From positions 620,001 to 684,000 of the forward strand of contig NZ_UCNW01000008.1 in NCBI RefSeq assembly GCF_900474185.1: DNA of 64,000 nt, written 5' to 3'. The translations under genes and the position numbers were made by a program. The notes beneath the pieces were generated by a model, which ran no database searches, was not told the DNA's origin, and was given only the letters and a program-made list of their open reading frames with translations. Positions 1-64,000 of this stretch are shown here, piece by piece. Each line of letters starts with the position of its first letter. Positions within the stretch are counted from its first letter, which is position 1. The DNA comes from Synechococcus sp. UW69. GTDB taxonomy: Bacteria; Cyanobacteriota; Cyanobacteriia; PCC-6307; Cyanobiaceae.

Positions 1-250
1 CTCGAATCACGGCAGCATTCACACCCTGTGATCCTGATGTCACCAAGGAATGGCCTTCCTGAACGAGAGAGCGTGCCACCAACTCGATCAGATGAACCGC
101 AACAACGGGGACATGGCGGCTACCAAGGATGGCGATCCTTCGCTGACTTTTGTCCTGCAACAGTGCAAGTTCCTGCGCCAGGGTGTCAACCCGATCGAGA
201 GCTGGCAGATCCAGTGACTGACCCAAGGAAAACCCGCCGCCTGATTTCAT
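1..250 (-). CDS. DprA-like DNA recombination-mediator protein A, N-terminal fragment
   Basis: This gene starts at 250 and runs off the left edge, leaving 83 codons. The visible part has a short leader, then a helix and a Rossmann-like start, RIAILGSRHVP at about residues 38-48, followed by TSGSQGVNAA, a nucleotide-binding-type loop. This matches the cyanobacterial family annotated as DNA recombination-mediator protein A, related to DprA/LOG folds. Whether it loads RecA during DNA uptake here is inferred from the family name only. The start ATG lies 16 nt after the stop of the upstream BioD-like gene, so the two are probably co-transcribed. The missing C-terminal part prevents a domain check. 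Confidence 0.7.
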   Translation of the reverse strand, partial: MKSGGGFSLGQSLDLPALDRVDTLAQELALLQDKSQRRIAILGSRHVPVVAVHLIELVARSLVQEGHSLVTSGSQGVNAAVIR

Positions 251-266
251 CGGAAGCTAGCAACCA

Positions 267-1364
267 TCAGGCGTGTTGAACCGTCAGATTCAATGCACTG
301 AAGAGCTGATCCAGCTTGCAGTGCTCTTCCACAAGACGGAAGGCATAGGTCGCCTTCACAGCTTCATGCAGCCGCACATGTCCGAAGGCCTGCTCAATCA
401 CTTCCACCGTGGCGAGCGTGTCGTGCTCCACCTTGAGGAGGGGCACATCCAGCTCTTCAGCGCGGTTGATCAATTGAGGGAGAGGTTCCCCCGCTCCAGT
501 CAGGATCAGGCACTGGGTTGAAGCCTCCAGAGCAGCCAGCTGGATATCAGTGCGATCCGCACCCGTGACGACAGCCATGTTGCGTCGTTTGCGGAAGAAC
601 TCCATGGCTGAATTCACATTCATCGCGCCAATACTCAGGGTTTCCACCAGCAGTTCTTGCCGTTCTGGGCAGCAAATCACCCGCGCATTCAGCCGTCTTA
701 CCAACTCACCGACGGTGACGCTGCGCAGCAATGGGGAACGCGGCATGACCCCGAACACCTGCAAGCCCAGGCCCTGCAAGGCAGGAACCACCTGACGCTC
801 CAAGCTCTCGACCTCCTCGGGGGTGACAGCATTCAGGACGACACCGACCAGGCGATCTCCAAGGGTCTGCTTGGCCGCCAGAAGAGCATCCACGCTGCGA
901 CTGTCCTGCCACAGGTGCACCAGCACGACCTTGGCATCAAGACCTGTCGCCAATTGCGGCAGGCTGAGGCCATACAGCAGCCCCTCCTGCAGGCTTCCCG
1001 CGCACTCCAAAAGGGTGAGTCCTTCGCCGGCCTCTATTTGCTGCCGGAGTTCATCGAAACCTTCGCCTGCATCCAGCTCGCCCAGGCCAAGGCGCTGGGC
1101 AGCTGTTGTCGGAGACAGCAGATGCATCGATGGAATCAGACGCTCCGACGGCAGATTCAGCGTTTCACCAACAAAGCGAACGTCATCGTCGATGAGGGGT
1201 TCCGGCAACGGCCCCTGGTTTGGATCCCAATCCAGGCTGGTGGCCAAGGGCTTTCCAAAGCGGATCTGCTGTCCGGCTCGCGCAAGCTGCTGGGCAATTC
1301 CCAGAACTAGGGCCGACTTCCCACTGAACGGCTCGCACGATCCGATCAACAGTGTCGTTCCCAT
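267..1364 (-). CDS. BioD-like P-loop / DRTGG-domain protein (phosphotransacetylase N-terminal-like)
   Basis: The product has 365 aa from the chosen ATG. It opens with a BioD/dethiobiotin-synthetase-type P-loop (GSCEPFSGKS, residues 8-17) and has a DRTGG-type domain in its second half (around GADRTD). This architecture resembles the N-terminal regulatory part of long bacterial phosphotransacetylases but lacks the acetyltransferase domain, so Pta activity is not expected. The function in cyanobacteria is not established. The start at 1364 puts the P-loop at the usual distance; in-frame TTG 1385 and ATG 1382 are alternatives. It sits between an EbsA-like gene upstream and a DprA-like gene downstream, all on the minus strand with short gaps, which suggests an operon. 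Confidence 0.75.
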   Translation of the reverse strand: MGTTLLIGSCEPFSGKSALVLGIAQQLARAGQQIRFGKPLATSLDWDPNQGPLPEPLIDDDVRFVGETLNLPSERLIPSMHLLSPTTAAQRLGLGELDAGEGFDELRQQIEAGEGLTLLECAGSLQEGLLYGLSLPQLATGLDAKVVLVHLWQDSRSVDALLAAKQTLGDRLVGVVLNAVTPEEVESLERQVVPALQGLGLQVFGVMPRSPLLRSVTVGELVRRLNARVICCPERQELLVETLSIGAMNVNSAMEFFRKRRNMAVVTGADRTDIQLAALEASTQCLILTGAGEPLPQLINRAEELDVPLLKVEHDTLATVEVIEQAFGHVRLHEAVKATYAFRLVEEHCKLDQLFSALNLTVQHA

Positions 1365-1390
1365 AGAGGTGATGCCTGTCATCAATGAAT

Positions 1391-1759
1391 CTAGGCCTGC
1401 TCAGGAGCATCACTGCGCTCAATCAACAGCCACTGCCAGAACCCATCGGGGAGGTCCGGCTCCGATCGCTGCGGATGAGAGCGATCCATCAGCCAGGCCA
1501 CCAGTTGATGAGTCACCAGAGAGAAATCAACATCCCCCTCTGTATGACCAGGAAAACGGAGTTCGCATTCCAGCCTCTCCAGGGGCGCAGCGACCCCGTT
1601 CCAGCGGAGTTCATAGGGGTATCCATCCATTCCGGCAACGGGACGCCGCCCCTCCAATTCACCGCGACGCAGGATCTGCAGGGCTGCGGCGAGATCCTGC
1701 TCACGACTGACACCACCGCAATAGGGAGCAAACAGAACCAGTTGGGCAGCATCTGACAC
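1391..1759 (-). CDS. EbsA-like conserved cyanobacterial protein
   Basis: A 122 aa soluble protein with no signal peptide or membrane segment. The order of conserved-looking blocks (APYCGG, then RRGELEGRR, then ELRWNG, then a C-terminal FWQWLL) resembles what I remember of EbsA. EbsA is a small cyanobacterial protein tied to type IV pilus assembly and biofilm self-suppression in Synechococcus elongatus. This is a recollection of family pattern, not a computed match, so no symbol is assigned. It is the first gene of a minus-strand unit with the BioD-like and DprA-like genes, divergent from the SDR gene at 1796. A PilT homologue is encoded at 9482 in the same window. Confidence 0.6.
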   Translation of the reverse strand: MSDAAQLVLFAPYCGGVSREQDLAAALQILRRGELEGRRPVAGMDGYPYELRWNGVAAPLERLECELRFPGHTEGDVDFSLVTHQLVAWLMDRSHPQRSEPDLPDGFWQWLLIERSDAPEQA

Positions 1760-1795
1760 AGCTGGTGTTGGGTTCCTGGTTCAGTCGATTCAAGG

Positions 1796-2533
1796 ATGCC
1801 CCAAGCTGGCCCCATGGCCCAGTCCCCCTTCCACGGCCGAACCATCGGCATCACAGGCGCGCGCGGAGCTCTGGGCGTAGCCCTCTCCCGTTGCTTTCGT
1901 GGCGCAGGCGCCCACGTGATCGGTTTCACGCACGGTGCGACACCTCCAGAGCAAACGGATGGCCCCCACCGCTGGGTGAGCTGGAGCTGCGGCAACGAAG
2001 CCAGCCTGGACGCCGATCTGGCGGACATCGATGTTCTAGTTCTCAACCATGGAATCAATCCTCAGGGCGACCAAAGCCCTGACGTGATCAATCAAGCCCT
2101 GGAGATCAACACCCTGAGCAGCTGGCGGCTGATGCAGCGTTTTGAGGCCATCAGCAGAACCTCAACCCGGGGTTGTCCAAAAGAAGTGTGGGTCAACACC
2201 TCAGAAGCGGAAATTCAGCCTGCCGTCAGTCCGGTGTACGAACTCACCAAACGAATGTTGGGTCAGCTGGTGAGCATCCGTGGTGCTGTGCTCGATCCAT
2301 CAGGGCGCGAAGCCCTGATCCTGCGCAAGCTTGTGCTCGGCCCCTTCCGCTCATCGCTCAATCCCATTGGGGTCATGGGAGCCGATTTCGTTGCTGAACA
2401 GGTGCTGCGCCAAGCCGGCTGGGGGTTTCGCCTCGTGATCGTGACCCCAAACCCACTGACCTATGTCTTGATGCCCCTGACCGAGCTCGGACGGAGGATC
2501 TACAGCCAGATCCTCAGTCGCCCCGATCAGTGA
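1796..2533 (+). CDS. Short-chain dehydrogenase/reductase (SDR) family protein
   Basis: A 245 aa Rossmann-fold protein. The glycine-rich NAD(P) loop is GARGALG (residues 21-27), the NAG-type motif is NHG (84-86), a serine sits in NTSEAE (about 136), and the catalytic Tyr and Lys are in YELTK (148-152). These place it in the SDR superfamily, probably using NADP; the substrate cannot be read from sequence. The C-terminal part (about 200-245) is hydrophobic, which may mean membrane association. ATG 1814 is an alternative start. Its last 20 bp overlap the convergent map gene. Confidence 0.8.
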
Positions 2534-3359
2534 GGATCTCGCACCCGTCGCTGGTGACCAGAACAGTGTGTTCCCACTGCGCGGAAAGCGATCCGTCGCG
2601 GGTGACGACAGTCCACTGATCTCGGAGTGTGCGGCATGCCTTACTGCCAGCATTGAGGATTGGCTCAATGGCCAGGGTCATGCCGGGACGCAGGGTGACG
2701 TTAGGAAGCTCATCGGTGCGGAAGTTGAACACGGAGGGTTCTTCGTGCAGGTTCCGGCCCACACCGTGGCCGGTGTAATCCTCCACGACACTGAAACCGT
2801 TGGCCTTGACGTGGTCTTCAACCGCTCCAGCGATATCCAGCAGGGTGTTACCGGCTTTGACTTGGCTGAGACCAGCCATCAAGGACTCCTTGGCAACACG
2901 GCTCAACGTCTGAGCTTCCTCGGGGGCATCACCCACGCAGATCGTGATGCAGCTGTCGCCGTGGTAGCCCTCGAAGTACGCGCCGGTGTCAACTTTCAGC
3001 AGATCGCCCTGCCGGATCACCCGCTTCGCACTGGGAATGCCATGCACCACCTCGTTGTTGATGCTGGCGCAGATGCTCGCTGGAAACCCGTGATATCCCT
3101 TAAAGCTCGGGGTCGCGCCCATTTCCCGAATGCGTTTTTCGGCGTAGGCATCGATATCCCCAGTGGTTTGACCAGGCTCCACCATTCCCATCACTTCGCG
3201 GAGCACGGTTGCAACGATGTGACTGGCTTGGCGCATGATCTTCACCTCGCGCGCCGATTTGATCTCAACACCTCGTCGCTTCTGGATCCGCGGCCCGGTT
3301 GCTGTCACCTGCCCCTGCGCAGCCTGGGTGGATGCCAGAAGATCAGCAAAGAGATTCAT
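2514..3359 (-). CDS. map: Type I methionine aminopeptidase
   Basis: 281 aa, removing the initiator Met from new proteins in the cytoplasm. The five metal ligands of the pita-bread fold are visible: Asp in VDTGAYF, Asp in YHGDSC, His in GHGVGR, Glu in LAIEPIL and Glu in WEHTVL. The substrate-binding His lies in the KGYHGFP stretch. It has an N-terminal extension of about 40 residues before the catalytic core and lacks the zinc-finger (SEC-C type) tail. It converges on the SDR gene with a 20-bp overlap and diverges from the small PepSY-like gene. Confidence 0.95.
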
Positions 3360-3403
3360 GGCTCAACCGAATATCCGTCACGCTATCAACAGCAACCGAA
3401 TTG

Positions 3404-3700
3404 ATGCCGGTCATGACGCTGCTTGTGCGCTTGCGCGAACTGCACCGAAGCGTTGCACCATTCGTTCTGGCGCCACTGCTGGTGACGGTGTTCTCCGGCG
3501 TCAGTTATCGCTTGGCCCGTGATTGGTTCGGAGCGAGCCGCGAGCAGGTGCACTGGTTAATGGTGGTGCATGAAGGGGAATGGCTTGGATCCACACTGGA
3601 ACCGGTTGTCGTGCTTCTCAACGCCGTCGGCCTGTTATGGATGCTGATCACAGGCGCGGTGCTCCTGATCGAACGATGGCGCCGGAAGGTACACTCATAG
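3404..3700 (+). CDS. Small PepSY-associated transmembrane protein
   Basis: A 98 aa protein from ATG 3404 (ATG 3413 is equally possible; neither has a clear ribosome-binding site). It has two hydrophobic segments, about residues 17-34 and 66-88, and histidines in LHRS and [12 protein letters not shown] between them. This fits the short PepSY-associated TM helix proteins found in cyanobacteria, a truncated relative of the four-helix PepSY_TM family. The role is unknown; PepSY-TM relatives are often linked to metal or heme redox chemistry. The open frame continues upstream into the divergent map leader, but that part looks non-coding. The promoter of rplS probably lies in its 3' end. Confidence 0.65.
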
Positions 3701-3725
3701 TTTGGCGATTCAACGCGGAGCTGGG

Positions 3726-4202
3726 ATGGCAGCCGATTCGAAGGACACAGTGGTGACCGACGAGAACACCGAAGCGGCTGTGGATACAGCACCTGAGGCC
3801 TCAGAGGCGAAGCCCAACAAGGCTGCTAGCGCTCCAACAAAAAAGCTGAGCGCCGAGGCTCTTATTCGCGGCTTTGAGACGGCTCAGCAGAAGGATGATC
3901 TTCCTGAGATCTACGTGGGTGACACGGTTCGTGTTGGCGTGCGGATCAGTGAGGGCAACAAAGAACGCGTGCAGCCCTACGAGGGCGTGGTGATCTCCAA
4001 ACGCCATGGAGGCCTCAATCAGACCATCACGGTGCGGCGGATTTTCCAAGGCATCGGTGTCGAGCGGGTGTTCATGGTTCATAGCCCCCAGGTGGCTTCC
4101 ATCAAGGTGGAGCGGCGCGGTAAAGTGCGCAGGGCGAAGCTTTTCTATCTGCGGGAACGGGTGGGCAAGGCCACCCGCGTGAAGCAGCGCTTCGATCGCT
4201 GA
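3726..4202 (+). CDS. rplS: 50S ribosomal protein L19
   Basis: 158 aa from ATG 3726. The L19 core begins near residue 45 and includes the expected [28 protein letters not shown] and a basic C-terminus ending in KQRFDR. The first 40-odd residues are a Glu/Ala-rich acidic extension, so the protein is longer than the ~115 aa E. coli form; a similar extension occurs in other cyanobacterial L19 proteins. L19 sits at the 30S-50S interface. It directly precedes tRNA-Trp and may share a transcript with it. Confidence 0.97.
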
Positions 4203-4259
4203 GGTTTCGACCTCGTTCAATCAGTTGCCAACAACGTTGGCTTAGGGGTTCATCGCCTT

Positions 4260-4332
4260 GCGCCGTTAGTTCAGTTGGTAGAACGCAGGTCTCCAAAACC
4301 TGATGTCGGGGGTTCGAGTCCTCCACGGCGCG
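4260..4332 (+). tRNA. trnW: tRNA-Trp (CCA)
   Basis: A 73-nt cloverleaf. The acceptor stem GCGCCGT (4260-4266) pairs with ACGGCGC (4325-4331) with discriminator G 4332. The anticodon stem is CAGGT/ACCTG and the loop CTCCAAA carries anticodon CCA at 4293-4295. The T-loop TTCGAGT is present. CCA is not encoded. Confidence 0.97.
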
Positions 4333-4369
4333 TCCGATGTTCCCCTCGTGCAGTTTCCCGGTTCTGAGC

Positions 4370-4558
4370 ATGGAGTTGGATCTTCAACCTGGTGATGTTG
4401 TGAAGGTGTTGGAGTCAGCCGCCCTTGGCTGGGTCCGAGCCCGAGTGATACGCGTCAAATCTGGCGGCCGTGTGGTCGTTCAAAGTGATCAAGGTCGTGA
4501 GTTCACCGCTCGTGGCAATCAGGTTCGGCTGATTGAACCAGCTGGATTCCGCCCCTGA
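4370..4558 (+). CDS. Conserved small cyanobacterial protein, SH3-like
   Basis: 62 aa from ATG 4370; the frame is open upstream to 4337 but that part follows directly on the tRNA-Trp end. The sequence is rich in beta-forming residues with alternating polar and hydrophobic positions (DVVKVLE, WVRARVIRVK, RVVVQSD, QVRLIEP), which suggests a small SH3-like or KOW-like barrel. I do not know its function. It is monocistronic, lying between two tRNA genes and closed by a strong terminator. Small proteins of this type are strongly conserved in picocyanobacteria, from memory. Confidence 0.7.
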   Translation: MELDLQPGDVVKVLESAALGWVRARVIRVKSGGRVVVQSDQGREFTARGNQVRLIEPAGFRP

Positions 4559-4598
4559 ACTTTGTTCTGTCGGTTTTCAACCGATGTGAGCTGCTTGT

Positions 4599-4627
4599 CC
4601 CGACGACACAGTCGTCGGGATTTTTTT
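4599..4627 (+). terminator. Rho-independent terminator after the 62 aa ORF
   Basis: A perfect 9-bp stem, CCCGACGAC (4599-4607) with GTCGTCGGG (4611-4619), an ACA loop, then A and seven T (4621-4627). It lies 41 nt after the stop of the small SH3-like gene. Confidence 0.92.
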
Positions 4628-4775
4628 AATGGCATCGATCTGATGACAAATAAAGCTTCTTCCTCACTTCATGTTGTTGACGGAGGGCAGGGCGACGGTT
4701 GATACTGATCAGGTCGCCAAGGCGACTCAGGTCAAGCTGTTCTGAGGAACACTCCTAAAAAGCTTGCTTTGATCT
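4628..4775. other. Intergenic leader before tRNA-Asp
   Basis: 148 nt without a credible ORF. GGCGAC (4691-4696) can pair with GTCGCC (4713-4718), giving a small hairpin; a second GGCGAC copy follows at 4721-4726. The stretch presumably holds the promoter of tRNA-Asp/gltX, but no clear -35/-10 pair was found. Confidence 0.4.
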
Positions 4776-4849
4776 GGGACCGTAGTTCAACCGGTTAGAG
4801 CACCGCCCTGTCACGGCGGAAGTTGCGGGTTCGAATCCCGTCGGTCCCG
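4776..4849 (+). tRNA. trnD: tRNA-Asp (GTC)
   Basis: A 74-nt cloverleaf. The acceptor stem GGGACCG (4776-4782) pairs with CGGTCCC (4842-4848), discriminator G 4849. The anticodon stem is CCGCC/GGCGG and the loop CTGTCAC has anticodon GTC at 4810-4812. The T-loop TTCGAAT is present. CCA is not encoded. gltX starts 21 nt later. Confidence 0.97.
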
Positions 4850-4870
4850 TTCTCACCACCAAGAGCATCG

Positions 4871-6304
4871 ATGGTGCGCGTTCGATTGGCCCCTAGCCCA
4901 ACGGGCACGCTTCATATTGGAACGGCGCGAACAGCTGTTTTCAACTGGCTTTACGCCAAGCATGAGCAGGGAACATTCGTGCTCCGCATCGAAGACACCG
5001 ATAAAGAGCGGTCAAAACCGGAGTTCACCCAGAACATCCTTGAGGGCTTGCAATGGCTCGGGCTCAACTGGGATGAAGAGCCCGTCATCCAGAGCGAACG
5101 GGTCTCCCAGCATCGTGAGGCGATTCAGTCCCTGCTCGATCAAGGATTGGCCTACCGCTGCTACGCCAGCGAATCGGAACTCACGGCCATGCGCGATGCG
5201 CAAAAAGCCTCCAACCAGGCTCCGCGCTACGACAACCGTCACAGGAATCTGACACCGGATCAGGAGCAAGCCTTTCAGGCGGAGGGGCGTGAATCAGTGA
5301 TTCGCTTTCGGATTGATGACGCCGCCGAGATCCGCTGGAACGACCTGGTGCGTGGCGCCATGAGCTGGCGCGGCTCAGACCTCGGCGGAGACATGGTCAT
5401 TGCCCGTCGGGCACCATCCGACGTGATCGGAGACCCTCTTTACAACCTTGTGGTGGTGGTGGATGACGCCGCCATGGAGATCACCCACGTGATCCGCGGT
5501 GAAGACCACATTGCCAACACGGCCAAGCAACTGCTCCTTTACGAGGCCCTAGGTCTGCCGTTACCCACCTTTGCCCACGCCCCTCTCATCCTCAATTCTG
5601 AGGGACGCAAACTCTCCAAACGAGATGGCGTGACGTCCATCAATGACTTCCGCGCCATGGGATACACCCCTGACGCCATTGCCAACTACATGACCCTTTT
5701 GGGTTGGTCCGTTCCGGAGGGCATGGAGGAACGATTCAGCTTGAGCGAGGCCGCTGCCGTCTTCAGCTTCGAGCGTGTCAACAAAGCAGGTGCCCGCTTC
5801 GACTGGGACAAGCTCAACTGGCTCAACGCCCAGGTTTTGCATGGCTGGACATCGGAGCATCTCCTGAAAGAGCTGACACCACTTTGGGCTGGGCGCGGTT
5901 GGGAGCAACCCAACAGCAACAGTTGGAGCCTCGACCTCTGTGCCTTGCTGGGCCCGTCGCTCACCCTGCTGAACGACGGCGTCGATCAGGCGGCACCGTT
6001 CTTTGAATGCCCGGAACTCCAGGAGGATGCTCTTGAGCAACTGGCGGTCGACGGAGCGAAAGCGGCCGTCACCAACCTGATTGAGCGCCTTGAGAGCAAA
6101 CCATGGGATGGCATGGATACTGATCAAGCCAAGGCCTGGTTGGGGGATGCCGCCAAAGCCGCCGGTGTGAAAAAAGGAGTGGTGATGAAATCCCTGCGCG
6201 CCGCATTGCTTGGGCGTCTTCAAGGACCGGATTTGATCACAACATGGTCACTGCTGGCCCGAATCGGTGAGGACCTGCCGCGTCTGCGGCGCTGCCTCAG
6301 CTGA
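4871..6304 (+). CDS. gltX: Glutamyl-tRNA synthetase
   Basis: 477 aa, class I aminoacyl-tRNA synthetase. The signature HIGT is at residues 15-18 after [10 protein letters not shown], and the KLSKR loop follows NSEGR near residue 250; the C-terminal helical anticodon-binding region is complete. In cyanobacteria, which use the GatCAB amidotransferase, this enzyme is expected to be non-discriminating and also charge tRNA-Gln. ATG 4871 is chosen because the frame upstream is only the tRNA-Asp gene. The last 57 bp overlap the convergent antiporter gene. Confidence 0.97.
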
Positions 6305-7513
6305 CGTTGGTTCAACGTCATCGCCTTTGACCAGACCGAGAGCCCGAGCTAACGGTTGAGCAGTAAGGCCCTGCAGACCAACGGTCATCAGGATTGTCAG
6401 AAACACCAGCCCCTGAAGACGTCCAGCCCCCAAAATGCCGGCCTGTTCGAGACGTATGGCGAACAGTGAGGCCACTGATGCAGTAACGATTCCTCGAGGA
6501 GCGAGCCAACCCAGAAACAGGCGTTGCTCAAGGTTGTACGGAAGGCCAATTGTGGCCACCCCTACGCCGATCGGGCGCACCACCAGCATCAACGACAGCA
6601 CACACAGAATCCCGCCCCAACCGAGCGGACTGAGTTCAGCCCAAGACACGTCAGCCGCCAGCAGCGGAAAGAGCATGGTGATCGCCAACTGCGCCAGTTC
6701 CTGAATCAGACCATCCAGTTCGGCGGTGTGCGGTCCTGGACGGCGACCGACGACGATGCCTGCTGCCACCGAAGCGGGAAGGGCTGATTCAGGCAGCAGC
6801 CACTCACTGACGCCGTACATCAGAAACAGCAAACCCAGGCTGAGCTGAAGCGGTAACCCCTTCAACTGATCGGGATTGAGTCGTCTCAGGACCTCTGACA
6901 AGAGCCAGCCGACGCTCCCGCCGATCAGCACACCGCCACCCAATCGATACAACAGGCCGAGCATGACCTCACGCCAGCCATGCAGATTGCCAATGGCAAG
7001 CTCCAACAGCAACAGGGCTAAAACAGCGCCGATGGGCTCAAGGACCAGTCCTTCAGCCTCAAGAACTTCACCCAGAGGCGGTGCGAGCCGAATCTGACGC
7101 ACCAACGGGGTGACCACCGTTGGCCCCGTGGCCAGCACGATGGCGCTGAAAACGGCGGCAAGCGACCAGCTGAGGCCAGCAAGCCAATGGGCCGCCAACA
7201 GACCACCTCCAAGGGAGATCAACAGGCGTAGGGCTGCGATGCGCTGCACCGTGGCCTTGATCGTGTCACCGGGCAGGCGGAGATTGAGTCCGCCGTCGAA
7301 CAGCACCAGGCTGACCAGCAGACCCACCACAGTCCCAAGCCCGGAGCCAAGGTCGAGGGGTTCCACCCAACCCAAACCCGAGCGACCGATCAGCAGCCCA
7401 GACAGGAGCAGCAGAACAACTCCAGGCAATCCAGACGTGGCCGCCAGAAGGCGCGCCGAAGCACCCGAGAACACAGTGACGCCCCAGAGGAGGCCCAGAC
7501 GCTCAGGCGTCAT
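6248..7513 (-). CDS. CPA1-type Na+/H+ antiporter (NhaP-like)
   Basis: 421 aa with about 12 hydrophobic segments. Features of the monovalent cation/proton antiporter-1 family are VLFDGGLNL after the third helix, [10 protein letters not shown] in the core and a late [12 protein letters not shown], matching the family's conserved Asp- and Arg-containing segments. It probably exports Na+ across the cytoplasmic or thylakoid membrane, important for a marine cell; ion specificity is inferred. ATG 7513 overlaps the upstream 81 aa ORF by 11 bp, supporting translational coupling. The 3' end overlaps gltX by 57 bp. There is no long cytoplasmic C-terminal domain. Confidence 0.88.
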
Positions 7514-7748
7514 CGACGGAGGAGAACTGAGGTTCCACGCGCACGCCAATCACAGCCTGGGGCCGAACGACCAGATATTCACCCTCCAGATCGCTGATGG
7601 GAACGTTGACGAAGCCGCCCTGCGTCTCGGCATTGACCAAACCTTGGTACCACTCCTGAAAGGTCTCGAGTTTCGGGAAGAACACGCGCTCGGTCTGCCC
7701 TCCCACAAGGTGGAGATGAACGGCATAACGGCGAGGCGTACGGGACAT
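7503..7748 (-). CDS. Conserved hypothetical protein, 81 aa
   Basis: A small soluble protein with no recognised motif. It has a basic start (MSRTPRRYAVHLHL), a central FPKLETFQEWYQGL and a beta-rich second half (EGEYLVVRPQAVIGVRVEP). The start ATG shares one base with the stop of the DUF1643 gene (TGATG) and its end overlaps the antiporter start by 11 bp, so it is an inner cistron of a minus-strand operon. Tight coupling suggests a real gene. Function unknown. Confidence 0.7.
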   Translation of the reverse strand: MSRTPRRYAVHLHLVGGQTERVFFPKLETFQEWYQGLVNAETQGGFVNVPISDLEGEYLVVRPQAVIGVRVEPQFSSVDDA

Positions 7749-8374
7749 CAGTGCGGAAGGACATCCGTCATGCTTTTCACAGGATGACGGATCGGTTCAG
7801 GGTCTGCCCATAGAAAAGGGTGAAGACCTGCCCGTCGCGGGGCATAAAGCGGATGGCGTGGCTGTCCCGAGGCCGTCAACCCCAACATCAAAGGGTGAGG
7901 AGAATCGGGAACAGATCGTTTGCGCTCAGCAAGCAACTTTTGAATCCCGTCAAGAACGGCCTGAGCCCGATCCAGTCGCGCCCCATTCACCCCCCAACCG
8001 CACCAGAGATCGACCCCAGGCATCAGGGACCAGTGGTTGAGCCATCGCATCAGGAAGTAGTCGTTCCGAACACCAATTGGATCCTTCACCCTGAGCAGCG
8101 CCGCAGGCGATGGCGAGATGCGAGCAAACAAATTGAGAACGACCAATTCCCGATATCCCCATTCCCTTGTGAAGCCAATCAATCGACGCAGGGTCGGGTC
8201 ATCGCGCTGTCCATCAGCCCTTGAGGGGTTCAGTCCGATAAAAAGCAGGCAACCCTCCCCAGCGCCCAGGCAACGCCGCAGCCACCAGCGATAGCAGCCA
8301 TCGCTGCTCAGCAGCGCCTCAGACTCCGAGGTGGCGGCAAGACCGCTCAAGAATGCGTTCGCTGGCGTGACCAT
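7748..8374 (-). CDS. DUF1643 domain-containing protein
   Basis: About 208 aa from ATG 8374. The family hallmark is visible as LLFIGLNPSRADGQRDDPT followed by the block LVVLNLFA and WGVNG. DUF1643 proteins are uncharacterised. The start overlaps the end of wecB by 56 bp; an in-frame TTG or GTG further downstream would reduce this, and a longer frame reaches 8452. The C-terminus (HPLYAPRRAGLHPF) is typical of the family. The context, after wecB and before an antiporter, does not reveal its role. Confidence 0.8.
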   Translation of the reverse strand: MVTPANAFLSGLAATSESEALLSSDGCYRWWLRRCLGAGEGCLLFIGLNPSRADGQRDDPTLRRLIGFTREWGYRELVVLNLFARISPSPAALLRVKDPIGVRNDYFLMRWLNHWSLMPGVDLWCGWGVNGARLDRAQAVLDGIQKLLAERKRSVPDSPHPLMLGLTASGQPRHPLYAPRRAGLHPFLWADPEPIRHPVKSMTDVLPH

Positions 8375-9431
8375 CGCCGAAGGGATTAACGGCGCGGGAC
8401 ATCTCTTCATAGGCCGTGGGATCCCCAAGCAGGCGCGAGGTCTCTTCCACAATCACATCGGGATCGGTGCCCACCAGCCGAGCCGTTCCCGCATCAACGG
8501 CCTCCGGCCGCTCCGTGGTTCGCCGCAAGACCAGAACAGGTTTGCCGAGCGCAGGAGCTTCCTCCTGGAGACCACCGGAATCGGTCAGCAGCAGGCAGCA
8601 GCCTTTCATCGCCGCAACAAGCCGGTCGTAATCCAAAGGTTCGGTCAGAACGACACGGGGATGACTCCCCAGAAGAGCTTGCAATGGCTCACGCACCGTT
8701 GGATTGCGATGCATGGGCAGCAGGAGGGCCGTGTCGGGGTATCGATCCAGCACCTGCAGCATGCCTGCAGCGATGTCATGGAGACGATCACCCCAATTCT
8801 CCCGCCGATGCACGGTGGCCAGGATCACCCTCTGTTGGGCCCAGTCGAGTCCATCGAACTGGATATCCGGCGCCGATTCCGCCATCAGCAACAACGCATC
8901 GATCACTGTGTTTCCAGTCACGGAGATCTCCCCGACAACACCGGATGCTTTCAAATTGGTTTCCGCCTTAGCCGTTGGCGCGAAGTGAAGTGACGCAATC
9001 TGAGAGAGCAGTCGACGATTGGCTTCTTCAGGGAAGGGGTCCAGAAGATTGTCGGTCCGCAGACCAGCCTCCACATGCCCAACCGGAATCTGCTCGTAAA
9101 ACGCTGCCAGGCCAGCGGCAAAGGCCGTGGTGGTATCCCCTTGAACCAGGACCAACTGCGGGGGATAGGCCTGAAAGTCTTCACGCAGCCCTTGAAGCGC
9201 TGCACAGGTGACGTGCGTCAGGGTTTGGCGGGGCGCCATCAGGTTGAGATCCTGATCAGCTTGGAGATGAAATAGATCCATCACCTGGGCCACCATTTCA
9301 CGGTGCTGACCAGTCAGGACGACCCGAGTCTTCAGCGCATTACAGGCCTGGAACATCCGGATCACCGGAGCCAGCTTGATCGCCTCCGGACGCGTTCCCA
9401 GAACGATCGTGACGCGGGGCTGTTCAGCCAT
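8319..9431 (-). CDS. wecB: UDP-N-acetylglucosamine 2-epimerase (non-hydrolysing)
   Basis: 370 aa, the usual length. It has the N-terminal TIVLGTRPEAIKLAP, the VQGDTTT and HVEAGLRT motifs with the catalytic Asp, Glu and His region, TVHRREN, and the UDP-binding LLTDSGGLQEE. It converts UDP-GlcNAc to UDP-ManNAc for surface polysaccharides. First gene of a minus-strand operon (wecB, DUF1643, 81 aa ORF, antiporter). No other ManNAc pathway gene is adjacent; an orphan nanE lies at 29.5 kb. Confidence 0.95.
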   Translation of the reverse strand: MAEQPRVTIVLGTRPEAIKLAPVIRMFQACNALKTRVVLTGQHREMVAQVMDLFHLQADQDLNLMAPRQTLTHVTCAALQGLREDFQAYPPQLVLVQGDTTTAFAAGLAAFYEQIPVGHVEAGLRTDNLLDPFPEEANRRLLSQIASLHFAPTAKAETNLKASGVVGEISVTGNTVIDALLLMAESAPDIQFDGLDWAQQRVILATVHRRENWGDRLHDIAAGMLQVLDRYPDTALLLPMHRNPTVREPLQALLGSHPRVVLTEPLDYDRLVAAMKGCCLLLTDSGGLQEEAPALGKPVLVLRRTTERPEAVDAGTARLVGTDPDVIVEETSRLLGDPTAYEEMSRAVNPFGDGHASERILERSCRHLGV

Positions 9432-9481
9432 TCCATCCAGACGGACCGCTGGAGTTTACGGGCGTCAACCCGGAGAGAACA

Positions 9482-10735
9482 GTGAGAAAACCTTGCCAGC
9501 CTCAGCATCGGGACGATCCTGAAGGGAAATCTCTCGCCATCACCGTGGCTCAGCCGGTTTTCCCCCCCAGCTTCCCGCCGCGCCCGACGTCAGACCGGAC
9601 CTCTAAGACGTCAGTACGGAGCCCTGCAGTGACTCCGGTCATCCAGAGCCCAGGGCCGAAAGCGGCGAAGGATGGTTCTCCAAGCCTGGAAGAGATCGTT
9701 CGCATCGCCCATGAAGCCGGCCATTCCGATGTGCACCTGGGGGTTGGAGAAGTCCCGCGCTACCGAGCCCGAGGGGACATCCAGGGCACGGAATGGCCCG
9801 TGACCGATGCCGATGTTTTTCAGGGATGGCTCCAGGAAATCCTGACGCCTCAGCAAATCGATGCCTTCATCAGCGACAAGGAATTTGACGGCTCCCATGC
9901 TTTCGCCTTCGTGCGCGTGCGCATCAACCTGATGGATTCGCTGCGGGGGCCGGCAATGGTGCTGCGCCTGATTCCGCAGACAATCCTCAGCATGGAGCAG
10001 CTGAATCTCCCAAGCGTGCTGGAAGGTCTCGCGGCCCGTCCGAAGGGACTGATCCTGGTGACTGGACCGACAGGGTCTGGCAAGAGCACAACGCTGGCGG
10101 CCATGATCGATTGGATCAACCGCAACGAAGCTCGACACATCCTCACGATCGAGGACCCCGTGGAATTCGTGCACGAAAGTCGTAAGTCCCTCATCCGTCA
10201 TCGCGAAGTGGGGTTGCACACGCTGAAGTTCCACAACGCATTACGGGCTGCCTTGCGGGAAGACCCGGATGTGATCTTGGTGGGCGAAATTAGGGATCAA
10301 GAAACGCTATCCACGGCGCTCGAAGCCGCGCAGACCGGCCATCTGGTCTTCGGAACGCTTCACACCAATTCAGCGGTCAAGACCGTGGAACGGGTCCTTG
10401 GCATGTATCCCCCTGAAGAGCAAGAGAGCGTGCGCCGGTCGTTGTCAGAGGCACTGATCGGAGTGATTGCCCAGGGACTGATCAAGACCACCGATGGGAA
10501 GCGGGCGGCTTATCACGACATCCTGATCAACACAGACGCCTGCAAGGACTACATCCAGCGGGGGGCCCTCGATGAGGTGGAGGAAATCATGGAACGCAGC
10601 GGCTTCGACGGGATGGTGACGACCAATCAATCCCTTCTTGCCCTGGTGGAGGCGGATCGCATCGAGGGAGATCAGGCTGTTGCCGTGAGCCTCAAACCCA
10701 ATGAGCTAGCTCAAGCCCTACGGGGCCGGAGCTGA
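9482..10735 (+). CDS. pilT: Type IV pilus retraction ATPase PilT
   Basis: 417 aa from GTG 9482. A Pro/Ser-rich leader of about 65 residues precedes the PilT core, so the true start may be a later GTG. The core has Walker A GPTGSGKST near residue 197, the Asp box ILTIEDPVE, Walker B ALREDPDVILVGEIRD, and the His-box GTLHTNSAVKTVERVLGMYP, all typical of PilT rather than PilB. It powers pilus retraction at the inner membrane. It stands alone here, convergent on hli with no gap (stop codons share the palindrome TGATCA). Confidence 0.92.
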   Translation: MRKPCQPQHRDDPEGKSLAITVAQPVFPPSFPPRPTSDRTSKTSVRSPAVTPVIQSPGPKAAKDGSPSLEEIVRIAHEAGHSDVHLGVGEVPRYRARGDIQGTEWPVTDADVFQGWLQEILTPQQIDAFISDKEFDGSHAFAFVRVRINLMDSLRGPAMVLRLIPQTILSMEQLNLPSVLEGLAARPKGLILVTGPTGSGKSTTLAAMIDWINRNEARHILTIEDPVEFVHESRKSLIRHREVGLHTLKFHNALRAALREDPDVILVGEIRDQETLSTALEAAQTGHLVFGTLHTNSAVKTVERVLGMYPPEEQESVRRSLSEALIGVIAQGLIKTTDGKRAAYHDILINTDACKDYIQRGALDEVEEIMERSGFDGMVTTNQSLLALVEADRIEGDQAVAVSLKPNELAQALRGRS

Positions 10736-10939
10736 TCAGCCTCCGCTGAACACGCGAACCAGCAGAACGACAGCGATCCCGGCAGACAGGCCGATCATCG
10801 CCAGGCGACCGTTCCAGATCTCAGCCTGAGGAGTGAAGCCCCGCTTCCAAGCATTCAGTTCTTCAGCCTCCACTGGCGCCGGGGAATCTGATCTGGATTC
10901 GGGTTGGTCCACGACGCTGGTGCCGAAGAGTGGGCACAA
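10736..10939 (-). CDS. hli: High-light-inducible protein (HLIP/Scp)
   Basis: 67 aa from TTG 10939; GTG 10912 (58 aa) is an alternative and neither has a good ribosome-binding site. The single membrane helix carries the chlorophyll-binding signature EIWNGRLAMIG followed by a hydrophobic stretch ending in VFSGG. HLIPs are one-helix relatives of plant LHC proteins that bind chlorophyll and carotenoid and protect photosystem assembly under high light. It lies downstream of tsaD on the same strand. Confidence 0.93.
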   Translation of the reverse strand: MCPLFGTSVVDQPESRSDSPAPVEAEELNAWKRGFTPQAEIWNGRLAMIGLSAGIAVVLLVRVFSGG

Positions 10940-10954
10940 GCCTAAAAGGCTTTC

Positions 10955-12028
10955 TTAAAAGGGTGGATCTGTTGCATAAAGAGCATTGGCCTGGTCCAAG
11001 GGCCAGCGAGGGGCGACCCCGGATTCAAGAGACGTCGAGCCTGTGTTCTGGCTCAGGCGCATCAAGGCCGCTGCACCGATCATCGCGGCGTTGTCTGTGC
11101 AGTACGCGAGAGGAGCGATTGAGACAGCAATTCCCCGCTCCTGCCCGCGTTCAAGCATGCACTGGCGCAGGCGGCGGTTCGCCGCGACACCGCCCACCAT
11201 CACCAGTTGGCCAACACCATGGTCTTCAGCACAGCGGAGGCTGCGCTGCACAAGAACATCGGCCACCACCTGTTCGAAGCTGGCGGCCAGGTCTGCAAGA
11301 GGCAGTGGATCCGCTGTCTGTCGGAGTGTTTCGACCGTGCGGAGCATGGCGGTCTTGAGCCCACTAAACGAAAAGTCGTAGGGATGGAACCCCCCGCCGG
11401 GCAATGAAATCCGACCCTTAGGCAACTTGAAACATGTTGGATCACCCGTTTCAGCAACGGCCTGAATAGCTGGGCCTCCGGGGTAACCAAGATCCAGTAA
11501 GCGAGCCACCTTGTCGAAGGCTTCGCCAGCGGCATCGTCATGACTTCGACCAAGACGCTTCATGCCCCCGTCAACGGCCACAAAAATCAGTTCGGTGTGA
11601 CCTCCACTGACCAGCAGCACCAGATAGGGAGCCTGAGGAGGGTCCTCTCCAAGCATCACCGAGGCCAGATGGCCCTCCAGATGGTGGATGCCAAGAAAGG
11701 GACGCCGGTGCAATGCCGCCAGAGTGCGGCCGGTCACCGACGCCACCATCAGAGCCCCGGCCAACCCCGGCGTGATCGTGGCTGCAATGGCATCCAGCTG
11801 ACCCAAGGCCAGACCAGCCTCATCAACAACCGCCGCAATCAACCCAGGCAGGGCCTCAACATGGCGACGGGAGGCGATTTCTGGCACAACGCCACCCCAG
11901 CGAGCGTGCTCCTCCACCTGGGATGCAATCCGTGAGGCCAGCACTTCAATCCGACCGTCGTCATCACGACGAAGAACCGCAGCAGCGGACTCGTCACAAC
12001 TTGTTTCGAGGGCAAGCACCGCATGCAT
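10955..12028 (-). CDS. tsaD: tRNA N6-threonylcarbamoyladenosine transferase TsaD
   Basis: 357 aa, full length. The ASKHA fold features are [10 protein letters not shown] at the start, the iron-binding histidines in [15 protein letters not shown], and [10 protein letters not shown] near the end. It transfers the threonylcarbamoyl group to A37 of ANN-reading tRNAs with TsaB/E and TsaC, none of which is in this window. It diverges from psaF. Confidence 0.96.
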
Positions 12029-12105
12029 CGAAGTGATGCCCCTCCCCTACTCTCCGACTTGTGACATCTTGCCCTTTCGGGGCACCGTTCAGAGGAATCG
12101 TTCCG

Positions 12106-12582
12106 ATGCGTCGTCTCTTCGCCGTCGTGCTTTCAGCACTCCTGGTGTTCGGCTTCGCCCCCGTCGCGAAGGCGGATGTGGCTGGCCTCACACCTTGCTC
12201 AGAAAGTGCTCGCTTCCAGCAGCGTGCAGCTGCTGCCACAACGCCTCAGGCCAAAGCTCGCTTCGAGATGTACAGCAAAGCATCTTGTGGAGCAGATGGA
12301 CTTCCCCATCTGATCGTTGATGGTCGCTGGAGCCATGCCGGGGATTTTGTCTATCCCGGGATCATGTTCCTGTACATCACCGGATGCATTGGTTGGGCTG
12401 GTCGTGAGTACCTGAAAGCCACCCGCGGCAAAAATGCCGCCAACTACGAAATTTTCATCGATCGCAGCATCGCCATCAAGAGCCTTTTGGCAGCAGCCAC
12501 TTGGCCGCTGGCTGCTTTTGGTGAATTCACCAGCGGCAAGCTGCTCGAAGACGACAGCAAGGTGACTGTTTCACCTCGCTGA
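12106..12582 (+). CDS. psaF: Photosystem I subunit III
   Basis: 158 aa including a signal peptide of about 23 residues (hydrophobic core [16 protein letters not shown], cleavage after AKA). The lumenal part begins DVAGLTPC, with a Cys pair (TPC and ASCG), and the membrane helix follows at [15 protein letters not shown]. PsaF is the lumenal docking subunit of PSI. ATG 12106 is chosen because it begins the signal peptide; a weak GAGG lies upstream. psaJ follows after 32 nt, the standard psaFJ operon. Confidence 0.97.
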
Positions 12583-12614
12583 TTAATACGACTTCAAACA
12601 TTGCCTTCTCAGAA

Positions 12615-12731
12615 ATGAACAAATTTCTTACAGCCGCACCTGTCGTTGCAGCCATCTGGTTCACAGCCACTGCTGGAATCCTGATCGAGTGGAATCGCTT
12701 CTTCCCCGATCTTCTGTTTCACCCAATGTGA
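12615..12731 (+). CDS. psaJ: Photosystem I subunit IX
   Basis: A 38 aa gene, easily missed because of its size. Translation starts [20 protein letters not shown] and ends LLFHPM, with one membrane helix and the conserved [12 protein letters not shown] segment of PsaJ, which contributes to binding chlorophylls next to PsaF. It is the second gene of the psaFJ operon and is followed by an intrinsic terminator. Confidence 0.97.
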
Positions 12732-12758
12732 TTCACCTGGTGAACTTTCACCTACGTA

Positions 12759-12782
12759 GGGAACCTTCGGGTTCCCTTTTTT
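12759..12782 (+). terminator. Rho-independent terminator of psaF-psaJ
   Basis: GGGAACC (12759-12765), loop TTCG, GGTTCCC (12770-12776), then six T. It is 27 nt after the psaJ stop and separates it from the convergent gmk. Confidence 0.93.
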
Positions 12783-12830
12783 ATGTCTTGAACGTTCCAA
12801 GCAGCAACGTTCAAGACAGCAACGTCGGGA

Positions 12831-13388
12831 TCAGCTCAACTCCATCAGCGTCTCCACCTGCTGCAAAGCTGATTCAAGATCATCGTTGGTCACGACAGCA
12901 TCGAATTCATGTTGAGCTTTGAGCTCCTCTTGAGCCCTGATCAAGCGGCGCTCAATGGCCTGCTCAGAGTCGGTTCCTCGCCCACGAATCCGTCGCTCCA
13001 ATTCCTCAAAGCTGGGGGGAGCCAGAAAAATCTGGAAGCCGTCCGGGAAACTGCGACGCACCTGGCGAGCTCCCTCCAACTCAATCTCCAAGAGCACGGG
13101 GCGCCCCCCAGCCATCTGTTCCTCAACAGGATGGCGAGGTGTGCCATAGCAATTCCCCGCGAATTCCGCCCACTCCAAAAAACCCCCTTCAGCCACCAAG
13201 GCCTCAAAAGCAGCACGGCTGTGGAAGAAGTAGTTGATGCCGTCCTGCTCGCCCTGACGCGGGGAACGGGTGGTTGCCGAGACAGACAACCAGATCTTGG
13301 GATGGCGTTCCAGAAGCTGGTTCACCAGCGTTCCCTTGCCGACACCGCTCGGCCCCGTGATCAAGGTGAGCTTTCCACTGGTGGACAT
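12831..13388 (-). CDS. gmk: Guanylate kinase
   Basis: 185 aa from ATG 13388. It has the P-loop [10 protein letters not shown], the GMP-binding [13 protein letters not shown] and Tyr in INYFF, and the lid Arg residues in [10 protein letters not shown]. It phosphorylates GMP to GDP. The longer frame to 13427 adds 13 residues that do not belong to the fold. Divergent from rqcH with a short shared promoter region. Confidence 0.95.
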
Positions 13389-13474
13389 CGCGGCGTCTGC
13401 GTGGGTCAGCAGAGTAGGAAGCACCACTGCCGCACCCGGTGCTCCCGGTGATCGCCTCCACCAGCCTTCAGCCC

Positions 13475-15154
13475 ATGGATCTCACCACGCTTCGCGCGGT
13501 GCTCTGGGATCTGCGTCCAAGGCTGGTGCCCAGCCGTTTCGAAAAGGCCCAACAACCTGACCCGGGAACGATTCAACTGGGCTGTCGCAGCCTGAAAGGG
13601 ATGGTATGGCTGGAACTCAGCTGGCAAGCCGAGGCACCTCGGCTGGTCGAGGTCAACCCTCCACCGCGCAGCGGCAGCGGCAGCACCTTCGCGCAACAGT
13701 TGCAGCACAGCCTCCGTCAGCTGGCTCTCGTCGAACTCCACCAAAGCGGATTTGAGCGAGTCGTGGAATTCCGTTTCGCCCAGCGTCCGGGTGAACCGAT
13801 TCACAGGATCCTCGTGCTTGAGCTGATGGGACGGCACAGCAACCTGCTGCTCCTCGATGAGCAACGCCGCATCATTGCTCTGGGAAGACAGGTTCGTGAG
13901 CATCAATCCCGCGTGCGCCCTCTCTCAACCGGCGATTCCTACAGCCCACCACCAACCCTTCAGGGCTTGGCACCCGATCGAACGGAAAGCTTTGAACGCT
14001 GGCAGGCTCGACTCTCTCTCGTCCCGATCCCACTGCGCAAGGCCTTTCAGCAGACCTACCAGGGCATTAGTCCAGCCCTGGCAGCACAGCTCGCCGGTGA
14101 CAACCTGAACAAACCCGTGGACACCCTGGAGACCAACCAGTGGCGAGACCTCTATGAACGCTGGTGTCTGTGGTTGGACCAACTCCACCTTGAACAGTTC
14201 GCCCTCGTGGTTGAAAACGACGGGCGCTACAGGGTGTGGGGATCTCCCGATGCTGGTGTCAACCCACAACCCTCGTTAGCTCTCAAGCTGGGTTCTCTTC
14301 ACCAGCAGTGCCTGGAACATCGCGCCTTGGCCAGGGTCAGCCATGAGCTACGACAACGCTTGGAGCGATGGCGAAGCAAAGAACAAACTGCCCACGATGA
14401 CCAACGCCATCGCCTCGAGGCCACCGACGGACACGGGGTCCTTCAGAGCCAGGCGGATGCTCTCCTCTGCCTTGGCAACCCAAGCCGAGACCAGGTGGAT
14501 GAAGCCCAATCGCTGTATCGCCGTGCCAAAAAACTGCGACGATCACGCCCGATCCTCGAGCAACGGCTTGAGCACCATCAGCAACGTCTTCAACTGATCA
14601 GTGAGAGCGAAACGTTTATCGAGGATCAACTGAGCGCGGAATGGCAGGACTACAAGGCACGACTCTCCGCCCTGAATGATCTGCGGGAGGAGCTCGAACA
14701 ACTGTTGACGCCCAAGGAGCGCCGTCGCGATGCTCGACTGCAGCGTCGACAAGATCAGCCCAGTCCTCTGGAACTGATCACCCCAGGACGGCTCACGGTT
14801 CAGGTGGGGCGAAACCATCGCCAGAACGACTGGATTTCTCTTCGCCAGGCCCGAAGCGGTGACCTCTGGTTCCATGCCCAGGAATGTCCAGGAAGTCATG
14901 TGGTGCTGAAAAGCTCCAACGGACTTGCCGACGAAGCAGATCTGGCCATGGCGACGGATCTGGCCGCCTATTTCAGTCGAGCTCGTGGCAACAAGCAGGT
15001 GGCGGTGGTGATGGTTCCAACCGATCAACTGCAACGGATTCCCGGTGCCGCCCCAGGCACAGTGCGCCATGGTCAAGCCGAAATCCGCTGGGGTGAACCC
15101 CAGCGAGCGGAACAACGGCTGCTTGCCCCTAGCCTGAGCCCACAATCGGGCTGA
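13475..15154 (+). CDS. rqcH: RqcH / NFACT-family ribosome quality control protein
   Basis: 559 aa from ATG 13475; an in-frame GTG 13439 is possible. The N-terminal NFACT domain has [14 protein letters not shown] near residue 115; helix-hairpin and coiled-coil regions follow, and the C-terminal NFACT-R domain carries [18 protein letters not shown]. By homology to Bacillus RqcH it binds obstructed 50S subunits and adds Ala tails to stalled peptides. Earlier annotations call this family fibronectin-binding. The DR pair important in Bacillus RqcH appears as ER here (FERVVEF). Confidence 0.88.
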
Positions 15155-15180
15155 CCTGTTGCGCCGCCCGACCCGCGTCC

Positions 15181-15984
15181 GTGTCTGAGCGCCCCGACGG
15201 TCCCCCAGCCTTGCAGCCACCACCACCCATTCGCATTGGGAGGGCTCCTGGTGATGCTGATCTGCCGAATGAGGTGGAGATGCCCCTGGTGGACCACCTG
15301 GAAGAACTGCGTCAACGCGTGCTGCGCAGCCTGTTGGCCGTAGTGATCGGTGCACTGGTCTGCCTACTGGGCGTCAAGCCGCTGGTGCGGCTGCTCGAGG
15401 CGCCAGCCAGCGGCATTCATTTCCTCCAGCTCGCCCCAGGCGAGTTTCTGTTCGTCTCGCTCAAGGTGGCCGGTTATGCCGGACTCACCTTGGCCCTTCC
15501 CTATGTGCTGTTCCAAATCCTGGCTTTTGTTCTGCCAGGCCTGACAGTCCGCGAACGGCGCCTGATCGCCCCCGCCGTTGCTGGGTCAGCTGTTCTCTTC
15601 ATGGCGGGCTTGGCTTTCGCCTGGTGGGCCCTCGTGCCGGCCGCACTGCGTTTTCTAGTGAGCTACGGCGCCGATGTCGTTGAGCCGCTTTGGTCGATCG
15701 AGCGCTACTTGGACTTTGTTCTTCTGCTGATGCTGGCGACCGGGCTGGCGTTTCAGCTGCCGGTGCTGCAGCTGCTCCTGGGTGCCCTGAGGCTGGTGCG
15801 CTGGCGGCCGATGCTTGGTGCCTGGCGCTGGGTTGTGCTGGGATCCGCCCTTGCTGGAGCCGTGCTGACGCCGTCCACGGATCCCATCACGATGTTGCTT
15901 CTCGCTGGAGCCATCACGGCGCTGTTTCTGATCGGAGTTGGCCTGGTGGCTCTGACCGAATCGCTCAGACCAGAAACTCCTTGA
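15181..15984 (+). CDS. tatC: Sec-independent protein translocase TatC
   Basis: 267 aa from GTG 15181, with six hydrophobic segments. The family signature MPLVDHLEELRQRV sits just before helix 1, preceded by a Pro-rich cytoplasmic leader of about 35 residues. TatC recognises twin-arginine signals at cytoplasmic and thylakoid membranes. Two probable Tat-type substrates are in the window: the Rieske protein (petC) and the lipoprotein at 40803. It converges on the DUF3067 gene with a 20-bp overlap. Confidence 0.95.
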   Translation: MSERPDGPPALQPPPPIRIGRAPGDADLPNEVEMPLVDHLEELRQRVLRSLLAVVIGALVCLLGVKPLVRLLEAPASGIHFLQLAPGEFLFVSLKVAGYAGLTLALPYVLFQILAFVLPGLTVRERRLIAPAVAGSAVLFMAGLAFAWWALVPAALRFLVSYGADVVEPLWSIERYLDFVLLLMLATGLAFQLPVLQLLLGALRLVRWRPMLGAWRWVVLGSALAGAVLTPSTDPITMLLLAGAITALFLIGVGLVALTESLRPETP

Positions 15985-16381
15985 TCAGCGTTTCCGCCTC
16001 TGGTCCTGACGCCTGCAGCGGAAGACTCAGCGCCTTCCCCAGACGCGGTTTATCACGGGTGGAAGCGAGCCAATCCCGCACCTCACCCGCCAAACCAAGA
16101 CGATTCACAACATCCAACACTTCACCGAGATGCTGCCGATAGGCCTCGAGGTCCATTTGAAACGACTGTTGCTCCAGATAGGCCCACATCACCTGGAGGT
16201 ACAAACGGCGGCGTCGAACCACCAGTTGAAGGTCGTAGGTAGCCCGCCAGCGCTGGCGTAGACAGCCAATCACCTCATCGACGCTGATTGGCGGCTGGGG
16301 CACGGCGTTGGTGATTTCAAGCACAGAAGCTGATGCGGCAGGTACAGGAAGACACCAGTCGTTGCAAAGCTTGACAGGCAC
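15965..16381 (-). CDS. DUF3067 family protein
   Basis: 138 aa from ATG 16381, without membrane segments. A core with ISVDEVIGCLRQRW, YLQVMWAYLEQQSF, YRQHLGEVLD and VRDWLA matches the DUF3067 family of cyanobacteria and chloroplasts. The function is not established. The first 25 residues may be untranslated, with a start nearer the ISVDE block. It lies between tatC and petC on the opposite strand, and its 5' end overlaps the putative petC promoter. Confidence 0.8.
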   Translation of the reverse strand: MPVKLCNDWCLPVPAASASVLEITNAVPQPPISVDEVIGCLRQRWRATYDLQLVVRRRRLYLQVMWAYLEQQSFQMDLEAYRQHLGEVLDVVNRLGLAGEVRDWLASTRDKPRLGKALSLPLQASGPEAETLIKEFLV

Positions 16382-16396
16382 TTAAGCATCCATAAT
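16371..16396 (+). promoter_or_regulatory. Possible petC-petA promoter
   Basis: TTGACA at 16371-16376 and CATAAT at 16391-16396, upstream of petC (ATG 16429). The spacing of 14 bp is shorter than the usual 16-18, so the two may not work as a pair. The elements sit across the start of the divergent DUF3067 gene. Confidence 0.3.
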
Positions 16397-16428
16397 GGTC
16401 GGCAATCCGAGCTGGATGAACGTCCGCC

Positions 16429-16965
16429 ATGACCCAACTCTCCTCGAGCGATGTGCCCGGAATGGGTCGTCGGCAGTTCATGAATCTGCTGACGTTTGGC
16501 TCCGTGACCGGTGTGGCCCTTGGAGCCCTTTATCCGGTGGCGAACTACTTCATCCCCCCCAAGGCCGCTGGCAGCGGTGGTGGCACCAGCGCCAAGGATG
16601 AGCTGGGCAATGCAATCACAGCCAGTGGCTGGCTTGCCAGCCACCCCGAAGGTGATCGCAGCCTTGTTCAGGGACTGAAAGGCGATCCGACCTACCTAAT
16701 TGTCGAAGGTGAAGACGCCATCGGCAGCTACGGCATCAATGCCATCTGCACCCACCTCGGCTGTGTCGTTCCTTGGAACAGCGGTGCAAATAAGTTCATG
16801 TGTCCATGCCATGGCAGCCAATACGACGCCACCGGCAAGGTGGTCCGTGGCCCTGCCCCTCTCTCCTTGGCCCTGGCCAACGTCAGCGTTGAGAACGACA
16901 ACGTGTTCATGAGCCAGTGGACCGAAACCGATTTCCGAACTGGTGATAAGCCCTGGTGGGCCTGA
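16429..16965 (+). CDS. petC: Cytochrome b6f Rieske iron-sulfur protein
   Basis: 178 aa. The N-terminal membrane anchor (about residues 20-40) is preceded by GRRQFMN, a twin-arginine-like signal that is not cleaved. A Gly-rich hinge (GSGGG) follows. The 2Fe-2S cluster ligands are in CTHLGC and CPCHGS. The protein moves electrons from plastoquinol to cytochrome f. petA follows; its frame is open from within petC, but the real start is 38 nt past the petC stop. Confidence 0.97.
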
Positions 16966-17003
16966 TCTTTCCCTCCCCTACGCCTGCATCCCCTCACCGT
17001 CCC

Positions 17004-17939
17004 ATGCGTCGTCACCTCTCGCTTCTCCTTGGATCGCTGGTCATCGGACTGGCGCTGCTAATTGCCCCGTCTGCCAGCTGGGCATATCCCTTCTGGGCTC
17101 AACAAAACTACGAAAGCCCCCGGGAAGCCACCGGCAAAATTGTTTGCGCCAACTGCCACCTGGCCAAAAAGCTGACCCAGGCCGAAGTTCCCCAATCAGT
17201 TCTGCCTGACAGCGTCTTCACCGCCAGCGTCAAGATTCCCTATGAGCAGGGTCTTCAGGAAATCGGAGCCGATGGAAGCGACGTAGGCCTCCAGGTCGGC
17301 GCCGTTGTGATGCTTCCCGATGGCTTCACCCTCGCTCCTCAGGACCGCTGGACCGATGAGATCAAGGAGGAAACGGAAGGGGTCTACTTCACTCAATACA
17401 GCGACGACCAGCCGAACATCCTGCTGGTGGGCCCGATTCCAGGTGACCAGCACCAGGAAGTTGTCTTCCCTGTTCTCTCCCCTGATCCAGCCACCGACAG
17501 CAACATCCACTTCGGTAAGTACCAGATCCACGTCGGTGGCAACCGCGGTCGCGGCCAGGTTTATCCCACCGGTGAAAAGAGCAACAACACCATCTTCACA
17601 GCACCAGCAACCGGCACCATCGCCTCTATCGAACCTGGTGACAACGGCGCGAGCGTGGTCAGCATCACCACGGCTGACGGTGAAAGCGTGAACGAAACCA
17701 TTCCTGTCGGGCCCCAAGTTCTGGTCAAGGCTGGCGACAGCATCGAAGCCGGCGCTGCTCTCACCGATGACCCCAATGTGGGCGGCTTCGGTCAAGTGGA
17801 TGCTGAAATTGTTCTCCAGAACCCCGTTCGCATCTACGGATTGCTTGCTTTCTTCGCCGCTGTGGCTCTCGCACAGATCATGTTGGTGCTGAAGAAAAGG
17901 CAGATTGAGAAAGTTCAGGCAGCTGAAGCCAACTTCTGA
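17004..17939 (+). CDS. petA: Cytochrome f (apocytochrome f)
   Basis: 311 aa. A signal peptide with hydrophobic core [16 protein letters not shown] ends at SWA, exposing the mature N-terminal YPFWAQ, whose Tyr amino group is the heme ligand. The heme c motif is CANCH. The small domain and a C-terminal membrane helix ([18 protein letters not shown]) complete the protein, ending in a positively charged KKRQIEKV stretch. ATG 17004 is chosen as the start of the signal peptide. A terminator-like hairpin lies just downstream inside lgt. Confidence 0.98.
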
Positions 17940-17944
17940 TTTCT

Positions 17945-18823
17945 ATGGCTGTTGAAGCCCTGTTTCCCCTGGCGACATTTCAGTCGCCAGGGGAATTTTT
18001 GCCTCAAACCGAAAACTGGTTTCTGCCGCTTCGGTGGTACGGCCTGCTCATTGCCACGGCAGTGCTGATCGGCTTGAACCTCTCCAGTCGCCTGGCAAAG
18101 CTCCGACACCTGGAAAACGGCTTAATCAGCGATCTGCTGCCTGTGCTCGTGCTGTTTTCCGTCATCGGGGCACGCATCTACTACGTGGCATTTGAGTGGC
18201 ACAACTACGCATCGCACCCGCTCAAGGCCCTTGCCATTTGGGAGGGCGGCATCGCCATCCACGGCGCTCTGCTTGCAGGGACACTCACATTGATCCTGTT
18301 TTGCCGCTGGCGCCGTCAACCCTTCTGGGATGTGCTCGACGTTCTGGTGCCATCCGTGGCATTAGGACAAGCGATCGGTCGCTGGGGGAACTTCTTCAAC
18401 TCTGAGGCATTTGGCGTTCCAACAGATCTGCCGTGGAAACTGTTCATACCAGCGCAGAGCCGCCCGGTTACTTACAGCACTTCGGAATTTTTCCACCCGA
18501 CATTTCTCTATGAATCGGTGTGGAATCTGCTGCTCTTCGCAGTCCTGCTGCTGCTCTTCCGCCGCGGCTTGAAGTCACCCGGGATCCTCCCGGCGGGCGC
18601 TATGAGCTGCGTTTACTTGGTCGGTTACAGCCTTGGCCGCGTCTGGATTGAAGGTCTTCGCATCGATCCCCTCTGCATCGGCTCACTTCCCCCCGCATGC
18701 GAAGGGGGCATCCGCATCGCCCAACTGATGAGTTGCACGTTGGTCGCTCTCGGCGGGATCGGGCTTTGGTGGCTATATGGACGAAAGCGACCCCTGCCTG
18801 ATCCATCAGGCCAACGCAGTTGA
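17945..18823 (+). CDS. lgt: Prolipoprotein diacylglyceryl transferase
   Basis: 292 aa, multi-pass membrane enzyme that adds diacylglycerol to the lipobox Cys. Features are PLRWYGLL in the first helix, GARIYYV, the segment [11 protein letters not shown], and the signature [13 protein letters not shown]. The C-terminal part has [14 protein letters not shown]. It starts 5 nt after petA. Its first codons contain a perfect terminator-like hairpin (17966-17993), so expression may depend on read-through from petCA. The sequence FQSPGEFL that the hairpin encodes still fits the family N-terminus. Confidence 0.95.
17966..18000 (+). terminator. Intrinsic-terminator-like hairpin inside the start of lgt
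   Basis: CCCCTGGCGAC (17966-17976) pairs perfectly with GTCGCCAGGGG (17983-17993), loop ATTTCA, followed by AA and five T (17996-18000). It begins 27 nt after the petA stop and lies at codons 8-19 of lgt. It is the structure expected for termination of petCA transcripts, with lgt as the read-through gene. It could instead protect the petCA 3' end or shape translation of lgt. Confidence 0.75.
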
Positions 18824-19581
18824 GTCACGTTGTCAGTTTCGTTGGAGCAGGCCCAGGTGCTCCAGACCTGCTTACCCTTCGCGCTGCTGAACGGCTCAAA
18901 CGGGCTGAGGTTCTGGTCTGGACGGATTCCTTGGTGTGTCCTGCAATCACCGATCTAGCTCCAGCCGATTGCGAACGGATCCGCACCAGCACGACAACGC
19001 TCGAAGAGCTGATCCCTTTGCTCATCGATCGCTACCGCCAGGGCAAACGGGTGGTCCGGCTCCATGACGGCGATACGGCGCTCTACAGCGCCATCAATGA
19101 ACAGATCTGTGCCTTGAGTGACGCGGACATCCCCGTGGAAGTGGTGCCTGGAATCAGTGCCTACCAAGCTGCAGCAGCTGGACTCGCTAGCGAACTCACT
19201 CTTCCAGGAGTGGTGCAGACCATCGTGCTCAGTCGGGCCGGAGGACGCACCGGCGTGCCGGAACGGGAAGAGCTCGGCAGATTGGCAACCCTGCGCGCCA
19301 GCCTTTGCATCTACCTCAGCGCCAGACATGTCGAGGAGGTGCAAACCACCCTTCTGGATCACTACCCAGACGACACTCCCGTGGCGATCGGACATCGGGT
19401 GAGCTGGCCTGATCAAATGCTCACGGTGGTCCCTTTGAGGGAGATGGCTGCAGCCAGTCGAGAACGCAATCTGATTCGAACCACGCTTTATGTGGTGAGT
19501 CCTGCACTCGCCGGTGGCCCTCAACGCTCACGTCTCTACTCCCCTGACCACGACCACCTGTTCCGTCCAAAAACCCAATAG
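18820..19581 (+). CDS. cobM: Precorrin-4 C11-methyltransferase
   Basis: 253 aa from TTG 18820, which overlaps the lgt stop (TTGA). It has the SAM-dependent tetrapyrrole methylase pattern: [16 protein letters not shown] at the start, [11 protein letters not shown], and [14 protein letters not shown]. The GAGPGA-type loop and the ~250 aa length fit CobM/CbiF in cobalamin ring synthesis. The other cobalamin-related gene here is the TIGR00303 protein at 41810. Confidence 0.92.
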
Positions 19582-19606
19582 GCGGTGGTTTAGGATCGAT
19601 TTGTGC

Positions 19607-19678
<72 letters not shown>

Positions 19679-19778
19679 TATTTTTTGGTGCCATTGACTC
19701 TTGGGGTTCACCAATGGGGCTGACTGAATGATCAATTGGGCTTAAGTTTCGCCAGGAACTAGGTCGACTTACTCATCC

Positions 19779-20570
19779 ATGCACGAGCGGAGTCTTACGG
19801 AAGACCAGAGCAAAGATGCGGGCCTGGTCCAAGTAGGGCGACAGTTGGCTGAAGCACGGGCTGGAGCCAGCCTGACAAGGGACCAGCTGGCCAGCCAGAT
19901 GCACATGGGAGTGGAGCAACTCACCGCACTGGAACGAGGCGATCAAGACGCACTGCCAGAACCTGTCTTTATTAAAGCCATGGTGCGTCGGCTCAGCTCC
20001 CATCTGGGTTTAGATGCCGACGCCATGGTGCAGGCCATCGGCCCCCTCTCCACAAGCAAGACCCAACAGCCGGCTCCTGGATCCACAACTCGGGGAATCG
20101 CCCCGCAGAAACCGGCAAGACTCAACCCGCTCCCCCTTCTCGCCCTAGCCGGTTTGACAGGCCTGGGGGTGGTTGTGTGGAGCAACGCTTCAGAACTTTC
20201 GCGCTTCGCCCAAGGGTTGAGACCTGCGAGTCGAACGCTCGTCGTGAACGAGCCGGCTTCGCCTCCTGAAGCCAAAACAGATGTCGCCTTGGAGGTTGAG
20301 ATTGAGTCACTCATCGTCCCAGCGCCTCCGACAGCACAAACAGCTCTCACAATCAGCAGCAGCGAACCCAGCTGGATCGCCCTGCGTCGTGAGGGGATTG
20401 TGGAATTTGAAGGGCTTCTAAACGGTGAACGCAGGATTGAGGATCCAGAGCTGGTTGAGATCTACGCCGGTCGGCCCGATCTGGTGCAGCTGACGTCGCC
20501 AGACGCTGAAACAAGAACCCTGGGGGCTGTTGACGACATCCGCTGGATCCGACTCAATCCTGAACTCTGA
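19779..20570 (+). CDS. RodZ-like HTH/transmembrane protein
   Basis: 263 aa. The N-terminal Xre/HTH_25 domain is at about residues 18-85 (VGRQLAEARAGASLTRDQLA, ALERGD). A membrane helix is at about 117-131 (PLLALAGLTGLGVVVW), then a linker, and a C-terminal DUF4115-like beta domain (SSEPSWIALRREG). This is the arrangement of RodZ, the cytoskeleton-associated cell-shape factor that contacts MreB. MreB is not in the window. Its 3' end overlaps the convergent ppx by 17 bp. Confidence 0.82.
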   Translation: MHERSLTEDQSKDAGLVQVGRQLAEARAGASLTRDQLASQMHMGVEQLTALERGDQDALPEPVFIKAMVRRLSSHLGLDADAMVQAIGPLSTSKTQQPAPGSTTRGIAPQKPARLNPLPLLALAGLTGLGVVVWSNASELSRFAQGLRPASRTLVVNEPASPPEAKTDVALEVEIESLIVPAPPTAQTALTISSSEPSWIALRREGIVEFEGLLNGERRIEDPELVEIYAGRPDLVQLTSPDAETRTLGAVDDIRWIRLNPEL

Positions 20571-22188
20571 CGCGCAGATCGACTCCGACGGCCTCCCGTA
20601 CGACCTCAGCGCAGCTCTGCAAACTCCACTTCTCAAGACTGACGTTCTGGTTCACCCGCTCGCGAACGATCTCCAGATCCAGGACTCCTCTCACTGCATG
20701 AATGCGCAGTGCTGAGATCACTGGTTCTGGCCTGCGATCCAAAGCAGCGGCCAAGCGAAGCAAAATGGCCATCTGATGAACGCAACGACGGTTTTCTCGG
20801 TTGGCCAGGAGCTGCCAGGACTCATGACGCTTCTTGGGCAAGCTGCGGCGGTGATAGCGAGCAATCGCCGCCACCATCAGATGTTCCGCTTCTGAATAGC
20901 CCAGCAGTTCCCCATGGCGAATCAAGTACCAAGAATGCTTGTGGTACGCGCTGATGTTGATGTGCTGGCCACAGGTATGCAGCATTGCTGCAGCCCAAAG
21001 CAGTTCGCGACCTTCGCCACTGTCGTCATGCATCACCCCCCGCGTGGCGTCGAACAGCTGGAGGGCATGGCTGGCGACCCGTTCTGCCCTGCTCTGATTC
21101 ACCGCAAACCGCTGCACCTGATGAATCACGGTGCGTTGTCGAATGCTGCTCTGAAAGCTGAAGCGATCCTCAAGAAGACCGTGGCGAAGCATCCAATCGA
21201 CGATGAGACCTTCCCTGAGAGCCCGCTCACTGAGGACTAGCTCGTCAACACCAAGCATTTGCATCGTGGTTTGCAGAATCAGCGCACCGGGAACAATGAT
21301 TTCGGCCCGCCGGTCATTGATGGGAGCCAAATTCCGCCGTTGAGCGGGGGTCATCGTGATTAAGCGATCGACCACCCGGTCCAGACGCTGCCGGGTGAGT
21401 CGATACCCGTGCAGCTTGCGCGGTGGACGCTCCTCTTCACTCGCCGCAAGAGAACCAATAGCCATCGCCGTGCCGCTGGTTGCCACCAGCACAGGTGTTT
21501 CACCGGGTTTGATCCTGCGACGCACTTTGTCGACCGCAGGTTCGAGCGATCCCTGAATGAACGCCTGCAGAAACGATCGACGTTTGAGGGGCATCGGATC
21601 GTCTTTGACGAAGTCCCGTTGGAGACGCACAGCCCCGACACGGGTGCTGGTGAGGGCGCGGGCATCGCGACCATCCGCAAGGATCAGTTCAGTGGAGCCT
21701 CCTCCGATATCGAGCAAAAGATGCGGACGATCTCCAAAAGGCATTCCTGAAAGCACACCCAAATAGATCAGCCGGGCCTCTTCAGGGCCACTGACCAGAT
21801 CCACCTCCATCTCGAGGTCATCCAGGATGGTTTGGAGAAAATCGCGGCCATTGGGGGCTTCTCGAACGGCACTCGTCGCCGCGGTAACGATCTGCTCAAC
21901 TTGATGGCTAGCGGAGAGATCCTTGAACTGGCGCAGGGTTTCATACCCTCGTTGCATCGCCGCTGCGGTCAGTTCACCGGTCTCGGGATCACGCTCCCCC
22001 AGACGCGTGGTGACCTTTTCAGCCTGGATGATGCGGAAGGTGCGCAGCTTTGGATCAATGGCTGCGACCAGTAGATGGAAGGAATTCGTTCCGATATCGA
22101 TCGCTGCAATCCGACGCAGATCTGGATTCGCCGGCTGGGGCAAACCGTTGTTCTGTTCCGTTGGCTTGGCTGGGGCCTCGGCATCCAG
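20554..22188 (-). CDS. ppx: Ppx/GppA exopolyphosphatase
   Basis: 544 aa from ATG 22188; the frame extends to TTG 22266 through a low-complexity stretch. The ASKHA fold shows AAIDIGTNSFHLLVA, the second phosphate loop LLLDIGGGSTEL, and VATSGTAMAIGS. The C-terminal HD-like region (ALQLFDA, AAMLHTCG, HSWYLI) is present, as in long Ppx enzymes. It hydrolyses polyphosphate or pppGpp. Divergent from ubiA. Confidence 0.93.
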   Translation of the reverse strand: MDAEAPAKPTEQNNGLPQPANPDLRRIAAIDIGTNSFHLLVAAIDPKLRTFRIIQAEKVTTRLGERDPETGELTAAAMQRGYETLRQFKDLSASHQVEQIVTAATSAVREAPNGRDFLQTILDDLEMEVDLVSGPEEARLIYLGVLSGMPFGDRPHLLLDIGGGSTELILADGRDARALTSTRVGAVRLQRDFVKDDPMPLKRRSFLQAFIQGSLEPAVDKVRRRIKPGETPVLVATSGTAMAIGSLAASEEERPPRKLHGYRLTRQRLDRVVDRLITMTPAQRRNLAPINDRRAEIIVPGALILQTTMQMLGVDELVLSERALREGLIVDWMLRHGLLEDRFSFQSSIRQRTVIHQVQRFAVNQSRAERVASHALQLFDATRGVMHDDSGEGRELLWAAAMLHTCGQHINISAYHKHSWYLIRHGELLGYSEAEHLMVAAIARYHRRSLPKKRHESWQLLANRENRRCVHQMAILLRLAAALDRRPEPVISALRIHAVRGVLDLEIVRERVNQNVSLEKWSLQSCAEVVREAVGVDLRVRVQD

Positions 22189-22278
22189 CATCAACGTCAG
22201 GAAGGGAGGTGGATCCACTCTGCCACTCACAGCCGGAGCCATAAGACCCTGACTAGGGTTCTTCAAATCTCGTTGATT

Positions 22279-23172
22279 GTGATCAGCAGCTCTGCCCGTC
22301 TTCAGCCCTGGATTGAACTGCTCCGCTGGAACAAACCCACCGGACGGCTAATCCTGTTGATCCCAGCGGGCTGGGCCCTCTGGCTGAATCCAACAGCCCC
22401 GCCCGGCCTTGGACTGATCCTGCAGATCCTTGTGGGAGGCCTGGCCGTGAGCGGTGCAGGCTGCATCGCCAATGACCTATGGGACCAGCGGTTCGACGGC
22501 AAAGTGGAACGCACGAAAAGCCGTCCTCTGGCCAGGGGTGCGCTGCAGCGAGGACCAGCCTTCGCTTTGCTGCTGACCTTGCTGGTCGTCAGCCTGGCTG
22601 TCGTGCTGAGTCTTCCGGCCGACAGTCTCAGGCTCTGTCTCGCGTTGGCCTGCACGGCCGTGCTGCCGATCCTCGGGTATCCATCAGCAAAGCGGTGGTT
22701 CGTCTTCCCCCAGGTGATCTTGGCGCTGTGCTGGGGCTTCGCGGTGCTGATCCCCTGGGCCGCCGCAACGGCCTCCTTGAGCTGGAGTCCTGCCCTGGTG
22801 TGCAGTTGGCTCGCGACCGTGGTCTGGACCTTCGGTTTCGACACGGTCTATGCCATGGCCGATCGACGTGACGATGCCAGCCTCGGCCTGCACAGCAGCG
22901 CCTTGAGCCTCGGATCCCGCGTGGTGCCTGTGGTGCGTGGCTGCTACCTCGTGACAGCCATCACCCTTGCCATTGCGGCCTGGTCGGCTCAGATCCCAGC
23001 ACCGTTCTGGCCTCTCTGGTTGCTTGCCACAGTCTTCATGCAGCTCAGCTGCAACCCCTTAAACAAGCAAGATGCCTCCATGGGCACCTACGGGAAGCAC
23101 TTTGCCCAGCAGGTGCAGGCGGGGATACTGCTCTGGCTCGGCCTGGTTCTAGCCAGGGGATGGGGAGTCTGA
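22279..23172 (+). CDS. ubiA: 4-hydroxybenzoate polyprenyltransferase (UbiA family)
   Basis: 297 aa from GTG 22279 (TTG 22273 is also possible). The open frame extends upstream over the divergent ppx gene but that part is a shadow. Two Asp-rich motifs for Mg2+ and diphosphate are NDLWDQRFD and YAMADRRDD. There are eight or nine hydrophobic segments. In cyanobacteria the enzyme acts early in plastoquinone synthesis, prenylating 4-hydroxybenzoate. The stop codon overlaps the ldcA start (TGATG). Confidence 0.92.
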   Translation: MISSSARLQPWIELLRWNKPTGRLILLIPAGWALWLNPTAPPGLGLILQILVGGLAVSGAGCIANDLWDQRFDGKVERTKSRPLARGALQRGPAFALLLTLLVVSLAVVLSLPADSLRLCLALACTAVLPILGYPSAKRWFVFPQVILALCWGFAVLIPWAAATASLSWSPALVCSWLATVVWTFGFDTVYAMADRRDDASLGLHSSALSLGSRVVPVVRGCYLVTAITLAIAAWSAQIPAPFWPLWLLATVFMQLSCNPLNKQDASMGTYGKHFAQQVQAGILLWLGLVLARGWGV

Positions 23173-24056
23173 TGCGCATCACCCCGGCTCCACCGCTCCA
23201 GACTGGAGACCGTGTGGCCTGCGTGGCCGCCAGCTCAGCCCTGCAGGACGACATCAAGCTCCAACAGGGCATTGCTGTTCTGCAGAGCTGGGGCCTGGAT
23301 GTTCAACCCCAGGCCTTGGCCACCCGACGTTGGGGCTACTTCGCAGGGCGCGATGACGCGCGCCATGCCGATCTGCATCCAGACGAACCCTCAGCGCTGC
23401 TCGCCTGTGCCCGCGGTGGATGGGGGGCTGCTCGGCTGCTGGAGCAGCCCATCCGCTGGCAGAGCGGCTGGTTGCTGGGCTTTTCCGACGTGACAGCTCT
23501 GCTCTGGGCCCGCCAGGCAGCAGGGTTCGCTGGCGGCATCCATGGCCCTTTACTGACAACGCTTGCAGATGAGCCGCAATGGAGCCGTGACCGATTGCGC
23601 AACCTGCTCTTCGGTCAAACCGTCCCCTCACTACAAGGACGAGGTGGTGGTGGAGGGGTAGGGACAGGCCCCCTACTCGTGGCCAATCTGACCGTCGCCA
23701 CCCACCTGCTGGGGAGCCGCTTCGTCCCCCCCCTCGAGGGAGCCATTTTGGTGCTGGAAGATGTCGGGGAGGCCCCCTACCGGATTGATCGGATGCTGAC
23801 CCAATGGAGGCTCAATGGCAGTCTGCAAGGCTTGGCAGGTCTCGGGTTTGGCAATTTCGAAGGGTGCGGAGATGAACCGCGAGATGCCTCGGAATGCTTC
23901 AACCTCGAGCAGGTTCTTGAGGATCGAACTGCCGACCTCGGCATTCCCAGAGTGATGGACCTGCCCGTTGGTCACCGAGCAGGCAACGCTGCCCTGCCCA
24001 TAGGAGAGATGGCACGCCTCGACGGTCAGACGGGCCTGCTCAGCTTGCTGACCTGA
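23172..24056 (+). CDS. Peptidase S66 family (LD-carboxypeptidase-like)
   Basis: 294 aa from ATG 23172. The family motifs are [12 protein letters not shown] at the start, [12 protein letters not shown], the nucleophile Ser in [10 protein letters not shown], the catalytic Glu in [17 protein letters not shown], and the catalytic His in [10 protein letters not shown]66 peptidases cleave the L,D bond of murein tetrapeptides in peptidoglycan recycling. The frame shares one base with ubiA. Its end overlaps ispD by 17 bp. Confidence 0.9.
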
Positions 24057-24720
24057 GGGCGAGCACTGCCTCTGCCACGGTCAAGTCAAACGGCGTTGTG
24101 ACCTTGATGTTTGCAGGTCCAGCATCCAAGACCTGCACAGGCCAACCAAGCCGCTCGTACAACGACGCGTCGTCGGTCACCGTCCAGCCCTGAGCCACCG
24201 CCTCAGCGTGACCGCGACGCAGCTGGTCGACGGCAAAGCCCTGCGGTGTCTGCGCCGCCCAGAGCTCCGATCGGTCAGGCGTGTCTCGAATCAAACCATC
24301 GGATCCCACACGTTTGATCGTGTCACTGACCGGTGTTGCGGCAATCAGGGCCGTACCGGCCTCAACAGCAGCAGCACAACGGTCAAACAAATCCGGTTCA
24401 GCCAAACAGCGGGCTCCGTCATGAATCAAGACATGGCGGGCCTGCTCCGGCAATCCCGCCAGACCACACAAAACCGACTCCTGCCGAGTGCTGCCCCCTT
24501 GAATCCACTGCACCGGCTTGCTGGGTGCATCCAGCACGGCCAGGATGGCGTCTCGATCGACCTCTTGGCCGACGATGCCGATCCACTCAATCCGCTCAGA
24601 GCGCAAGGCCGCCTCAAGGGTCCAGGCAATGACAGGGCGTCCGGCCAACGGCAAAAGCAGCTTGTTCCGATCCGCACCCATGCGCCGACCGCTTCCTGCC
24701 GCAGCAATCAACAGATGCAC
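24040..24720 (-). CDS. ispD: 2-C-methyl-D-erythritol 4-phosphate cytidylyltransferase
   Basis: 226 aa from GTG 24720, which is preceded by a GGAG at suitable distance and begins the fold ([15 protein letters not shown]). Other motifs are [12 protein letters not shown], the HDGARCL ligand segment and TDDASLYE. It makes CDP-ME in the MEP isoprenoid pathway. The open frame reaches 24777, but that region is not part of the family. It converges on the S66 peptidase gene. Confidence 0.95.
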
Positions 24721-24792
24721 AAGCGACTCCTGCCCTGGGCAGGCGTAAACGACCTCCATAAAATCAGTTCGCACCATGGATGACGGCGCTGC

Positions 24793-25626
24793 ATGCGAGT
24801 TCTTGCCCTAAGCCCGGGTTCGCTCGAAGACCAGCTGGACCGTCTACCAGCCCTGGCCGAGATCTGCCAGAAGCTCAACGCCACATTGCAGGTGGCGTGT
24901 GATCCCCAGCAGGCAGCCCCTTGGAAACTCCTGCCATGCCTAGAAAAGCTGTTGCCATTCAGCTTCGAGGCCAACCCCACCCTTGCGGACTGGGCCAATC
25001 TGCTCGGCTGTGTGCGGGAACCTGACTTCCAGGTATGCATCAACTTTGCTGAAGGTCAGCAGGTCAACCTGATGCTGTCGATGAGTCATATCCCCAAACG
25101 GCTGGGATCTGAAGGCTTTGCCTGCACCGACAGGCTCAGCATCGACCAGGGCTGGACTGCGCAGCGTCTGGCTCCTTACCTCCAGGCCCTTGGTCTTGAA
25201 CTCGAGGCCGAGCAGTTCCGCGTGCCCCTGGCGGCAGGTGTTCTCGATGAAGCCCGAGAAGCATTACCCCGCGGCGATGGTCCTCTGCTGCTGCTGTCCC
25301 CGACAGGCCAAGGTCATGACTGGCCTGCAGCCGAATGGCACAAGCTTCCTGAAACCATCAAAAGCCGCCTTCCGGCGCTGCGCAGCATGGTGCTTCCAGC
25401 AAAGCTCAGCCTGGCCAAGCGTGCAGCCCTGATTGCCTGTGCCGATGTTGTGCTCAGCAGCTGCCCGATTTCACAACGTCTGGCGACCTATTGCGGCACC
25501 CCCTTAGTTGCCCTTGGAGCAGCGGCAAAGGATCTCCCCGAGCGCGCCGAGATCCGCTGTCTCGGCCGCTCTGATGAGCTCGCCACGCTGAAGAGCAGTG
25601 AAGTTCTGACAGCCCTCGGTTTCTGA
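24793..25626 (+). CDS. Glycosyltransferase family 9-like protein
   Basis: 277 aa. It begins [21 protein letters not shown], as in heptosyltransferase-like GT9 proteins, and ends with a second Rossmann half containing [17 protein letters not shown] and the late [21 protein letters not shown]. These resemble the acceptor and nucleotide-sugar parts of the GT-B fold. The activity and substrate are unknown. The protein is short for the family (usually 320-350 aa). The K+ channel gene follows after 10 nt. Confidence 0.7.
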
Positions 25627-25636
25627 AGGACGTCCA

Positions 25637-26692
25637 ATGAGGCGCCGCAGAGCCAGAGGACAGCTGAAGCTGATCACAGCTCCATGGCGGGGCCCCATCA
25701 GTGCCCTGAGTGCTGTGATCTTCGCCGGTGCCCTTGGATACCGAATCACTGAGGGCTGGGACTGGGGCGATTGCCTCTGGATGGTGCTGATCACGATCAG
25801 CACCATCGGCTACGGCGAGGTGGAAGTCCTGTCACCCCAAGGGCGCCTGGTCACCGTGCTGATCGTGGTTGGTGGATTGGTGGTTGTTCAACTGGCCATC
25901 CAACGCGTTCTCGGGCTGAAGGACTCGGGATATTTCCTCAGACTGCGTGAATTCCGCTTTCACCGAATGCTGGAAAGCCTGCACAACCATGTGATCCTTT
26001 GCGGCTATGGCCGAATCGGGCAGGAAATCGCGGCCCAACTCCAACGCGATGGGGTACCTCTCGTGGTGATCGAGACGGATCCCAATCGAAGGGATGTCGC
26101 TGAAATGAAGGGGATGCGTGTTCTGCAGGCGGATGCAACCTTGGACGAAACGTTGCTGGACGCAGGACTCGAACGCTGCTGCAGCCTCGTTGCAGCCCTT
26201 CCGAGCGATGCTTCCAATCTTTATGTGATCCTCAGCGCCAAGGATCTAAGGCCGGATTGCCGCTTAATTGCCCGCGCAAACAGCGATGAAGCGGCTTCAA
26301 AGCTGCGTCTGGCAGGGGCCACTGTCGTGGTCAGTCCCTATGTGGCTGGTGGCCGCGTGATGGCGGCTTCTGCTCTGCGGCCCCTGGCACTCAACTTCAT
26401 GGAGCTTCTGGCTGGCTCTGATTACGAGATCGAGGAATTCCAACTGAGTCACGACCCACTGCACCTGATGGAGATCCGTGGGCGCAGCCTGTCTGAACTG
26501 GAGCTGGGCCGCCGCAGTGGAGCCATGGTGCTGGCGATCCGAGAAAAGGGAAAGCTGATCGCCAATCCAGGCGGACACACCCAGATGGCACCGGGACAAC
26601 TCCTGATCGTGCTGGGGAGCAAGACCCAACTCGCGACCTTTCAAGCGTTACTGGGGGAGGCCGTCGACACGATTGAAACCATGCCGGGTTGA
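25637..26692 (+). CDS. Potassium channel with RCK (TrkA-N/TrkA-C) domain
   Basis: 351 aa. Two membrane segments flank a pore helix with the selectivity filter TISTIGYGE (near residue 55). An RCK module follows: HVILCGYGRIGQEI (NAD-binding loop), then IETDPN and a TrkA-C-like region ending LIVLGS. This is the MthK-type two-TM channel layout, with ion flow gated by ligand or nucleotide. Selectivity for K+ is inferred from TIGYGE. Confidence 0.92.
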   Translation: MRRRRARGQLKLITAPWRGPISALSAVIFAGALGYRITEGWDWGDCLWMVLITISTIGYGEVEVLSPQGRLVTVLIVVGGLVVVQLAIQRVLGLKDSGYFLRLREFRFHRMLESLHNHVILCGYGRIGQEIAAQLQRDGVPLVVIETDPNRRDVAEMKGMRVLQADATLDETLLDAGLERCCSLVAALPSDASNLYVILSAKDLRPDCRLIARANSDEAASKLRLAGATVVVSPYVAGGRVMAASALRPLALNFMELLAGSDYEIEEFQLSHDPLHLMEIRGRSLSELELGRRSGAMVLAIREKGKLIANPGGHTQMAPGQLLIVLGSKTQLATFQALLGEAVDTIETMPG

Positions 26693-26739
26693 GGTTGATG
26701 ACGGCGGCTCCGTACGATCCTGCGATCAAAGGTTCCTCC

Positions 26740-27492
26740 ATGTCTCCCAGCGCTTCTCTTGCCGGTCAGACCGCCCTGGTGACAGGAGGAGGTCGCGGCA
26801 TCGGCCGTGCCATCGCCCTAGCCCTGGGCGAAGCAGGAGCAGAAGTCGTCGTGAACTACTCCAATTCCGCCGCCGCAGCGGACGACGTGGTCGCTGCGAT
26901 CACTGCAGCTGGGGGACAGGCCTACGCCCTGAAAGCCAATGTGTCTGTCGAGGCAGAGGTGGATGGCCTGATCAAACAGGTGCTTGAACGCAGCGGCCGT
27001 CTGGATGTGTTGGTGAACAACGCCGGCATCACACGGGACGGCCTGCTGATGCGAATGAAAACCGACGATTGGCAAGCGGTGATCGACCTCAACCTCAGTG
27101 GTGTGTTCCTCTGCACGAGAGCTGTGGCACGCCCGATGCTGAAGCAGAAGAGTGGCCGGATCATCAACATCACCTCTGTTGTGGGGCTGATGGGCAACGC
27201 TGGCCAGGCCAACTACGCCGCCGCCAAAGCCGGCGTCATCGGTCTGACCCGCAGCACCGCGAAGGAGCTCGCTAGCCGTGGCATCACCGTGAACGCGGTG
27301 GCTCCAGGCTTCATCGCCACGGACATGACCAAGGACCTCGATGCGGAGGCCATTCTCAAAGACATCCCGCTGGGGACCTTTGGAACCCAGGAGCAGGTGG
27401 CTGGTGCCGTGCGCTTCCTGGCCTCCGACCCAGCAGCGGCCTACATCACAGGCCAGGTGCTGCAGGTTGATGGCGGCATGGTGATGGCCTGA
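26740..27492 (+). CDS. fabG: 3-oxoacyl-[ACP] reductase
   Basis: 250 aa from ATG 26740; the longer frame to 26689 overlaps the channel gene and adds non-family residues. NADP loop GGGRGIGRA, NNAGITRDGLLMRM, catalytic Ser in ITSVVG, YAAAKAGVIG, and the C-terminal YITGQVLQVDGGMVM are all present. It reduces beta-ketoacyl-ACP in fatty acid synthesis. Confidence 0.95.
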   Translation: MSPSASLAGQTALVTGGGRGIGRAIALALGEAGAEVVVNYSNSAAAADDVVAAITAAGGQAYALKANVSVEAEVDGLIKQVLERSGRLDVLVNNAGITRDGLLMRMKTDDWQAVIDLNLSGVFLCTRAVARPMLKQKSGRIINITSVVGLMGNAGQANYAAAKAGVIGLTRSTAKELASRGITVNAVAPGFIATDMTKDLDAEAILKDIPLGTFGTQEQVAGAVRFLASDPAAAYITGQVLQVDGGMVMA

Positions 27493-27501
27493 GAACAAGA
27501 A

Positions 27502-27678
27502 TCAGGGATCAAGGGGTTGGGCCAATTGATCACGCAAGCGGCGGATGCGCTGGAGCAGGCGAAGGCGACGGCTGCGGGCTGTCGCTGTCAGAAAAATGCG
27601 CAAGGGGACGTAAACCAGGGCCATTGAACCGGCCAGCCCCGCCATCAGGACAAAAAAGAGCGCTCCCGATTCAGCCAT
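27502..27678 (-). CDS. Small membrane protein, 58 aa
   Basis: A 58-codon frame from ATG 27678 to TGA 27502. The N-terminal half is a hydrophobic helix (ALFFVLMAGLAGSMALVYV), and the rest is strongly basic with a run of Arg (ARSRRLRLLQRIRRLR). It fills the gap between fabG and groEL on the opposite strand. I do not recognise it. The regular composition and lack of other explanation make a real gene likely. Confidence 0.55.
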   Translation of the reverse strand: MAESGALFFVLMAGLAGSMALVYVPLRIFLTATARSRRLRLLQRIRRLRDQLAQPLDP

Positions 27679-27809
27679 GACCGGACCCTAATGAGTTCGT
27701 TAAGGGGGGGCATCCAGGCGACTCGAAACCATTCGGCTTTCCCCACCACAAGACCTCTCCACGAGTGCCACATCGCTATGGGACAGTGACCAACGGCGTC
27801 CCCGCGACT

Positions 27810-29498
27810 ATGGCCAAACTCCTTTCTTTCTCTGACGAATCCCGCAGCGCCCTTGAGCGGGGTGTAGATGCACTCGCCGATGCAGTGCGCGTCACGATCG
27901 GCCCCCGGGGTCGCAACGTTGTGCTCGAAAACAAATTCGGCGCACCCGACATCGTCAACGACGGCGACTCGATCGCACGCGAAATCGAACTGGATGATCC
28001 GTTCGAGAACCTCGGCGCCAAGCTGATGCAGCAGGTGTCGTCAAAGACCAAAGACAAAGCCGGAGACGGCACCACGACCGCAACAGTCCTGGCTCAGGCC
28101 ATGGTGCGGGAAGGTCTGCGCAACACAGCTGCTGGCGCAAGCCCCGTGGAACTCCGCCGTGGCATGGAGAAAGCCGCCGCACAGATTGTTGCGGGACTGG
28201 GCGAGCGGAGCCAGGCCGTCGCCGGCGATGCCATTCGTCAGGTGGCCACGGTGAGCTCCGGGGGTGACGAAGAAGTCGGTCAGATGATTGCGGAGGCGAT
28301 GGACAAGGTGAGCACCGATGGGGTGATCACTGTTGAGGAATCGAAATCCCTGGCAACGGAACTCGAAATCACCGAAGGCATGGCCTTCGACCGCGGTTAC
28401 AGCTCCCCTTACTTCGTCACTGATGCCGATCGTCAGGTCTGTGAATTCGAAAACCCACTGATCCTGCTAACGGACCGCAAAATCAGCACGATCACAGATC
28501 TGGTCCCCGTGCTGGAGACCGTTCAGAAAAGTGGATCACCTCTGTTGATCCTCTCGGAGGAAGTGGAAGGCGAGGCTCTGGCAACGCTTGTGATGAACAA
28601 GAGCCGTGGGGTTCTGCAGGTGGCCGCTGTTCGGGCTCCCTCATTCGGAGAACGTCGCAAGGCAGCCCTCGCCGATATCGCCATCCTCACCGGCGGAACG
28701 CTGATCAGCGAGGACAAGGCGATGACCCTCGACAAGGTGACCCTCGAGGATCTCGGTAAAGCGCGCCGCGTCACCATCAGCAAGGAGAGCACCACGATTG
28801 TCGCCACGGACGACCATCGCCAGGCCGTGAGCGAACGCGTTGGCGCGATCCGACGTGAGCTGGAGGCCACCGAATCCGACTACGACCGCGAGAAGCTCAG
28901 CGAGCGGATCGCCAAGCTGGCCGGTGGCGTTGCAGTGATCAAGGTCGGTGCCCCGACGGAAACGGAATTGAAGAACCGCAAACTGAGAATCGAGGATGCC
29001 CTGAATGCAACCCGTGCCGCTATCGAAGAGGGCATTGTTGCCGGCGGCGGCAGCACATTGCTGCAACTCGCCGACAGCCTGAACTCGCTGGCGTCAAGCC
29101 TCAACGGCGACCAACGCACCGGTGTGGAGATTGTGCAACGGGCGCTGACCGCACCGATTCATCAGATCGCTACCAATGCCGGGCAGAACGGCGATGTTGT
29201 GATCGCTGGCATGCGCAGCAGTGGCCAGGGATTCAACGCCCTCAGTGGTGCTTATGAAGACCTGATGGCGGCAGGCATCGTCGACGCCGCAAAGGTGGTG
29301 CGTCTGGCTGTGCAGGATTCGATCTCAATCGCCTCTCTTCTAATCACGACCGAGGTTGTGATCGCCGACAAACCGGAACCTCCAGCACCTGCTCCGGCAG
29401 GAGACGGCGATCCCATGGGTGGCATGGGTGGAATGGGCGGCATGGGCATGCCGGGAATGGGTGGCATGGGTGGCATGGGCATGCCCGGAATGATGTGA
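27810..29498 (+). CDS. groEL: Chaperonin GroEL (monocistronic copy)
   Basis: 562 aa from ATG 27810, full length. It has the ATP-site motifs GPRGRNVV and [15 protein letters not shown], the apical region, and a C-terminal Gly-Gly-Met tail in two blocks, the usual disordered tail. No groES lies upstream, and no CIRCE inverted repeat was found in the 130-nt leader, so this looks like the second, groES-less copy known from cyanobacteria. The frame upstream to 27765 is not conserved. It meets nanE stop-to-stop at a TGATCA-rich palindrome. Confidence 0.96.
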
Positions 29499-29509
29499 TC
29501 AGCTGATCA
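29496..29509. repeat. 14-bp palindrome at the groEL/nanE junction
   Basis: TGATCAGCTGATCA is a perfect palindrome that contains both stop codons of the convergent genes. It has no T run, so it is a weak terminator candidate. Confidence 0.6.
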
Positions 29510-30188
29510 TTCCCTCGCGATAAGCGGTCACCTGGAGATCCACTCCGGTGATCGCCGTCCCAACGACCACGGTGTCTGCACCGGCCTGCAACGCTGAACG
29601 GGCGTCGGCCGGTGAGGAAATTCCCCCCTCACAGATCAGGCGCACAGAGCTGGGAAGGTCTGCGCGGAGCTGGGGGAGAAGATCAAGCGCAGGTGGGCGC
29701 TGCTGCGCTGTCGCCTCCGTGTAGCCGTAGAGCGTGGTCCCAACCCAGTCACAGCCAAGTTCGGCCGCACGCAGTCCATTGTCGAGCGAATCCACGTCAG
29801 CCATCAGGGGAGCACGCAGCTCATCACGGGTGCGCTGCACCAACGTGGCAAGATCCTGACCAGCAGGCCGCTTACGGGCTGTAGCGTCAATCGCGATCAC
29901 ATCGGCACCTGCAGACCACACAGCCTGGATCTCTTTCCATCCCGGGGTGATGTACACGGAACTATCGGGGAACGTGCACTTCCACAAGCCGATGATCAAG
30001 GCATCTGGGCAGCGACGACGCACAGCACCAATATGTTCAGGGCTTTCCAAGCGCACACCGACTGCCCCATTTCGCAGGGAGGCTTCGGCCATGGCAGCGA
30101 TCACATCAGGGTGGCGCATCGGCGAGCCTTGTGGTGCCTGCACCGAAACGATCAGCCCCTGATCAAGGGATTCAGGGTTCGGAATCAT
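29499..30188 (-). CDS. nanE: Putative N-acetylmannosamine-6-phosphate 2-epimerase
   Basis: 229 aa TIM-barrel protein. Family features are LIVSVQAPQGSPM at the start, IIGLWK, the catalytic Lys/Asp surrounding VIAIDATARKRP, MADVDSLDNGLRA, and the phosphate-binding ICEGGISSPADAR and VVVGTAIT. It interconverts ManNAc-6-P and GlcNAc-6-P. No sialate lyase (NanA) or kinase (NanK) is nearby, so its role here is uncertain. It is the last gene of the ctaA-ctaB-ABC-repeat unit. Confidence 0.88.
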   Translation of the reverse strand: MIPNPESLDQGLIVSVQAPQGSPMRHPDVIAAMAEASLRNGAVGVRLESPEHIGAVRRRCPDALIIGLWKCTFPDSSVYITPGWKEIQAVWSAGADVIAIDATARKRPAGQDLATLVQRTRDELRAPLMADVDSLDNGLRAAELGCDWVGTTLYGYTEATAQQRPPALDLLPQLRADLPSSVRLICEGGISSPADARSALQAGADTVVVGTAITGVDLQVTAYREGMIS

Positions 30189-30193
30189 GGTGT

Positions 30194-30898
30194 TCAGGCA
30201 GCCTTCTGGAAATCGTCATCTTCTCGGCTCGGAAGCCAACGCCGAAGCGAACGCGGAGTAGTGATGGGGGGAGCCGGCACAGGACCAGCAGTGAAGGTCT
30301 GTTGAAGAGCCGTCCCTTCAACCAACAACTCTTCCTCCGCTACAACCTCTTCCTCAACCAACAACTCTTCCTCCGCTACAACCTCTTCCTCAACCAACAA
30401 CTCTTCCTCCGCTACAACCTCTTCCTCAACCAACAACTCTTCCTCCGCTACAACCTCTTCCTCAACCAACAACTCTTCCTCCGCTACAACCTCTTCCTCA
30501 ACCAACAACTCTTCCTCCGCTACAACCTCTTCCTCAACCAACAACTCTTCATCCGCTACAACCTCTTCCTCGGCTACAACCTCTTCCTCCGCCAGGATCT
30601 CAGGAGCGAAGCAAGGCTCCTCAGCAACCGCAATCTGCAACGGTTCAACAGCAGGAGAAACGCTGGAGTCAGCCACTGTGGAACTGAACTCACGAGTGGA
30701 ACTGAACTCACGATCCGAGACCGTCGGCTCAGGCAAGCTCAGGTCAACATCACCAGCGCTTTTAAATCCGTAGCGGTGAACCCACTGACTAATCAGGCGA
30801 GACAGCAAGGCCTCATCACTTGTGGTCCTGGCCTCCTGGATCTGAAGGGCCAGAGCGTTCTGTCGACGCGACGGCTGCTGAAACGGGGAAGAAAGCAC
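30194..30898 (-). CDS. Acidic tandem-repeat protein of unknown function
   Basis: 234 aa. The first 65 residues form a possible helical domain (ALALQIQEARTTSDEALLSRLISQWV). A Ser/Thr linker follows, then a block of about seven 12-residue repeats of VEEEVVAEEELL, and a Pro-rich basic C-terminus ending DDDFQKAA. The repeat block is strongly acidic with hydrophobic pairs every few residues, so it may form amphipathic helices or stay extended. It starts 4 nt after the ABC permease and ends 5 nt before nanE, clearly in the operon. I do not recognise a family. Confidence 0.75.
   Translation of the reverse strand: MLSSPFQQPSRRQNALALQIQEARTTSDEALLSRLISQWVHRYGFKSAGDVDLSLPEPTVSDREFSSTREFSSTVADSSVSPAVEPLQIAVAEEPCFAPEILAEEEVVAEEEVVADEELLVEEEVVAEEELLVEEEVVAEEELLVEEEVVAEEELLVEEEVVAEEELLVEEEVVAEEELLVEEEVVAEEELLVEGTALQQTFTAGPVPAPPITTPRSLRRWLPSREDDDFQKAA
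30320..30571 (-). repeat. Seven tandem copies of a 36-bp unit (12 codons)
   Basis: Unit boundaries on the plus strand are 30320, 30356, 30392, 30428, 30464, 30500 and 30536. The first six copies are identical base for base. The seventh differs by one base (C to A at 30551, giving Asp for Glu). A partial copy follows to about 30593. The unit is a multiple of three, so copy changes keep the frame. Confidence 0.97.
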
Positions 30899-30902
30899 GG
30901 AT

Positions 30903-31766
30903 TCAGGAGAGTTTGCGGTTGAGCAGCGGGCGAATCACAAGAAACAGCCCGATGGTGAGGAGCAGCAGGATCAGCAGGCAAGTGGTGCCGGTGACATCCC
31001 CGTAGGGGGCCTCCAACAAAACTGCCGAGAGGTCAAGAGGACCTTGGTAGGCCGCTCGAATGGGTTCAATCGCGAAGGTAAGAGGATTCAAGGCCGCAAG
31101 CCACCCCAGCCAGGTCGGCATGAAGGACAAAGGAGCAAGGGCCGTGCTGGCGAAGAGCAAGGGCAAGTTGGCCACAAAAATCACGGCGATCAACTCGATG
31201 TGGCCAGGCAAAGCGAACGCCAACCCAAGGCTGAGGGCTGTCACGGCAAACACCAGGAGCAGCAGCGTCACCAGCACCAAAACAAGGCCGCTGACGCCAG
31301 GCCACCCGTAGCCGAGCACGGCCGCCGTGCCCATGATGACCAAACTCTGCAGCAGGCTGAGCGCGGTGATGTAGATCACCGACGCAAGCACGATGGAACT
31401 GCGGCTTCGCAGGGGTGCCACAAGTAAACGATTGAGGAAGCCGAATTCGCGGTCGAACATCACCGGTAGCCCGGCGTTCAGAGCACCGCTGAATGCCGTG
31501 AAGACAATGACTCCAGCACCAAGAAAACGGCCATAGCTCATCCCGCCTGGGAGCAGGCCCTCAGGGGCGTTAGCGAAGAGCGCGCCGAACAGAATCAACC
31601 AGATCAATGGTTGCAGAATCCCAGCGATCAAGGTCGAGGGACGACGCATTAACTGAAGAAACAAACGCCGGGTAAGGGCCCAAGTCTCCTGGCTGAGCTC
31701 AGCGAAGGCTCCGGATTGCTGCTGCTGGAGAGCAATTGATGCTGTGGGGGAGGTCATCATTGGCAC
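30903..31766 (-). CDS. ABC-2 type exporter permease
   Basis: 287 aa with about six membrane segments. The ABC-2 pattern is visible in RPSTLIAGILQPLIWLILFGALF, FDREFGFLNRLLVAPL and the late LNPLTFAIEPIRA. It pairs with the ATPase immediately upstream (the ATPase ends at 31767 and this starts at 31766). The substrate is unknown. The pair resembles DrrAB/NodIJ-type exporters. Confidence 0.9.
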   Translation of the reverse strand: MPMMTSPTASIALQQQQSGAFAELSQETWALTRRLFLQLMRRPSTLIAGILQPLIWLILFGALFANAPEGLLPGGMSYGRFLGAGVIVFTAFSGALNAGLPVMFDREFGFLNRLLVAPLRSRSSIVLASVIYITALSLLQSLVIMGTAAVLGYGWPGVSGLVLVLVTLLLLVFAVTALSLGLAFALPGHIELIAVIFVANLPLLFASTALAPLSFMPTWLGWLAALNPLTFAIEPIRAAYQGPLDLSAVLLEAPYGDVTGTTCLLILLLLTIGLFLVIRPLLNRKLS

Positions 31767-32780
31767 TCAACGCATGGATTGACGCTTTTCCTTCTTGACG
31801 TCGCGCTGGCCTGCGATGGCCAGTTCAGCATCCATCAGGGTGCGTCCTGTTGCCTGAAGGTAGACATCATCGAGGCTTGGACGACTTTGGGCCAAGGCAA
31901 AGACAGGGAGGCCTGCACCATCAAGGGTTTGACGAAGTTGGTCGATCACGGGCCCACCTTCAATCACCAGGTTGAGGGAAAACCCCTGAGCTCGGTTCAC
32001 CACCACCTCAAGAACCCCATTCAGCGGTTCAAGCAGCGCACGCACCTTGGCCGCCTCTTCAGCAGTGCTGAACTCTCGGACCCGGAGGGTGACGCGATCA
32101 CCCCCAAGCCTTTGCTTGAGCTGGTCCGGAGTGCCTTCAGCTATCACCCGACCGTCATCGATGATCGCCATCTGATCAGCAAGTGCCTCCACCTCTTCCA
32201 GGTAGTGACTGCTCAGAAGAACAGTGGTGCCCTCCTGAACCAGCTGACGCAACAGTTGCCAGATGGCACTCCTGCTCTCGATGTCCAATCCAACGGTGGG
32301 TTCATCAAGCACGAGCAACCGGGGACGGTGCAGCAAACCGGCCGCCAGATCGAGCCGACGACGCATGCCACCGGAATAGGTACCGCAGCGGCGATCAATC
32401 CAGTCGCCCATGGCGAGGCGTTCAATCAGATCAGCAATTCGGGTTTCGCGATCCTTCCGCTGCAAGTGGTACAGATCACCTTGAAGCTGCAGCAGTTCTC
32501 GACCGCTCAGAATCTTGTCAATAGCTACCTCTTGGGCCACATAACCCATGAGTTGGCGGATGGCTCTTGGCTCCGCCAGCCCGTCCACACCGCCCACATG
32601 TACGGAACCGCCATCGGGGGCGAGCAAGGTGGCCAGAATGCGCATGGCCGTTGTTTTACCGGCACCATTCGGGCCAAGAAGCCCGTAGAGGCACCCTTCA
32701 GGAACGGTGAGATCAAGCTCACGTAGAGCCGTAACCGAGCCGTAGGACTTGGAAATCTTCCGCAGTTCAATCAACGCCAT
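31767..32780 (-). CDS. ABC exporter ATP-binding protein (DrrA-like)
   Basis: 337 aa. Walker A GPNGAGKTT, signature YSGGMRRRLDLA, Walker B LLVLDEPTVGLD and the His-switch SSHYLEE are all intact. A C-terminal domain of about 100 residues follows, as in the DrrA/daunorubicin-resistance-like group. It energises the adjacent ABC-2 permease. It lies 50 nt downstream of ctaB; the location behind heme A genes suggests, but does not prove, a link with oxidase assembly. Confidence 0.92.
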   Translation of the reverse strand: MALIELRKISKSYGSVTALRELDLTVPEGCLYGLLGPNGAGKTTAMRILATLLAPDGGSVHVGGVDGLAEPRAIRQLMGYVAQEVAIDKILSGRELLQLQGDLYHLQRKDRETRIADLIERLAMGDWIDRRCGTYSGGMRRRLDLAAGLLHRPRLLVLDEPTVGLDIESRSAIWQLLRQLVQEGTTVLLSSHYLEEVEALADQMAIIDDGRVIAEGTPDQLKQRLGGDRVTLRVREFSTAEEAAKVRALLEPLNGVLEVVVNRAQGFSLNLVIEGGPVIDQLRQTLDGAGLPVFALAQSRPSLDDVYLQATGRTLMDAELAIAGQRDVKKEKRQSMR

Positions 32781-32830
32781 CAGGCACCGTCAGGGACATC
32801 CTCGGGCAATCCAGGGAATCTAAAGAGTGT

Positions 32831-33814
32831 TCATTGAATCCCCATGAGCAGGTAGAGAAGCTGCATCACCTGGTAAGCAAAGCCTGATGCAAGATCCGTT
32901 CGACTGAGAATCAGCAGCAGGCACAGACCGAACAGGTAAAGAATCGACCAACGGAACAGAGCCTTGGCATTCAGAAGGCTGTCGGGATCAAGAGAAAGTC
33001 GGTCGACGAGCTGCAGCAGCCGACCGTTGTAGGGAAGCAGCATCAGACCGTAGAAGACACCACCGGAGGGCAGGGCGAACACTCCCAAACCGCTCAGCAG
33101 GACGGTGATCCAGCCATAGGTCTTGATCGCCCGCGCTGTCACCACAGGGCCTTTGACGACCGGCAGCATCGGAATACCAACAGCGCGGTAGTCCTCGCGC
33201 AACAAAAGTGCCAACGCCCAGAAGTGGGCTGGCGTCCAGACCATCACCAGAGCGAACAGCCACCAGCCCCCGAGGCCAACATGACCGGTGGCGGCAGCAG
33301 CCCCCACAAGGGGTGGAATCGCCCCGGCAACGCCACCAATAACGATGTTCTGTGACGTCCGCGGCTTGAGCAGAGCTGTATAGAGCAGGACGTAACTGCA
33401 AAGACCGAGCAGGGACAGTCCGGCAGCGAGACAGTTCACGCCACTCACCAGCAACATCGCCGCTGCCAAAGTGCAGGCGATGGCTCCGGCGAACGCACTG
33501 GTGGGCGAAAGCCGACCGGAGGGAAGTGCCCGACCGCTGGTGCGGGCCATCCGGCCATCGAGATCCTGTTCCCACAAACAGTTCAGAACACCAGCGGCAG
33601 CTGAAGCGAGAGCTCCTCCCCCCAGGGTGCACACCAGCCGCGGCGAGGAGAGGGGCCAGCCCTCACTGAGAGCCATTCCCCCCAGAGTGGTGGCAAGCAG
33701 CAGAGGGATGAGTCGCGGTTTGGCGACTTCCAGCCAGGCTGGAAGTTTCACCCGCTTGCGGGAGGGAACCACCTCCTCACGGGTCGGACGAACGATTGAT
33801 GTGAGTTCAGCCAT
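32831..33814 (-). CDS. ctaB: Protoheme IX farnesyltransferase (heme O synthase)
   Basis: 327 aa from ATG 33814, which overlaps the ctaA end by 8 bp. UbiA-family membrane enzyme with an Asp-rich motif [15 protein letters not shown] and [19 protein letters not shown]. It adds the farnesyl tail to heme B for cytochrome oxidase. Several hydrophobic helices follow. The frame to 33889 is an upstream extension inside ctaA. Confidence 0.94.
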
Positions 33815-34736
33815 GACAGGCCTCCAACGAGGTGTCGTCGAGAACGACGGAACGGGACGGTGAGGGGCGGCCCTCCGGAGATCGGACAAGAAGCGCCGCC
33901 ATTAAGGCGATCAACAGGGCAGCCACGAGCTGGTGCGCAATGGTCACCGCGGGTTGCGACAGACCGAGGCGAAGGGTGAGGACACCAAGCGCCACCTGAG
34001 TCAGCACCAGGAGAACCACCCCAGCAAGCCAGGGCCACTGGCGGCGGGCCCAACCACCAGCCAGCAGTGCCGCTCCGGCGAAGACCAGCAGAACAACGGC
34101 CACCGGCATCGCCGTGACGCGATGGGAGAGAACCAGATGACAGGCCTCGCCCCCAGCGAGGCAACGCTGCCCTGCCCAAGAGGTGGCTAGTCGACCACCG
34201 AGAAGACATTGGGTAAAGACCGACAACAGCCCAAGCAGTGCCGAGATGCGCCACCAGAGCGGAGCCGCGACGGCAGCGGGATGAAGCAGGCGTTGCGTCA
34301 ACCCACTCAGCAGTGCAACAAGCGTGAGAGCAAGAGCCAAGTGGGCAGTCACGACACCCGATGGGAGCAGGTGGGTCACCGTCAAAGCACCCAGCCCTCC
34401 CTGCATGGCCACAAGAGCCATCAGGCCAGCCGCCAGCCAGGGCAGCCATGAAGGAAGCTGACGCCGCCGAACCGTCGTCGTCACAGCCATCACCACCAGG
34501 GCGATGCCGACGACGAAAGCGTCAAGGCGATGGAACCACTCCAGAAACACCTGAACATTCATCTGGCGACCCGGCAGAAATGAGCCAAAGCACAAAGGCC
34601 AGTCGGGACAAGCCAAGCCGGCCTCCATCACGCGCGTCGCACCACCGATCACCACCAAAGCGATGACGGCGACTACCAAGTGCGCCGATAACAACCCAAG
34701 ACGTCGACGAAGAGTCGACATTGAAGAAAGGATCAT
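33807..34736 (-). CDS. ctaA: Heme A synthase (CtaA/COX15)
   Basis: 309 aa with eight hydrophobic segments. Heme-binding His are in [27 protein letters not shown] and [10 protein letters not shown], two in each half of the duplicated fold. The Cys pairs ACPDWPLC and CLAGGEAC are the redox-active type found in CtaA. ATG 34736 has a GGAG eight bases upstream; an internal ATG lies at 34721. It oxidises heme O to heme A. First gene of the minus operon, divergent from coxB. Confidence 0.93.
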
Positions 34737-34938
34737 CGAACAAGCTCCATCCGATGCAACCCAGAAGGGATTGCTCGGACCGTAGCGATGCAGAACATGG
34801 CGTCATGCTTTATGGCCATCTGCGAAACAAACAGGGGAAAGATCATCCCCTTTCCCTGACAGAAATGAGGCCTTAACAATCACTTCATGGAGATACGCAG
34901 CCAGGCCCATACGCTGATGAAAACCTGGGATTCATCGG
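34737..34938. promoter_or_regulatory. Divergent control region between ctaA and coxB
   Basis: 202 nt with no credible gene. It holds an imperfect inverted repeat, CAGGGGAAAG (34832-34841) and CTTTCCCTG (34850-34858), separated by eight bases, which could be a regulatory site or an RNA hairpin in either transcript. Promoter boxes could not be assigned with confidence. Confidence 0.45.
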
Positions 34939-35769
34939 GTGCAGATCCCATCCGCCATTCTCACGTTAGTGATTGGGATGGTCCTTGCTTTGGGCGGTCT
35001 TTGGATCGGTCAGAACATCAACCTCCTTCCCATCGACGCGAGCGCCAACGCGCCAATTTACGACGAACTGTTTAAGGTTCTGTTCACGATTGGCAGCATT
35101 CTATTTGTTGGAATTACTGGTCTTCTCGTCTTCAGCTTGATTCGATTCCGACGGCGTAGCGGTCAACTTGGTGATGGTTTAGCCATTGAAGGCAATCTTC
35201 CCCTTGAAATTTTCTGGACAGCAGTTCCAGCTGTTGTCGTGCTTTTTGTTGGCCTATACAGCTACGACATCTACGACCGGATGGGTGGCATGGTGCCACT
35301 GGCCCATGACCACATGGGTGGGGCCCACGAGGAGCAGATATGGGGAGGCATCAGTTCCGGATCGATTGAATCAGCGGCAGCAACGAATGTCTTACCCGTT
35401 GAAGTGACGGCCATGCAATTTGCCTTTCTCTTTCATTACCCAGATGGGGATATCACTTCAGGCGAGCTTCATGTTCCATCCGATCGACCAATCACCCTTC
35501 GCATGGAAGCAAAAGATGTGATTCATGCATTTTGGGTCCCTGAATTTCGCTTGAAACAGGATGTCATCCCAGGCCAACCAACCCAGCTGAGCTTTACGCC
35601 AACCCGCACGGGACGCTATCCGATCGTTTGCGCCGAACTCTGTGGCCCTTACCACGGCGGAATGCGCTCCACCGTCGTAGTGGAAAGCCCGGAAGACTGG
35701 AACAACTGGTACAAACAAAACGCCAAAGCAGCACCGGAAGACGAGCCCATCAACATCGCGAACGCCTGA
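34939..35769 (+). CDS. coxB: Cytochrome c oxidase subunit II
   Basis: 276 aa from GTG 34939. Two membrane helices (about residues 5-25 and 45-68) precede a periplasmic or lumenal CuA domain. The copper ligands are in HAFWVPEF (His) and CAELCGPYHGGM (two Cys, His, Met). The insertion rich in His and Met (GGMVPLAHDHMGGAHEE) lies between helix 2 and the CuA domain. It accepts electrons from cytochrome c6 or plastocyanin. Codons in this gene look more AT-rich than those of its neighbours. Confidence 0.94.
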   Translation: MQIPSAILTLVIGMVLALGGLWIGQNINLLPIDASANAPIYDELFKVLFTIGSILFVGITGLLVFSLIRFRRRSGQLGDGLAIEGNLPLEIFWTAVPAVVVLFVGLYSYDIYDRMGGMVPLAHDHMGGAHEEQIWGGISSGSIESAAATNVLPVEVTAMQFAFLFHYPDGDITSGELHVPSDRPITLRMEAKDVIHAFWVPEFRLKQDVIPGQPTQLSFTPTRTGRYPIVCAELCGPYHGGMRSTVVVESPEDWNNWYKQNAKAAPEDEPINIANA

Positions 35770-35770
35770 C

Positions 35771-37438
35771 ATGACCATCAGCCTGCCCCCTGAAACATCC
35801 AGTCCCCCACATCTTCAACCCAGCGGATGGTTGCGGTATTTCAGCTTCAGCGTTGATCACAAGGTGATCGGTCTGCAGTACCTCGTTTGTGGCTTTGCTT
35901 TTTATCTCATTGGCGGAGCACTGGCGGGTGCGATTCGAACGGAACTCACCAGCCCCGTTTCCGACTTCATGGCACGGGATGTCTACAACCAGGTTTTAAC
36001 CCTCCACGGCACTGTGATGATCTTCCTCTGGATCGTCCCTGTGGTGAATGGTGCCTTTGGGAACTATTTAATCCCTTTTTATGTTGGAGCGCGGGACATG
36101 GCTTTCCCACGCCTTAATGCTGTTGCTTTTTGGTTGATTCCTCCAGCCGGATTAATGCTGATCACCAGCTATTTCCTAACGGGTGCTGCACAATCTGGCT
36201 GGACCGCTTATCCACCACTCAGCATCACTACGCCAGCTACAGGACAAGTCATCTGGATCCTGAGCGTGTTGCTGCTTGGCGGAAGCTCGATCTTCGGAGG
36301 CATTAATTTCATCGCCACAATTCTCAAGCTGCGTCGCCCCGGCCTGAAGTTGATGCAGCTACCCATGTATTGCTGGGCCATGTTGGGGACCAGCATTCTT
36401 GTGGTTCTCTCAACACCAGTTCTCGCCGGAACATTGGTTTTACTGAGTTTCGATATTGTTGCCCACACAGGATTTTTCAATCCAACCCTTGGCGGAAATG
36501 TTGTCGTCTACCAGCATCTGTTCTGGTTCTATTCTCACCCAGCCGTTTACATCATGGTCTTGCCAGCCTTTGGCTTGGTGAGTGAAATCTTGCCGGTTCA
36601 TGCCCGCAAGCCGCTTTTCGGATACGTGACCATGGTGTACTCGATCATGGCCATTGTTGTTTTGGGCCTGATCGTGTGGGCCCACCACATGTTCACCAGC
36701 GGAACACCTCCCTGGATGCGACTGTTTTTCACCATTGCCACAGCCTTCATTGCTGTTCCAACCGGCATTAAATTCTTCAATTGGTTGGCAACACTCTGGG
36801 GCGGACGCATCAGCCTCAACAGCGCCATGCTGTTTTCTTGCGGCTTCATTGTGAACTTCGTGCTTGGAGGCATCACAGGCGTCGCCTTGGCACAGGTGCC
36901 TTTCGACATCCATGTCCACGACACCTACTTCGTCGTCGCTCATTTCCACTACATCGTCTTCGGTGGTTCGGTCTTTGTAATCTTCGCGTCGATTTACCAC
37001 TGGTACCCCAAATTCACCGGCCGAATGCTGAATGAGGATCTTGGTCGGCTGCACTGTGCTCTCACCTTCATCGGTTTCAATCTGTGCTTCGGTCCGCAGC
37101 ATTGGTTGGGCCTCAACGGCATGCCGCGACGTGTTGCTGAATACGACCCCCAATTCACCCTGATCAATCAGATCAGCTCCGTCGGAGCCCTGCTGATGGC
37201 CATCAGCACCCTGCCCTTCCTTTGGAATGTGATCCACAGCGCCCTGAGCGGTCCTGTCGCAGGAGACAACCCCTGGGAAGCGCTGACTCCCGAATGGCTG
37301 ACCAGTTCTCCGCCACCAGTTGAAAACTGGATCGGCGAAGCCCCTCTCGTGGAAGAGCCCTACGGATATGGCGTCCCACCGGACGAGCTTGACCTCACCG
37401 CAACCAGCGGTCGTGATCTCTGGAGCAGCGGCAAATGA
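35771..37438 (+). CDS. coxA: Cytochrome c oxidase subunit I
   Basis: 555 aa with about 12 membrane segments. Heme and CuB ligands are seen in LTLHGTVMIF, FWFYSHPAVYIMVLPAFG (with the His-Tyr pair), WAHHMFTSG and YFVVAHFHYIVFGG. The Tyr of the K-channel cross-link is in the HPAVY stretch. This is the aa3-type catalytic subunit. It overlaps the coxC start (ATGA). The first half is clearly more AT-rich than the second. Confidence 0.97.
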   Translation: MTISLPPETSSPPHLQPSGWLRYFSFSVDHKVIGLQYLVCGFAFYLIGGALAGAIRTELTSPVSDFMARDVYNQVLTLHGTVMIFLWIVPVVNGAFGNYLIPFYVGARDMAFPRLNAVAFWLIPPAGLMLITSYFLTGAAQSGWTAYPPLSITTPATGQVIWILSVLLLGGSSIFGGINFIATILKLRRPGLKLMQLPMYCWAMLGTSILVVLSTPVLAGTLVLLSFDIVAHTGFFNPTLGGNVVVYQHLFWFYSHPAVYIMVLPAFGLVSEILPVHARKPLFGYVTMVYSIMAIVVLGLIVWAHHMFTSGTPPWMRLFFTIATAFIAVPTGIKFFNWLATLWGGRISLNSAMLFSCGFIVNFVLGGITGVALAQVPFDIHVHDTYFVVAHFHYIVFGGSVFVIFASIYHWYPKFTGRMLNEDLGRLHCALTFIGFNLCFGPQHWLGLNGMPRRVAEYDPQFTLINQISSVGALLMAISTLPFLWNVIHSALSGPVAGDNPWEALTPEWLTSSPPPVENWIGEAPLVEEPYGYGVPPDELDLTATSGRDLWSSGK

Positions 37439-38034
37439 CCACCACAGTGACCACCAAAGATCAGGATCACGGCCATACCGAGCATGCCGAGCATCCCGAT
37501 CACCGCATGTTCGGCCTCGCCACTTTTCTAGTGGCGGACGCCATGACCTTCGCCGGCTTCTTTGCGGCCTACCTCACCTTTAAAGCGGTGAACCCACTCC
37601 CGGACGGGGCCATCTATGAACTCGAACTGCCCCTGCCAATCCTTAACACCATTCTTCTCTTGGTGAGCAGTGCAACGTTCCACCGTGCTGGCCAAGCGAT
37701 CCGACAGGACGACCACAAGCGCTGTCGACGCTGGCTCCTGATCACCGCAGGCCTCGGACTGGCCTTTCTGGTGAGCCAGATGGTCGAATATTTCACCCTC
37801 CCCTTCGGCCTGACCGACAACCTTTTCGCCAGCACCTTTTTCGCCGCCACCGGATTTCATGGTCTCCATGTGACCCTCGGCGCCCTGATGACCCTGATTG
37901 TCTGGTGGCAGGCAAGGCAACCGGAGGGCCGTGTAACCGCAGCCGACCACTTCCCCCTGGAGGCAGCGGAGTTGTACTGGCACTTTGTGGATGGGATCTG
38001 GGTGGTTCTTTTCGTGATCCTTTATCTGCTCTGA
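37435..38034 (+). CDS. coxC: Cytochrome c oxidase subunit III
   Basis: 199 aa with five membrane segments. It has a His-rich N-terminal leader (DQDHGHTEHAEHPDHR) and the subunit III features FLVADAMTFAGFFAAYL, TGFHGLHVTLGA and the final YWHFVDGIWVVLFVILYLL. It is the five-helix short form. It overlaps coxA by 4 bp (ATGA) and completes the coxBAC operon. Confidence 0.95.
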   Translation: MTTTVTTKDQDHGHTEHAEHPDHRMFGLATFLVADAMTFAGFFAAYLTFKAVNPLPDGAIYELELPLPILNTILLLVSSATFHRAGQAIRQDDHKRCRRWLLITAGLGLAFLVSQMVEYFTLPFGLTDNLFASTFFAATGFHGLHVTLGALMTLIVWWQARQPEGRVTAADHFPLEAAELYWHFVDGIWVVLFVILYLL

Positions 38035-38064
38035 TCCCTTGCCTTGATTGGCGGGCGTGGCCAG

Positions 38065-38078
38065 AATTCAATTGAATT
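38065..38078. promoter_or_regulatory. Palindrome before the cyAbrB gene
   Basis: AATTCAATTGAATT is a perfect 14-bp palindrome 10 nt upstream of the ATG of the AbrB-like gene. It could be a regulator-binding site; the AT-only core contrasts with the GC-rich surroundings. Confidence 0.4.
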
Positions 38079-38088
38079 AATTCCTGAA

Positions 38089-38460
38089 ATGCTGGTCGGC
38101 AAGGAACTGCTCGACAAGGCCAGATCGCTCAGCAATCGGCCGGAAGACGACATCGCCCGCGGCTGTGGCTACGTGGGTCCGAGTGGACGTCTGCTGAAAA
38201 AAAGTTTCTATCGCGCCCTGGTAGAGGCCAAAGCAGCGGCCCAGGGGTGGCAGTTGCCGAAAAGCAGCAGCAGTTCTTCAGGCGGAAGCCGTGGTCGGCA
38301 GGCCGAGTTCCGAACCCGTGTTCATGGCAACGGCAACCTGTTGATCGGCCATGCCTATACCCGTCGGCTCGGCCTTGAGCCCGGACAGGAATTCAAGATC
38401 GAACTCCAACGGGACTCCGGAATGATCGTTCTTCAGCAGATGGATCAGGACCAGCCGTGA
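38089..38460 (+). CDS. cyAbrB-type transcriptional regulator
   Basis: 123 aa from ATG 38089. An N-terminal region (LVGKELLDKARSL, CGYVGPSGRLLKKSFY) precedes a Ser-rich linker and the C-terminal AbrB-like part (RVHGNGNLLIGHAYTRRLGLEPGQEFKIEL). In cyanobacteria these proteins bind DNA broadly and regulate carbon/nitrogen genes. The GYVG start block is diagnostic of the cyanobacterial family. Its last 16 bp overlap ribE. Confidence 0.9.
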   Translation: MLVGKELLDKARSLSNRPEDDIARGCGYVGPSGRLLKKSFYRALVEAKAAAQGWQLPKSSSSSSGGSRGRQAEFRTRVHGNGNLLIGHAYTRRLGLEPGQEFKIELQRDSGMIVLQQMDQDQP

Positions 38461-39098
38461 GCGGCCAGCCAGTCGGATGTCAGCCCCTCCTCCGTGCTGC
38501 GGCCATCGGAAGGATCGGCATGCAGCAGACGCTCGGCATAACGAGCCAGTTGATCGGCTTCCAGATTCACGGTGTCTCCAATGGCCAGGTTCCTCAGGGT
38601 TGTTGCATCCCAGGTGTGGGGAATGACGGCGAGGGAGAAAGTCGTTCCATCCGCTGAACACTCCGCCACCGTGAGGCTGATGCCGTCCACAGCAATGCTG
38701 GCCTTCTCACAGACGTAGCGGCCAAATCGGGCTTCAGACCAGCGAATCGACAGAGCCCAGGAATGGGGGAGGGTCTCCAAGCAGGTGACTTCACCGGTGG
38801 CATCCACATGGCCACTCACCAAATGTCCCCCAAGGCGGTCGCTCAGCCGAAGCGCCGGCTCGAGGTTCACAGCTCCACCTCGGTCCGCTTTTCGTCCGAG
38901 CGTGGTGCGGCGCAGGGTTTCCTCACTCACATCGGCGCGGAAGCCATCCGCGATCAGCTCAGCCGCCGTGAGGCAGACGCCATCAACGGCGACGCTATCG
39001 CCAAGCGCCAGGGGAGCAAAGGGAGCACAGCCCCAGACCAAAACAGCCCCGGCACGACGCTCAATCCTTCCCACTGACTGCACCAGCCCCGTGAACAT
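38445..39098 (-). CDS. ribE: Riboflavin synthase alpha chain
   Basis: 217 aa with two related barrel halves. It begins MFTGLVQSVG and has VDGVCLTA, HLVSGHVDATG in the first half and the matching VDGISLTV and IPHTWDATTL in the second. It dismutates 6,7-dimethyl-8-ribityllumazine to riboflavin. It converges on the cyAbrB gene with a 16-bp overlap and diverges from the BFN gene. Confidence 0.95.
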   Translation of the reverse strand: MFTGLVQSVGRIERRAGAVLVWGCAPFAPLALGDSVAVDGVCLTAAELIADGFRADVSEETLRRTTLGRKADRGGAVNLEPALRLSDRLGGHLVSGHVDATGEVTCLETLPHSWALSIRWSEARFGRYVCEKASIAVDGISLTVAECSADGTTFSLAVIPHTWDATTLRNLAIGDTVNLEADQLARYAERLLHADPSDGRSTEEGLTSDWLAAHGWS

Positions 39099-39147
39099 CG
39101 CTCGCAGCGGCTACCTAGTCATAATCGGATAGAGCCACGCCGACGAC

Positions 39148-39696
39148 ATGGTCGAAATGAGCGTCGCCGGAATTGCCCTCGATGCCGCCAGCCGCACCCC
39201 CATGGTGCTCCTGCGGGATCCAAGCGGCCGACGTCAAGTTCCGATCTGGATCGACCAGGCCCAAGCCCACAACATCATGGCCGGCCTACAGGGCGGAGCA
39301 CCACCGCGGCCTCTCAGCCATGACCTGATGGCAGCTCTGCTGGTAGCTGGAGGGCTCGAGCTGGAGCGCGTGATTGTCCATGCGATCGAAGACAGCACCT
39401 TTCACGCAGTCTTGAAGCTGCGACCTGATCTGGACGAAGGGGAATTAGCCGAAGACGAAGCACTGGAACTCATTGAAGTGGATGCCCGACCCAGCGACGC
39501 CATCGCGCTGGCGATCAGAACTGGGAGCAGCATTTGGATGCTGGAGGAAGTTGTAGCTGAAGCATCGATTCCGGTGGATGCGGAGGCCGATGCAGAAGAT
39601 CAAAGTGCCTTCAGCCGTTTTGTCGACGACCTCAGCCCTGCCGCGCTGGTGCGCCATCTGCGCAACCAGGACAACGAAGCCCCCTCGGAGGAGTGA
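39148..39696 (+). CDS. Bifunctional nuclease (DUF151) domain protein
   Basis: 182 aa. The domain is full length: MVLLRDPSGRRQVPIWI, ELERVIVHAIEDSTFHAVL, and VDARPSDAIALAIRTGSSIW. An acidic tail follows. Proteins of this family in plants act as nucleases; the bacterial role is unknown. The last bases overlap the GTG start of the aldo/keto reductase gene. Confidence 0.9.
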   Translation: MVEMSVAGIALDAASRTPMVLLRDPSGRRQVPIWIDQAQAHNIMAGLQGGAPPRPLSHDLMAALLVAGGLELERVIVHAIEDSTFHAVLKLRPDLDEGELAEDEALELIEVDARPSDAIALAIRTGSSIWMLEEVVAEASIPVDAEADAEDQSAFSRFVDDLSPAALVRHLRNQDNEAPSEE

Positions 39697-40814
39697 AAAC
39701 CCGCGCCTTTGGTAGCGGGCGCCCCGTCAGCCTGTTCAGCCTGGGAACGATGCGAGCCCTCGACTCAGGCTCCCAGATGGCGGAGGTGCTCGACGCGGCA
39801 GCGGCAGCGGGGATCAACCACCTTGAAACCGCCCCTGCCTATGGACCTGCCGAACGTTTTCTGGGAGAGGCTCTTCGACAGAACACCCGGAGAGCTTCAG
39901 ACCACTGGGTGATCACCAGCAAACTGCTGCCGGGATTGACCTTCGAGGAGGGACAACGTCGCCTTGACCAGATCCTGGAGCGCCTGGGCTGCCCACACCT
40001 CGACAACCTTGCCGTCCATGGCATCAACCGGAAGGACCACCTTGACTGGGCTCTGGTGGGGCACGGTTCCAAACTTCTCGACTGGGCCCTCAACAGCGGC
40101 CGCGTCACCCAGGTGGGCTTCAGCAGCCATGGCAGCAATCCGCTGATCGATCTGGCGCTGCGCAGCCAGCGATTCACCTTCTGCAGCCTGCACTTGCATT
40201 GGCTTGACCCCAAGCGGCTGCCCTTAGCCCACTGGGCATTGAGCCATGGGATTGGCGTGATGGCGATCTCTCCCGCTGACAAAGGAGGGCGCCTGCAGGC
40301 ACCGAGCCCAACGCTGGTGGAGGACTGCACCCCGTTTGCGCCCTTGCAACTGGCCTACAGATTCCTGCTGTCGCAGGGCATCAGCACCCTGACTGTTGGT
40401 GCTGCCGTTCCCGATGATCTCCAACTCGCTGTAAAGCTGGCGCAAGCAGATGGCCCGCTCAACGATGCAGAGCACCAGGCCTTATTCACGGCACAGGCGC
40501 GCCAGGAAGAACGGCTCGGCCAAGAGCAATGCAAACAGTGTCAGGCGTGCCTCCCCTGTCCAAAGCAGGTTCCGATTCCCGAACTGTTGCGTCTGCGCAA
40601 CCTGGCCATCGGCCATGAGCTCAACGCTTTTGCGCAGGAGCGTTACAACCTGATCGGTCGTGCAGGCCACTGGTGGGAAGAGCACGATGCCTCTGCCTGT
40701 GAACGCTGTGGGGAGTGCCTGCCCCGATGCCCACATCAACTGCCCATCCCTGATCTGCTGGCGGACACCCACCAACGGTTGGTGGCTTCACCGCGACGAC
40801 GTCTATGGAGCTGA
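39693..40814 (+). CDS. Aldo/keto reductase with C-terminal 4Fe-4S ferredoxin domain
   Basis: 373 aa from GTG 39693. The first 260 residues form a TIM-barrel aldo/keto reductase-like domain (GTMRALDSGS, HLETAPAYGPAE, WVITSKLLP). The last 100 carry two Cys clusters, CKQCQACLPCP and CERCGECLPRCP, each followed by IPELL or IPDLL, for two 4Fe-4S clusters. Such fusions are common in bacteria. The usual catalytic Tyr may be in PAYGPAE. The substrate is unknown. Confidence 0.88.
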   Translation: MKTRAFGSGRPVSLFSLGTMRALDSGSQMAEVLDAAAAAGINHLETAPAYGPAERFLGEALRQNTRRASDHWVITSKLLPGLTFEEGQRRLDQILERLGCPHLDNLAVHGINRKDHLDWALVGHGSKLLDWALNSGRVTQVGFSSHGSNPLIDLALRSQRFTFCSLHLHWLDPKRLPLAHWALSHGIGVMAISPADKGGRLQAPSPTLVEDCTPFAPLQLAYRFLLSQGISTLTVGAAVPDDLQLAVKLAQADGPLNDAEHQALFTAQARQEERLGQEQCKQCQACLPCPKQVPIPELLRLRNLAIGHELNAFAQERYNLIGRAGHWWEEHDASACERCGECLPRCPHQLPIPDLLADTHQRLVASPRRRLWS

Positions 40815-41813
40815 ATCACTCCAGAGGCGTTCTAACTCCTCCCGCCCTTCCGGCGGCAGCGGCGGCAGCGACCAACAGCGTGACCAGGTGTCGGCGGGAG
40901 GAAACAGCAAGGGCTGAAGACGAGCAGGCAGAGCGTTTTGATCCGCCATTGCCCCTGGCATCGAATCTGACGAGGTAATTGGGGCACGCCAGCCCAGCTG
41001 AACGAGGCGGCGGCGCAGGGGATCCCGCCAACCCTGTTCAACCCAGCCTTGGGGCACCGGCTCGCGGCTGGCTTCCGGTCGAAGCAGAACGGTCCAGTGC
41101 AAGGGTGCGCCGGATTCGGGCAGAACAGCCCGAAGACGCGGATCCCGTCTCAGCAGAGCGATGCAACGGTTGAGCGGGAGAACAACCACCCGGGCATCGC
41201 CCTTGAGGAGCCAATTGCTGGCCTGACGATCATCAAAGGTGAGCACCTGTCGACGGAGCTGGCTCAACGCCTGCCCCCCACCCAAATGGTCCGCCAGGCT
41301 CAGCACCAGTCGGGGGCTGGCGGGCAGCACCACACGCCCTGCCAAGGCGGAATCCAGCAACAGGGGCCAACCCTCCTGCGCCACGGCCCCGTCATCCCGC
41401 AGCAACATCACCCAGGGACTAACGGCCAGCGGCAACACCCGACCCTGCAGCGCCCCCAGCCCTCCCAGCAAAGACTTGGCCTGGCCATCCAACTGACGGA
41501 AAAGCGGTTCAGAAGCAATGGGCTGCAGCGTGTCAGGTGAGTGGGCGTCGAGCCACCCATCCCCCATCACCAGCAGATCGGCGCGCGCCCGATCCTGCGG
41601 CGTCCAGTCCTGCGGCGATGGAGCAAGCGTCAACCGCCATGGCTTGGGCAGAGCATCAGCCCACGGTTTCGGCAACACTCCAGCCGGTGCCATCAGGGTT
41701 GGAGCCTCTGTCGCCTGACGACAGCCCGCCAGCACAACTGACCACGTCGCCCCGATCATCTGGAGCACATGGCGCCGGCTCAGGGGACCCAACCGCTCAC
41801 TCCAGACGTTCAT
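40803..41813 (-). CDS. Putative Tat-exported substrate-binding lipoprotein (PotD-like)
   Basis: 336 aa. The N-terminus has a twin-Arg motif (LSRRHVLQM), a hydrophobic core and a lipobox (VVLAGC, Cys near residue 31), so it should be a lipoprotein. The body resembles solute-binding proteins of the spermidine/putrescine class only loosely. No ABC permease or ATPase is adjacent. Its ATG overlaps the stop of the TIGR00303 gene (ATGA), and its own end overlaps the aldo/keto reductase gene by 12 bp. Confidence 0.65.
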   Translation of the reverse strand: MNVWSERLGPLSRRHVLQMIGATWSVVLAGCRQATEAPTLMAPAGVLPKPWADALPKPWRLTLAPSPQDWTPQDRARADLLVMGDGWLDAHSPDTLQPIASEPLFRQLDGQAKSLLGGLGALQGRVLPLAVSPWVMLLRDDGAVAQEGWPLLLDSALAGRVVLPASPRLVLSLADHLGGGQALSQLRRQVLTFDDRQASNWLLKGDARVVVLPLNRCIALLRRDPRLRAVLPESGAPLHWTVLLRPEASREPVPQGWVEQGWRDPLRRRLVQLGWRAPITSSDSMPGAMADQNALPARLQPLLFPPADTWSRCWSLPPLPPEGREELERLWSDSAP

Positions 41814-43009
41814 GGCGTTGACGTTACGGGGCGGTTGAGCAGCTGCTCCAAAGCACGCTCACAATCCCGCACCAGGTCGGAACAAGTGCATCCGCGCAGC
41901 TGGGCAAGCAGCAACAGTGCACCGGCCCCCACACCTTCTTTCACGTATCCCCGCTCATAGTCCAGCAACGGCTGATGGGTGCTGCTGTGAAAGCGGACGC
42001 CACAGGCCAGGACGGACAGTGAAGTATCCACAAGGCCTGCGGTGGCATCCACAAGCCCCCCCAAAGGGGACTGGCTTGTGGATGCGGCCCCCTCATCAGC
42101 GAGCCAACCGGTTGTGCCGATGAGCACTTGAGACGCCAGGCGTTCCCGCTGACTTGCAGGCAAGGCCTGCATCGCAAGAGCCAGAACAGCCAGCATCTGG
42201 CAACCCCCACCCAGCAACAGCGGTTGTCCCGCCGACACGGCTCCCACCAACACCCCTGAAGCAAAGGCCTGAAAGGGGTCACCGACAGCGGCAAGAATCT
42301 GCTCGGGGGCAGGATGCGCTCCGAGCGATGCTCTTTGCAGACCTCTTGTCACCAGCGCTTGCTTGAGCTGCTGAGGGGGGTGACGTGCACTGCCGCTGAT
42401 CAGATGGGCGACCTCCACGCCGAGGGCCGTCAGCACCGCTTGAGCGGTTGTGGTCCCTCCAGGAACACATTCCGCGAGCACCAGGGGGCGTTGCAACCGC
42501 CTGCCCAAGAGCTCTCCACGTCGCCAAAGGTGCTGCACCCGCGGCAACGGCATCGCCGCTCCGCTCGACAGACACGCCGATGGCCCCTGATCCAGGGCTT
42601 CAATCTCCAGGTGGGGGAAATCGGGTCTCTGCGTTAGGCCGAGAGCCGCCACCTGCGGGTTCAACTTCAATCGGCGCACCGCAACATGGCTGAGCAGGGC
42701 GGGGGAGACACCAGCGGGCAGCGGCGGCAGAGGCCAACGGCGCTGCCCAGCCGGCCCATGGATCAGGAGCTCCGCATCAGCAAGGGCCGTAAAGCGACGC
42801 GAGGCCGCTGTCGAGCCTGCGGCAGAGATTCCCTCATGCTCCGCCGTCTGCGTGGCAGCCAGCACCAGTAACAGATCCACGGATTGATCCCTGGACTTCC
42901 AGGGATGGAGGGACTCCTCATGCAGAGGGCTTGCTCCGCGACGTCCCAGCTGCTGACAGCCCTGGGGCAACACGGACGGATCAGAGGGGGTCGAGGGCAA
43001 CGAGTCCAT
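41810..43009 (-). CDS. TIGR00303 family protein, CobT-like
   Basis: 399 aa from ATG 43009 (the frame to 43075 overlaps DUF2232 further). It resembles nicotinate-nucleotide-dimethylbenzimidazole phosphoribosyltransferase, with VLAECVPGGTTTAQAVL, GGGCQMLAVLAL and VGAGALLLLAQ. TIGR00303 is a cyanobacterial branch of this fold. Cyanobacteria of this group make pseudocobalamin with adenine, so the activating substrate may differ. It is co-transcribed with topA, a lipoprotein gene, DUF2232 and a Tat lipoprotein gene. Confidence 0.85.
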   Translation of the reverse strand: MDSLPSTPSDPSVLPQGCQQLGRRGASPLHEESLHPWKSRDQSVDLLLVLAATQTAEHEGISAAGSTAASRRFTALADAELLIHGPAGQRRWPLPPLPAGVSPALLSHVAVRRLKLNPQVAALGLTQRPDFPHLEIEALDQGPSACLSSGAAMPLPRVQHLWRRGELLGRRLQRPLVLAECVPGGTTTAQAVLTALGVEVAHLISGSARHPPQQLKQALVTRGLQRASLGAHPAPEQILAAVGDPFQAFASGVLVGAVSAGQPLLLGGGCQMLAVLALAMQALPASQRERLASQVLIGTTGWLADEGAASTSQSPLGGLVDATAGLVDTSLSVLACGVRFHSSTHQPLLDYERGYVKEGVGAGALLLLAQLRGCTCSDLVRDCERALEQLLNRPVTSTP

Positions 43010-43634
43010 GCAGCAGCCTCGGAGGCTCCGGAATCGGTGATCGCAGGCGGGGAAAAATCCAGTACGCCAGAGCATGCAGCGAAAGGACGTAGATGACCTC
43101 CTGAACCACCACCAAGAGCAGCGCCATCAACTGAACCTGGGTGAGATCGGGGGTGATCGGAAGATGAAGCGCCACGATCACTCGGTCGAGCAGAGCAGAA
43201 CCTGCACGGGTGATGACGACCCAGAGGTTTTCTCCCACCAGCAACGAGAGCACCACAACTCTGACCAGGAAGCCTGCTGTTCCAAGAACGACTCCGCCCG
43301 ACCAGCTCAGCCACCAGCTGACACCCCGGCACCAGCTCCAGCCCAGCCACAGTGATAAGAGCCCGTAAGGGAACAGCAGAAGTGGGCCACGCAATGGACC
43401 CATCAGCGCTGTGAGCAGCAGCACAGAAAGCAGCAGACCCTCGGCACCGGAGCGGCTGCCACGGCGCAACTGCAGCAGGATCAGTGGAAGAGGCAGGGCC
43501 AGGCGGAAGAGAGCACCACCCACCGGGAGGTAGTAAAGAGCCAGCCAAATCAGACCCGTCGCAGCAGCGAGATAAGCCCCCTCAACCAGCCTCAGTGCCT
43601 GCTGGCGACTCAACCGGGGGGTTTCTGCGGTCAT
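42981..43634 (-). CDS. DUF2232-like membrane protein
   Basis: 217 aa with about six hydrophobic segments. It begins RLVEGAYLAAATGLIWLAL and has LPLPLILLQLRRG and a late RLRSPIPEPP tail. The layout resembles the DUF2232/YybS membrane family seen in cyanobacteria. Function unknown; similar proteins are sometimes linked to vitamin transport (S components), which would fit a cobalamin-related neighbour but is only an inference. It overlaps the next gene by 29 bp and the previous by 4. Confidence 0.7.
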   Translation of the reverse strand: MTAETPRLSRQQALRLVEGAYLAAATGLIWLALYYLPVGGALFRLALPLPLILLQLRRGSRSGAEGLLLSVLLLTALMGPLRGPLLLFPYGLLSLWLGWSWCRGVSWWLSWSGGVVLGTAGFLVRVVVLSLLVGENLWVVITRAGSALLDRVIVALHLPITPDLTQVQLMALLLVVVQEVIYVLSLHALAYWIFPRLRSPIPEPPRLLHGLVALDPL

Positions 43635-44074
43635 GGCTCTACCCGCTCAATCCGTTCAACCGCAAAGCCGACATCCGCCTCACGCAGAGCTCGGGTGACG
43701 GCCTCAGCAGGCGCCGCGGGATCGGCTCCGGCCAAACGGATGGTGATCCGGTAAGGCGCCTGGGGCAGACGTTGTGATGCGGTTGGCCGAGGTGTTGTCT
43801 CCGGTGTTGTCTCCGGCACTGTCTCCTGCGAATCCTGAGAAACAGGGGCAGAGATCGCTGGGGTTGGAGAGTTCGGCTCTGCAGGGGATGCAGCCTCAGG
43901 TGCCGATCCAGTGGAACGGTCCCCCGTTGGGCTGGTCTTGGACGCCTGAACTGGCGCAACCTGCATCGGCCTGTCTTCAGGCACCGCAAAGGACCGTTCC
44001 AACTGCTCGGCGACCGGTGTCCCTGCACAGGCCTGCAGAAGCCCGACGGGCAGCATCCAAAGCAGACGGGGCAT
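43631..44074 (-). CDS. Small lipoprotein, 147 aa
   Basis: Signal peptide with lipobox LLQAC (Cys at residue 16). A disordered Pro/Thr/Glu-rich middle (about residues 45-95) is followed by a small C-terminal domain (APYRITIRLAGADPAAPAEAVTRALREADVGF) that looks like a compact alpha/beta fold. Its ATG shares a base with the topA stop (TGATG), and its stop overlaps the DUF2232 start (ATGA). Function unknown. Confidence 0.7.
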   Translation of the reverse strand: MPRLLWMLPVGLLQACAGTPVAEQLERSFAVPEDRPMQVAPVQASKTSPTGDRSTGSAPEAASPAEPNSPTPAISAPVSQDSQETVPETTPETTPRPTASQRLPQAPYRITIRLAGADPAAPAEAVTRALREADVGFAVERIERVEP

Positions 44075-46773
44075 CAGTTTTCAGCTGGCTTGATCACCCG
44101 CACCGCACTGGCCCTAAGACGACCAGTCTTTGTGGTGGCGGGGGGTTTTTTAGCCGCAGGCTTTTTGGCTGCTGGCTTCTTTGCCGCTGTTTTTTTGGCG
44201 GCGGTTTTGCGCGCGCCCTTTTTCGAGGCCGCCTTGGCGGCGAGCAGTTCTACCGCTTCCTCGAGGGTCACATCATCAGCACCCTTGCCTTCCGGCAGCG
44301 AAGCATTCACCTTGCCCTGCTTGACATAAAGGCCATAGGGGCCGTCATAGACCTGAATCGTTTCATCACTACCCTCCGGCTTGCCGAGGTCTTTAAGGGC
44401 GGTGCGTCCACCCCGCCCACGTTTGGGCATGGCCAGCAACTCGAGAGCACGGCTCAGTCCCACCCCCAGAACATCGTCATCGCCCTTCAAGGATCGGTAG
44501 TCCTTCTCGCCCTTGCCTTTATCCCAAACCACGTAGGGGCCAAAGCGGCCCAGCCCCGCCTGAATGCGCCCACCATCCGGGTGCTCGCCCAGAAGACGCG
44601 GCAACCGCAGTAGTCCAAGCGCATCCTCCAAGGTGAGGTCCTCAGGCTTCTGTCCCTTGGGAAGGGACGCGCGTTTGGGCTTGGGATTCTCATCACTCAC
44701 CTGCCCCCGCTGCACATACGGGCCGTACTGACCGAACAGCAGGTAGACCAGGTCACCCGTTTCCGGATCCTCGCCAATGGATTCGGGGCCGTCAGCCTTC
44801 TGTTTGAGGATCAGTTCGGCCTGATCTTCATCCAAATCAGCCGGGGTGATCTCCCGGGGCAAGGTGGCCTTGATCAGCTCCTCCTCACCATCGTCGCTGA
44901 CGCGTTTGGCCTCCAAATAGGCGCCAAAACGGCCGATGCGCACCACGGAGGACAAACCCTCGAGGTCGATGGTGCGGGATGCACCGGGATCGATGTCCCC
45001 TTCCCGCTGCTGAACCTGGGTTTCAAGACCCTCATCACCCTTATAAAAGCCCTCCAGATAGGGAAGCCACTGCACCTTGCCGTGGGAGATCTCATCCAGA
45101 GTGTTCTCCATCCGAGCGGTGAAACTGGTGTCGACCAGCTCGGGGAAATGCTCCTCCAGCAACGCCGTCACAGCAAAAGCGGTGAAGCTGGGGGTGAGTG
45201 CATTGCCCAGGAGCGTGGCGTAACCACGATCAACGATCGTTCCGATGATCGAGGCGTAGGTCGAGGGCCGGCCGATGCCCTCTTTTTCCAGCATCTTCAC
45301 GAGGGAAGCCTCGCTAAACCGTGCCGGGGGTTGGGTCTGATGACCCAGCGGCTCAACAGCCTTCGGCTTTGGTGCATCCCCAACGCTCAGCGCCGGCAAC
45401 AACACTTCCTGACCTTCAAGTGCTGCATCCGGATCATCACTTCCCTCCACGTAGGCACGGAAGAAACCGGGAAAGTCAATGCGCTTGCCGCTGGATCGGA
45501 AACTGGCTTCTCCTGAACTGAGATCCACCGACAGCATCGTCAGCCTTGCTTCGGCCATCTGGCTGGCCACGGTGCGCTTCCAGATCAGTTCGTAGACCGC
45601 CAGGTCTCTCCCATCGAGGCCGGTTTCGCCGGGGGTGCGGAAGCTTTCGCCTGAGGGACGAATCGCTTCGTGAGCCTCCTGGGCGTTGCGGGCTTTGGTG
45701 CTGAATTGCCGCGGCCCCTTGCTCAGATACTCCTTGCCGTAAAGGCTCTCAACACAGCTGCGCGATGCATTGATCGCTTGATCAGACAAATGCACCGAGT
45801 CGGTCCGCATGTAAGTGATGAAACCGCGTTCGTAGAGCCCCTGGGCACAGCGCATGGTTTCCCGGGCTGAGAGGCGTAGCTTGCGATTGGCCTCCTGTTG
45901 GAGGGTGCTGGTGGTGAAGGGAGGCACCGGCTTGCGCACGGTGGGCTTCTCCTCCACCGCATCCACCGTCCAGGCGTTCGATCGCACGGTTTCAGCCAAG
46001 GCCTTGGCCTCGCTCTCACTGAGCAGCCGAACGGCACTGCCCGCCTTCAGCCCACCGGTGCTTTCATCAAAATCATTGCCGGTGGCAATGCGCTGTCCAC
46101 CCACGTGAGTGAGCTTGGCCTCAAAGGCACTGCCCGACTGCTCGAGCTTGGCCTTGAGGTCCCAGTAACTTCCGCTGCGGAAGGCCCTGCGGGCCCGCTC
46201 CCGTTGCACCAGAAGCCGAACCGCAACGGACTGCACACGTCCCGCGGAGAGCCCCCAGGCCACCTTTTTCCAGAGGAGAGGAGAAAGGGTGTAACCCACA
46301 AGGCGATCGAGGATGCGCCTGGTCTCCTGGGCGTGGACCAGCTCCATATCGAGATCGCGGGTCTGATCCAGCGCTTTGCCGATGGCTTCCTTGGTGATTT
46401 CGTGGAACACCATCCGCTTCACAGGCACCTTTGGAGCCAAAAGCTGCAGCAGGTGCCAGCTAATGCTCTCTCCTTCCCGGTCTTCGTCCGTTGCCAGCAG
46501 CAACTGATCAGCACCCTTGAGGGCGTCTTTCAACTCCCGAACCACTTTTTTCTTGTCCTTCGGGACCACATACAGCGGATCAAAATCCGCTTCCGTGTTC
46601 ACGCCAAGGTTGGCCCACTTCTGCCCTTTGGCAGATGCCGGAATCTCGCTGGCGTTGTTGGGAAGGTCGCGGACATGCCCCATAGAGGCTTCAACTTTGA
46701 ATCCCTTGGGAAGGAAGCCACGGATGGTCTTGGCCTTCGTGGGGCTTTCAACGATGACGAGGGTGTGCGCCAC
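44074..46773 (-). CDS. topA: DNA topoisomerase I
   Basis: 899 aa from GTG 46773. The Toprim domain ([24 protein letters not shown]) is followed by the catalytic Tyr in [11 protein letters not shown]. Several C-terminal Topo_C repeats ([36 protein letters not shown]) take the place of zinc fingers, and a Lys/Ala-rich tail ([15 protein letters not shown]) ends the protein. It relaxes negative supercoils. First gene of a five-gene operon; divergent from ndhB. Confidence 0.96.
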
Positions 46774-46884
46774 TAGCGGCAAGTGAACCGTTCCCCTTCT
46801 TTATCGCACCAAGCATCTCTCTGCATGTCCGTCTGCGCGTCAAGCGCCGCTACAGTCGCCGCAGCGCAACGGTTCCAGGCTGCC

Positions 46885-48456
46885 ATGCCCGACATGGGTG
46901 CATTCCTTCTCGCCACCCAGGCCATGGCCGCCCCTGGTGAGCTGCTGAATCTCTCTCTCAATGCCTCCGCAGTACTGCCTGAAGGCGCAGTGCTGCTGGC
47001 GATGATTGCCACCCTCTTGGTGGACCTGGCCGGTGAAAAGGTCGCCACACGTTGGGTACCCCCGATTTGCTATCTCGGCTTGGGCAGCTCCCTTGTCCTG
47101 CTGGCCTTGCAGTGGAATGCGCCCCTAGAGCCCTCGTTCCTCGGGGCCTTTCTCGCCGACAACCTTGCGGTGGCCTTCAGGGCTGTCATCGCCCTGTCCA
47201 CCCTGCTGTCGCTGCTGATCAGCTGGCGCTATGCCGAGAAGAGCGGTACTCCTGTTGGCGAATACGCAGCCATCCTTCTCGCCGCCACACTCGGGGCGAT
47301 GCTGCTTTGCGGCGCAACAGATCTGGTGAGTGTGTTCATTTCACTGGAGACGCTCTCCGTGGCCAGCTACCTGCTGTCGGGCTACATGAAGCGGGATGCC
47401 CGCAGCTCCGAAGCAGCGCTCAAATATTTACTGGTGGGTTCGGCAGCTGCGGCTGTTTTTCTCTATGGCTCCTCGTTGCTGTACGGCCTAAGCGGCAGCA
47501 CAAGCCTCGACACCATCGGACTCGCCCTGCAGACCAGCACCACTCCTCTCGCCGCCTTGGCATTGGTATTTGTGCTGGCCACAGTTGCCTTCAAGATCGC
47601 TGCAGTTCCCTTCCACCAGTGGACTCCAGACGTCTACGAGGGCTCTCCAACCCCTGTGGTGGCTTTCCTGTCCGTGGGCTCCAAAGCTGCGGGTTTTGCT
47701 TTAGCTCTCCGCATCCTCGTTGGCTGTTTTGGTGCCTTCGATGGCCAGTGGAAGCTGTTGTTCACAGTGCTGGCCGTTCTGAGCATGACCCTCGGAAACG
47801 TGGTGGCTCTGGCACAGACCTCAATGAAGCGAATGTTGGCCTACAGCTCCATCGGCCAGGCCGGCTTCGTGATGATCGGCATGGTCTGCGGCACCGAAGA
47901 CGGTTTCGCCGCGATGGTTCTGTATATGGCGGCGTACCTGTTTATGAACCTCGGGGCCTTTGCCTGCATCATTCTCTTCTCCATCCGTACGGGCAGTGAT
48001 CGGATTTCGGATTACGCCGGTCTTTACCAAAAAGATCCCCTCATCACTCTTGGCCTGAGCCTCTGTCTGCTCTCCCTGGGTGGAATCCCACCGATGCTTG
48101 GTTTCTTCGGAAAGATCTATCTGTTCTTTGCCGGTTGGGCGAACCACCAATACCTGTTGGTGGTGGTCGGCCTGGTCACTTCTGTGGTCTCGATTTACTA
48201 CTACATCTCCGTCATCAAGATGATGGTGGTGAAGGAGCCCCAAGAAGCTTCCGATGTCGTCAAGGCCTACCCAGAGGTCAACTGGTCCTTGATGGGCATG
48301 CAGCCTCTGCGTGTTGCTCTGATTGGTTGTGTAGCGATCACCGCTGTTGGAGGGATCCTCTCCAACCCCCTCTTCCAGTGGGCCAACACAGCAGTTTCAG
48401 GCACACCACTGCTGCAGCAAGCCATCGCTCTGTCCAGCTTGAAAGGCCTTGGCTAA
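46885..48456 (+). CDS. ndhB: NAD(P)H-quinone oxidoreductase subunit 2
   Basis: 523 aa from ATG 46885 with about 14 hydrophobic segments. The family pattern includes [28 protein letters not shown] split across the middle helices, [12 protein letters not shown] and [13 protein letters not shown]. NdhB is part of the NDH-1 membrane arm, used in respiration, cyclic electron flow and CO2 uptake. The upstream extension to 46783 is not conserved. The next gene starts inside its last codons. Confidence 0.96.
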
Positions 48457-49135
48457 GGGATCACAAGCGGCAGTCGCTGAACTCAATGAAATCAGCAAGA
48501 TCTATGGATCCGGTGATCTCGAGGTCAAAGCACTTGATCAACTGAATCTCACCGTCCGGGAGGGGGATTACCTGGCGGTTATGGGAGCCAGTGGATCCGG
48601 CAAAAGCACGGCGATGAATATTCTTGGCTGTCTCGACCGGCCCACTCGTGGGTCTTACCGGCTGAATGGAGTGGCCGTGGAACAGTTGGACGACGATGCG
48701 TTAGCGGACGTCCGTAACCGCTCGCTCGGGTTTGTCTTTCAGCAGTTCCATCTCCTTGGTCATGCCAGCGCCATGGAGAATGTGATGCTGCCGATGATCT
48801 ACGCGGGAGTTCCGAAGGACGAGCGCATTGAGCGCGCCCAAGCGGCCCTAAGCCGCGTTGGCCTAGCGCAGCGTCTAGAGAACAAGCCCAACCAGCTGTC
48901 CGGAGGTCAGCAGCAACGGGTTGCCATCGCCAGGGCCATCATCAATCGCCCCAGCCTTCTGCTGGCGGACGAACCCACTGGCGCCCTTGATTCCAGCACC
49001 ACCGCCGAGGTGCTGGAGCTGTTTGATGAACTTCACCAGCAGGGCATCACCTTGGTGATGGTCACCCATGAGGACGATGTTGCGGCCAGAGCGCAGCGGA
49101 TTGCGCAGTTCCAGGATGGTCGGGTGCTCAAGTGA
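48449..49135 (+). CDS. ABC transporter ATP-binding protein (MacB/LolD type)
   Basis: 228 aa from TTG 48449, overlapping ndhB by 8 bp. Walker [10 protein letters not shown], signature [14 protein letters not shown], Walker [13 protein letters not shown] and the switch His in VTHEDD are intact. The closest type is the MacB/LolD/DevA family that works with FtsX-like permeases. No permease gene is nearby, so its partner is encoded elsewhere. Confidence 0.9.
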
Positions 49136-49166
49136 TGACCACAATGGGTGCAGTGCTCCAGCAGTA

Positions 49167-49553
49167 ATGGAAGAGACCCCTAAGGCTCTTCGTGTTGCAC
49201 TCGTTGAGGATGACCCGCGCATTCAGCAACTGATCTGCGCTGAAATCACCGATGAGGGGCACGACTGCTTCAGCTTCGGTTCCGCAGAAGACTTCCTCGA
49301 CGCAGCAGGCTCCGACAGGTTTGATCTGGTGCTGTTGGACCTCATGCTGCCGGGCATGGACGGCTTGACCTGTCTGAAACAGCTGCAGCTGAAGGCAGCC
49401 TCAGGAGCAGCCCGGAGGGTGGTGATCGTGACGGCTCTCAATGATGACGACAAGCGACGCGAGGCTCTCTCCAACGGAGCAGAGGCCTACGTGCTCAAGC
49501 CGGATCTGTTCGAACAACTGCCTCAACTGCTCCGGATGCCGTCGATGCCCTGA
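49167..49553 (+). CDS. Single-domain response regulator
   Basis: 128 aa from ATG 49167 (the frame to 49068 adds non-domain residues). A CheY-like receiver with acidic pair EDD at the start, phospho-acceptor Asp in LLDLMLPGMDG, Thr in VTALND, and Lys in VLKPD. No output domain is present, so it acts by protein contact. Its last 59 bp overlap a histidine kinase gene on the other strand. Confidence 0.88.
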   Translation: MEETPKALRVALVEDDPRIQQLICAEITDEGHDCFSFGSAEDFLDAAGSDRFDLVLLDLMLPGMDGLTCLKQLQLKAASGAARRVVIVTALNDDDKRREALSNGAEAYVLKPDLFEQLPQLLRMPSMP

Positions 49554-50685
49554 GCCTGAGAAGCAACCGCACGATCGTGGATGTTCCTTGCGATGAGGGC
49601 TGCTGGTGGAGGGTCAGCATTCCTCCACACCCACTGACCAGTTCGCGCGCCAAGGCGAGCCCCAATCCAGGGCCCTCCACCTTGTCGCCATCCCGGTCAG
49701 GCTTGCCCCGGGAAAAAGGTGACGACCACCGTTCCAGAGCCTCGGAAGGCACAGGGGCATCAAGGCTCTGACTGGTGAACTCCAGGATGCAGTGGTCCAG
49801 CCCGTCGCCCCCAGCAAAGGTGAGCTCAATCGGCATGGATCGATCGCCGTGCTGACAGGCGTTGTCGAGCAACTGATCCAACGCCAGCATCAAGGCCCTT
49901 GGATCGGTTTGGACCACCACGTCATCCCCGCATTCCAGAGCCTGCAGCTTGAGATTCGGAGCTAACTCCCGGGAGGCGTCATACCAGCGCTGAAGCAGAG
50001 GCCCCAAGGGGTGGTCGCCACAGCAGACCAGATCCGGATCCACCTCCAGGCGCGTTAGCAGCGAGAGATGACCGATCAACTTTTGAATCCTGGCCATTTC
50101 CTCTCGAGCCATCGTGAGGCGGGAGCTCACTGCGTTGGAAAGGTTCTTCAACCGAGCCATCCGTTGCAGATTTCCGCTCACGATCGCCAGGGGCGTGCGC
50201 AGCTCATGGGTCAGATCGGTCATGAAGCGCTGCTGCTGAACCAGGGCCCGTTCCTCGGGGCTGAGGTCGCGCAACGACAGCAACAGGAACGACGACTGAA
50301 TCAACTCGACCGGCCGCCAACGCAACAACTGCACCTGTGATCCATCTCCATCCCGAGACAGCACATGACAACGACTCTCTCCAGAGGTTCGCGGCAAAGG
50401 CATCTGAGGATCCAACAGCTGAAGAGCTGTTTTGGCGTGAGCATCCAAGGGCCTGAGCTTCAGAACATCAGCCAGGGTTTGATTCACCACCTGAATCGGA
50501 ACCCCTCCCACGAACAGTTCAGCAGAGGCTTGATTGGCCCAGTGGATCCTGCGATCCACATCGACGATCACCATGGCTTCGCTGGCCGCATCGAAAGCGA
50601 CCTGCAGCATTCCAAGGGACTGCCGCAGTTGCGCGATCAGTTCACTGTCCCTCGAGGATGACGAAGAGGAGGCTGAGCTGTTCAT
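49495..50685 (-). CDS. PAS-containing sensor histidine kinase
   Basis: 396 aa without a membrane segment. An N-terminal PAS-like domain (about 20-140) precedes the HisKA box with His in DLTHELRTPLAIV, the N box LDQLLDNACQHG, an F-type segment WSSPFSRG, and the G box GPGLGLALARELV. It may phosphorylate the receiver encoded convergently (49167) or the OmpR-type regulator at 51173. The Ser-rich start (NSSASSSSSSRDS) is unusual. Confidence 0.9.
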   Translation of the reverse strand: MNSSASSSSSSRDSELIAQLRQSLGMLQVAFDAASEAMVIVDVDRRIHWANQASAELFVGGVPIQVVNQTLADVLKLRPLDAHAKTALQLLDPQMPLPRTSGESRCHVLSRDGDGSQVQLLRWRPVELIQSSFLLLSLRDLSPEERALVQQQRFMTDLTHELRTPLAIVSGNLQRMARLKNLSNAVSSRLTMAREEMARIQKLIGHLSLLTRLEVDPDLVCCGDHPLGPLLQRWYDASRELAPNLKLQALECGDDVVVQTDPRALMLALDQLLDNACQHGDRSMPIELTFAGGDGLDHCILEFTSQSLDAPVPSEALERWSSPFSRGKPDRDGDKVEGPGLGLALARELVSGCGGMLTLHQQPSSQGTSTIVRLLLRLRASTASGAVEAVVRTDPA

Positions 50686-50700
50686 GCCAGACGGCTCATC

Positions 50701-51087
50701 TCAGCACGATTCCATCAAAGGTCGCAGCGTTGCTGCAAACGACCAGCTGCCGTCATCGTGTTTCTCAGCCACGATGAAATGTTCACTCTCAATGGCATGC
50801 CCATCCGAGCAAAACGTTGCCAGTTTCAACGGGTGATTCAGCACCTTCGACACCTCCGTCAGTTTGAAACGAGCAAACCCAGCGTGATGAGAATCGCGAA
50901 AGCTTGGAGGCAGGATCAGACCGAGGGATTGACCGAGTAGAGCTGCTTCGGTCCAGCCGTAAACGGCCTTAAAAGGTTCGTTGATTTCCTGCACGATTCC
51001 GGAAGCATCAGCACGAACAAACGGGAGGTCTTCCTGCTCTCGGAGTGCTCGGATTCGATCCTCTGTCCAGGCTCCTGGTGACGACAT
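50701..51087 (-). CDS. Stand-alone PAS-domain protein
   Basis: 128 aa consisting almost entirely of one PAS fold (PFVRADASGIVQEINEPF, GWTEAALLGQSLGLILPP, SFRDSHHAGFARF). It has no kinase or output domain. It lies 15 nt upstream of the kinase gene on the same strand, so the two may be co-transcribed, and its PAS could sense redox or light state for the neighbouring kinase. A cofactor is not indicated. Confidence 0.82.
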   Translation of the reverse strand: MSSPGAWTEDRIRALREQEDLPFVRADASGIVQEINEPFKAVYGWTEAALLGQSLGLILPPSFRDSHHAGFARFKLTEVSKVLNHPLKLATFCSDGHAIESEHFIVAEKHDDGSWSFAATLRPLMESC

Positions 51088-51172
51088 AGCGAAAAGCAGC
51101 CGATTTCAATGTAGGGACAAAATCTTTGAAATTACTTTCTGTGCCTAGAGTGGAATCAGGTTTTGAGGCCGG

Positions 51173-51901
51173 ATGTCACTGGAATCCCAGCCCCGTCTCC
51201 GTGTCCTTCTTGTTGACGACGAACACAAACTGACCGATCTGCTTCGTCTGGAGCTTGATGTTGAGGGGTACGACGTTGATGTCGCTTCTGATGGAGCGAC
51301 CGGCCTGATCCGCAGCCGCTCCGAACCTGCTCCCGACCTGATCATCCTTGATTGGAACTTGCCGGACTTCAGCGGCATCGACATCTGTCAGCGCATCCGA
51401 GCCGGGGGAATCACCATCCCAATCCTGATGCTCACGGGGCACGACGAAATCACCGATCGGGTCAAAGCTCTGGATGCCGGGGTTGATGATTACCTGGTCA
51501 AGCCCTTTTCCATCGACGAATTGATGGCGCGGCTGCGTGCCATGCACCGCCGCGCTGAAACGTTCTCAGGGCCCGCCAATGGATCCGACGTCAACGAAGT
51601 TCTCCAGGTCGCCGACCTCTCCATGAACACCCGGACCCGGGATGTGAAACGTGGAGATCGAGCCATCAAACTGTCCGTGAAGGAATACGACCTGCTCAAT
51701 TTCCTGATGCGAGGTGCCGGCAGGGTGCTGGAACGTCAGGAGATCATGCATGGGGTCTGGGGAGAAAACTTTTACGGAGACGACAACCTCCTCGATGTCT
51801 ACATCCGCTATCTGCGTCAAAAAGTCGAACTGGACGATGCTCCAGCCCTGATCCATACCGTCCGCGGCGTTGGATTCATCCTCAGGGAACAATCGAGCTG
51901 A
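51173..51901 (+). CDS. OmpR-family response regulator
   Basis: 242 aa. The receiver has VDDEHKL, phospho-acceptor Asp in IILDWNLPDFSG, Thr in MLTGHD and Lys in LVKPF. The C-terminal winged helix (IKLSVKEYDLLNFLMRGAG, VDVYIRYLRQK-type block) binds DNA. A GAGG lies 4 bases before ATG. It is divergent from the PAS and kinase genes. Confidence 0.93.
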   Translation: MSLESQPRLRVLLVDDEHKLTDLLRLELDVEGYDVDVASDGATGLIRSRSEPAPDLIILDWNLPDFSGIDICQRIRAGGITIPILMLTGHDEITDRVKALDAGVDDYLVKPFSIDELMARLRAMHRRAETFSGPANGSDVNEVLQVADLSMNTRTRDVKRGDRAIKLSVKEYDLLNFLMRGAGRVLERQEIMHGVWGENFYGDDNLLDVYIRYLRQKVELDDAPALIHTVRGVGFILREQSS

Positions 51902-51926
51902 GACCTGTGTTTCGCTCAGGTTCCCC

Positions 51927-52817
51927 TTAGGGCTGCTGCCGTTCAAGGCTTCGCAACACCTGGCCAAGCAGCACCGAGACAGGATCATTTTCGAGACTCA
52001 TCACAGAGGACAAATCCAAATCCCCTGGATCAACGGCCTGCCAACCAGCCCGCGATGGTGTGCGCAACTCGAAATGCAGATGCGGACCCGTGCTTAGTCC
52101 TGTGCTGCCAACGCGTCCAATCACCTCTCCCTGGCGCACCTGCTGACCGGGTCGTACGTAGATCTCCGAGAGGTGGCCATAGAGCGTGCGACGCAATGGA
52201 TCGGCATGTTCCAGTTCGATGGCGACGCCATAGCCCCCCGCAAGACCACTGGTTAAGACCTGGCCGGAGAGAGCTGCCACGACGGGAGTCCCCTCAGGTG
52301 CCGCGAAATCCCGACCGGCATGCATCAGCCAACTCCCCAGGATCGGATGCAGACGCCAGCCAAACCCACTGCTCTTGAAGGCGTCTCCAGCAACAGGGAA
52401 GAGCAGTCGGCTATCGCCGTTTCCAGGGCTTGGCAGAGGACGCGGCGTGACCGCAAAGACGGATTCCAACCGGAATCTGCCACCATCGCGGGCGAGAAGC
52501 GCTGACACGGGAATACGCAGCGGCTGCTTGGAGGGGATCAAGCGAACACGGGCAGAGGATGGTGCCCCAGGCGAACGCCTAGCCACACCGGAGGCACACT
52601 CACGACGCGACAGAGCCCCACTGCGACAGGCGTCTTCGAAACGACTGCGGCCCATGGGAACCGCTGGAGCACCACCACGCTGGAGCATCTTGCGCTCCTG
52701 GGGAGTGATCACCCGTTGGCGCTCCAGAGCATCAAGAGACTGGTCAAAACCCTGAGCAGCCGCTGGTGGGATCAGCATCCAGATCGCCGCTAACCAGCTC
52801 AGCACTGGATGAGACAT
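51927..52817 (-). CDS. M23 family (LytM/NlpD-type) peptidase
   Basis: 296 aa with a signal peptide (LSWLAAIWMLIPPAAA). The C-terminal LytM domain has SSGFGWRLHP, the zinc ligands in MHAGRDFAAP (His, Asp) and the second HxH in GPHLHFELR. It should act on peptidoglycan in the periplasm, either as an endopeptidase or as an activator. The N-terminal half is a poorly conserved Pro/Arg-rich region with a Cys pair. It faces the OmpR-type regulator gene. Confidence 0.92.
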   Translation of the reverse strand: MSHPVLSWLAAIWMLIPPAAAQGFDQSLDALERQRVITPQERKMLQRGGAPAVPMGRSRFEDACRSGALSRRECASGVARRSPGAPSSARVRLIPSKQPLRIPVSALLARDGGRFRLESVFAVTPRPLPSPGNGDSRLLFPVAGDAFKSSGFGWRLHPILGSWLMHAGRDFAAPEGTPVVAALSGQVLTSGLAGGYGVAIELEHADPLRRTLYGHLSEIYVRPGQQVRQGEVIGRVGSTGLSTGPHLHFELRTPSRAGWQAVDPGDLDLSSVMSLENDPVSVLLGQVLRSLERQQP

Positions 52818-52851
52818 CGTCTAGGACAAATCCTATGGACGGCGGCGCAAC

Positions 52852-53634
52852 TCAGGGCCAGCGTCGCCAGTTTTCGGTCCTTGAACCCTGACGCAACCGA
52901 AGAGCACCATCGTTTTCAAGACCAGTGATTTGCCAGATCTGACCATCCTGAGGATGAAGGAGCTGATCCGACCAGAGACGGGCCTGAACTCCATCGATGC
53001 ACCAGGCACCATCGCCTCCAAGGCCGTGACAGTGATCCAAGGCAAGCAGGACCTCCGCTGTCCAACGGATCGGATCCGCAGCCTGCTGCCCTTCAAGCCT
53101 CCGCAGGGCAATGCCCTCGCCAGGAACAGAATTCCGCACATTCAGGCCCAGTCCGATGCGCAGCAAACGCAGTTGGGAACCACGCTGCACCACCCCCGGG
53201 AGAAGACCGGCCAATTTACGACCCTGAACCAACAGGTCATTGGGCCATTTGATCTGAATCGAAAGGCCCCGCCGCTCAAGCCGTTGCGTCACTGACAGTG
53301 CCAGCGCCAAGCCAAGGAGACCGGCTTGACCAGACGAATGACTCCTCCAGGGCAAAGCGGCACTGATCCAGACACCACCTTCAGGGGAAAGCCAGGTTCG
53401 ACCCAACTGGCCAACTCCCCTGCGCTGGTGGGTGGCGATCACAGCGCGCGGCCCCGTCAACGAGGGCTGATCCCGCAACCAAACCGCCAGCAAGTCCTCT
53501 GTACTGCTGCACACAGGCACCCGACGAATGGTCCATGGGCGCGCTGATGCACCTGCGATACGGCGGTAGATCGCCATCAAACGACCACCACCCCGTTGAG
53601 GGCGTCGATGCTTGGTCATCCATCGATCAGCCAT
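52852..53634 (-). CDS. birA: Biotin-[acetyl-CoA-carboxylase] ligase
   Basis: 260 aa from ATG 53634, overlapping the aminotransferase stop by 8 bp; ATG 53619 or 53577 may be the true start. The ligase core has the biotin-binding STEDL, ATHQRRGVGQLGRTW, KWPNDLLVQGRKLAGLL and GLGLNV. The N-terminal DNA-binding domain is absent, so it is the enzyme-only form. It biotinylates acetyl-CoA carboxylase. Confidence 0.88.
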   Translation of the reverse strand: MADRWMTKHRRPQRGGGRLMAIYRRIAGASARPWTIRRVPVCSSTEDLLAVWLRDQPSLTGPRAVIATHQRRGVGQLGRTWLSPEGGVWISAALPWRSHSSGQAGLLGLALALSVTQRLERRGLSIQIKWPNDLLVQGRKLAGLLPGVVQRGSQLRLLRIGLGLNVRNSVPGEGIALRRLEGQQAADPIRWTAEVLLALDHCHGLGGDGAWCIDGVQARLWSDQLLHPQDGQIWQITGLENDGALRLRQGSRTENWRRWP

Positions 53635-54817
53635 CCATTGCATCCGCAAGACGCGATGCGGCCTCCACCAGTTCGTTGACGGGCCGTACCAGCGCCATAC
53701 GCAGCCACTGGCGGCCGCCGGCACCAAAACCCGACCCTGGGGTCAGCGCGACACCGCTGCGCTGGAGCAGTTCCCTGGCGGCATCCTCATCACTCCAGCC
53801 CTGACGACGGGCCGCAGCAGGCAAGGGGAACCACAGGTACATCGCCATCTCTGGACAGGGAACCGACCATCCACGTGCCGTGAGGGTCTCCACCACACGA
53901 TCCCTGCGCTCGCGATAGATCGGATGCAACTGCTGCGGCCAATCAGGGAAGGCTTGCAACGCCTGGATCGCACCCTGCTGCAGAGCCAGGCTCTGATTGA
54001 AATCGATAACAGCCTTGGTGCGACGCAATGCGGCAATCACTGGCGCTGCACCAACCGCAAAACCCAGCCTGAACCCTCCTAGGCACCAGCCCTTCGACAG
54101 GGAGAAAAATTCAATTCCGGACGTCCTCCAGTTCGGAGCCTGCAACAGGCAGGGAGGCTGCCCATCCAGGGCAAGATCGACATAGGGATTGTCGTGAGCA
54201 ATCACCACATCGTGCCGGGCACCGGTGGCCATGATTTGGTTGAGGTCTTCCTGATCCCCGACCCTGGCTGAAGGGTTGTGGGGATAGCCCAGCACGAACA
54301 ACTTGAGCTGATCCCAGAGCGAGGAGGTAAGTCCCGTCAGATCCGGTCGCCAGTCCTGTTCCGGGGAAAGCGGCAAGGCCTTGGTTCTTGCTGCCGCAAG
54401 ATGTAGCCCACCGGTGTGGGACGGATAACAGGGGTCCAAATGCAGGGCAGCGTCACCTGCATCGAGCACCGCCAGCGGCAGATGGGCGGTTCCTTCCTGG
54501 GATCCCACCAGGAACTGAACCTCCTGCTCGGGATCCACGACGACATCGAAGCGATGGCGACACCAGTCCGCGACGGCGGCATGCAGAGGCCTCAGACCGG
54601 TCTGAAGGCAATAGGAACCACTGCTGGGATCCATGACCGCTGAGGCCATCGTTTCGAGCAGGGCCGTGGGTGGCCGAAGATCGGACGATCCGATGGAGAG
54701 ATCCACCAGATCTGGACGCGCAGATGACGACGCCTGGACCCGGTAAGCATGCTTGGCAGCATCAACGCGGGCGAAAACGGCGTTGCCCAGCGACGCGAGC
54801 CGCTTAGAGGTTGGCAT
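53627..54817 (-). CDS. PLP-dependent aminotransferase (class I/II)
   Basis: 396 aa from ATG 54817, overlapping trxA by 14 bp. The fold type I features are LSIGSSDLRPP, the cofactor Lys in FFSLSKGWCLGGFRLGF, GYPHNPSA and a C-terminal Arg segment (WLRMAL). Closest types are LL-diaminopimelate or aspartate-like aminotransferases of cyanobacteria; the substrate is not determined. Confidence 0.88.
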   Translation of the reverse strand: MPTSKRLASLGNAVFARVDAAKHAYRVQASSSARPDLVDLSIGSSDLRPPTALLETMASAVMDPSSGSYCLQTGLRPLHAAVADWCRHRFDVVVDPEQEVQFLVGSQEGTAHLPLAVLDAGDAALHLDPCYPSHTGGLHLAAARTKALPLSPEQDWRPDLTGLTSSLWDQLKLFVLGYPHNPSARVGDQEDLNQIMATGARHDVVIAHDNPYVDLALDGQPPCLLQAPNWRTSGIEFFSLSKGWCLGGFRLGFAVGAAPVIAALRRTKAVIDFNQSLALQQGAIQALQAFPDWPQQLHPIYRERRDRVVETLTARGWSVPCPEMAMYLWFPLPAAARRQGWSDEDAARELLQRSGVALTPGSGFGAGGRQWLRMALVRPVNELVEAASRLADAMDG

Positions 54818-55139
54818 CCAGGAAGGACTGCAGCTGCGCTTTGGCAATGGCACCTTCATGCCGCGCCACCACCTCACCGTCGCGGTAGAGGATCAGCGTG
54901 GGAATCCCTTGCACCTGATAGGCGTCACGGGTCTTCGGATTGGCATCAACTTCGATCTTTCCAACGCTCAGGCGATCGCCATAGGCATCAGCGACCCAAT
55001 CCATAAGAGGGGCGATCAGTCGACAGGGACCACACCAGGCAGCCCAATAGTCCACAAGGACAGTGCCGGAAGCCTTAAGCACTTCACTTTCAAAACCAGC
55101 GTCGGTGAAATCGGCAACAGCTCCAGCCAAGGCACTCAA
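54804..55139 (-). CDS. trxA: Thioredoxin
   Basis: 111 aa with active site WAAWCGPCRL and the cis-Pro loop GIPTLIL. The extended N-terminus and the standard Asp (ADFTD) are present. It reduces disulfides in cytoplasmic targets. First gene of a three-gene overlap operon (trxA, aminotransferase, birA). The upstream Yfr1 RNA common before another cyanobacterial trxA was not found. Confidence 0.95.
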   Translation of the reverse strand: MSALAGAVADFTDAGFESEVLKASGTVLVDYWAAWCGPCRLIAPLMDWVADAYGDRLSVGKIEVDANPKTRDAYQVQGIPTLILYRDGEVVARHEGAIAKAQLQSFLDANL

Positions 55140-55186
55140 ATGACTGACCCGATCCTATGGAAAACCGGATGACTTTCCCCGGATGG

Positions 55187-55960
55187 TCAGAGCTTGTCGA
55201 TGGATCGCTTCAAATCTTCGAGCTCGGCATCCACTTCCTCCACCTGCACTGGCTTCACAGCCTCGGCCGCATCGGCCGCCGGCAGAGCGACCGCTTCAGG
55301 ACCTCCCTTCAGCTGAGCGCGCAGCGCTTCGAGATCCTCATCAACGCCACCACCGCTTTCCAGGGCTGCGAACTGGCTCTCAAGATCAGATCCAGCCAGC
55401 TCAGCCGCGGCCTGACCGGTGGCCTCCATGGCCTCCACCTTTTCCTCCATCCGCTCGAAGGCAGCCATGGCTGAATCGGTGCCGATGTTGCCGACGGCGC
55501 TCTGCAGCTGCTGCTGAGCCTTGGCGGCCTGCGCTCGGGCCTTGAGCATGTCTTTTTTGGTCTTGGCCTCAGCGATTTTTCCTTCGAGGGCGACCAGACT
55601 TTTCTTGAGGGATTCCACCTGCCCGTCTTGGGCCTGCACCTGGGATGTCAGTGACGTCGCCGTCTCCTGGAAGGTCTTACGACGGGTGAGTGCTTCACGA
55701 GCGAGGGATTCCTCTCCCTTTTTAAGAGCCAGCTCTGCACGCTCGTACCAGGTCTTCGATTGGGCAGCAGCCTGTTCAGCCTGGTTGGTCAAACGCTTTT
55801 GACTTGCAATCGCGAGAGCAACGGCCTGACGCAACTTGACCAGATCCGCCTGCATGTCGGAGACGGACTGGTCGAGGATCTTGGCCGGGTCCTCCATACC
55901 GCTGACAGCAGCGTTGGCATTGGCGCGAACCAGCCTGCTCAGCCGATCAAAGAAACCCAT
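55187..55960 (-). CDS. vipp1: Vipp1/IM30 (PspA family) membrane-remodelling protein
   Basis: 257 aa, mostly coiled coil. The start MGFFDRLSRLVRANANAAV is the amphipathic helix that binds membranes; RQAVALAIASQKR and EAKTKKDMLKARAQAAKAQ are family blocks. It is longer than PspA (about 222 aa) and ends with an extra helix (VDAELEDLKRSIDKL) typical of Vipp1. It forms rings that protect and build thylakoid membranes. Confidence 0.92.
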   Translation of the reverse strand: MGFFDRLSRLVRANANAAVSGMEDPAKILDQSVSDMQADLVKLRQAVALAIASQKRLTNQAEQAAAQSKTWYERAELALKKGEESLAREALTRRKTFQETATSLTSQVQAQDGQVESLKKSLVALEGKIAEAKTKKDMLKARAQAAKAQQQLQSAVGNIGTDSAMAAFERMEEKVEAMEATGQAAAELAGSDLESQFAALESGGGVDEDLEALRAQLKGGPEAVALPAADAAEAVKPVQVEEVDAELEDLKRSIDKL

Positions 55961-56024
55961 TACTTGGCCTCAGACGCGCTGAGATTAGCGAGGTTCTCGC
56001 AACGGTTCTGCCTAGGATCAAGCC

Positions 56025-56546
56025 ATGGCGGTTGCACCTGAATCCCAACGGCGGCGTCTGCCGGGCCTGGAACTGCTCCAATCAGCTGCGCCAGCGCCGG
56101 CGGAACCTTTGAAAACCTGTCTGGGCGCGCTTCAGAGGGAGTGGCGCAAAGACGATCATCTGGCCGCGCTGTGGCAGGACTGGCCGCGGGTGGCAGGCGC
56201 CCAACTAGCTCCTCACTGCCGCCCCTTATCACTCCAACGTGGAGTGCTCACTGTTGGAGCCAGCCATCCCCAATGGCGCCAGGCTCTCCTCTACAACCGG
56301 CCCCAACTGATCAGCGCCCTGCATCAGGCCGGCCATGCGGTGCGTGATCTGCGCATCCAGCAACACCATTCCCTACAAGCCCCTGTCTTGGAGAGTGAAG
56401 CCAGCATTTGGGCCCAGCATCCGAGCCGCACCGATGTCCATGGCATGGGGATCTGCCCCGACTGCGGCAGACCGGCACCCAACGGCGAAATGAAGCTCTG
56501 GGGGCACTGCGGGTTCTGCCACCGTCAGACGTTGTCTGAGTCATAG
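56025..56546 (+). CDS. DciA-like (DUF721) protein with C-terminal zinc ribbon
   Basis: 173 aa. The DUF721 part (LKTCLGALQREWRKDD, LWQDWPRVAGAQLAPHCRPLS, LLYNRPQLISAL) resembles DciA, the helicase loader of many bacteria. A C-terminal four-Cys segment (CPDCGRPAPNGEMKLWGHCGFC) looks like a zinc ribbon. This tail is usual in cyanobacterial members from memory. It is divergent from vipp1. Confidence 0.82.
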   Translation: MAVAPESQRRRLPGLELLQSAAPAPAEPLKTCLGALQREWRKDDHLAALWQDWPRVAGAQLAPHCRPLSLQRGVLTVGASHPQWRQALLYNRPQLISALHQAGHAVRDLRIQQHHSLQAPVLESEASIWAQHPSRTDVHGMGICPDCGRPAPNGEMKLWGHCGFCHRQTLSES

Positions 56547-56557
56547 AGCTCTACTGC

Positions 56558-58387
56558 TCAGAAACGCTCAGGACGCGGTTCCCGCCAGTCGGCATCGACC
56601 CCATCGGCCTTCAGGGTTTGTGCCCGTTGCTCAAGGCGACTGCGGTCCAGACGCCACACGTCGTAAATCCCAATGCGTCCCAGCCGCTCAGGTTGCAGGT
56701 CGCTCCAGTGATCACGTTGTGCCGTCCCGCGATCGATCAGCACCAGCACGGTGCTGGATGCACCTGGGCTGCCGAGGGGGTATCCCCGCCATCCCCGCCG
56801 CTGTTCATGGGCCAGGCGATCCGCAATGTTGACCAGGGCGCCATCGGATTGCCCCTCATACAAGATCACCTGTCTTGTGTAGAAGTGCAGCGAAGGCTTC
56901 ATGGCGCCAACCATGGCCATTGGTTCTCCGCTGCGCTGTTGCGACAGCATTAATGCTGCAGCGTCGCGGACCGGACGCTGACGCAGACGGTCTGCAAGTT
57001 CGGCAATCGGCACCAGAGCCGTGAGGTGAAAGCCCAGCAGGCAGGCCTGCATGGCCAGCAACGCCTGACCAGCGGAGCGTCGCTGCAGCAGCAGCAACGT
57101 CCCAAGAGTTGCTGCTGCACTGAACCAGATGGCGGCATGCCCCAAAAGACCACTGGCCAACAGATCCACCGACAACGTCGGCATCTCTGGATCGTCGATC
57201 AGCGGAACCCAGAGCGATCCCAGCCAAAAGCCACCAGCCAGGACGGCGATCAGAGCCAGGCTGGTGCCCCAGGCCAGCCGTTGCCAACGCGATGAGCCCA
57301 GCGTGGCCTGGGCCACCAGGAGGGCCGCCGCAGGGGTGGCGGGCAACCAATAACTCGGCAATTTTGTGGCTGCTGTGGTGAACAGCAGCAGAACCGCCAA
57401 CAGCCAACAGGCAGCGAATTGCTGCAATGAATCCTCCGGTGCAATCCGCGATCGAGGCACCCGCGCCAGCCCCAACAACAGGTATGGCGTGAAGGGCAGC
57501 GCAGCCACGAGCATTACCGGGCCGAAAAACCACCAAGGCTGGAGGTGATCATTCACCACGGACGTGAACCGTTGAAGATTGTGGTAGCCGAAAAAGCTGT
57601 CCCAGAAAGGCTGTCCTTCCACCAGCAGCTCTAGGACGTACCAGGGAAGACTGATCAGGGCCGTCAGCAGCAACCCAGGCAACGGTCGCAGCCTCTGCCA
57701 GGGTTGAACGAGATCCCGTCGCAACGCTGCGAACATCAGCAGAGCGAGTCCTGAAAGCACAACAGCGACCGGCCCCTTGGCCAGAACCGCGAAACCGAGG
57801 ATCACCCAAGCCGGCCACCACGCCACCTCTTGAGGGGCGGCAAAACGACGCCACTGCAGCAACAGGCTGAGACCCAGCAGGCCACACAGCAGGGCATCAC
57901 TCACCGCGGTGCGGCTCCAGACGAGCACCAGGGGCGAGAAGGCAAATGCCAGCGATGCAATCAGAGCTGTACAGCGGGGACGCGCATCACCGGGGAACGG
58001 CCAGCGCAGCAAGGTATCGGCGATGCCAAGCATCAGCCCGACCGTGGCCAAGGCGGAAGGAAGTCGTGCCGCCCAACTTCCGAGAGGATCCCAAACTTCA
58101 CGTCCGGGGAGGGCGTAACCGAACCCCATCAGCCAGTACACCAGGGGCGGTTTATCGAAACGAGGCAAGCCGTTGACCCGAGGCGTCAGCCAGTCGCCGG
58201 TGTCGGCCATGGCCCGCCCCGCTGCGGCGAATAATGGCGGTGTTTCATCCACGACGCCGGTGGATCCCAGCCCCCAGAGCGTGATCACGAGTCCCAGGGC
58301 CAGAACAAACGCCAGAACCTGGTGTCGCTGTCGTCCTGAAACATTGACCGACAAGGAACTCTCAGCGCCTGGAGGTGATGCTGACAT
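56558..58387 (-). CDS. ArnT/PMT-like membrane glycosyltransferase
   Basis: 609 aa with about 11-12 membrane segments. The GT-C pattern is visible as GVVDETPPLFAAAGRAMADTG (with the conserved acidic residue after the first helix) and LPRFDKPPLVYWLMGFGY, which is shared with ArnT and PMT enzymes. A soluble C-terminal region follows. It probably transfers a lipid-linked sugar outside the membrane. The start overlaps the GT4 gene by 26 bp. Confidence 0.88.
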   Translation of the reverse strand: MSASPPGAESSLSVNVSGRQRHQVLAFVLALGLVITLWGLGSTGVVDETPPLFAAAGRAMADTGDWLTPRVNGLPRFDKPPLVYWLMGFGYALPGREVWDPLGSWAARLPSALATVGLMLGIADTLLRWPFPGDARPRCTALIASLAFAFSPLVLVWSRTAVSDALLCGLLGLSLLLQWRRFAAPQEVAWWPAWVILGFAVLAKGPVAVVLSGLALLMFAALRRDLVQPWQRLRPLPGLLLTALISLPWYVLELLVEGQPFWDSFFGYHNLQRFTSVVNDHLQPWWFFGPVMLVAALPFTPYLLLGLARVPRSRIAPEDSLQQFAACWLLAVLLLFTTAATKLPSYWLPATPAAALLVAQATLGSSRWQRLAWGTSLALIAVLAGGFWLGSLWVPLIDDPEMPTLSVDLLASGLLGHAAIWFSAAATLGTLLLLQRRSAGQALLAMQACLLGFHLTALVPIAELADRLRQRPVRDAAALMLSQQRSGEPMAMVGAMKPSLHFYTRQVILYEGQSDGALVNIADRLAHEQRRGWRGYPLGSPGASSTVLVLIDRGTAQRDHWSDLQPERLGRIGIYDVWRLDRSRLEQRAQTLKADGVDADWREPRPERF

Positions 58388-59471
58388 CCGCCATCAGTCC
58401 TGTTCGAATCCAGGCTTCAACACGCTGGCTAAAGACCTCGCAGGAGGCATGGGCCTCAGCCCAGCTGCGGCAGGCGGAGCGCTCAATTCTTCCGACATGT
58501 CGCAAGGCCTCCGTAAGAGCGTCAACATCGTCGGGAGGAACCAGCCAGCCCGTGCGGCCTGAACAGATCAGTTCCCCCGGTCCGCCGCGGTCATAGGCGA
58601 CAACCGGAACACCACAGGCCAGGGCCTCCACCACAACATTGCCGTAGGCCTCATTCCATTTCGGTGTGTTGACCAGAGCGCGGCAGCGCCCCAACTCCTG
58701 CTGAAGCTCTGTGGTAGATCGAAAACCGCGCCAATCGATCGTGCCTTCAGGAACACTCGCTTGCACCTGCCGGGCGTAGACCTCATCCTCTCGCAACCCC
58801 CAAACAAGAAGCTGTTCTCCCAGGGCAGCGGCCGCAGCAGCCGCATCCTCCAGCCCCTTTTCCGGAGCGATGCGCCCCGCCCAGCCCAGGGGGCCATTCG
58901 TCTGCGTCTGAAAGGTGTAGTTGGCCAAGTCAAATCCGTTGCCCACAACATTGGCGGGAGCTGGCAGCTGAAAATCAGCGGCCTGGCGTTGCGTATGGAA
59001 AGCGAGGCGGTGCGGGTCCCAGTCGGCGACGGCTTCGATCACATCGCGCATCACCGCAGCCACATCCCCCATGCTGATGAGATGAAAGAGCTTGGCGCTG
59101 ACCCGTTGCGTCAGCCAGATCGGCAGCCAGTCGTAGCCACCGTTGATCACGGCATCGGCTGATTGACCTGCATCGAGGGCGGTCTCCCAAAGAGCAGGCA
59201 AAAGACCGTTGCGGGGAATCTCGACCGGTGCAAGCTCTGCGACGTGCTGCCAGCTCGGCTGATTCACACCCTCCACCTCCAGCAACTCAACACCGCTGCA
59301 ATCGTCGGGAAGTGTTGAGCCTTTGGCGGCCACAACGGTAAGCCTGTGACCACGCCTTACTAGCCCCTGAACCAGCGATCGCAGGGTGAGCTCCACACCA
59401 CCTCCCTCGCCACTGCCGAGGGCCCCGATAGGCGTGTTGACAACGACGAGATGGAGCGGAGCAGCCGTCAT
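58362..59471 (-). CDS. Glycosyltransferase family 4
   Basis: 369 aa from ATG 59471, which overlaps the DMT transporter stop (ATGA). GT-B fold: GSGEGGGVELTLRSLVQGL, GWAGRIAPEKGL, and the donor-binding NEAYGNVVVEALACGVPVVAYDRGG with the E-x7-E pair. It likely acts on a lipid- or surface-linked sugar together with the ArnT-like gene downstream. Confidence 0.9.
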   Translation of the reverse strand: MTAAPLHLVVVNTPIGALGSGEGGGVELTLRSLVQGLVRRGHRLTVVAAKGSTLPDDCSGVELLEVEGVNQPSWQHVAELAPVEIPRNGLLPALWETALDAGQSADAVINGGYDWLPIWLTQRVSAKLFHLISMGDVAAVMRDVIEAVADWDPHRLAFHTQRQAADFQLPAPANVVGNGFDLANYTFQTQTNGPLGWAGRIAPEKGLEDAAAAAAALGEQLLVWGLREDEVYARQVQASVPEGTIDWRGFRSTTELQQELGRCRALVNTPKWNEAYGNVVVEALACGVPVVAYDRGGPGELICSGRTGWLVPPDDVDALTEALRHVGRIERSACRSWAEAHASCEVFSQRVEAWIRTGLMADVSITSRR

Positions 59472-60409
59472 GAAGAGGCGTCCGTGATCGACAGCGGCTC
59501 CCAGATTCTTCGCCTTTGACTCACGAAGATCACCGACGCCAGCACCATCACAACACCAATCCACTGGAGCAGATCAAGGCGCTCGCCCAGCAACCAACCT
59601 CCGGTAGCCAGCGCGAAAACCGGTGTCAGGAATCCCAGGCTGCTGAAACTGGTGAGATCGCGTTGATTGGCGAACCAGAAGAACAGCCCATAGGCCAAAG
59701 CGCTTCCGAGAAGGCTCGCGTAGCCCATACGCGTCCAGTCTGTTGCCGTCCAGGCCAGACCAGCATCAGTTCGCTGCAGGGCATGGACCAAAAGCAGAGG
59801 AAGTCCCCCCAGCAACATGTGCCATGCCGTCACGGTGACCGGATCGCTGTGGCGTGAGGCAAAGCGAATCAACACCGTTCCAGCGGCCATGGCGACGGCC
59901 GCCAGCAACATCCAGCCCTCGCCGGGCTGAAACAGCTGCTGCACCAATGGCGGGTCAGCCAGCAGCCACCAGTGACCCAGCAGCTCAGCGGGCAAACCGA
60001 TGCAGACGATGCCTGCCAGACCAATGGCCAGCCCCATCCAGCCGATGGGATTGATCGACTCCGTGAACAGAACGCGAGCCATCAAGGCCACCAGCAGAGG
60101 CTGGCAATCAATCAAGACAGAACCGAGACCCGCACCAGTCCCCTCCAACCCCCGCGCCAAAAGCCCTTGAAACAAGGTGGCATCCACCAAGGTGAACAGG
60201 ACGAACCAAACCATGTCGCGCGAATCGATCGTCAGGCCACGACCGGTGCACTGCCCCCAGAGCAGAAGGGCCAAACCTGCTGGGACCAGTCGCAAGCCAG
60301 CGACAAGCCATGGGCCAGCGCTATCGAGCAAAGGAGCCATGGCAGTCATGGCGGTTCCCCAGAGCGCAAAGGGCAGCACCATCAGAAACCAGAGTCGCAG
60401 TGACGGCAT
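59468..60409 (-). CDS. EamA/DMT-family transporter
   Basis: 313 aa with ten hydrophobic segments and two EamA repeats (MVLPFALWGTAM, ALLDSAGPWLVAGLRLVPAGLALLL; second half VLIRFASRHS, GSALAYGLFFWFANQR). These are drug/metabolite transporters of unknown substrate. It is the first gene of the operon with GT4 and ArnT-like genes and diverges from sppA by about 40 nt. Confidence 0.9.
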   Translation of the reverse strand: MPSLRLWFLMVLPFALWGTAMTAMAPLLDSAGPWLVAGLRLVPAGLALLLWGQCTGRGLTIDSRDMVWFVLFTLVDATLFQGLLARGLEGTGAGLGSVLIDCQPLLVALMARVLFTESINPIGWMGLAIGLAGIVCIGLPAELLGHWWLLADPPLVQQLFQPGEGWMLLAAVAMAAGTVLIRFASRHSDPVTVTAWHMLLGGLPLLLVHALQRTDAGLAWTATDWTRMGYASLLGSALAYGLFFWFANQRDLTSFSSLGFLTPVFALATGGWLLGERLDLLQWIGVVMVLASVIFVSQRRRIWEPLSITDASS

Positions 60410-60447
60410 GAATGGGCGCTTGGGTGCTCTTTTTAAGATCTGGAGTG

Positions 60448-61275
60448 ATGCAGATGCGCAACATGTTCTGGCCCTGGCGGCGCAAATCCCGACGACGAAT
60501 GGCTCGCATCGTTGTTGACGGCCCCATTACGGGTGCCACCCGGCAGCGGGTGTTGAAAGCTCTGCGGGAGGTGAAGCAGAGGGAATTTCCAGCCTTGCTG
60601 CTGCGAATTGACAGCCCAGGCGGCACGGTTGGAGACAGCCAGGAAATTCATGCGGCCCTCCTCCGGCTCAGAGAACAGGGCTGTCGCGTGGTGGCCAGCT
60701 TTGGCAACATCTCCGCCTCCGGTGGTGTCTACATCGGCGTCGCAGCGGAGAAGATCGTTGCCAATCCAGGCACGATCACCGGTTCAATCGGTGTGATCCT
60801 GCGGGGAAACGACCTCTCCAAGGTGTTCGAACGGATTGGAATTCGCTTCGACACAGTGAAGAGTGGTCCGTTCAAGGACATCCTTTCCCCTGATCGCCCG
60901 CTCAGCGATGCGGAACGCGCTCTGCTTCAGGAACTCATCGACAGCAGTTATGGCCAATTTGTGGGCGTTGTGGCGAAGGGGCGAAACCTTGAGGTGGAGA
61001 CGGTGAAGCGTTTCGCCGATGGACGGGTGTTCAGCGGTGAACAGGCGCAGGCCCTGGGATTGGTTGATGAACTCGGGGACGAAGACCATGCCCGGCGCCT
61101 CGCGGCGAAGCTGGCAGAGCTCGACGAGGACGACATCCGTCCCGTCACCCTGGGCAAACAACGCCGAAAACTAAGCGGTCTGCTGCCGGGATCCCAGCTC
61201 TTGCATCAACTTCAGCAGCGCCTGTCGCTCGAGTTGATGGGAAGCGGTCAGGTGCTCTGGCTTTACCGCCCATGA
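60448..61275 (+). CDS. sppA: S49 family signal peptide peptidase SppA
   Basis: 275 aa from ATG 60448 (GTG 60445 and ATG 60454 are alternatives). It has LLLRIDSPGGTVGDSQEI, the nucleophile Ser in GNISASGGVYIG, TGSIGVI and the Lys in DTVKSGPFKDIL, giving the Ser-Lys dyad of the short SppA form. It removes leftover signal peptides from membranes. The frame ends 1 nt within aroH (ATGA overlap). Confidence 0.92.
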   Translation: MQMRNMFWPWRRKSRRRMARIVVDGPITGATRQRVLKALREVKQREFPALLLRIDSPGGTVGDSQEIHAALLRLREQGCRVVASFGNISASGGVYIGVAAEKIVANPGTITGSIGVILRGNDLSKVFERIGIRFDTVKSGPFKDILSPDRPLSDAERALLQELIDSSYGQFVGVVAKGRNLEVETVKRFADGRVFSGEQAQALGLVDELGDEDHARRLAAKLAELDEDDIRPVTLGKQRRKLSGLLPGSQLLHQLQQRLSLELMGSGQVLWLYRP

Positions 61276-61655
61276 CCAGCTCTCCCCTCGTTCTGAGAGG
61301 CCTGCGTGGGGCCACCACCTGCACGGAGAACAGCACGGACGCCATCAAAGCCGCTGTGAGCGCGTTGATGGACGCCCTGGTGGATCGCAATGGGCTAACC
61401 CCAGACCAGTTGGTGTCAGTGACCTTCTCGGTTACGGCCGACCTGGACGCCTGCTTCCCAGCCGCCATCGCCCGGCGACGCCCCGGCTGGGACACGGTGG
61501 CCTTGCTCGACTGCCAACAAATGGCCGTCCAAGGAGATCTCCCTCGCTGCATCCGTGTTCTGGCCCACGCCTGGATCCCTCAGGACCAGACACCCATGCA
61601 CCCCTATCAAGGCGACGCACAGCGGCTACGACCAGATAGATCTGGTCACAACTGA
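61272..61655 (+). CDS. aroH: Chorismate mutase (AroH type)
   Basis: 127 aa. LRGLRGATTC at the start and PRCIRVLAHA later give two of the Arg ligands of the AroH fold. At the position of the catalytic Cys75/Glu78 of Bacillus subtilis AroH, this protein reads DCQQMAV, so Glu78 appears as Gln and Cys75 as Asp by my alignment. It converts chorismate to prephenate. It overlaps sppA by 4 bp. Confidence 0.88.
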   Translation: MTSSPLVLRGLRGATTCTENSTDAIKAAVSALMDALVDRNGLTPDQLVSVTFSVTADLDACFPAAIARRRPGWDTVALLDCQQMAVQGDLPRCIRVLAHAWIPQDQTPMHPYQGDAQRLRPDRSGHN

Positions 61656-61731
61656 CAGATCACCCTCCGGCCCCTGAATTCACCGCCCAGCGATTGGACT
61701 CAGGAGAATCCCATTTAACGAGACGTTTCCT

Positions 61732-62307
61732 ATGGCCCGTTCCACTACAAGACGTTTGCTCGCTGGAGCCGGCACTGCAGCGGCCCTGCTGATTGGCTCA
61801 ACTCTGACCGGCATTTCAGAGCAGACCGCGAGCGCACAGGGCACTCCTGGCCTGATGGAATTCCGCTGGGACACGGACCGCGACTACCGCAAGCTGTACT
61901 ACTACCAGACCTCCAACATCGAGAGCGACCGCTCTGAATGGTTTCTGACCTTGCGTGAAAAGGACCGCAAGACAGCGATCCTCAAACTCACCGTCACCGT
62001 GCCGGACTACTTCGACTCCAAGCTGAAACCCCACCGCATGCGCCTGTGCCGTACCACCGTTGGCGGCATGATGAGCCGGAGCAAGTGCCTCGAAGAGATC
62101 CCAGCCGTCATCCAGGTCAACGAAGACCAGACAGCGATTGAAGTCTTCCCCGACACACCGCTGCCTTCAGACGGCGACTACTCGCTTTCCATCAAGTTGT
62201 TCAATCCCCAGGGGAAGCGCATGTATCAGTTCAACGCCCTGGTGCAGGCTCCCGGAGATGTGCCGATGTCCGGCTACCGCGGCAGCTGGCTGATTGATGT
62301 GGACTGA
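61732..62307 (+). CDS. DUF2808 family exported protein
   Basis: 191 aa with a cleavable signal (LLAGAGTAAALLIGSTL, cut after ASA). The body has EFRWDTDRDYRKLYYYQ, TVTVPDYFDSKLKP, and a Cys pair in RLCRTT and SKCLEEIP, typical of DUF2808. The function is unknown; it should sit in the periplasm or lumen. It lies before rpmH and may share its promoter region. Confidence 0.88.
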   Translation: MARSTTRRLLAGAGTAAALLIGSTLTGISEQTASAQGTPGLMEFRWDTDRDYRKLYYYQTSNIESDRSEWFLTLREKDRKTAILKLTVTVPDYFDSKLKPHRMRLCRTTVGGMMSRSKCLEEIPAVIQVNEDQTAIEVFPDTPLPSDGDYSLSIKLFNPQGKRMYQFNALVQAPGDVPMSGYRGSWLIDVD

Positions 62308-62311
62308 CTGA

Positions 62312-62317
62312 TAAAAT
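62312..62317 (+). promoter_or_regulatory. Possible -10 box of the rpmH operon
   Basis: TAAAAT at 62312-62317, 37 nt before rpmH, within ATAAAATCCC. No matching -35 was found at standard spacing (TTGATG at 62294 is only 12 bp upstream). Confidence 0.35.
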
Positions 62318-62353
62318 CCCAGATTCAGATCGGCCGGTAGCCAGGAGACGTCC

Positions 62354-62491
62354 ATGACTAAGCGCACCCTCGGAGGAACAAGCCGCAAGAGGAAGCGCGT
62401 CTCGGGTTTCCGTGTACGCATGCGCTCCCACACCGGCCGTCGCGTGATCCGTACACGTCGCAAACGCGGCCGCGCTCGTCTCGCAGCCTGA
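62354..62491 (+). CDS. rpmH: 50S ribosomal protein L34
   Basis: 45 aa, very basic: [19 protein letters not shown] at the start and [11 protein letters not shown] at the end. A GGAG lies 9 bases before ATG. It is followed by rnpA after 61 nt, the typical bacterial order rpmH-rnpA. Confidence 0.97.
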
Positions 62492-62552
62492 TCTTTGGGG
62501 ATGAATCCAGGGGGTTCATCCCGTCTTCGAGCCCACTCAACAGGATTGGTTG

Positions 62553-62939
62553 ATGGTCCTTCCCGCCTCCATGCGATTGCGCGGGCATCGATGCTTCAAC
62601 CGCTTGCACCGATCCTCAAAGCGCCAACACGGAACCTTGATGGTTCTGCGCGTTGCCGCAGGAGACTCCAATCTGCTTCGTCGAGAGCTGCGGGGCATCC
62701 AGGATCAGTCCTGCCGCTGCGCTCTGGTGATCAGCAGCAAGGTGAGCAAGCGCGCCGTCAAGCGAAACCGTCTCAGGCGACTTCTGCACACGCACCTGCG
62801 TCGACGTTTCGAACGACGTAGCGATCTGGCAGGGCGCTGGCTTTTGATCAGCCTTCGTCCGGAAGCCGCGGAAGCCGAACCCACACAGTTGCTCGAAGAA
62901 TGCGACAGTCTTCTGAGAAGCGCCGGACTGGATCCATGA
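62553..62939 (+). CDS. rnpA: Ribonuclease P protein component
   Basis: 128 aa from ATG 62553. The RNR motif region is KVSKRAVKRNRLRRLLHTHLR, preceded by LVISSK. The N-terminal RLRGHRCFNRLHR is the usual start (the family typically begins with a basic helix). It binds RNase P RNA for tRNA 5' maturation. The stop overlaps the PH gene start (ATGA). Confidence 0.94.
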   Translation: MVLPASMRLRGHRCFNRLHRSSKRQHGTLMVLRVAAGDSNLLRRELRGIQDQSCRCALVISSKVSKRAVKRNRLRRLLHTHLRRRFERRSDLAGRWLLISLRPEAAEAEPTQLLEECDSLLRSAGLDP

Positions 62940-63343
62940 CCAGCATTCAGGAAGATGTCCACTACGACGGTGGACCAGCCCGCGGAGACCTGATCTTCAA
63001 CATTCTGCTCGGCTTCACGCTGATCGGTCTTCCCTTCACCATCGGCGCCGTTGTGCGTGCCCTGTGGCTGCGCTTCCGCATCACCAGTCGCCGGATCTCG
63101 GTGACGGGCGGCTGGATGGGAAAAGACAAAACCCAAGTGGTTTATTCCCAGATCACCGAGGTCCGCACCGTTCCCAGAGGCTTTGGCGCCTGGGGAGACA
63201 TGGTGTTGGTTCTCCAGGATGGCGCCAGGCTCGAAATGCGCTCGATGCCTCGTTTCCGGGAGGTGGAGGCCTACATCCTCGAGCGAATCAGCAGCCGGGC
63301 TGCAAATGCCCAGCAGAAATCGACTGAAGGTTTCGCCGCCTGA
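62936..63343 (+). CDS. PH-domain (bPH_2) membrane protein
   Basis: 135 aa from ATG 62936. Two short hydrophobic stretches (about 20-45) are followed by a bacterial PH-like domain: [50 protein letters not shown]. It sits between rnpA and yidC, the standard cyanobacterial order. It is presumably membrane-associated; no function is known. Confidence 0.85.
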
Positions 63344-63399
63344 GTGCAGCTGTTCATGCACACTGGCCTCACAACGTCCCGCCCCCCCGTTTCTTCAAC

Positions 63400-64000
63400 G
63401 TGATCGGATACATCTCCGACAACCTGCTGATTCCAATCCTGGACTTCTTCTACGGATTGGTGCCCAGCTATGGCTTGGCCATCGTCGCCCTCACTCTCGT
63501 CATTCGGATCGCGCTCTATCCCCTGAGCGCAGGATCGATTCGCAGCGCCCGGCGCATGCGTATCGCTCAGCCCGTGATTCAGAAACGACAGGCTGAAATC
63601 AAGAGCCGGTTTGCCAACAACCCTCAGAAGCAGCAAGAGGAACTGGGCAATGTGATGAAGGAGTTCGGCAGCCCCCTGGCGGGATGTCTGCCGCTGTTGG
63701 TGCAGATGCCGATCCTGTTCGCTTTGTTTGCAACGCTGCGGGGTTCGCCGTTCGCGGACGTCCCGTACACCTTGAACATGAAGGTGATGCCGGCGGACCA
63801 GATCGCTGCGGTTGAACCCAAGCCGTTCAACAGCGCCAGCCATTCGATCTTCATTAGCGAAACCGACCACGTTCCGGTGATTGCCAGCCTGCCCCGGGGC
63901 ACAAAAATCGGCGTTGGCGACAGTGCCATGGTGAACCTTCACACGAAGGATGGTCGAGCCTTCAGTGACGTTCTCACCGGCGTTGAAAACTCTGGACGCT
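63400..64000 (+). CDS. yidC: Membrane protein insertase YidC/Oxa1, 5' part
   Basis: Starts at GTG 63400 and is cut by the window end after about 200 codons. An N-terminal helix ([19 protein letters not shown]) and the family core [41 protein letters not shown] and [19 protein letters not shown] are present. Inserts membrane proteins, with or without SecYEG. The cytoplasmic Arg in the hydrophilic groove is probably in the IRIALYPL segment. A long insertion follows the third segment in this lineage. Confidence 0.95.

Follow-up and report, generated by a model that had tools for sequence, protein, structure and literature searches.

A gene of Synechococcus sp. UW69 that lies directly downstream of an ABC-2 exporter permease encodes a protein that is conserved at both ends, and among its orthologs the intervening linker is a hotspot at which in-frame tandem expansions have arisen separately. 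Alignment, AlphaFold2 prediction, charge, and dN/dS gave the same picture of two conserved ends and a variable middle that is predicted to be disordered. The family is unnamed and belongs to a single order of cyanobacteria, for which "picocyanobacterial" is our own label. The explanation that we favor, with about even confidence, is that the gene encodes a soluble tether or adaptor with two anchors and a freely evolving acidic spacer. The window is the whole 64-kb stretch of DNA that was analyzed, and positions refer to it.

The gene, its tandem array, and its conserved ends

The gene and its segments are as follows.

30194-30898, minus strand: coding sequence of the two-ended linker protein, 234 amino acids, GTG start (ORF list)
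30749-30898, minus strand: conserved N-terminal segment, residues 1 to 50, motif SQWVHRYG (alignments, AlphaFold2, dN/dS of 0.17)
30278-30748, minus strand: acidic linker, residues 51 to 207, predicted to be disordered (net charge, pLDDT)
30197-30277, minus strand: conserved C-terminal segment, residues 208 to 234, TPRSLRRWLP, with the end KAA (alignment, tail count, dN/dS of 0.19)
30323-30538, minus strand: six identical 36-bp units (VEEEVVAEEELL x 6), silent sites identical too (unit-by-unit reading, TRF)
30539-30574, minus strand: seventh 36-bp unit (AEEEVVADEELL), with three nucleotide differences and two amino acid differences
30575-30592, minus strand: partial eighth unit, AEEEVV, on the gene-start side of the seventh (TRF array end, unit listing)
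30678-30713, minus strand: perfect 18-bp direct duplication, two copies, in the same linker as the 36-bp array (TRF)

An open frame is also present on the opposite strand (30131-30922 in the ORF list). The minus-strand frame behaves as coding, because dN/dS was low at both its N-terminal (0.17) and C-terminal (0.19) ends in five relatives of the same length.

The tandem array of six identical units reported in the first-pass annotation is real and was recovered both by TRF and by listing the units. However, the seventh unit, which had been credited with one change, has three nucleotide differences that alter two residues. TRF described the array as a 36-bp period with 7.6 copies, a 97% match, and a score of 506 at 30318-30592; the runner-up among the 13 TRF rows of the window scored 117. 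The proposal that the array expanded or was homogenized recently also held up. The array was missing from G023, the nearest genome among the 40 loci compared (ctaC 98% identical), in which the only repeat in the linker is an imperfect 54-bp one of 2.6 copies, and in another clade (g17, below) units are alike within a genome and different between genomes. The search for the array was extended to 33 further genomes from the genus, a comparison set of one genome per species, and gave no close match, with G023 and G029 at 71 to 72%. Within the window's own genome, a draft of 15 contigs, the array DNA had a single match outside the gene (53 bp, 81%).

The N-terminal 45 to 50 residues could be aligned throughout the family. 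Residues invariant in a 12-member alignment were R12, L16, L35, Q38, H41, R42, and G44 on the N-terminal side and P210, P211, T214, P215, and S217 to L222 on the C-terminal side. The motif H-R-x-G was invariant across 46 diverse N-terminal segments, and two exceptions were seen among orthologs (G093 and G285). In the AlphaFold2 model of the window protein, helices at residues 11 to 26 and 29 to 43 form a predicted hairpin that is followed by a short helix (46 to 50), with block pLDDT values of 86 to 95 over residues 11 to 50 and mostly 42 to 53 in the linker. The same N-terminal helices, together with a low-confidence helix in the middle, were predicted for a short ortholog. The models were built on 14 sequences and had mean pLDDT values of 58 (window protein) and 66 (short ortholog), which tempers the support that they lend to a tether.

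The C-terminal segment consists of a Pro-rich stretch, an LRxWLP-like motif, and a tail in which A-S or A-A are the usual last residues; 138 of 156 orthologs terminated in A-[SAC] or in a variant of the form [KR][TV]S, and the tryptophan was invariant in 36 aligned segments. The C-terminal motif was net positive in 131 of 137 orthologs and the N-terminal segment in 107. Pooled dN/dS was 0.17 for the N-terminal part, 0.54 for the linker, and 0.19 for the C-terminal part (10 pairs from five equal-length relatives, leaving out an unrelated genome whose protein happens to have the same length). Thus, the ends are constrained by purifying selection in the relatives tested, and the linker is more relaxed.

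It is possible that the R-R-W motif at the C terminus binds the membrane as an amphipathic segment and would thereby hold the protein, as a peripheral tether, beside the permease. The cationic charge of the motif, its invariant tryptophan, and its hydrophobic moment, which had a median of 0.72 across 155 segments of nine residues, are consistent with this possibility. However, the motif is short and usually ends in proline, no helix was modeled there, and its moment was modestly above that of shuffled segments (median z, 1.19; above zero in 125 of 155). Thus, membrane binding of this kind seems unlikely. The modest amphipathicity also counts against the two-anchor tether, as does the frequency of the motif elsewhere, which was not clearly above the control: in 8 genomes, a degenerate DNA pattern for the motif matched 46 times, including 6 times in the linker gene, compared to 35 times for the reversed control pattern.

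Tandem expansions in the linkers of orthologs

Orthologs were read at 137 loci and at 19 more (156 in total), all just downstream of an ABC-2 permease; three loci without a full frame were left out (two of the first set and one of the second), at least two of which (L014 and L234) were cut by a contig end. Linkers in the 137 orthologs were 15 to 375 residues long (median, 99), and the longest proteins, among the 19 additional orthologs, reached 495 amino acids. The linker was net negative in 132 of the 137, and that of the window protein, with a net charge of -0.34 per residue, equaled the lowest rounded value. The other five linkers were not net negative, and the least acidic linkers, with up to +0.05 per residue, are a point against an acidic spacer as a general feature of the tether.

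Tandem arrays (TRF, score 50) were detected in 42 of the 137 orthologs, 24 of which had 2.8 copies or more. The best array periods in these 42 were multiples of three without exception, although some arrays were slight, such as a proline run with a period of 3 (G036) or an array with a period of 6 (G272). Repeat units were unrelated between lineages: examples are 24 bp with 13.8 copies (ELKEQEPL type), 84 bp with 2.8 copies, and 60 bp with 2.9 copies, and one clade carries arrays of 42 to 45 bp. When arrays were merged over 40 loci of ∼12 kb each, there were 25 in 22,143 bp of the gene versus 59 in 468,808 bp of flanking DNA, a nine-fold difference in density (1.13 versus 0.126 per kb); 9 arrays in the gene and 20 in the flanks had scores of 100 or more. 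Arrays in the gene exceed chance.

The expansions can spill past the linker, which is a further point against the tether. In a 345-amino-acid ortholog (L158 in G224), the linker and C-terminal motif are duplicated in tandem (429 bp, 99%), so that the protein has two RRW motifs, and two arrays among the 137 orthologs start at the end of the N-terminal segment (TRF).

Copy number was compared within clade g17, small genomes (1.5 to 1.7 Mb) that, judged by their size, are probably Prochlorococcus. An open frame with HRFG was present at 28 of the 34 loci read, three of the 28 being cut by a contig end. Between genomes in which the 450-bp ends of the permease gene were 97.6 to 99.1% identical, the number of units ranged from 1 to 7; for example, G098 has 7 units and G635 has 2, with permease 3′ ends that are 98.4% identical. 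Units were counted by motif, so that divergent units were missed, and in one genome, with a count of 8, some bases of the array are masked. By eye, units resemble each other more within a genome than between genomes, the pattern that slippage or unequal recombination with homogenization would give. A fixed copy number, which had been named as evidence against the first reading of the array, was therefore not seen among these relatives. The absence of an orthologous N-terminal domain had been named in the same way, but the alignments show such a domain in proteins that lack the 36-bp repeat.

The repeat had also been proposed to bind metal, lipid, or cations. Strongly acidic units in the window protein and some of its relatives are what a repeat binding metal, calcium, or another cation might contain. 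However, binding of metal or lipid by the repeat is unsupported because repeats share no sequence between lineages, and the five linkers that are not net negative also argue against the proposal, which we regard as very improbable. The repeats are not a fixed-motif binding module, and the window array is one of many separate solutions to the linker.

A third conserved segment, like RFTALLKDCLDDV, was found in the linker of 30 of the 156 orthologs, from several genera (for example, L076, 5001-5399, residues 68 to 96), a count that is not independent because 18 of the 30 carriers supplied the seed. No such segment was found in the window protein. Linkers with this middle motif were less acidic (median, -0.09; n = 29) than those without it (median, -0.16; n = 124), and in the short ortholog that was modeled, which has the motif, the low-confidence helix covers residues 74 to 88. 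The middle motif may be ancestral and may have been lost where acidic repeats expanded. A tentative extension, which we consider rather less than probable, is that the protein is a picocyanobacterium-specific adaptor that originally had three parts, an N-terminal hairpin, a RFTALLKDCLDDV-like helix, and the C-terminal motif. The middle helix would have been lost repeatedly and the spacer rebuilt by separate acidic expansions, and linker length and charge would serve as a tuning knob that evolves fast while the two partners stay fixed.

Distribution of the family and resemblance to known systems

Within the genus, a search with the whole protein gave matches in 28 of 34 genomes, and within the family, a search with the alignment gave matches in 166 of 300. 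For the N-terminal profile, matches were found in 111 of the 120 near-complete genomes examined from the order; in the class, 61 of 388 genomes had a match, 59 of them in the same family. The other two matches were marginal (E values of 2e-4 and 7e-4) and were attributed to chance: one lies inside a 528-residue frame that resembles, by eye, a secreted M16-type peptidase, and the other starts at a stop codon and extends into the beginning of a frame named, also by eye, as thioredoxin-like. Genes of the exporter operon were not found in the stretch fetched around either match. Sixteen named records with the gene include Synechococcus and Prochlorococcus; genus labels of the other relatives are inferred.

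The window protein matched no Pfam family at an E value of ≤1, including the UPF0302 domain found in YpiB/ReoY, and no NCBIfam model came near its cut-off. PHROGs, a database without a cut-off, gave nothing at an E value of ≤0.1 for the 12 members of A1, and Foldseek gave nothing at an E value of ≤0.001 against the PDB, the single match having an E value of 7.5. A literature search, judged from titles and the openings of abstracts, returned no publication on the gene, and in PMC2823733, which has a section on clade-specific proteins, no entry could be mapped to it.

When profile A2 was compared to the PDB with hmmsearch, the best match was to residues 146 to 174 of the UPF0302 chain 3do9_A (E value, 9e-4; next best, 0.37). 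We take 3do9 to be a relative of YpiB and the matched element to be the IDEAL domain of YpiB. One of 46 members matched the corresponding Pfam model, PF08858, with an E value of 1.9e-4; the other 45 were unmatched at an E value of ≤1. A consensus-like sequence scored 17 bits, below the Pfam cut-off of 22 bits, and a search of the window's genome with the PF08858 model missed the gene at an E value of ≤1. According to PMC7286690, YpiB is the Bacillus subtilis counterpart of ReoY, and deletion of ypiB or clpC raised MurAA about 12-fold. If the linker protein were an adaptor of this Firmicutes type, which is needed together with ClpC for MurA turnover, the N-terminal hairpin might bind a client or a protease chaperone, and the A-S end, common to most orthologs in one variant or another, could be a recognized tail. 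In the alignment to 3do9, it is the first helix and the turn in which the sequence pattern is alike. However, the linker family falls below the curated cut-off, the element is N-terminal, UPF0302 was not found, Foldseek gave no structural match, and a short helical hairpin could easily be convergent. The resemblance is thus a lead and not a classification, and we think it unlikely that the protein is an adaptor of this kind.

Other proteins have a comparable layout. The N-terminal part of SSB is an OB fold. PMC7145534 and PMC10164576 describe SSB as having a disordered linker and a short conserved C-terminal peptide that binds partners. The linker protein likewise has a conserved N-terminal part, a linker predicted here to be disordered, and a short conserved C-terminal peptide, but it has no OB fold (no Pfam match, and a helical hairpin in the model), its C-terminal motif is cationic whereas the SSB tip is acidic, its linker is often acidic, and no homology was detected by any search made. 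The length of the FtsZ linker varies between species, and this disordered linker is described as joining the folded part of FtsZ to a conserved C-terminal peptide. The linker protein has a similar, predicted arrangement but no tubulin/GTPase domain (no Pfam match), and its helical N-terminal part, at ∼50 residues, is far smaller. Bacterial proteins with in-frame variable-number tandem repeats share the identical units and whole-codon changes in copy number; in contrast, the repeats here are confined almost wholly to a linker that is flanked by conserved ends, and different lineages have different units.

Operon context, gene loss, and a possible role as a tether

The neighbors of the gene are as follows.

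29499-30188, minus strand: downstream neighbor, nanE-like N-acetylmannosamine-6-phosphate 2-epimerase (NF002231, 273.6 bits, cut-off 189)
30903-31766, minus strand: upstream neighbor, ABC-2 permease (PF01061, E value of 3.9e-33)
31767-32780, minus strand: ABC exporter ATPase (PF00005, E value of 1.1e-27)
32831-33889, minus strand: ctaB, heme O synthase (NF003349, 377.6 bits, cut-off 246)
33807-34736, minus strand: ctaA-like heme A synthase (NF045570, 25.3 bits, below the cut-off of 550; named from a weak match and context)

The gene context given in the first-pass annotation was confirmed, with the ctaA-like gene, ctaB, the ABC ATPase and permease genes, the repeat gene, and the nanE-like gene all on the minus strand. 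In the window the permease stop is 4 nt ahead of the start of the repeat gene, and the same gap was found in 75 of 137 orthologs when the start was set at the first possible codon after the permease stop. A permease was present at 190 of the 193 loci of >500 bp, several of which can come from one genome. The synteny and small gaps are partly built in, because orthologs collected with profile searches were read downstream of the permease and the nearest start was taken. The upstream side is the constant one, since the order ctaA, ctaB, ATPase, permease was identical in 40 of 40 loci and nanE was undetected downstream in 8 of the 40. Short tandem repeats that encode a GGM-rich sequence are also present at the end of the neighboring groEL (window positions 29414-29492), and arrays with periods of 9 to 33 bp occur near the corresponding position at other loci (for example, L099 and L105).

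The position of the gene right behind the permease, in so constant an order, suggests that its product could be an accessory subunit of the exporter. The N-terminal hairpin would dock on the cytosolic side of the ATPase or permease, and the C-terminal motif would bind the membrane or another enzyme, for example, one of heme synthesis. However, some genomes that retain the exporter lack an intact copy of the gene. A search of 116 class genomes recovered the permease in 115, with a single match in all but one of these, and the linker gene had no convincing match outside the family, a distribution that weighs against the tether as well. In 11 of 20 loci from cyanobacteria outside the family (L262 to L281), a short gene with a secreted-like protein start lies just after the permease; by eye, these genes (e.g., L263, L269, L273, L277, and L279) look unrelated to the linker family.

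Fifteen genomes were picked for lacking a match, and the permease was found in 10, which were the 10 near-complete ones. Two of the 10 contain a divergent open ortholog (G103 and G040). In the other eight the gene is deleted, unrecognizable, or broken beside an intact permease: just 34 to 100 bp follow the permease in G112, G062, and G171; G030 has no recognizable gene there; G061 and G102 have a decayed remnant; and the copies in G241 and G643 are interrupted by stops. Frames were also disrupted in three further g17 genomes (G225, G215, and G280), for which assembly errors are also possible. All five genomes with interrupted copies or disrupted frames belong to g17, and the gene looks broken or decayed in several members of the clade with the greatest variation in repeat number seen. 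The gene is therefore not an obligate exporter subunit, because the exporter persists where the gene is lost and is found throughout the class. The earlier suggestion that the product is a binding partner of the exporter is thus a possibility suggested by gene position, and an accessory subunit is, in our estimate, possible though on balance doubtful.

The same losses, together with the disrupted g17 frames and the linker dN/dS of 0.54, might indicate a nearly neutral, decaying gene in which the linker drifts and repeats pile up since little depends on it. This is an unlikely account, given that dN/dS is low at both ends, that the gene is found in nearly all near-complete genomes of the order, and that the best array periods are all multiples of three.

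We consider a two-anchor tether the best explanation of these observations. Ends that are conserved in alignment and in dN/dS around a middle that is not, a negative linker between mostly positive ends, confidently predicted N-terminal helices with low pLDDT in the linker, unrelated in-frame arrays in many orthologs, copy numbers of 1 to 7 beside nearly identical permease ends, and the regular presence of the permease all argue for it. We infer that the hairpin at the N terminus and the Arg/Trp motif at the C terminus may each bind something, either two partners or one partner and the membrane. The linker would set the distance between the ends, and charge repulsion would keep the chain soluble and extended, so that its composition and rough length would matter and its sequence would not. 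One partner might, more tentatively, be the ABC-2 exporter encoded just upstream, with the linker protein as an optional accessory.

The window protein has no Pfam or NCBIfam assignment, although the order carries relatives of it in 111 of 120 near-complete genomes, and Synechococcus and Prochlorococcus are among the records with such a relative. Constant ends joined by more than 100 different linkers, some of which differ mainly in repeat number, amount to a natural experiment on what disordered acidic linkers need. If the exporter is one of the partners, the protein would provide a handle on an ABC exporter that was found in 115 of the 116 class genomes searched. If the tuning-knob reading is true, some of the most abundant phototrophs would carry a fast-evolving linker.
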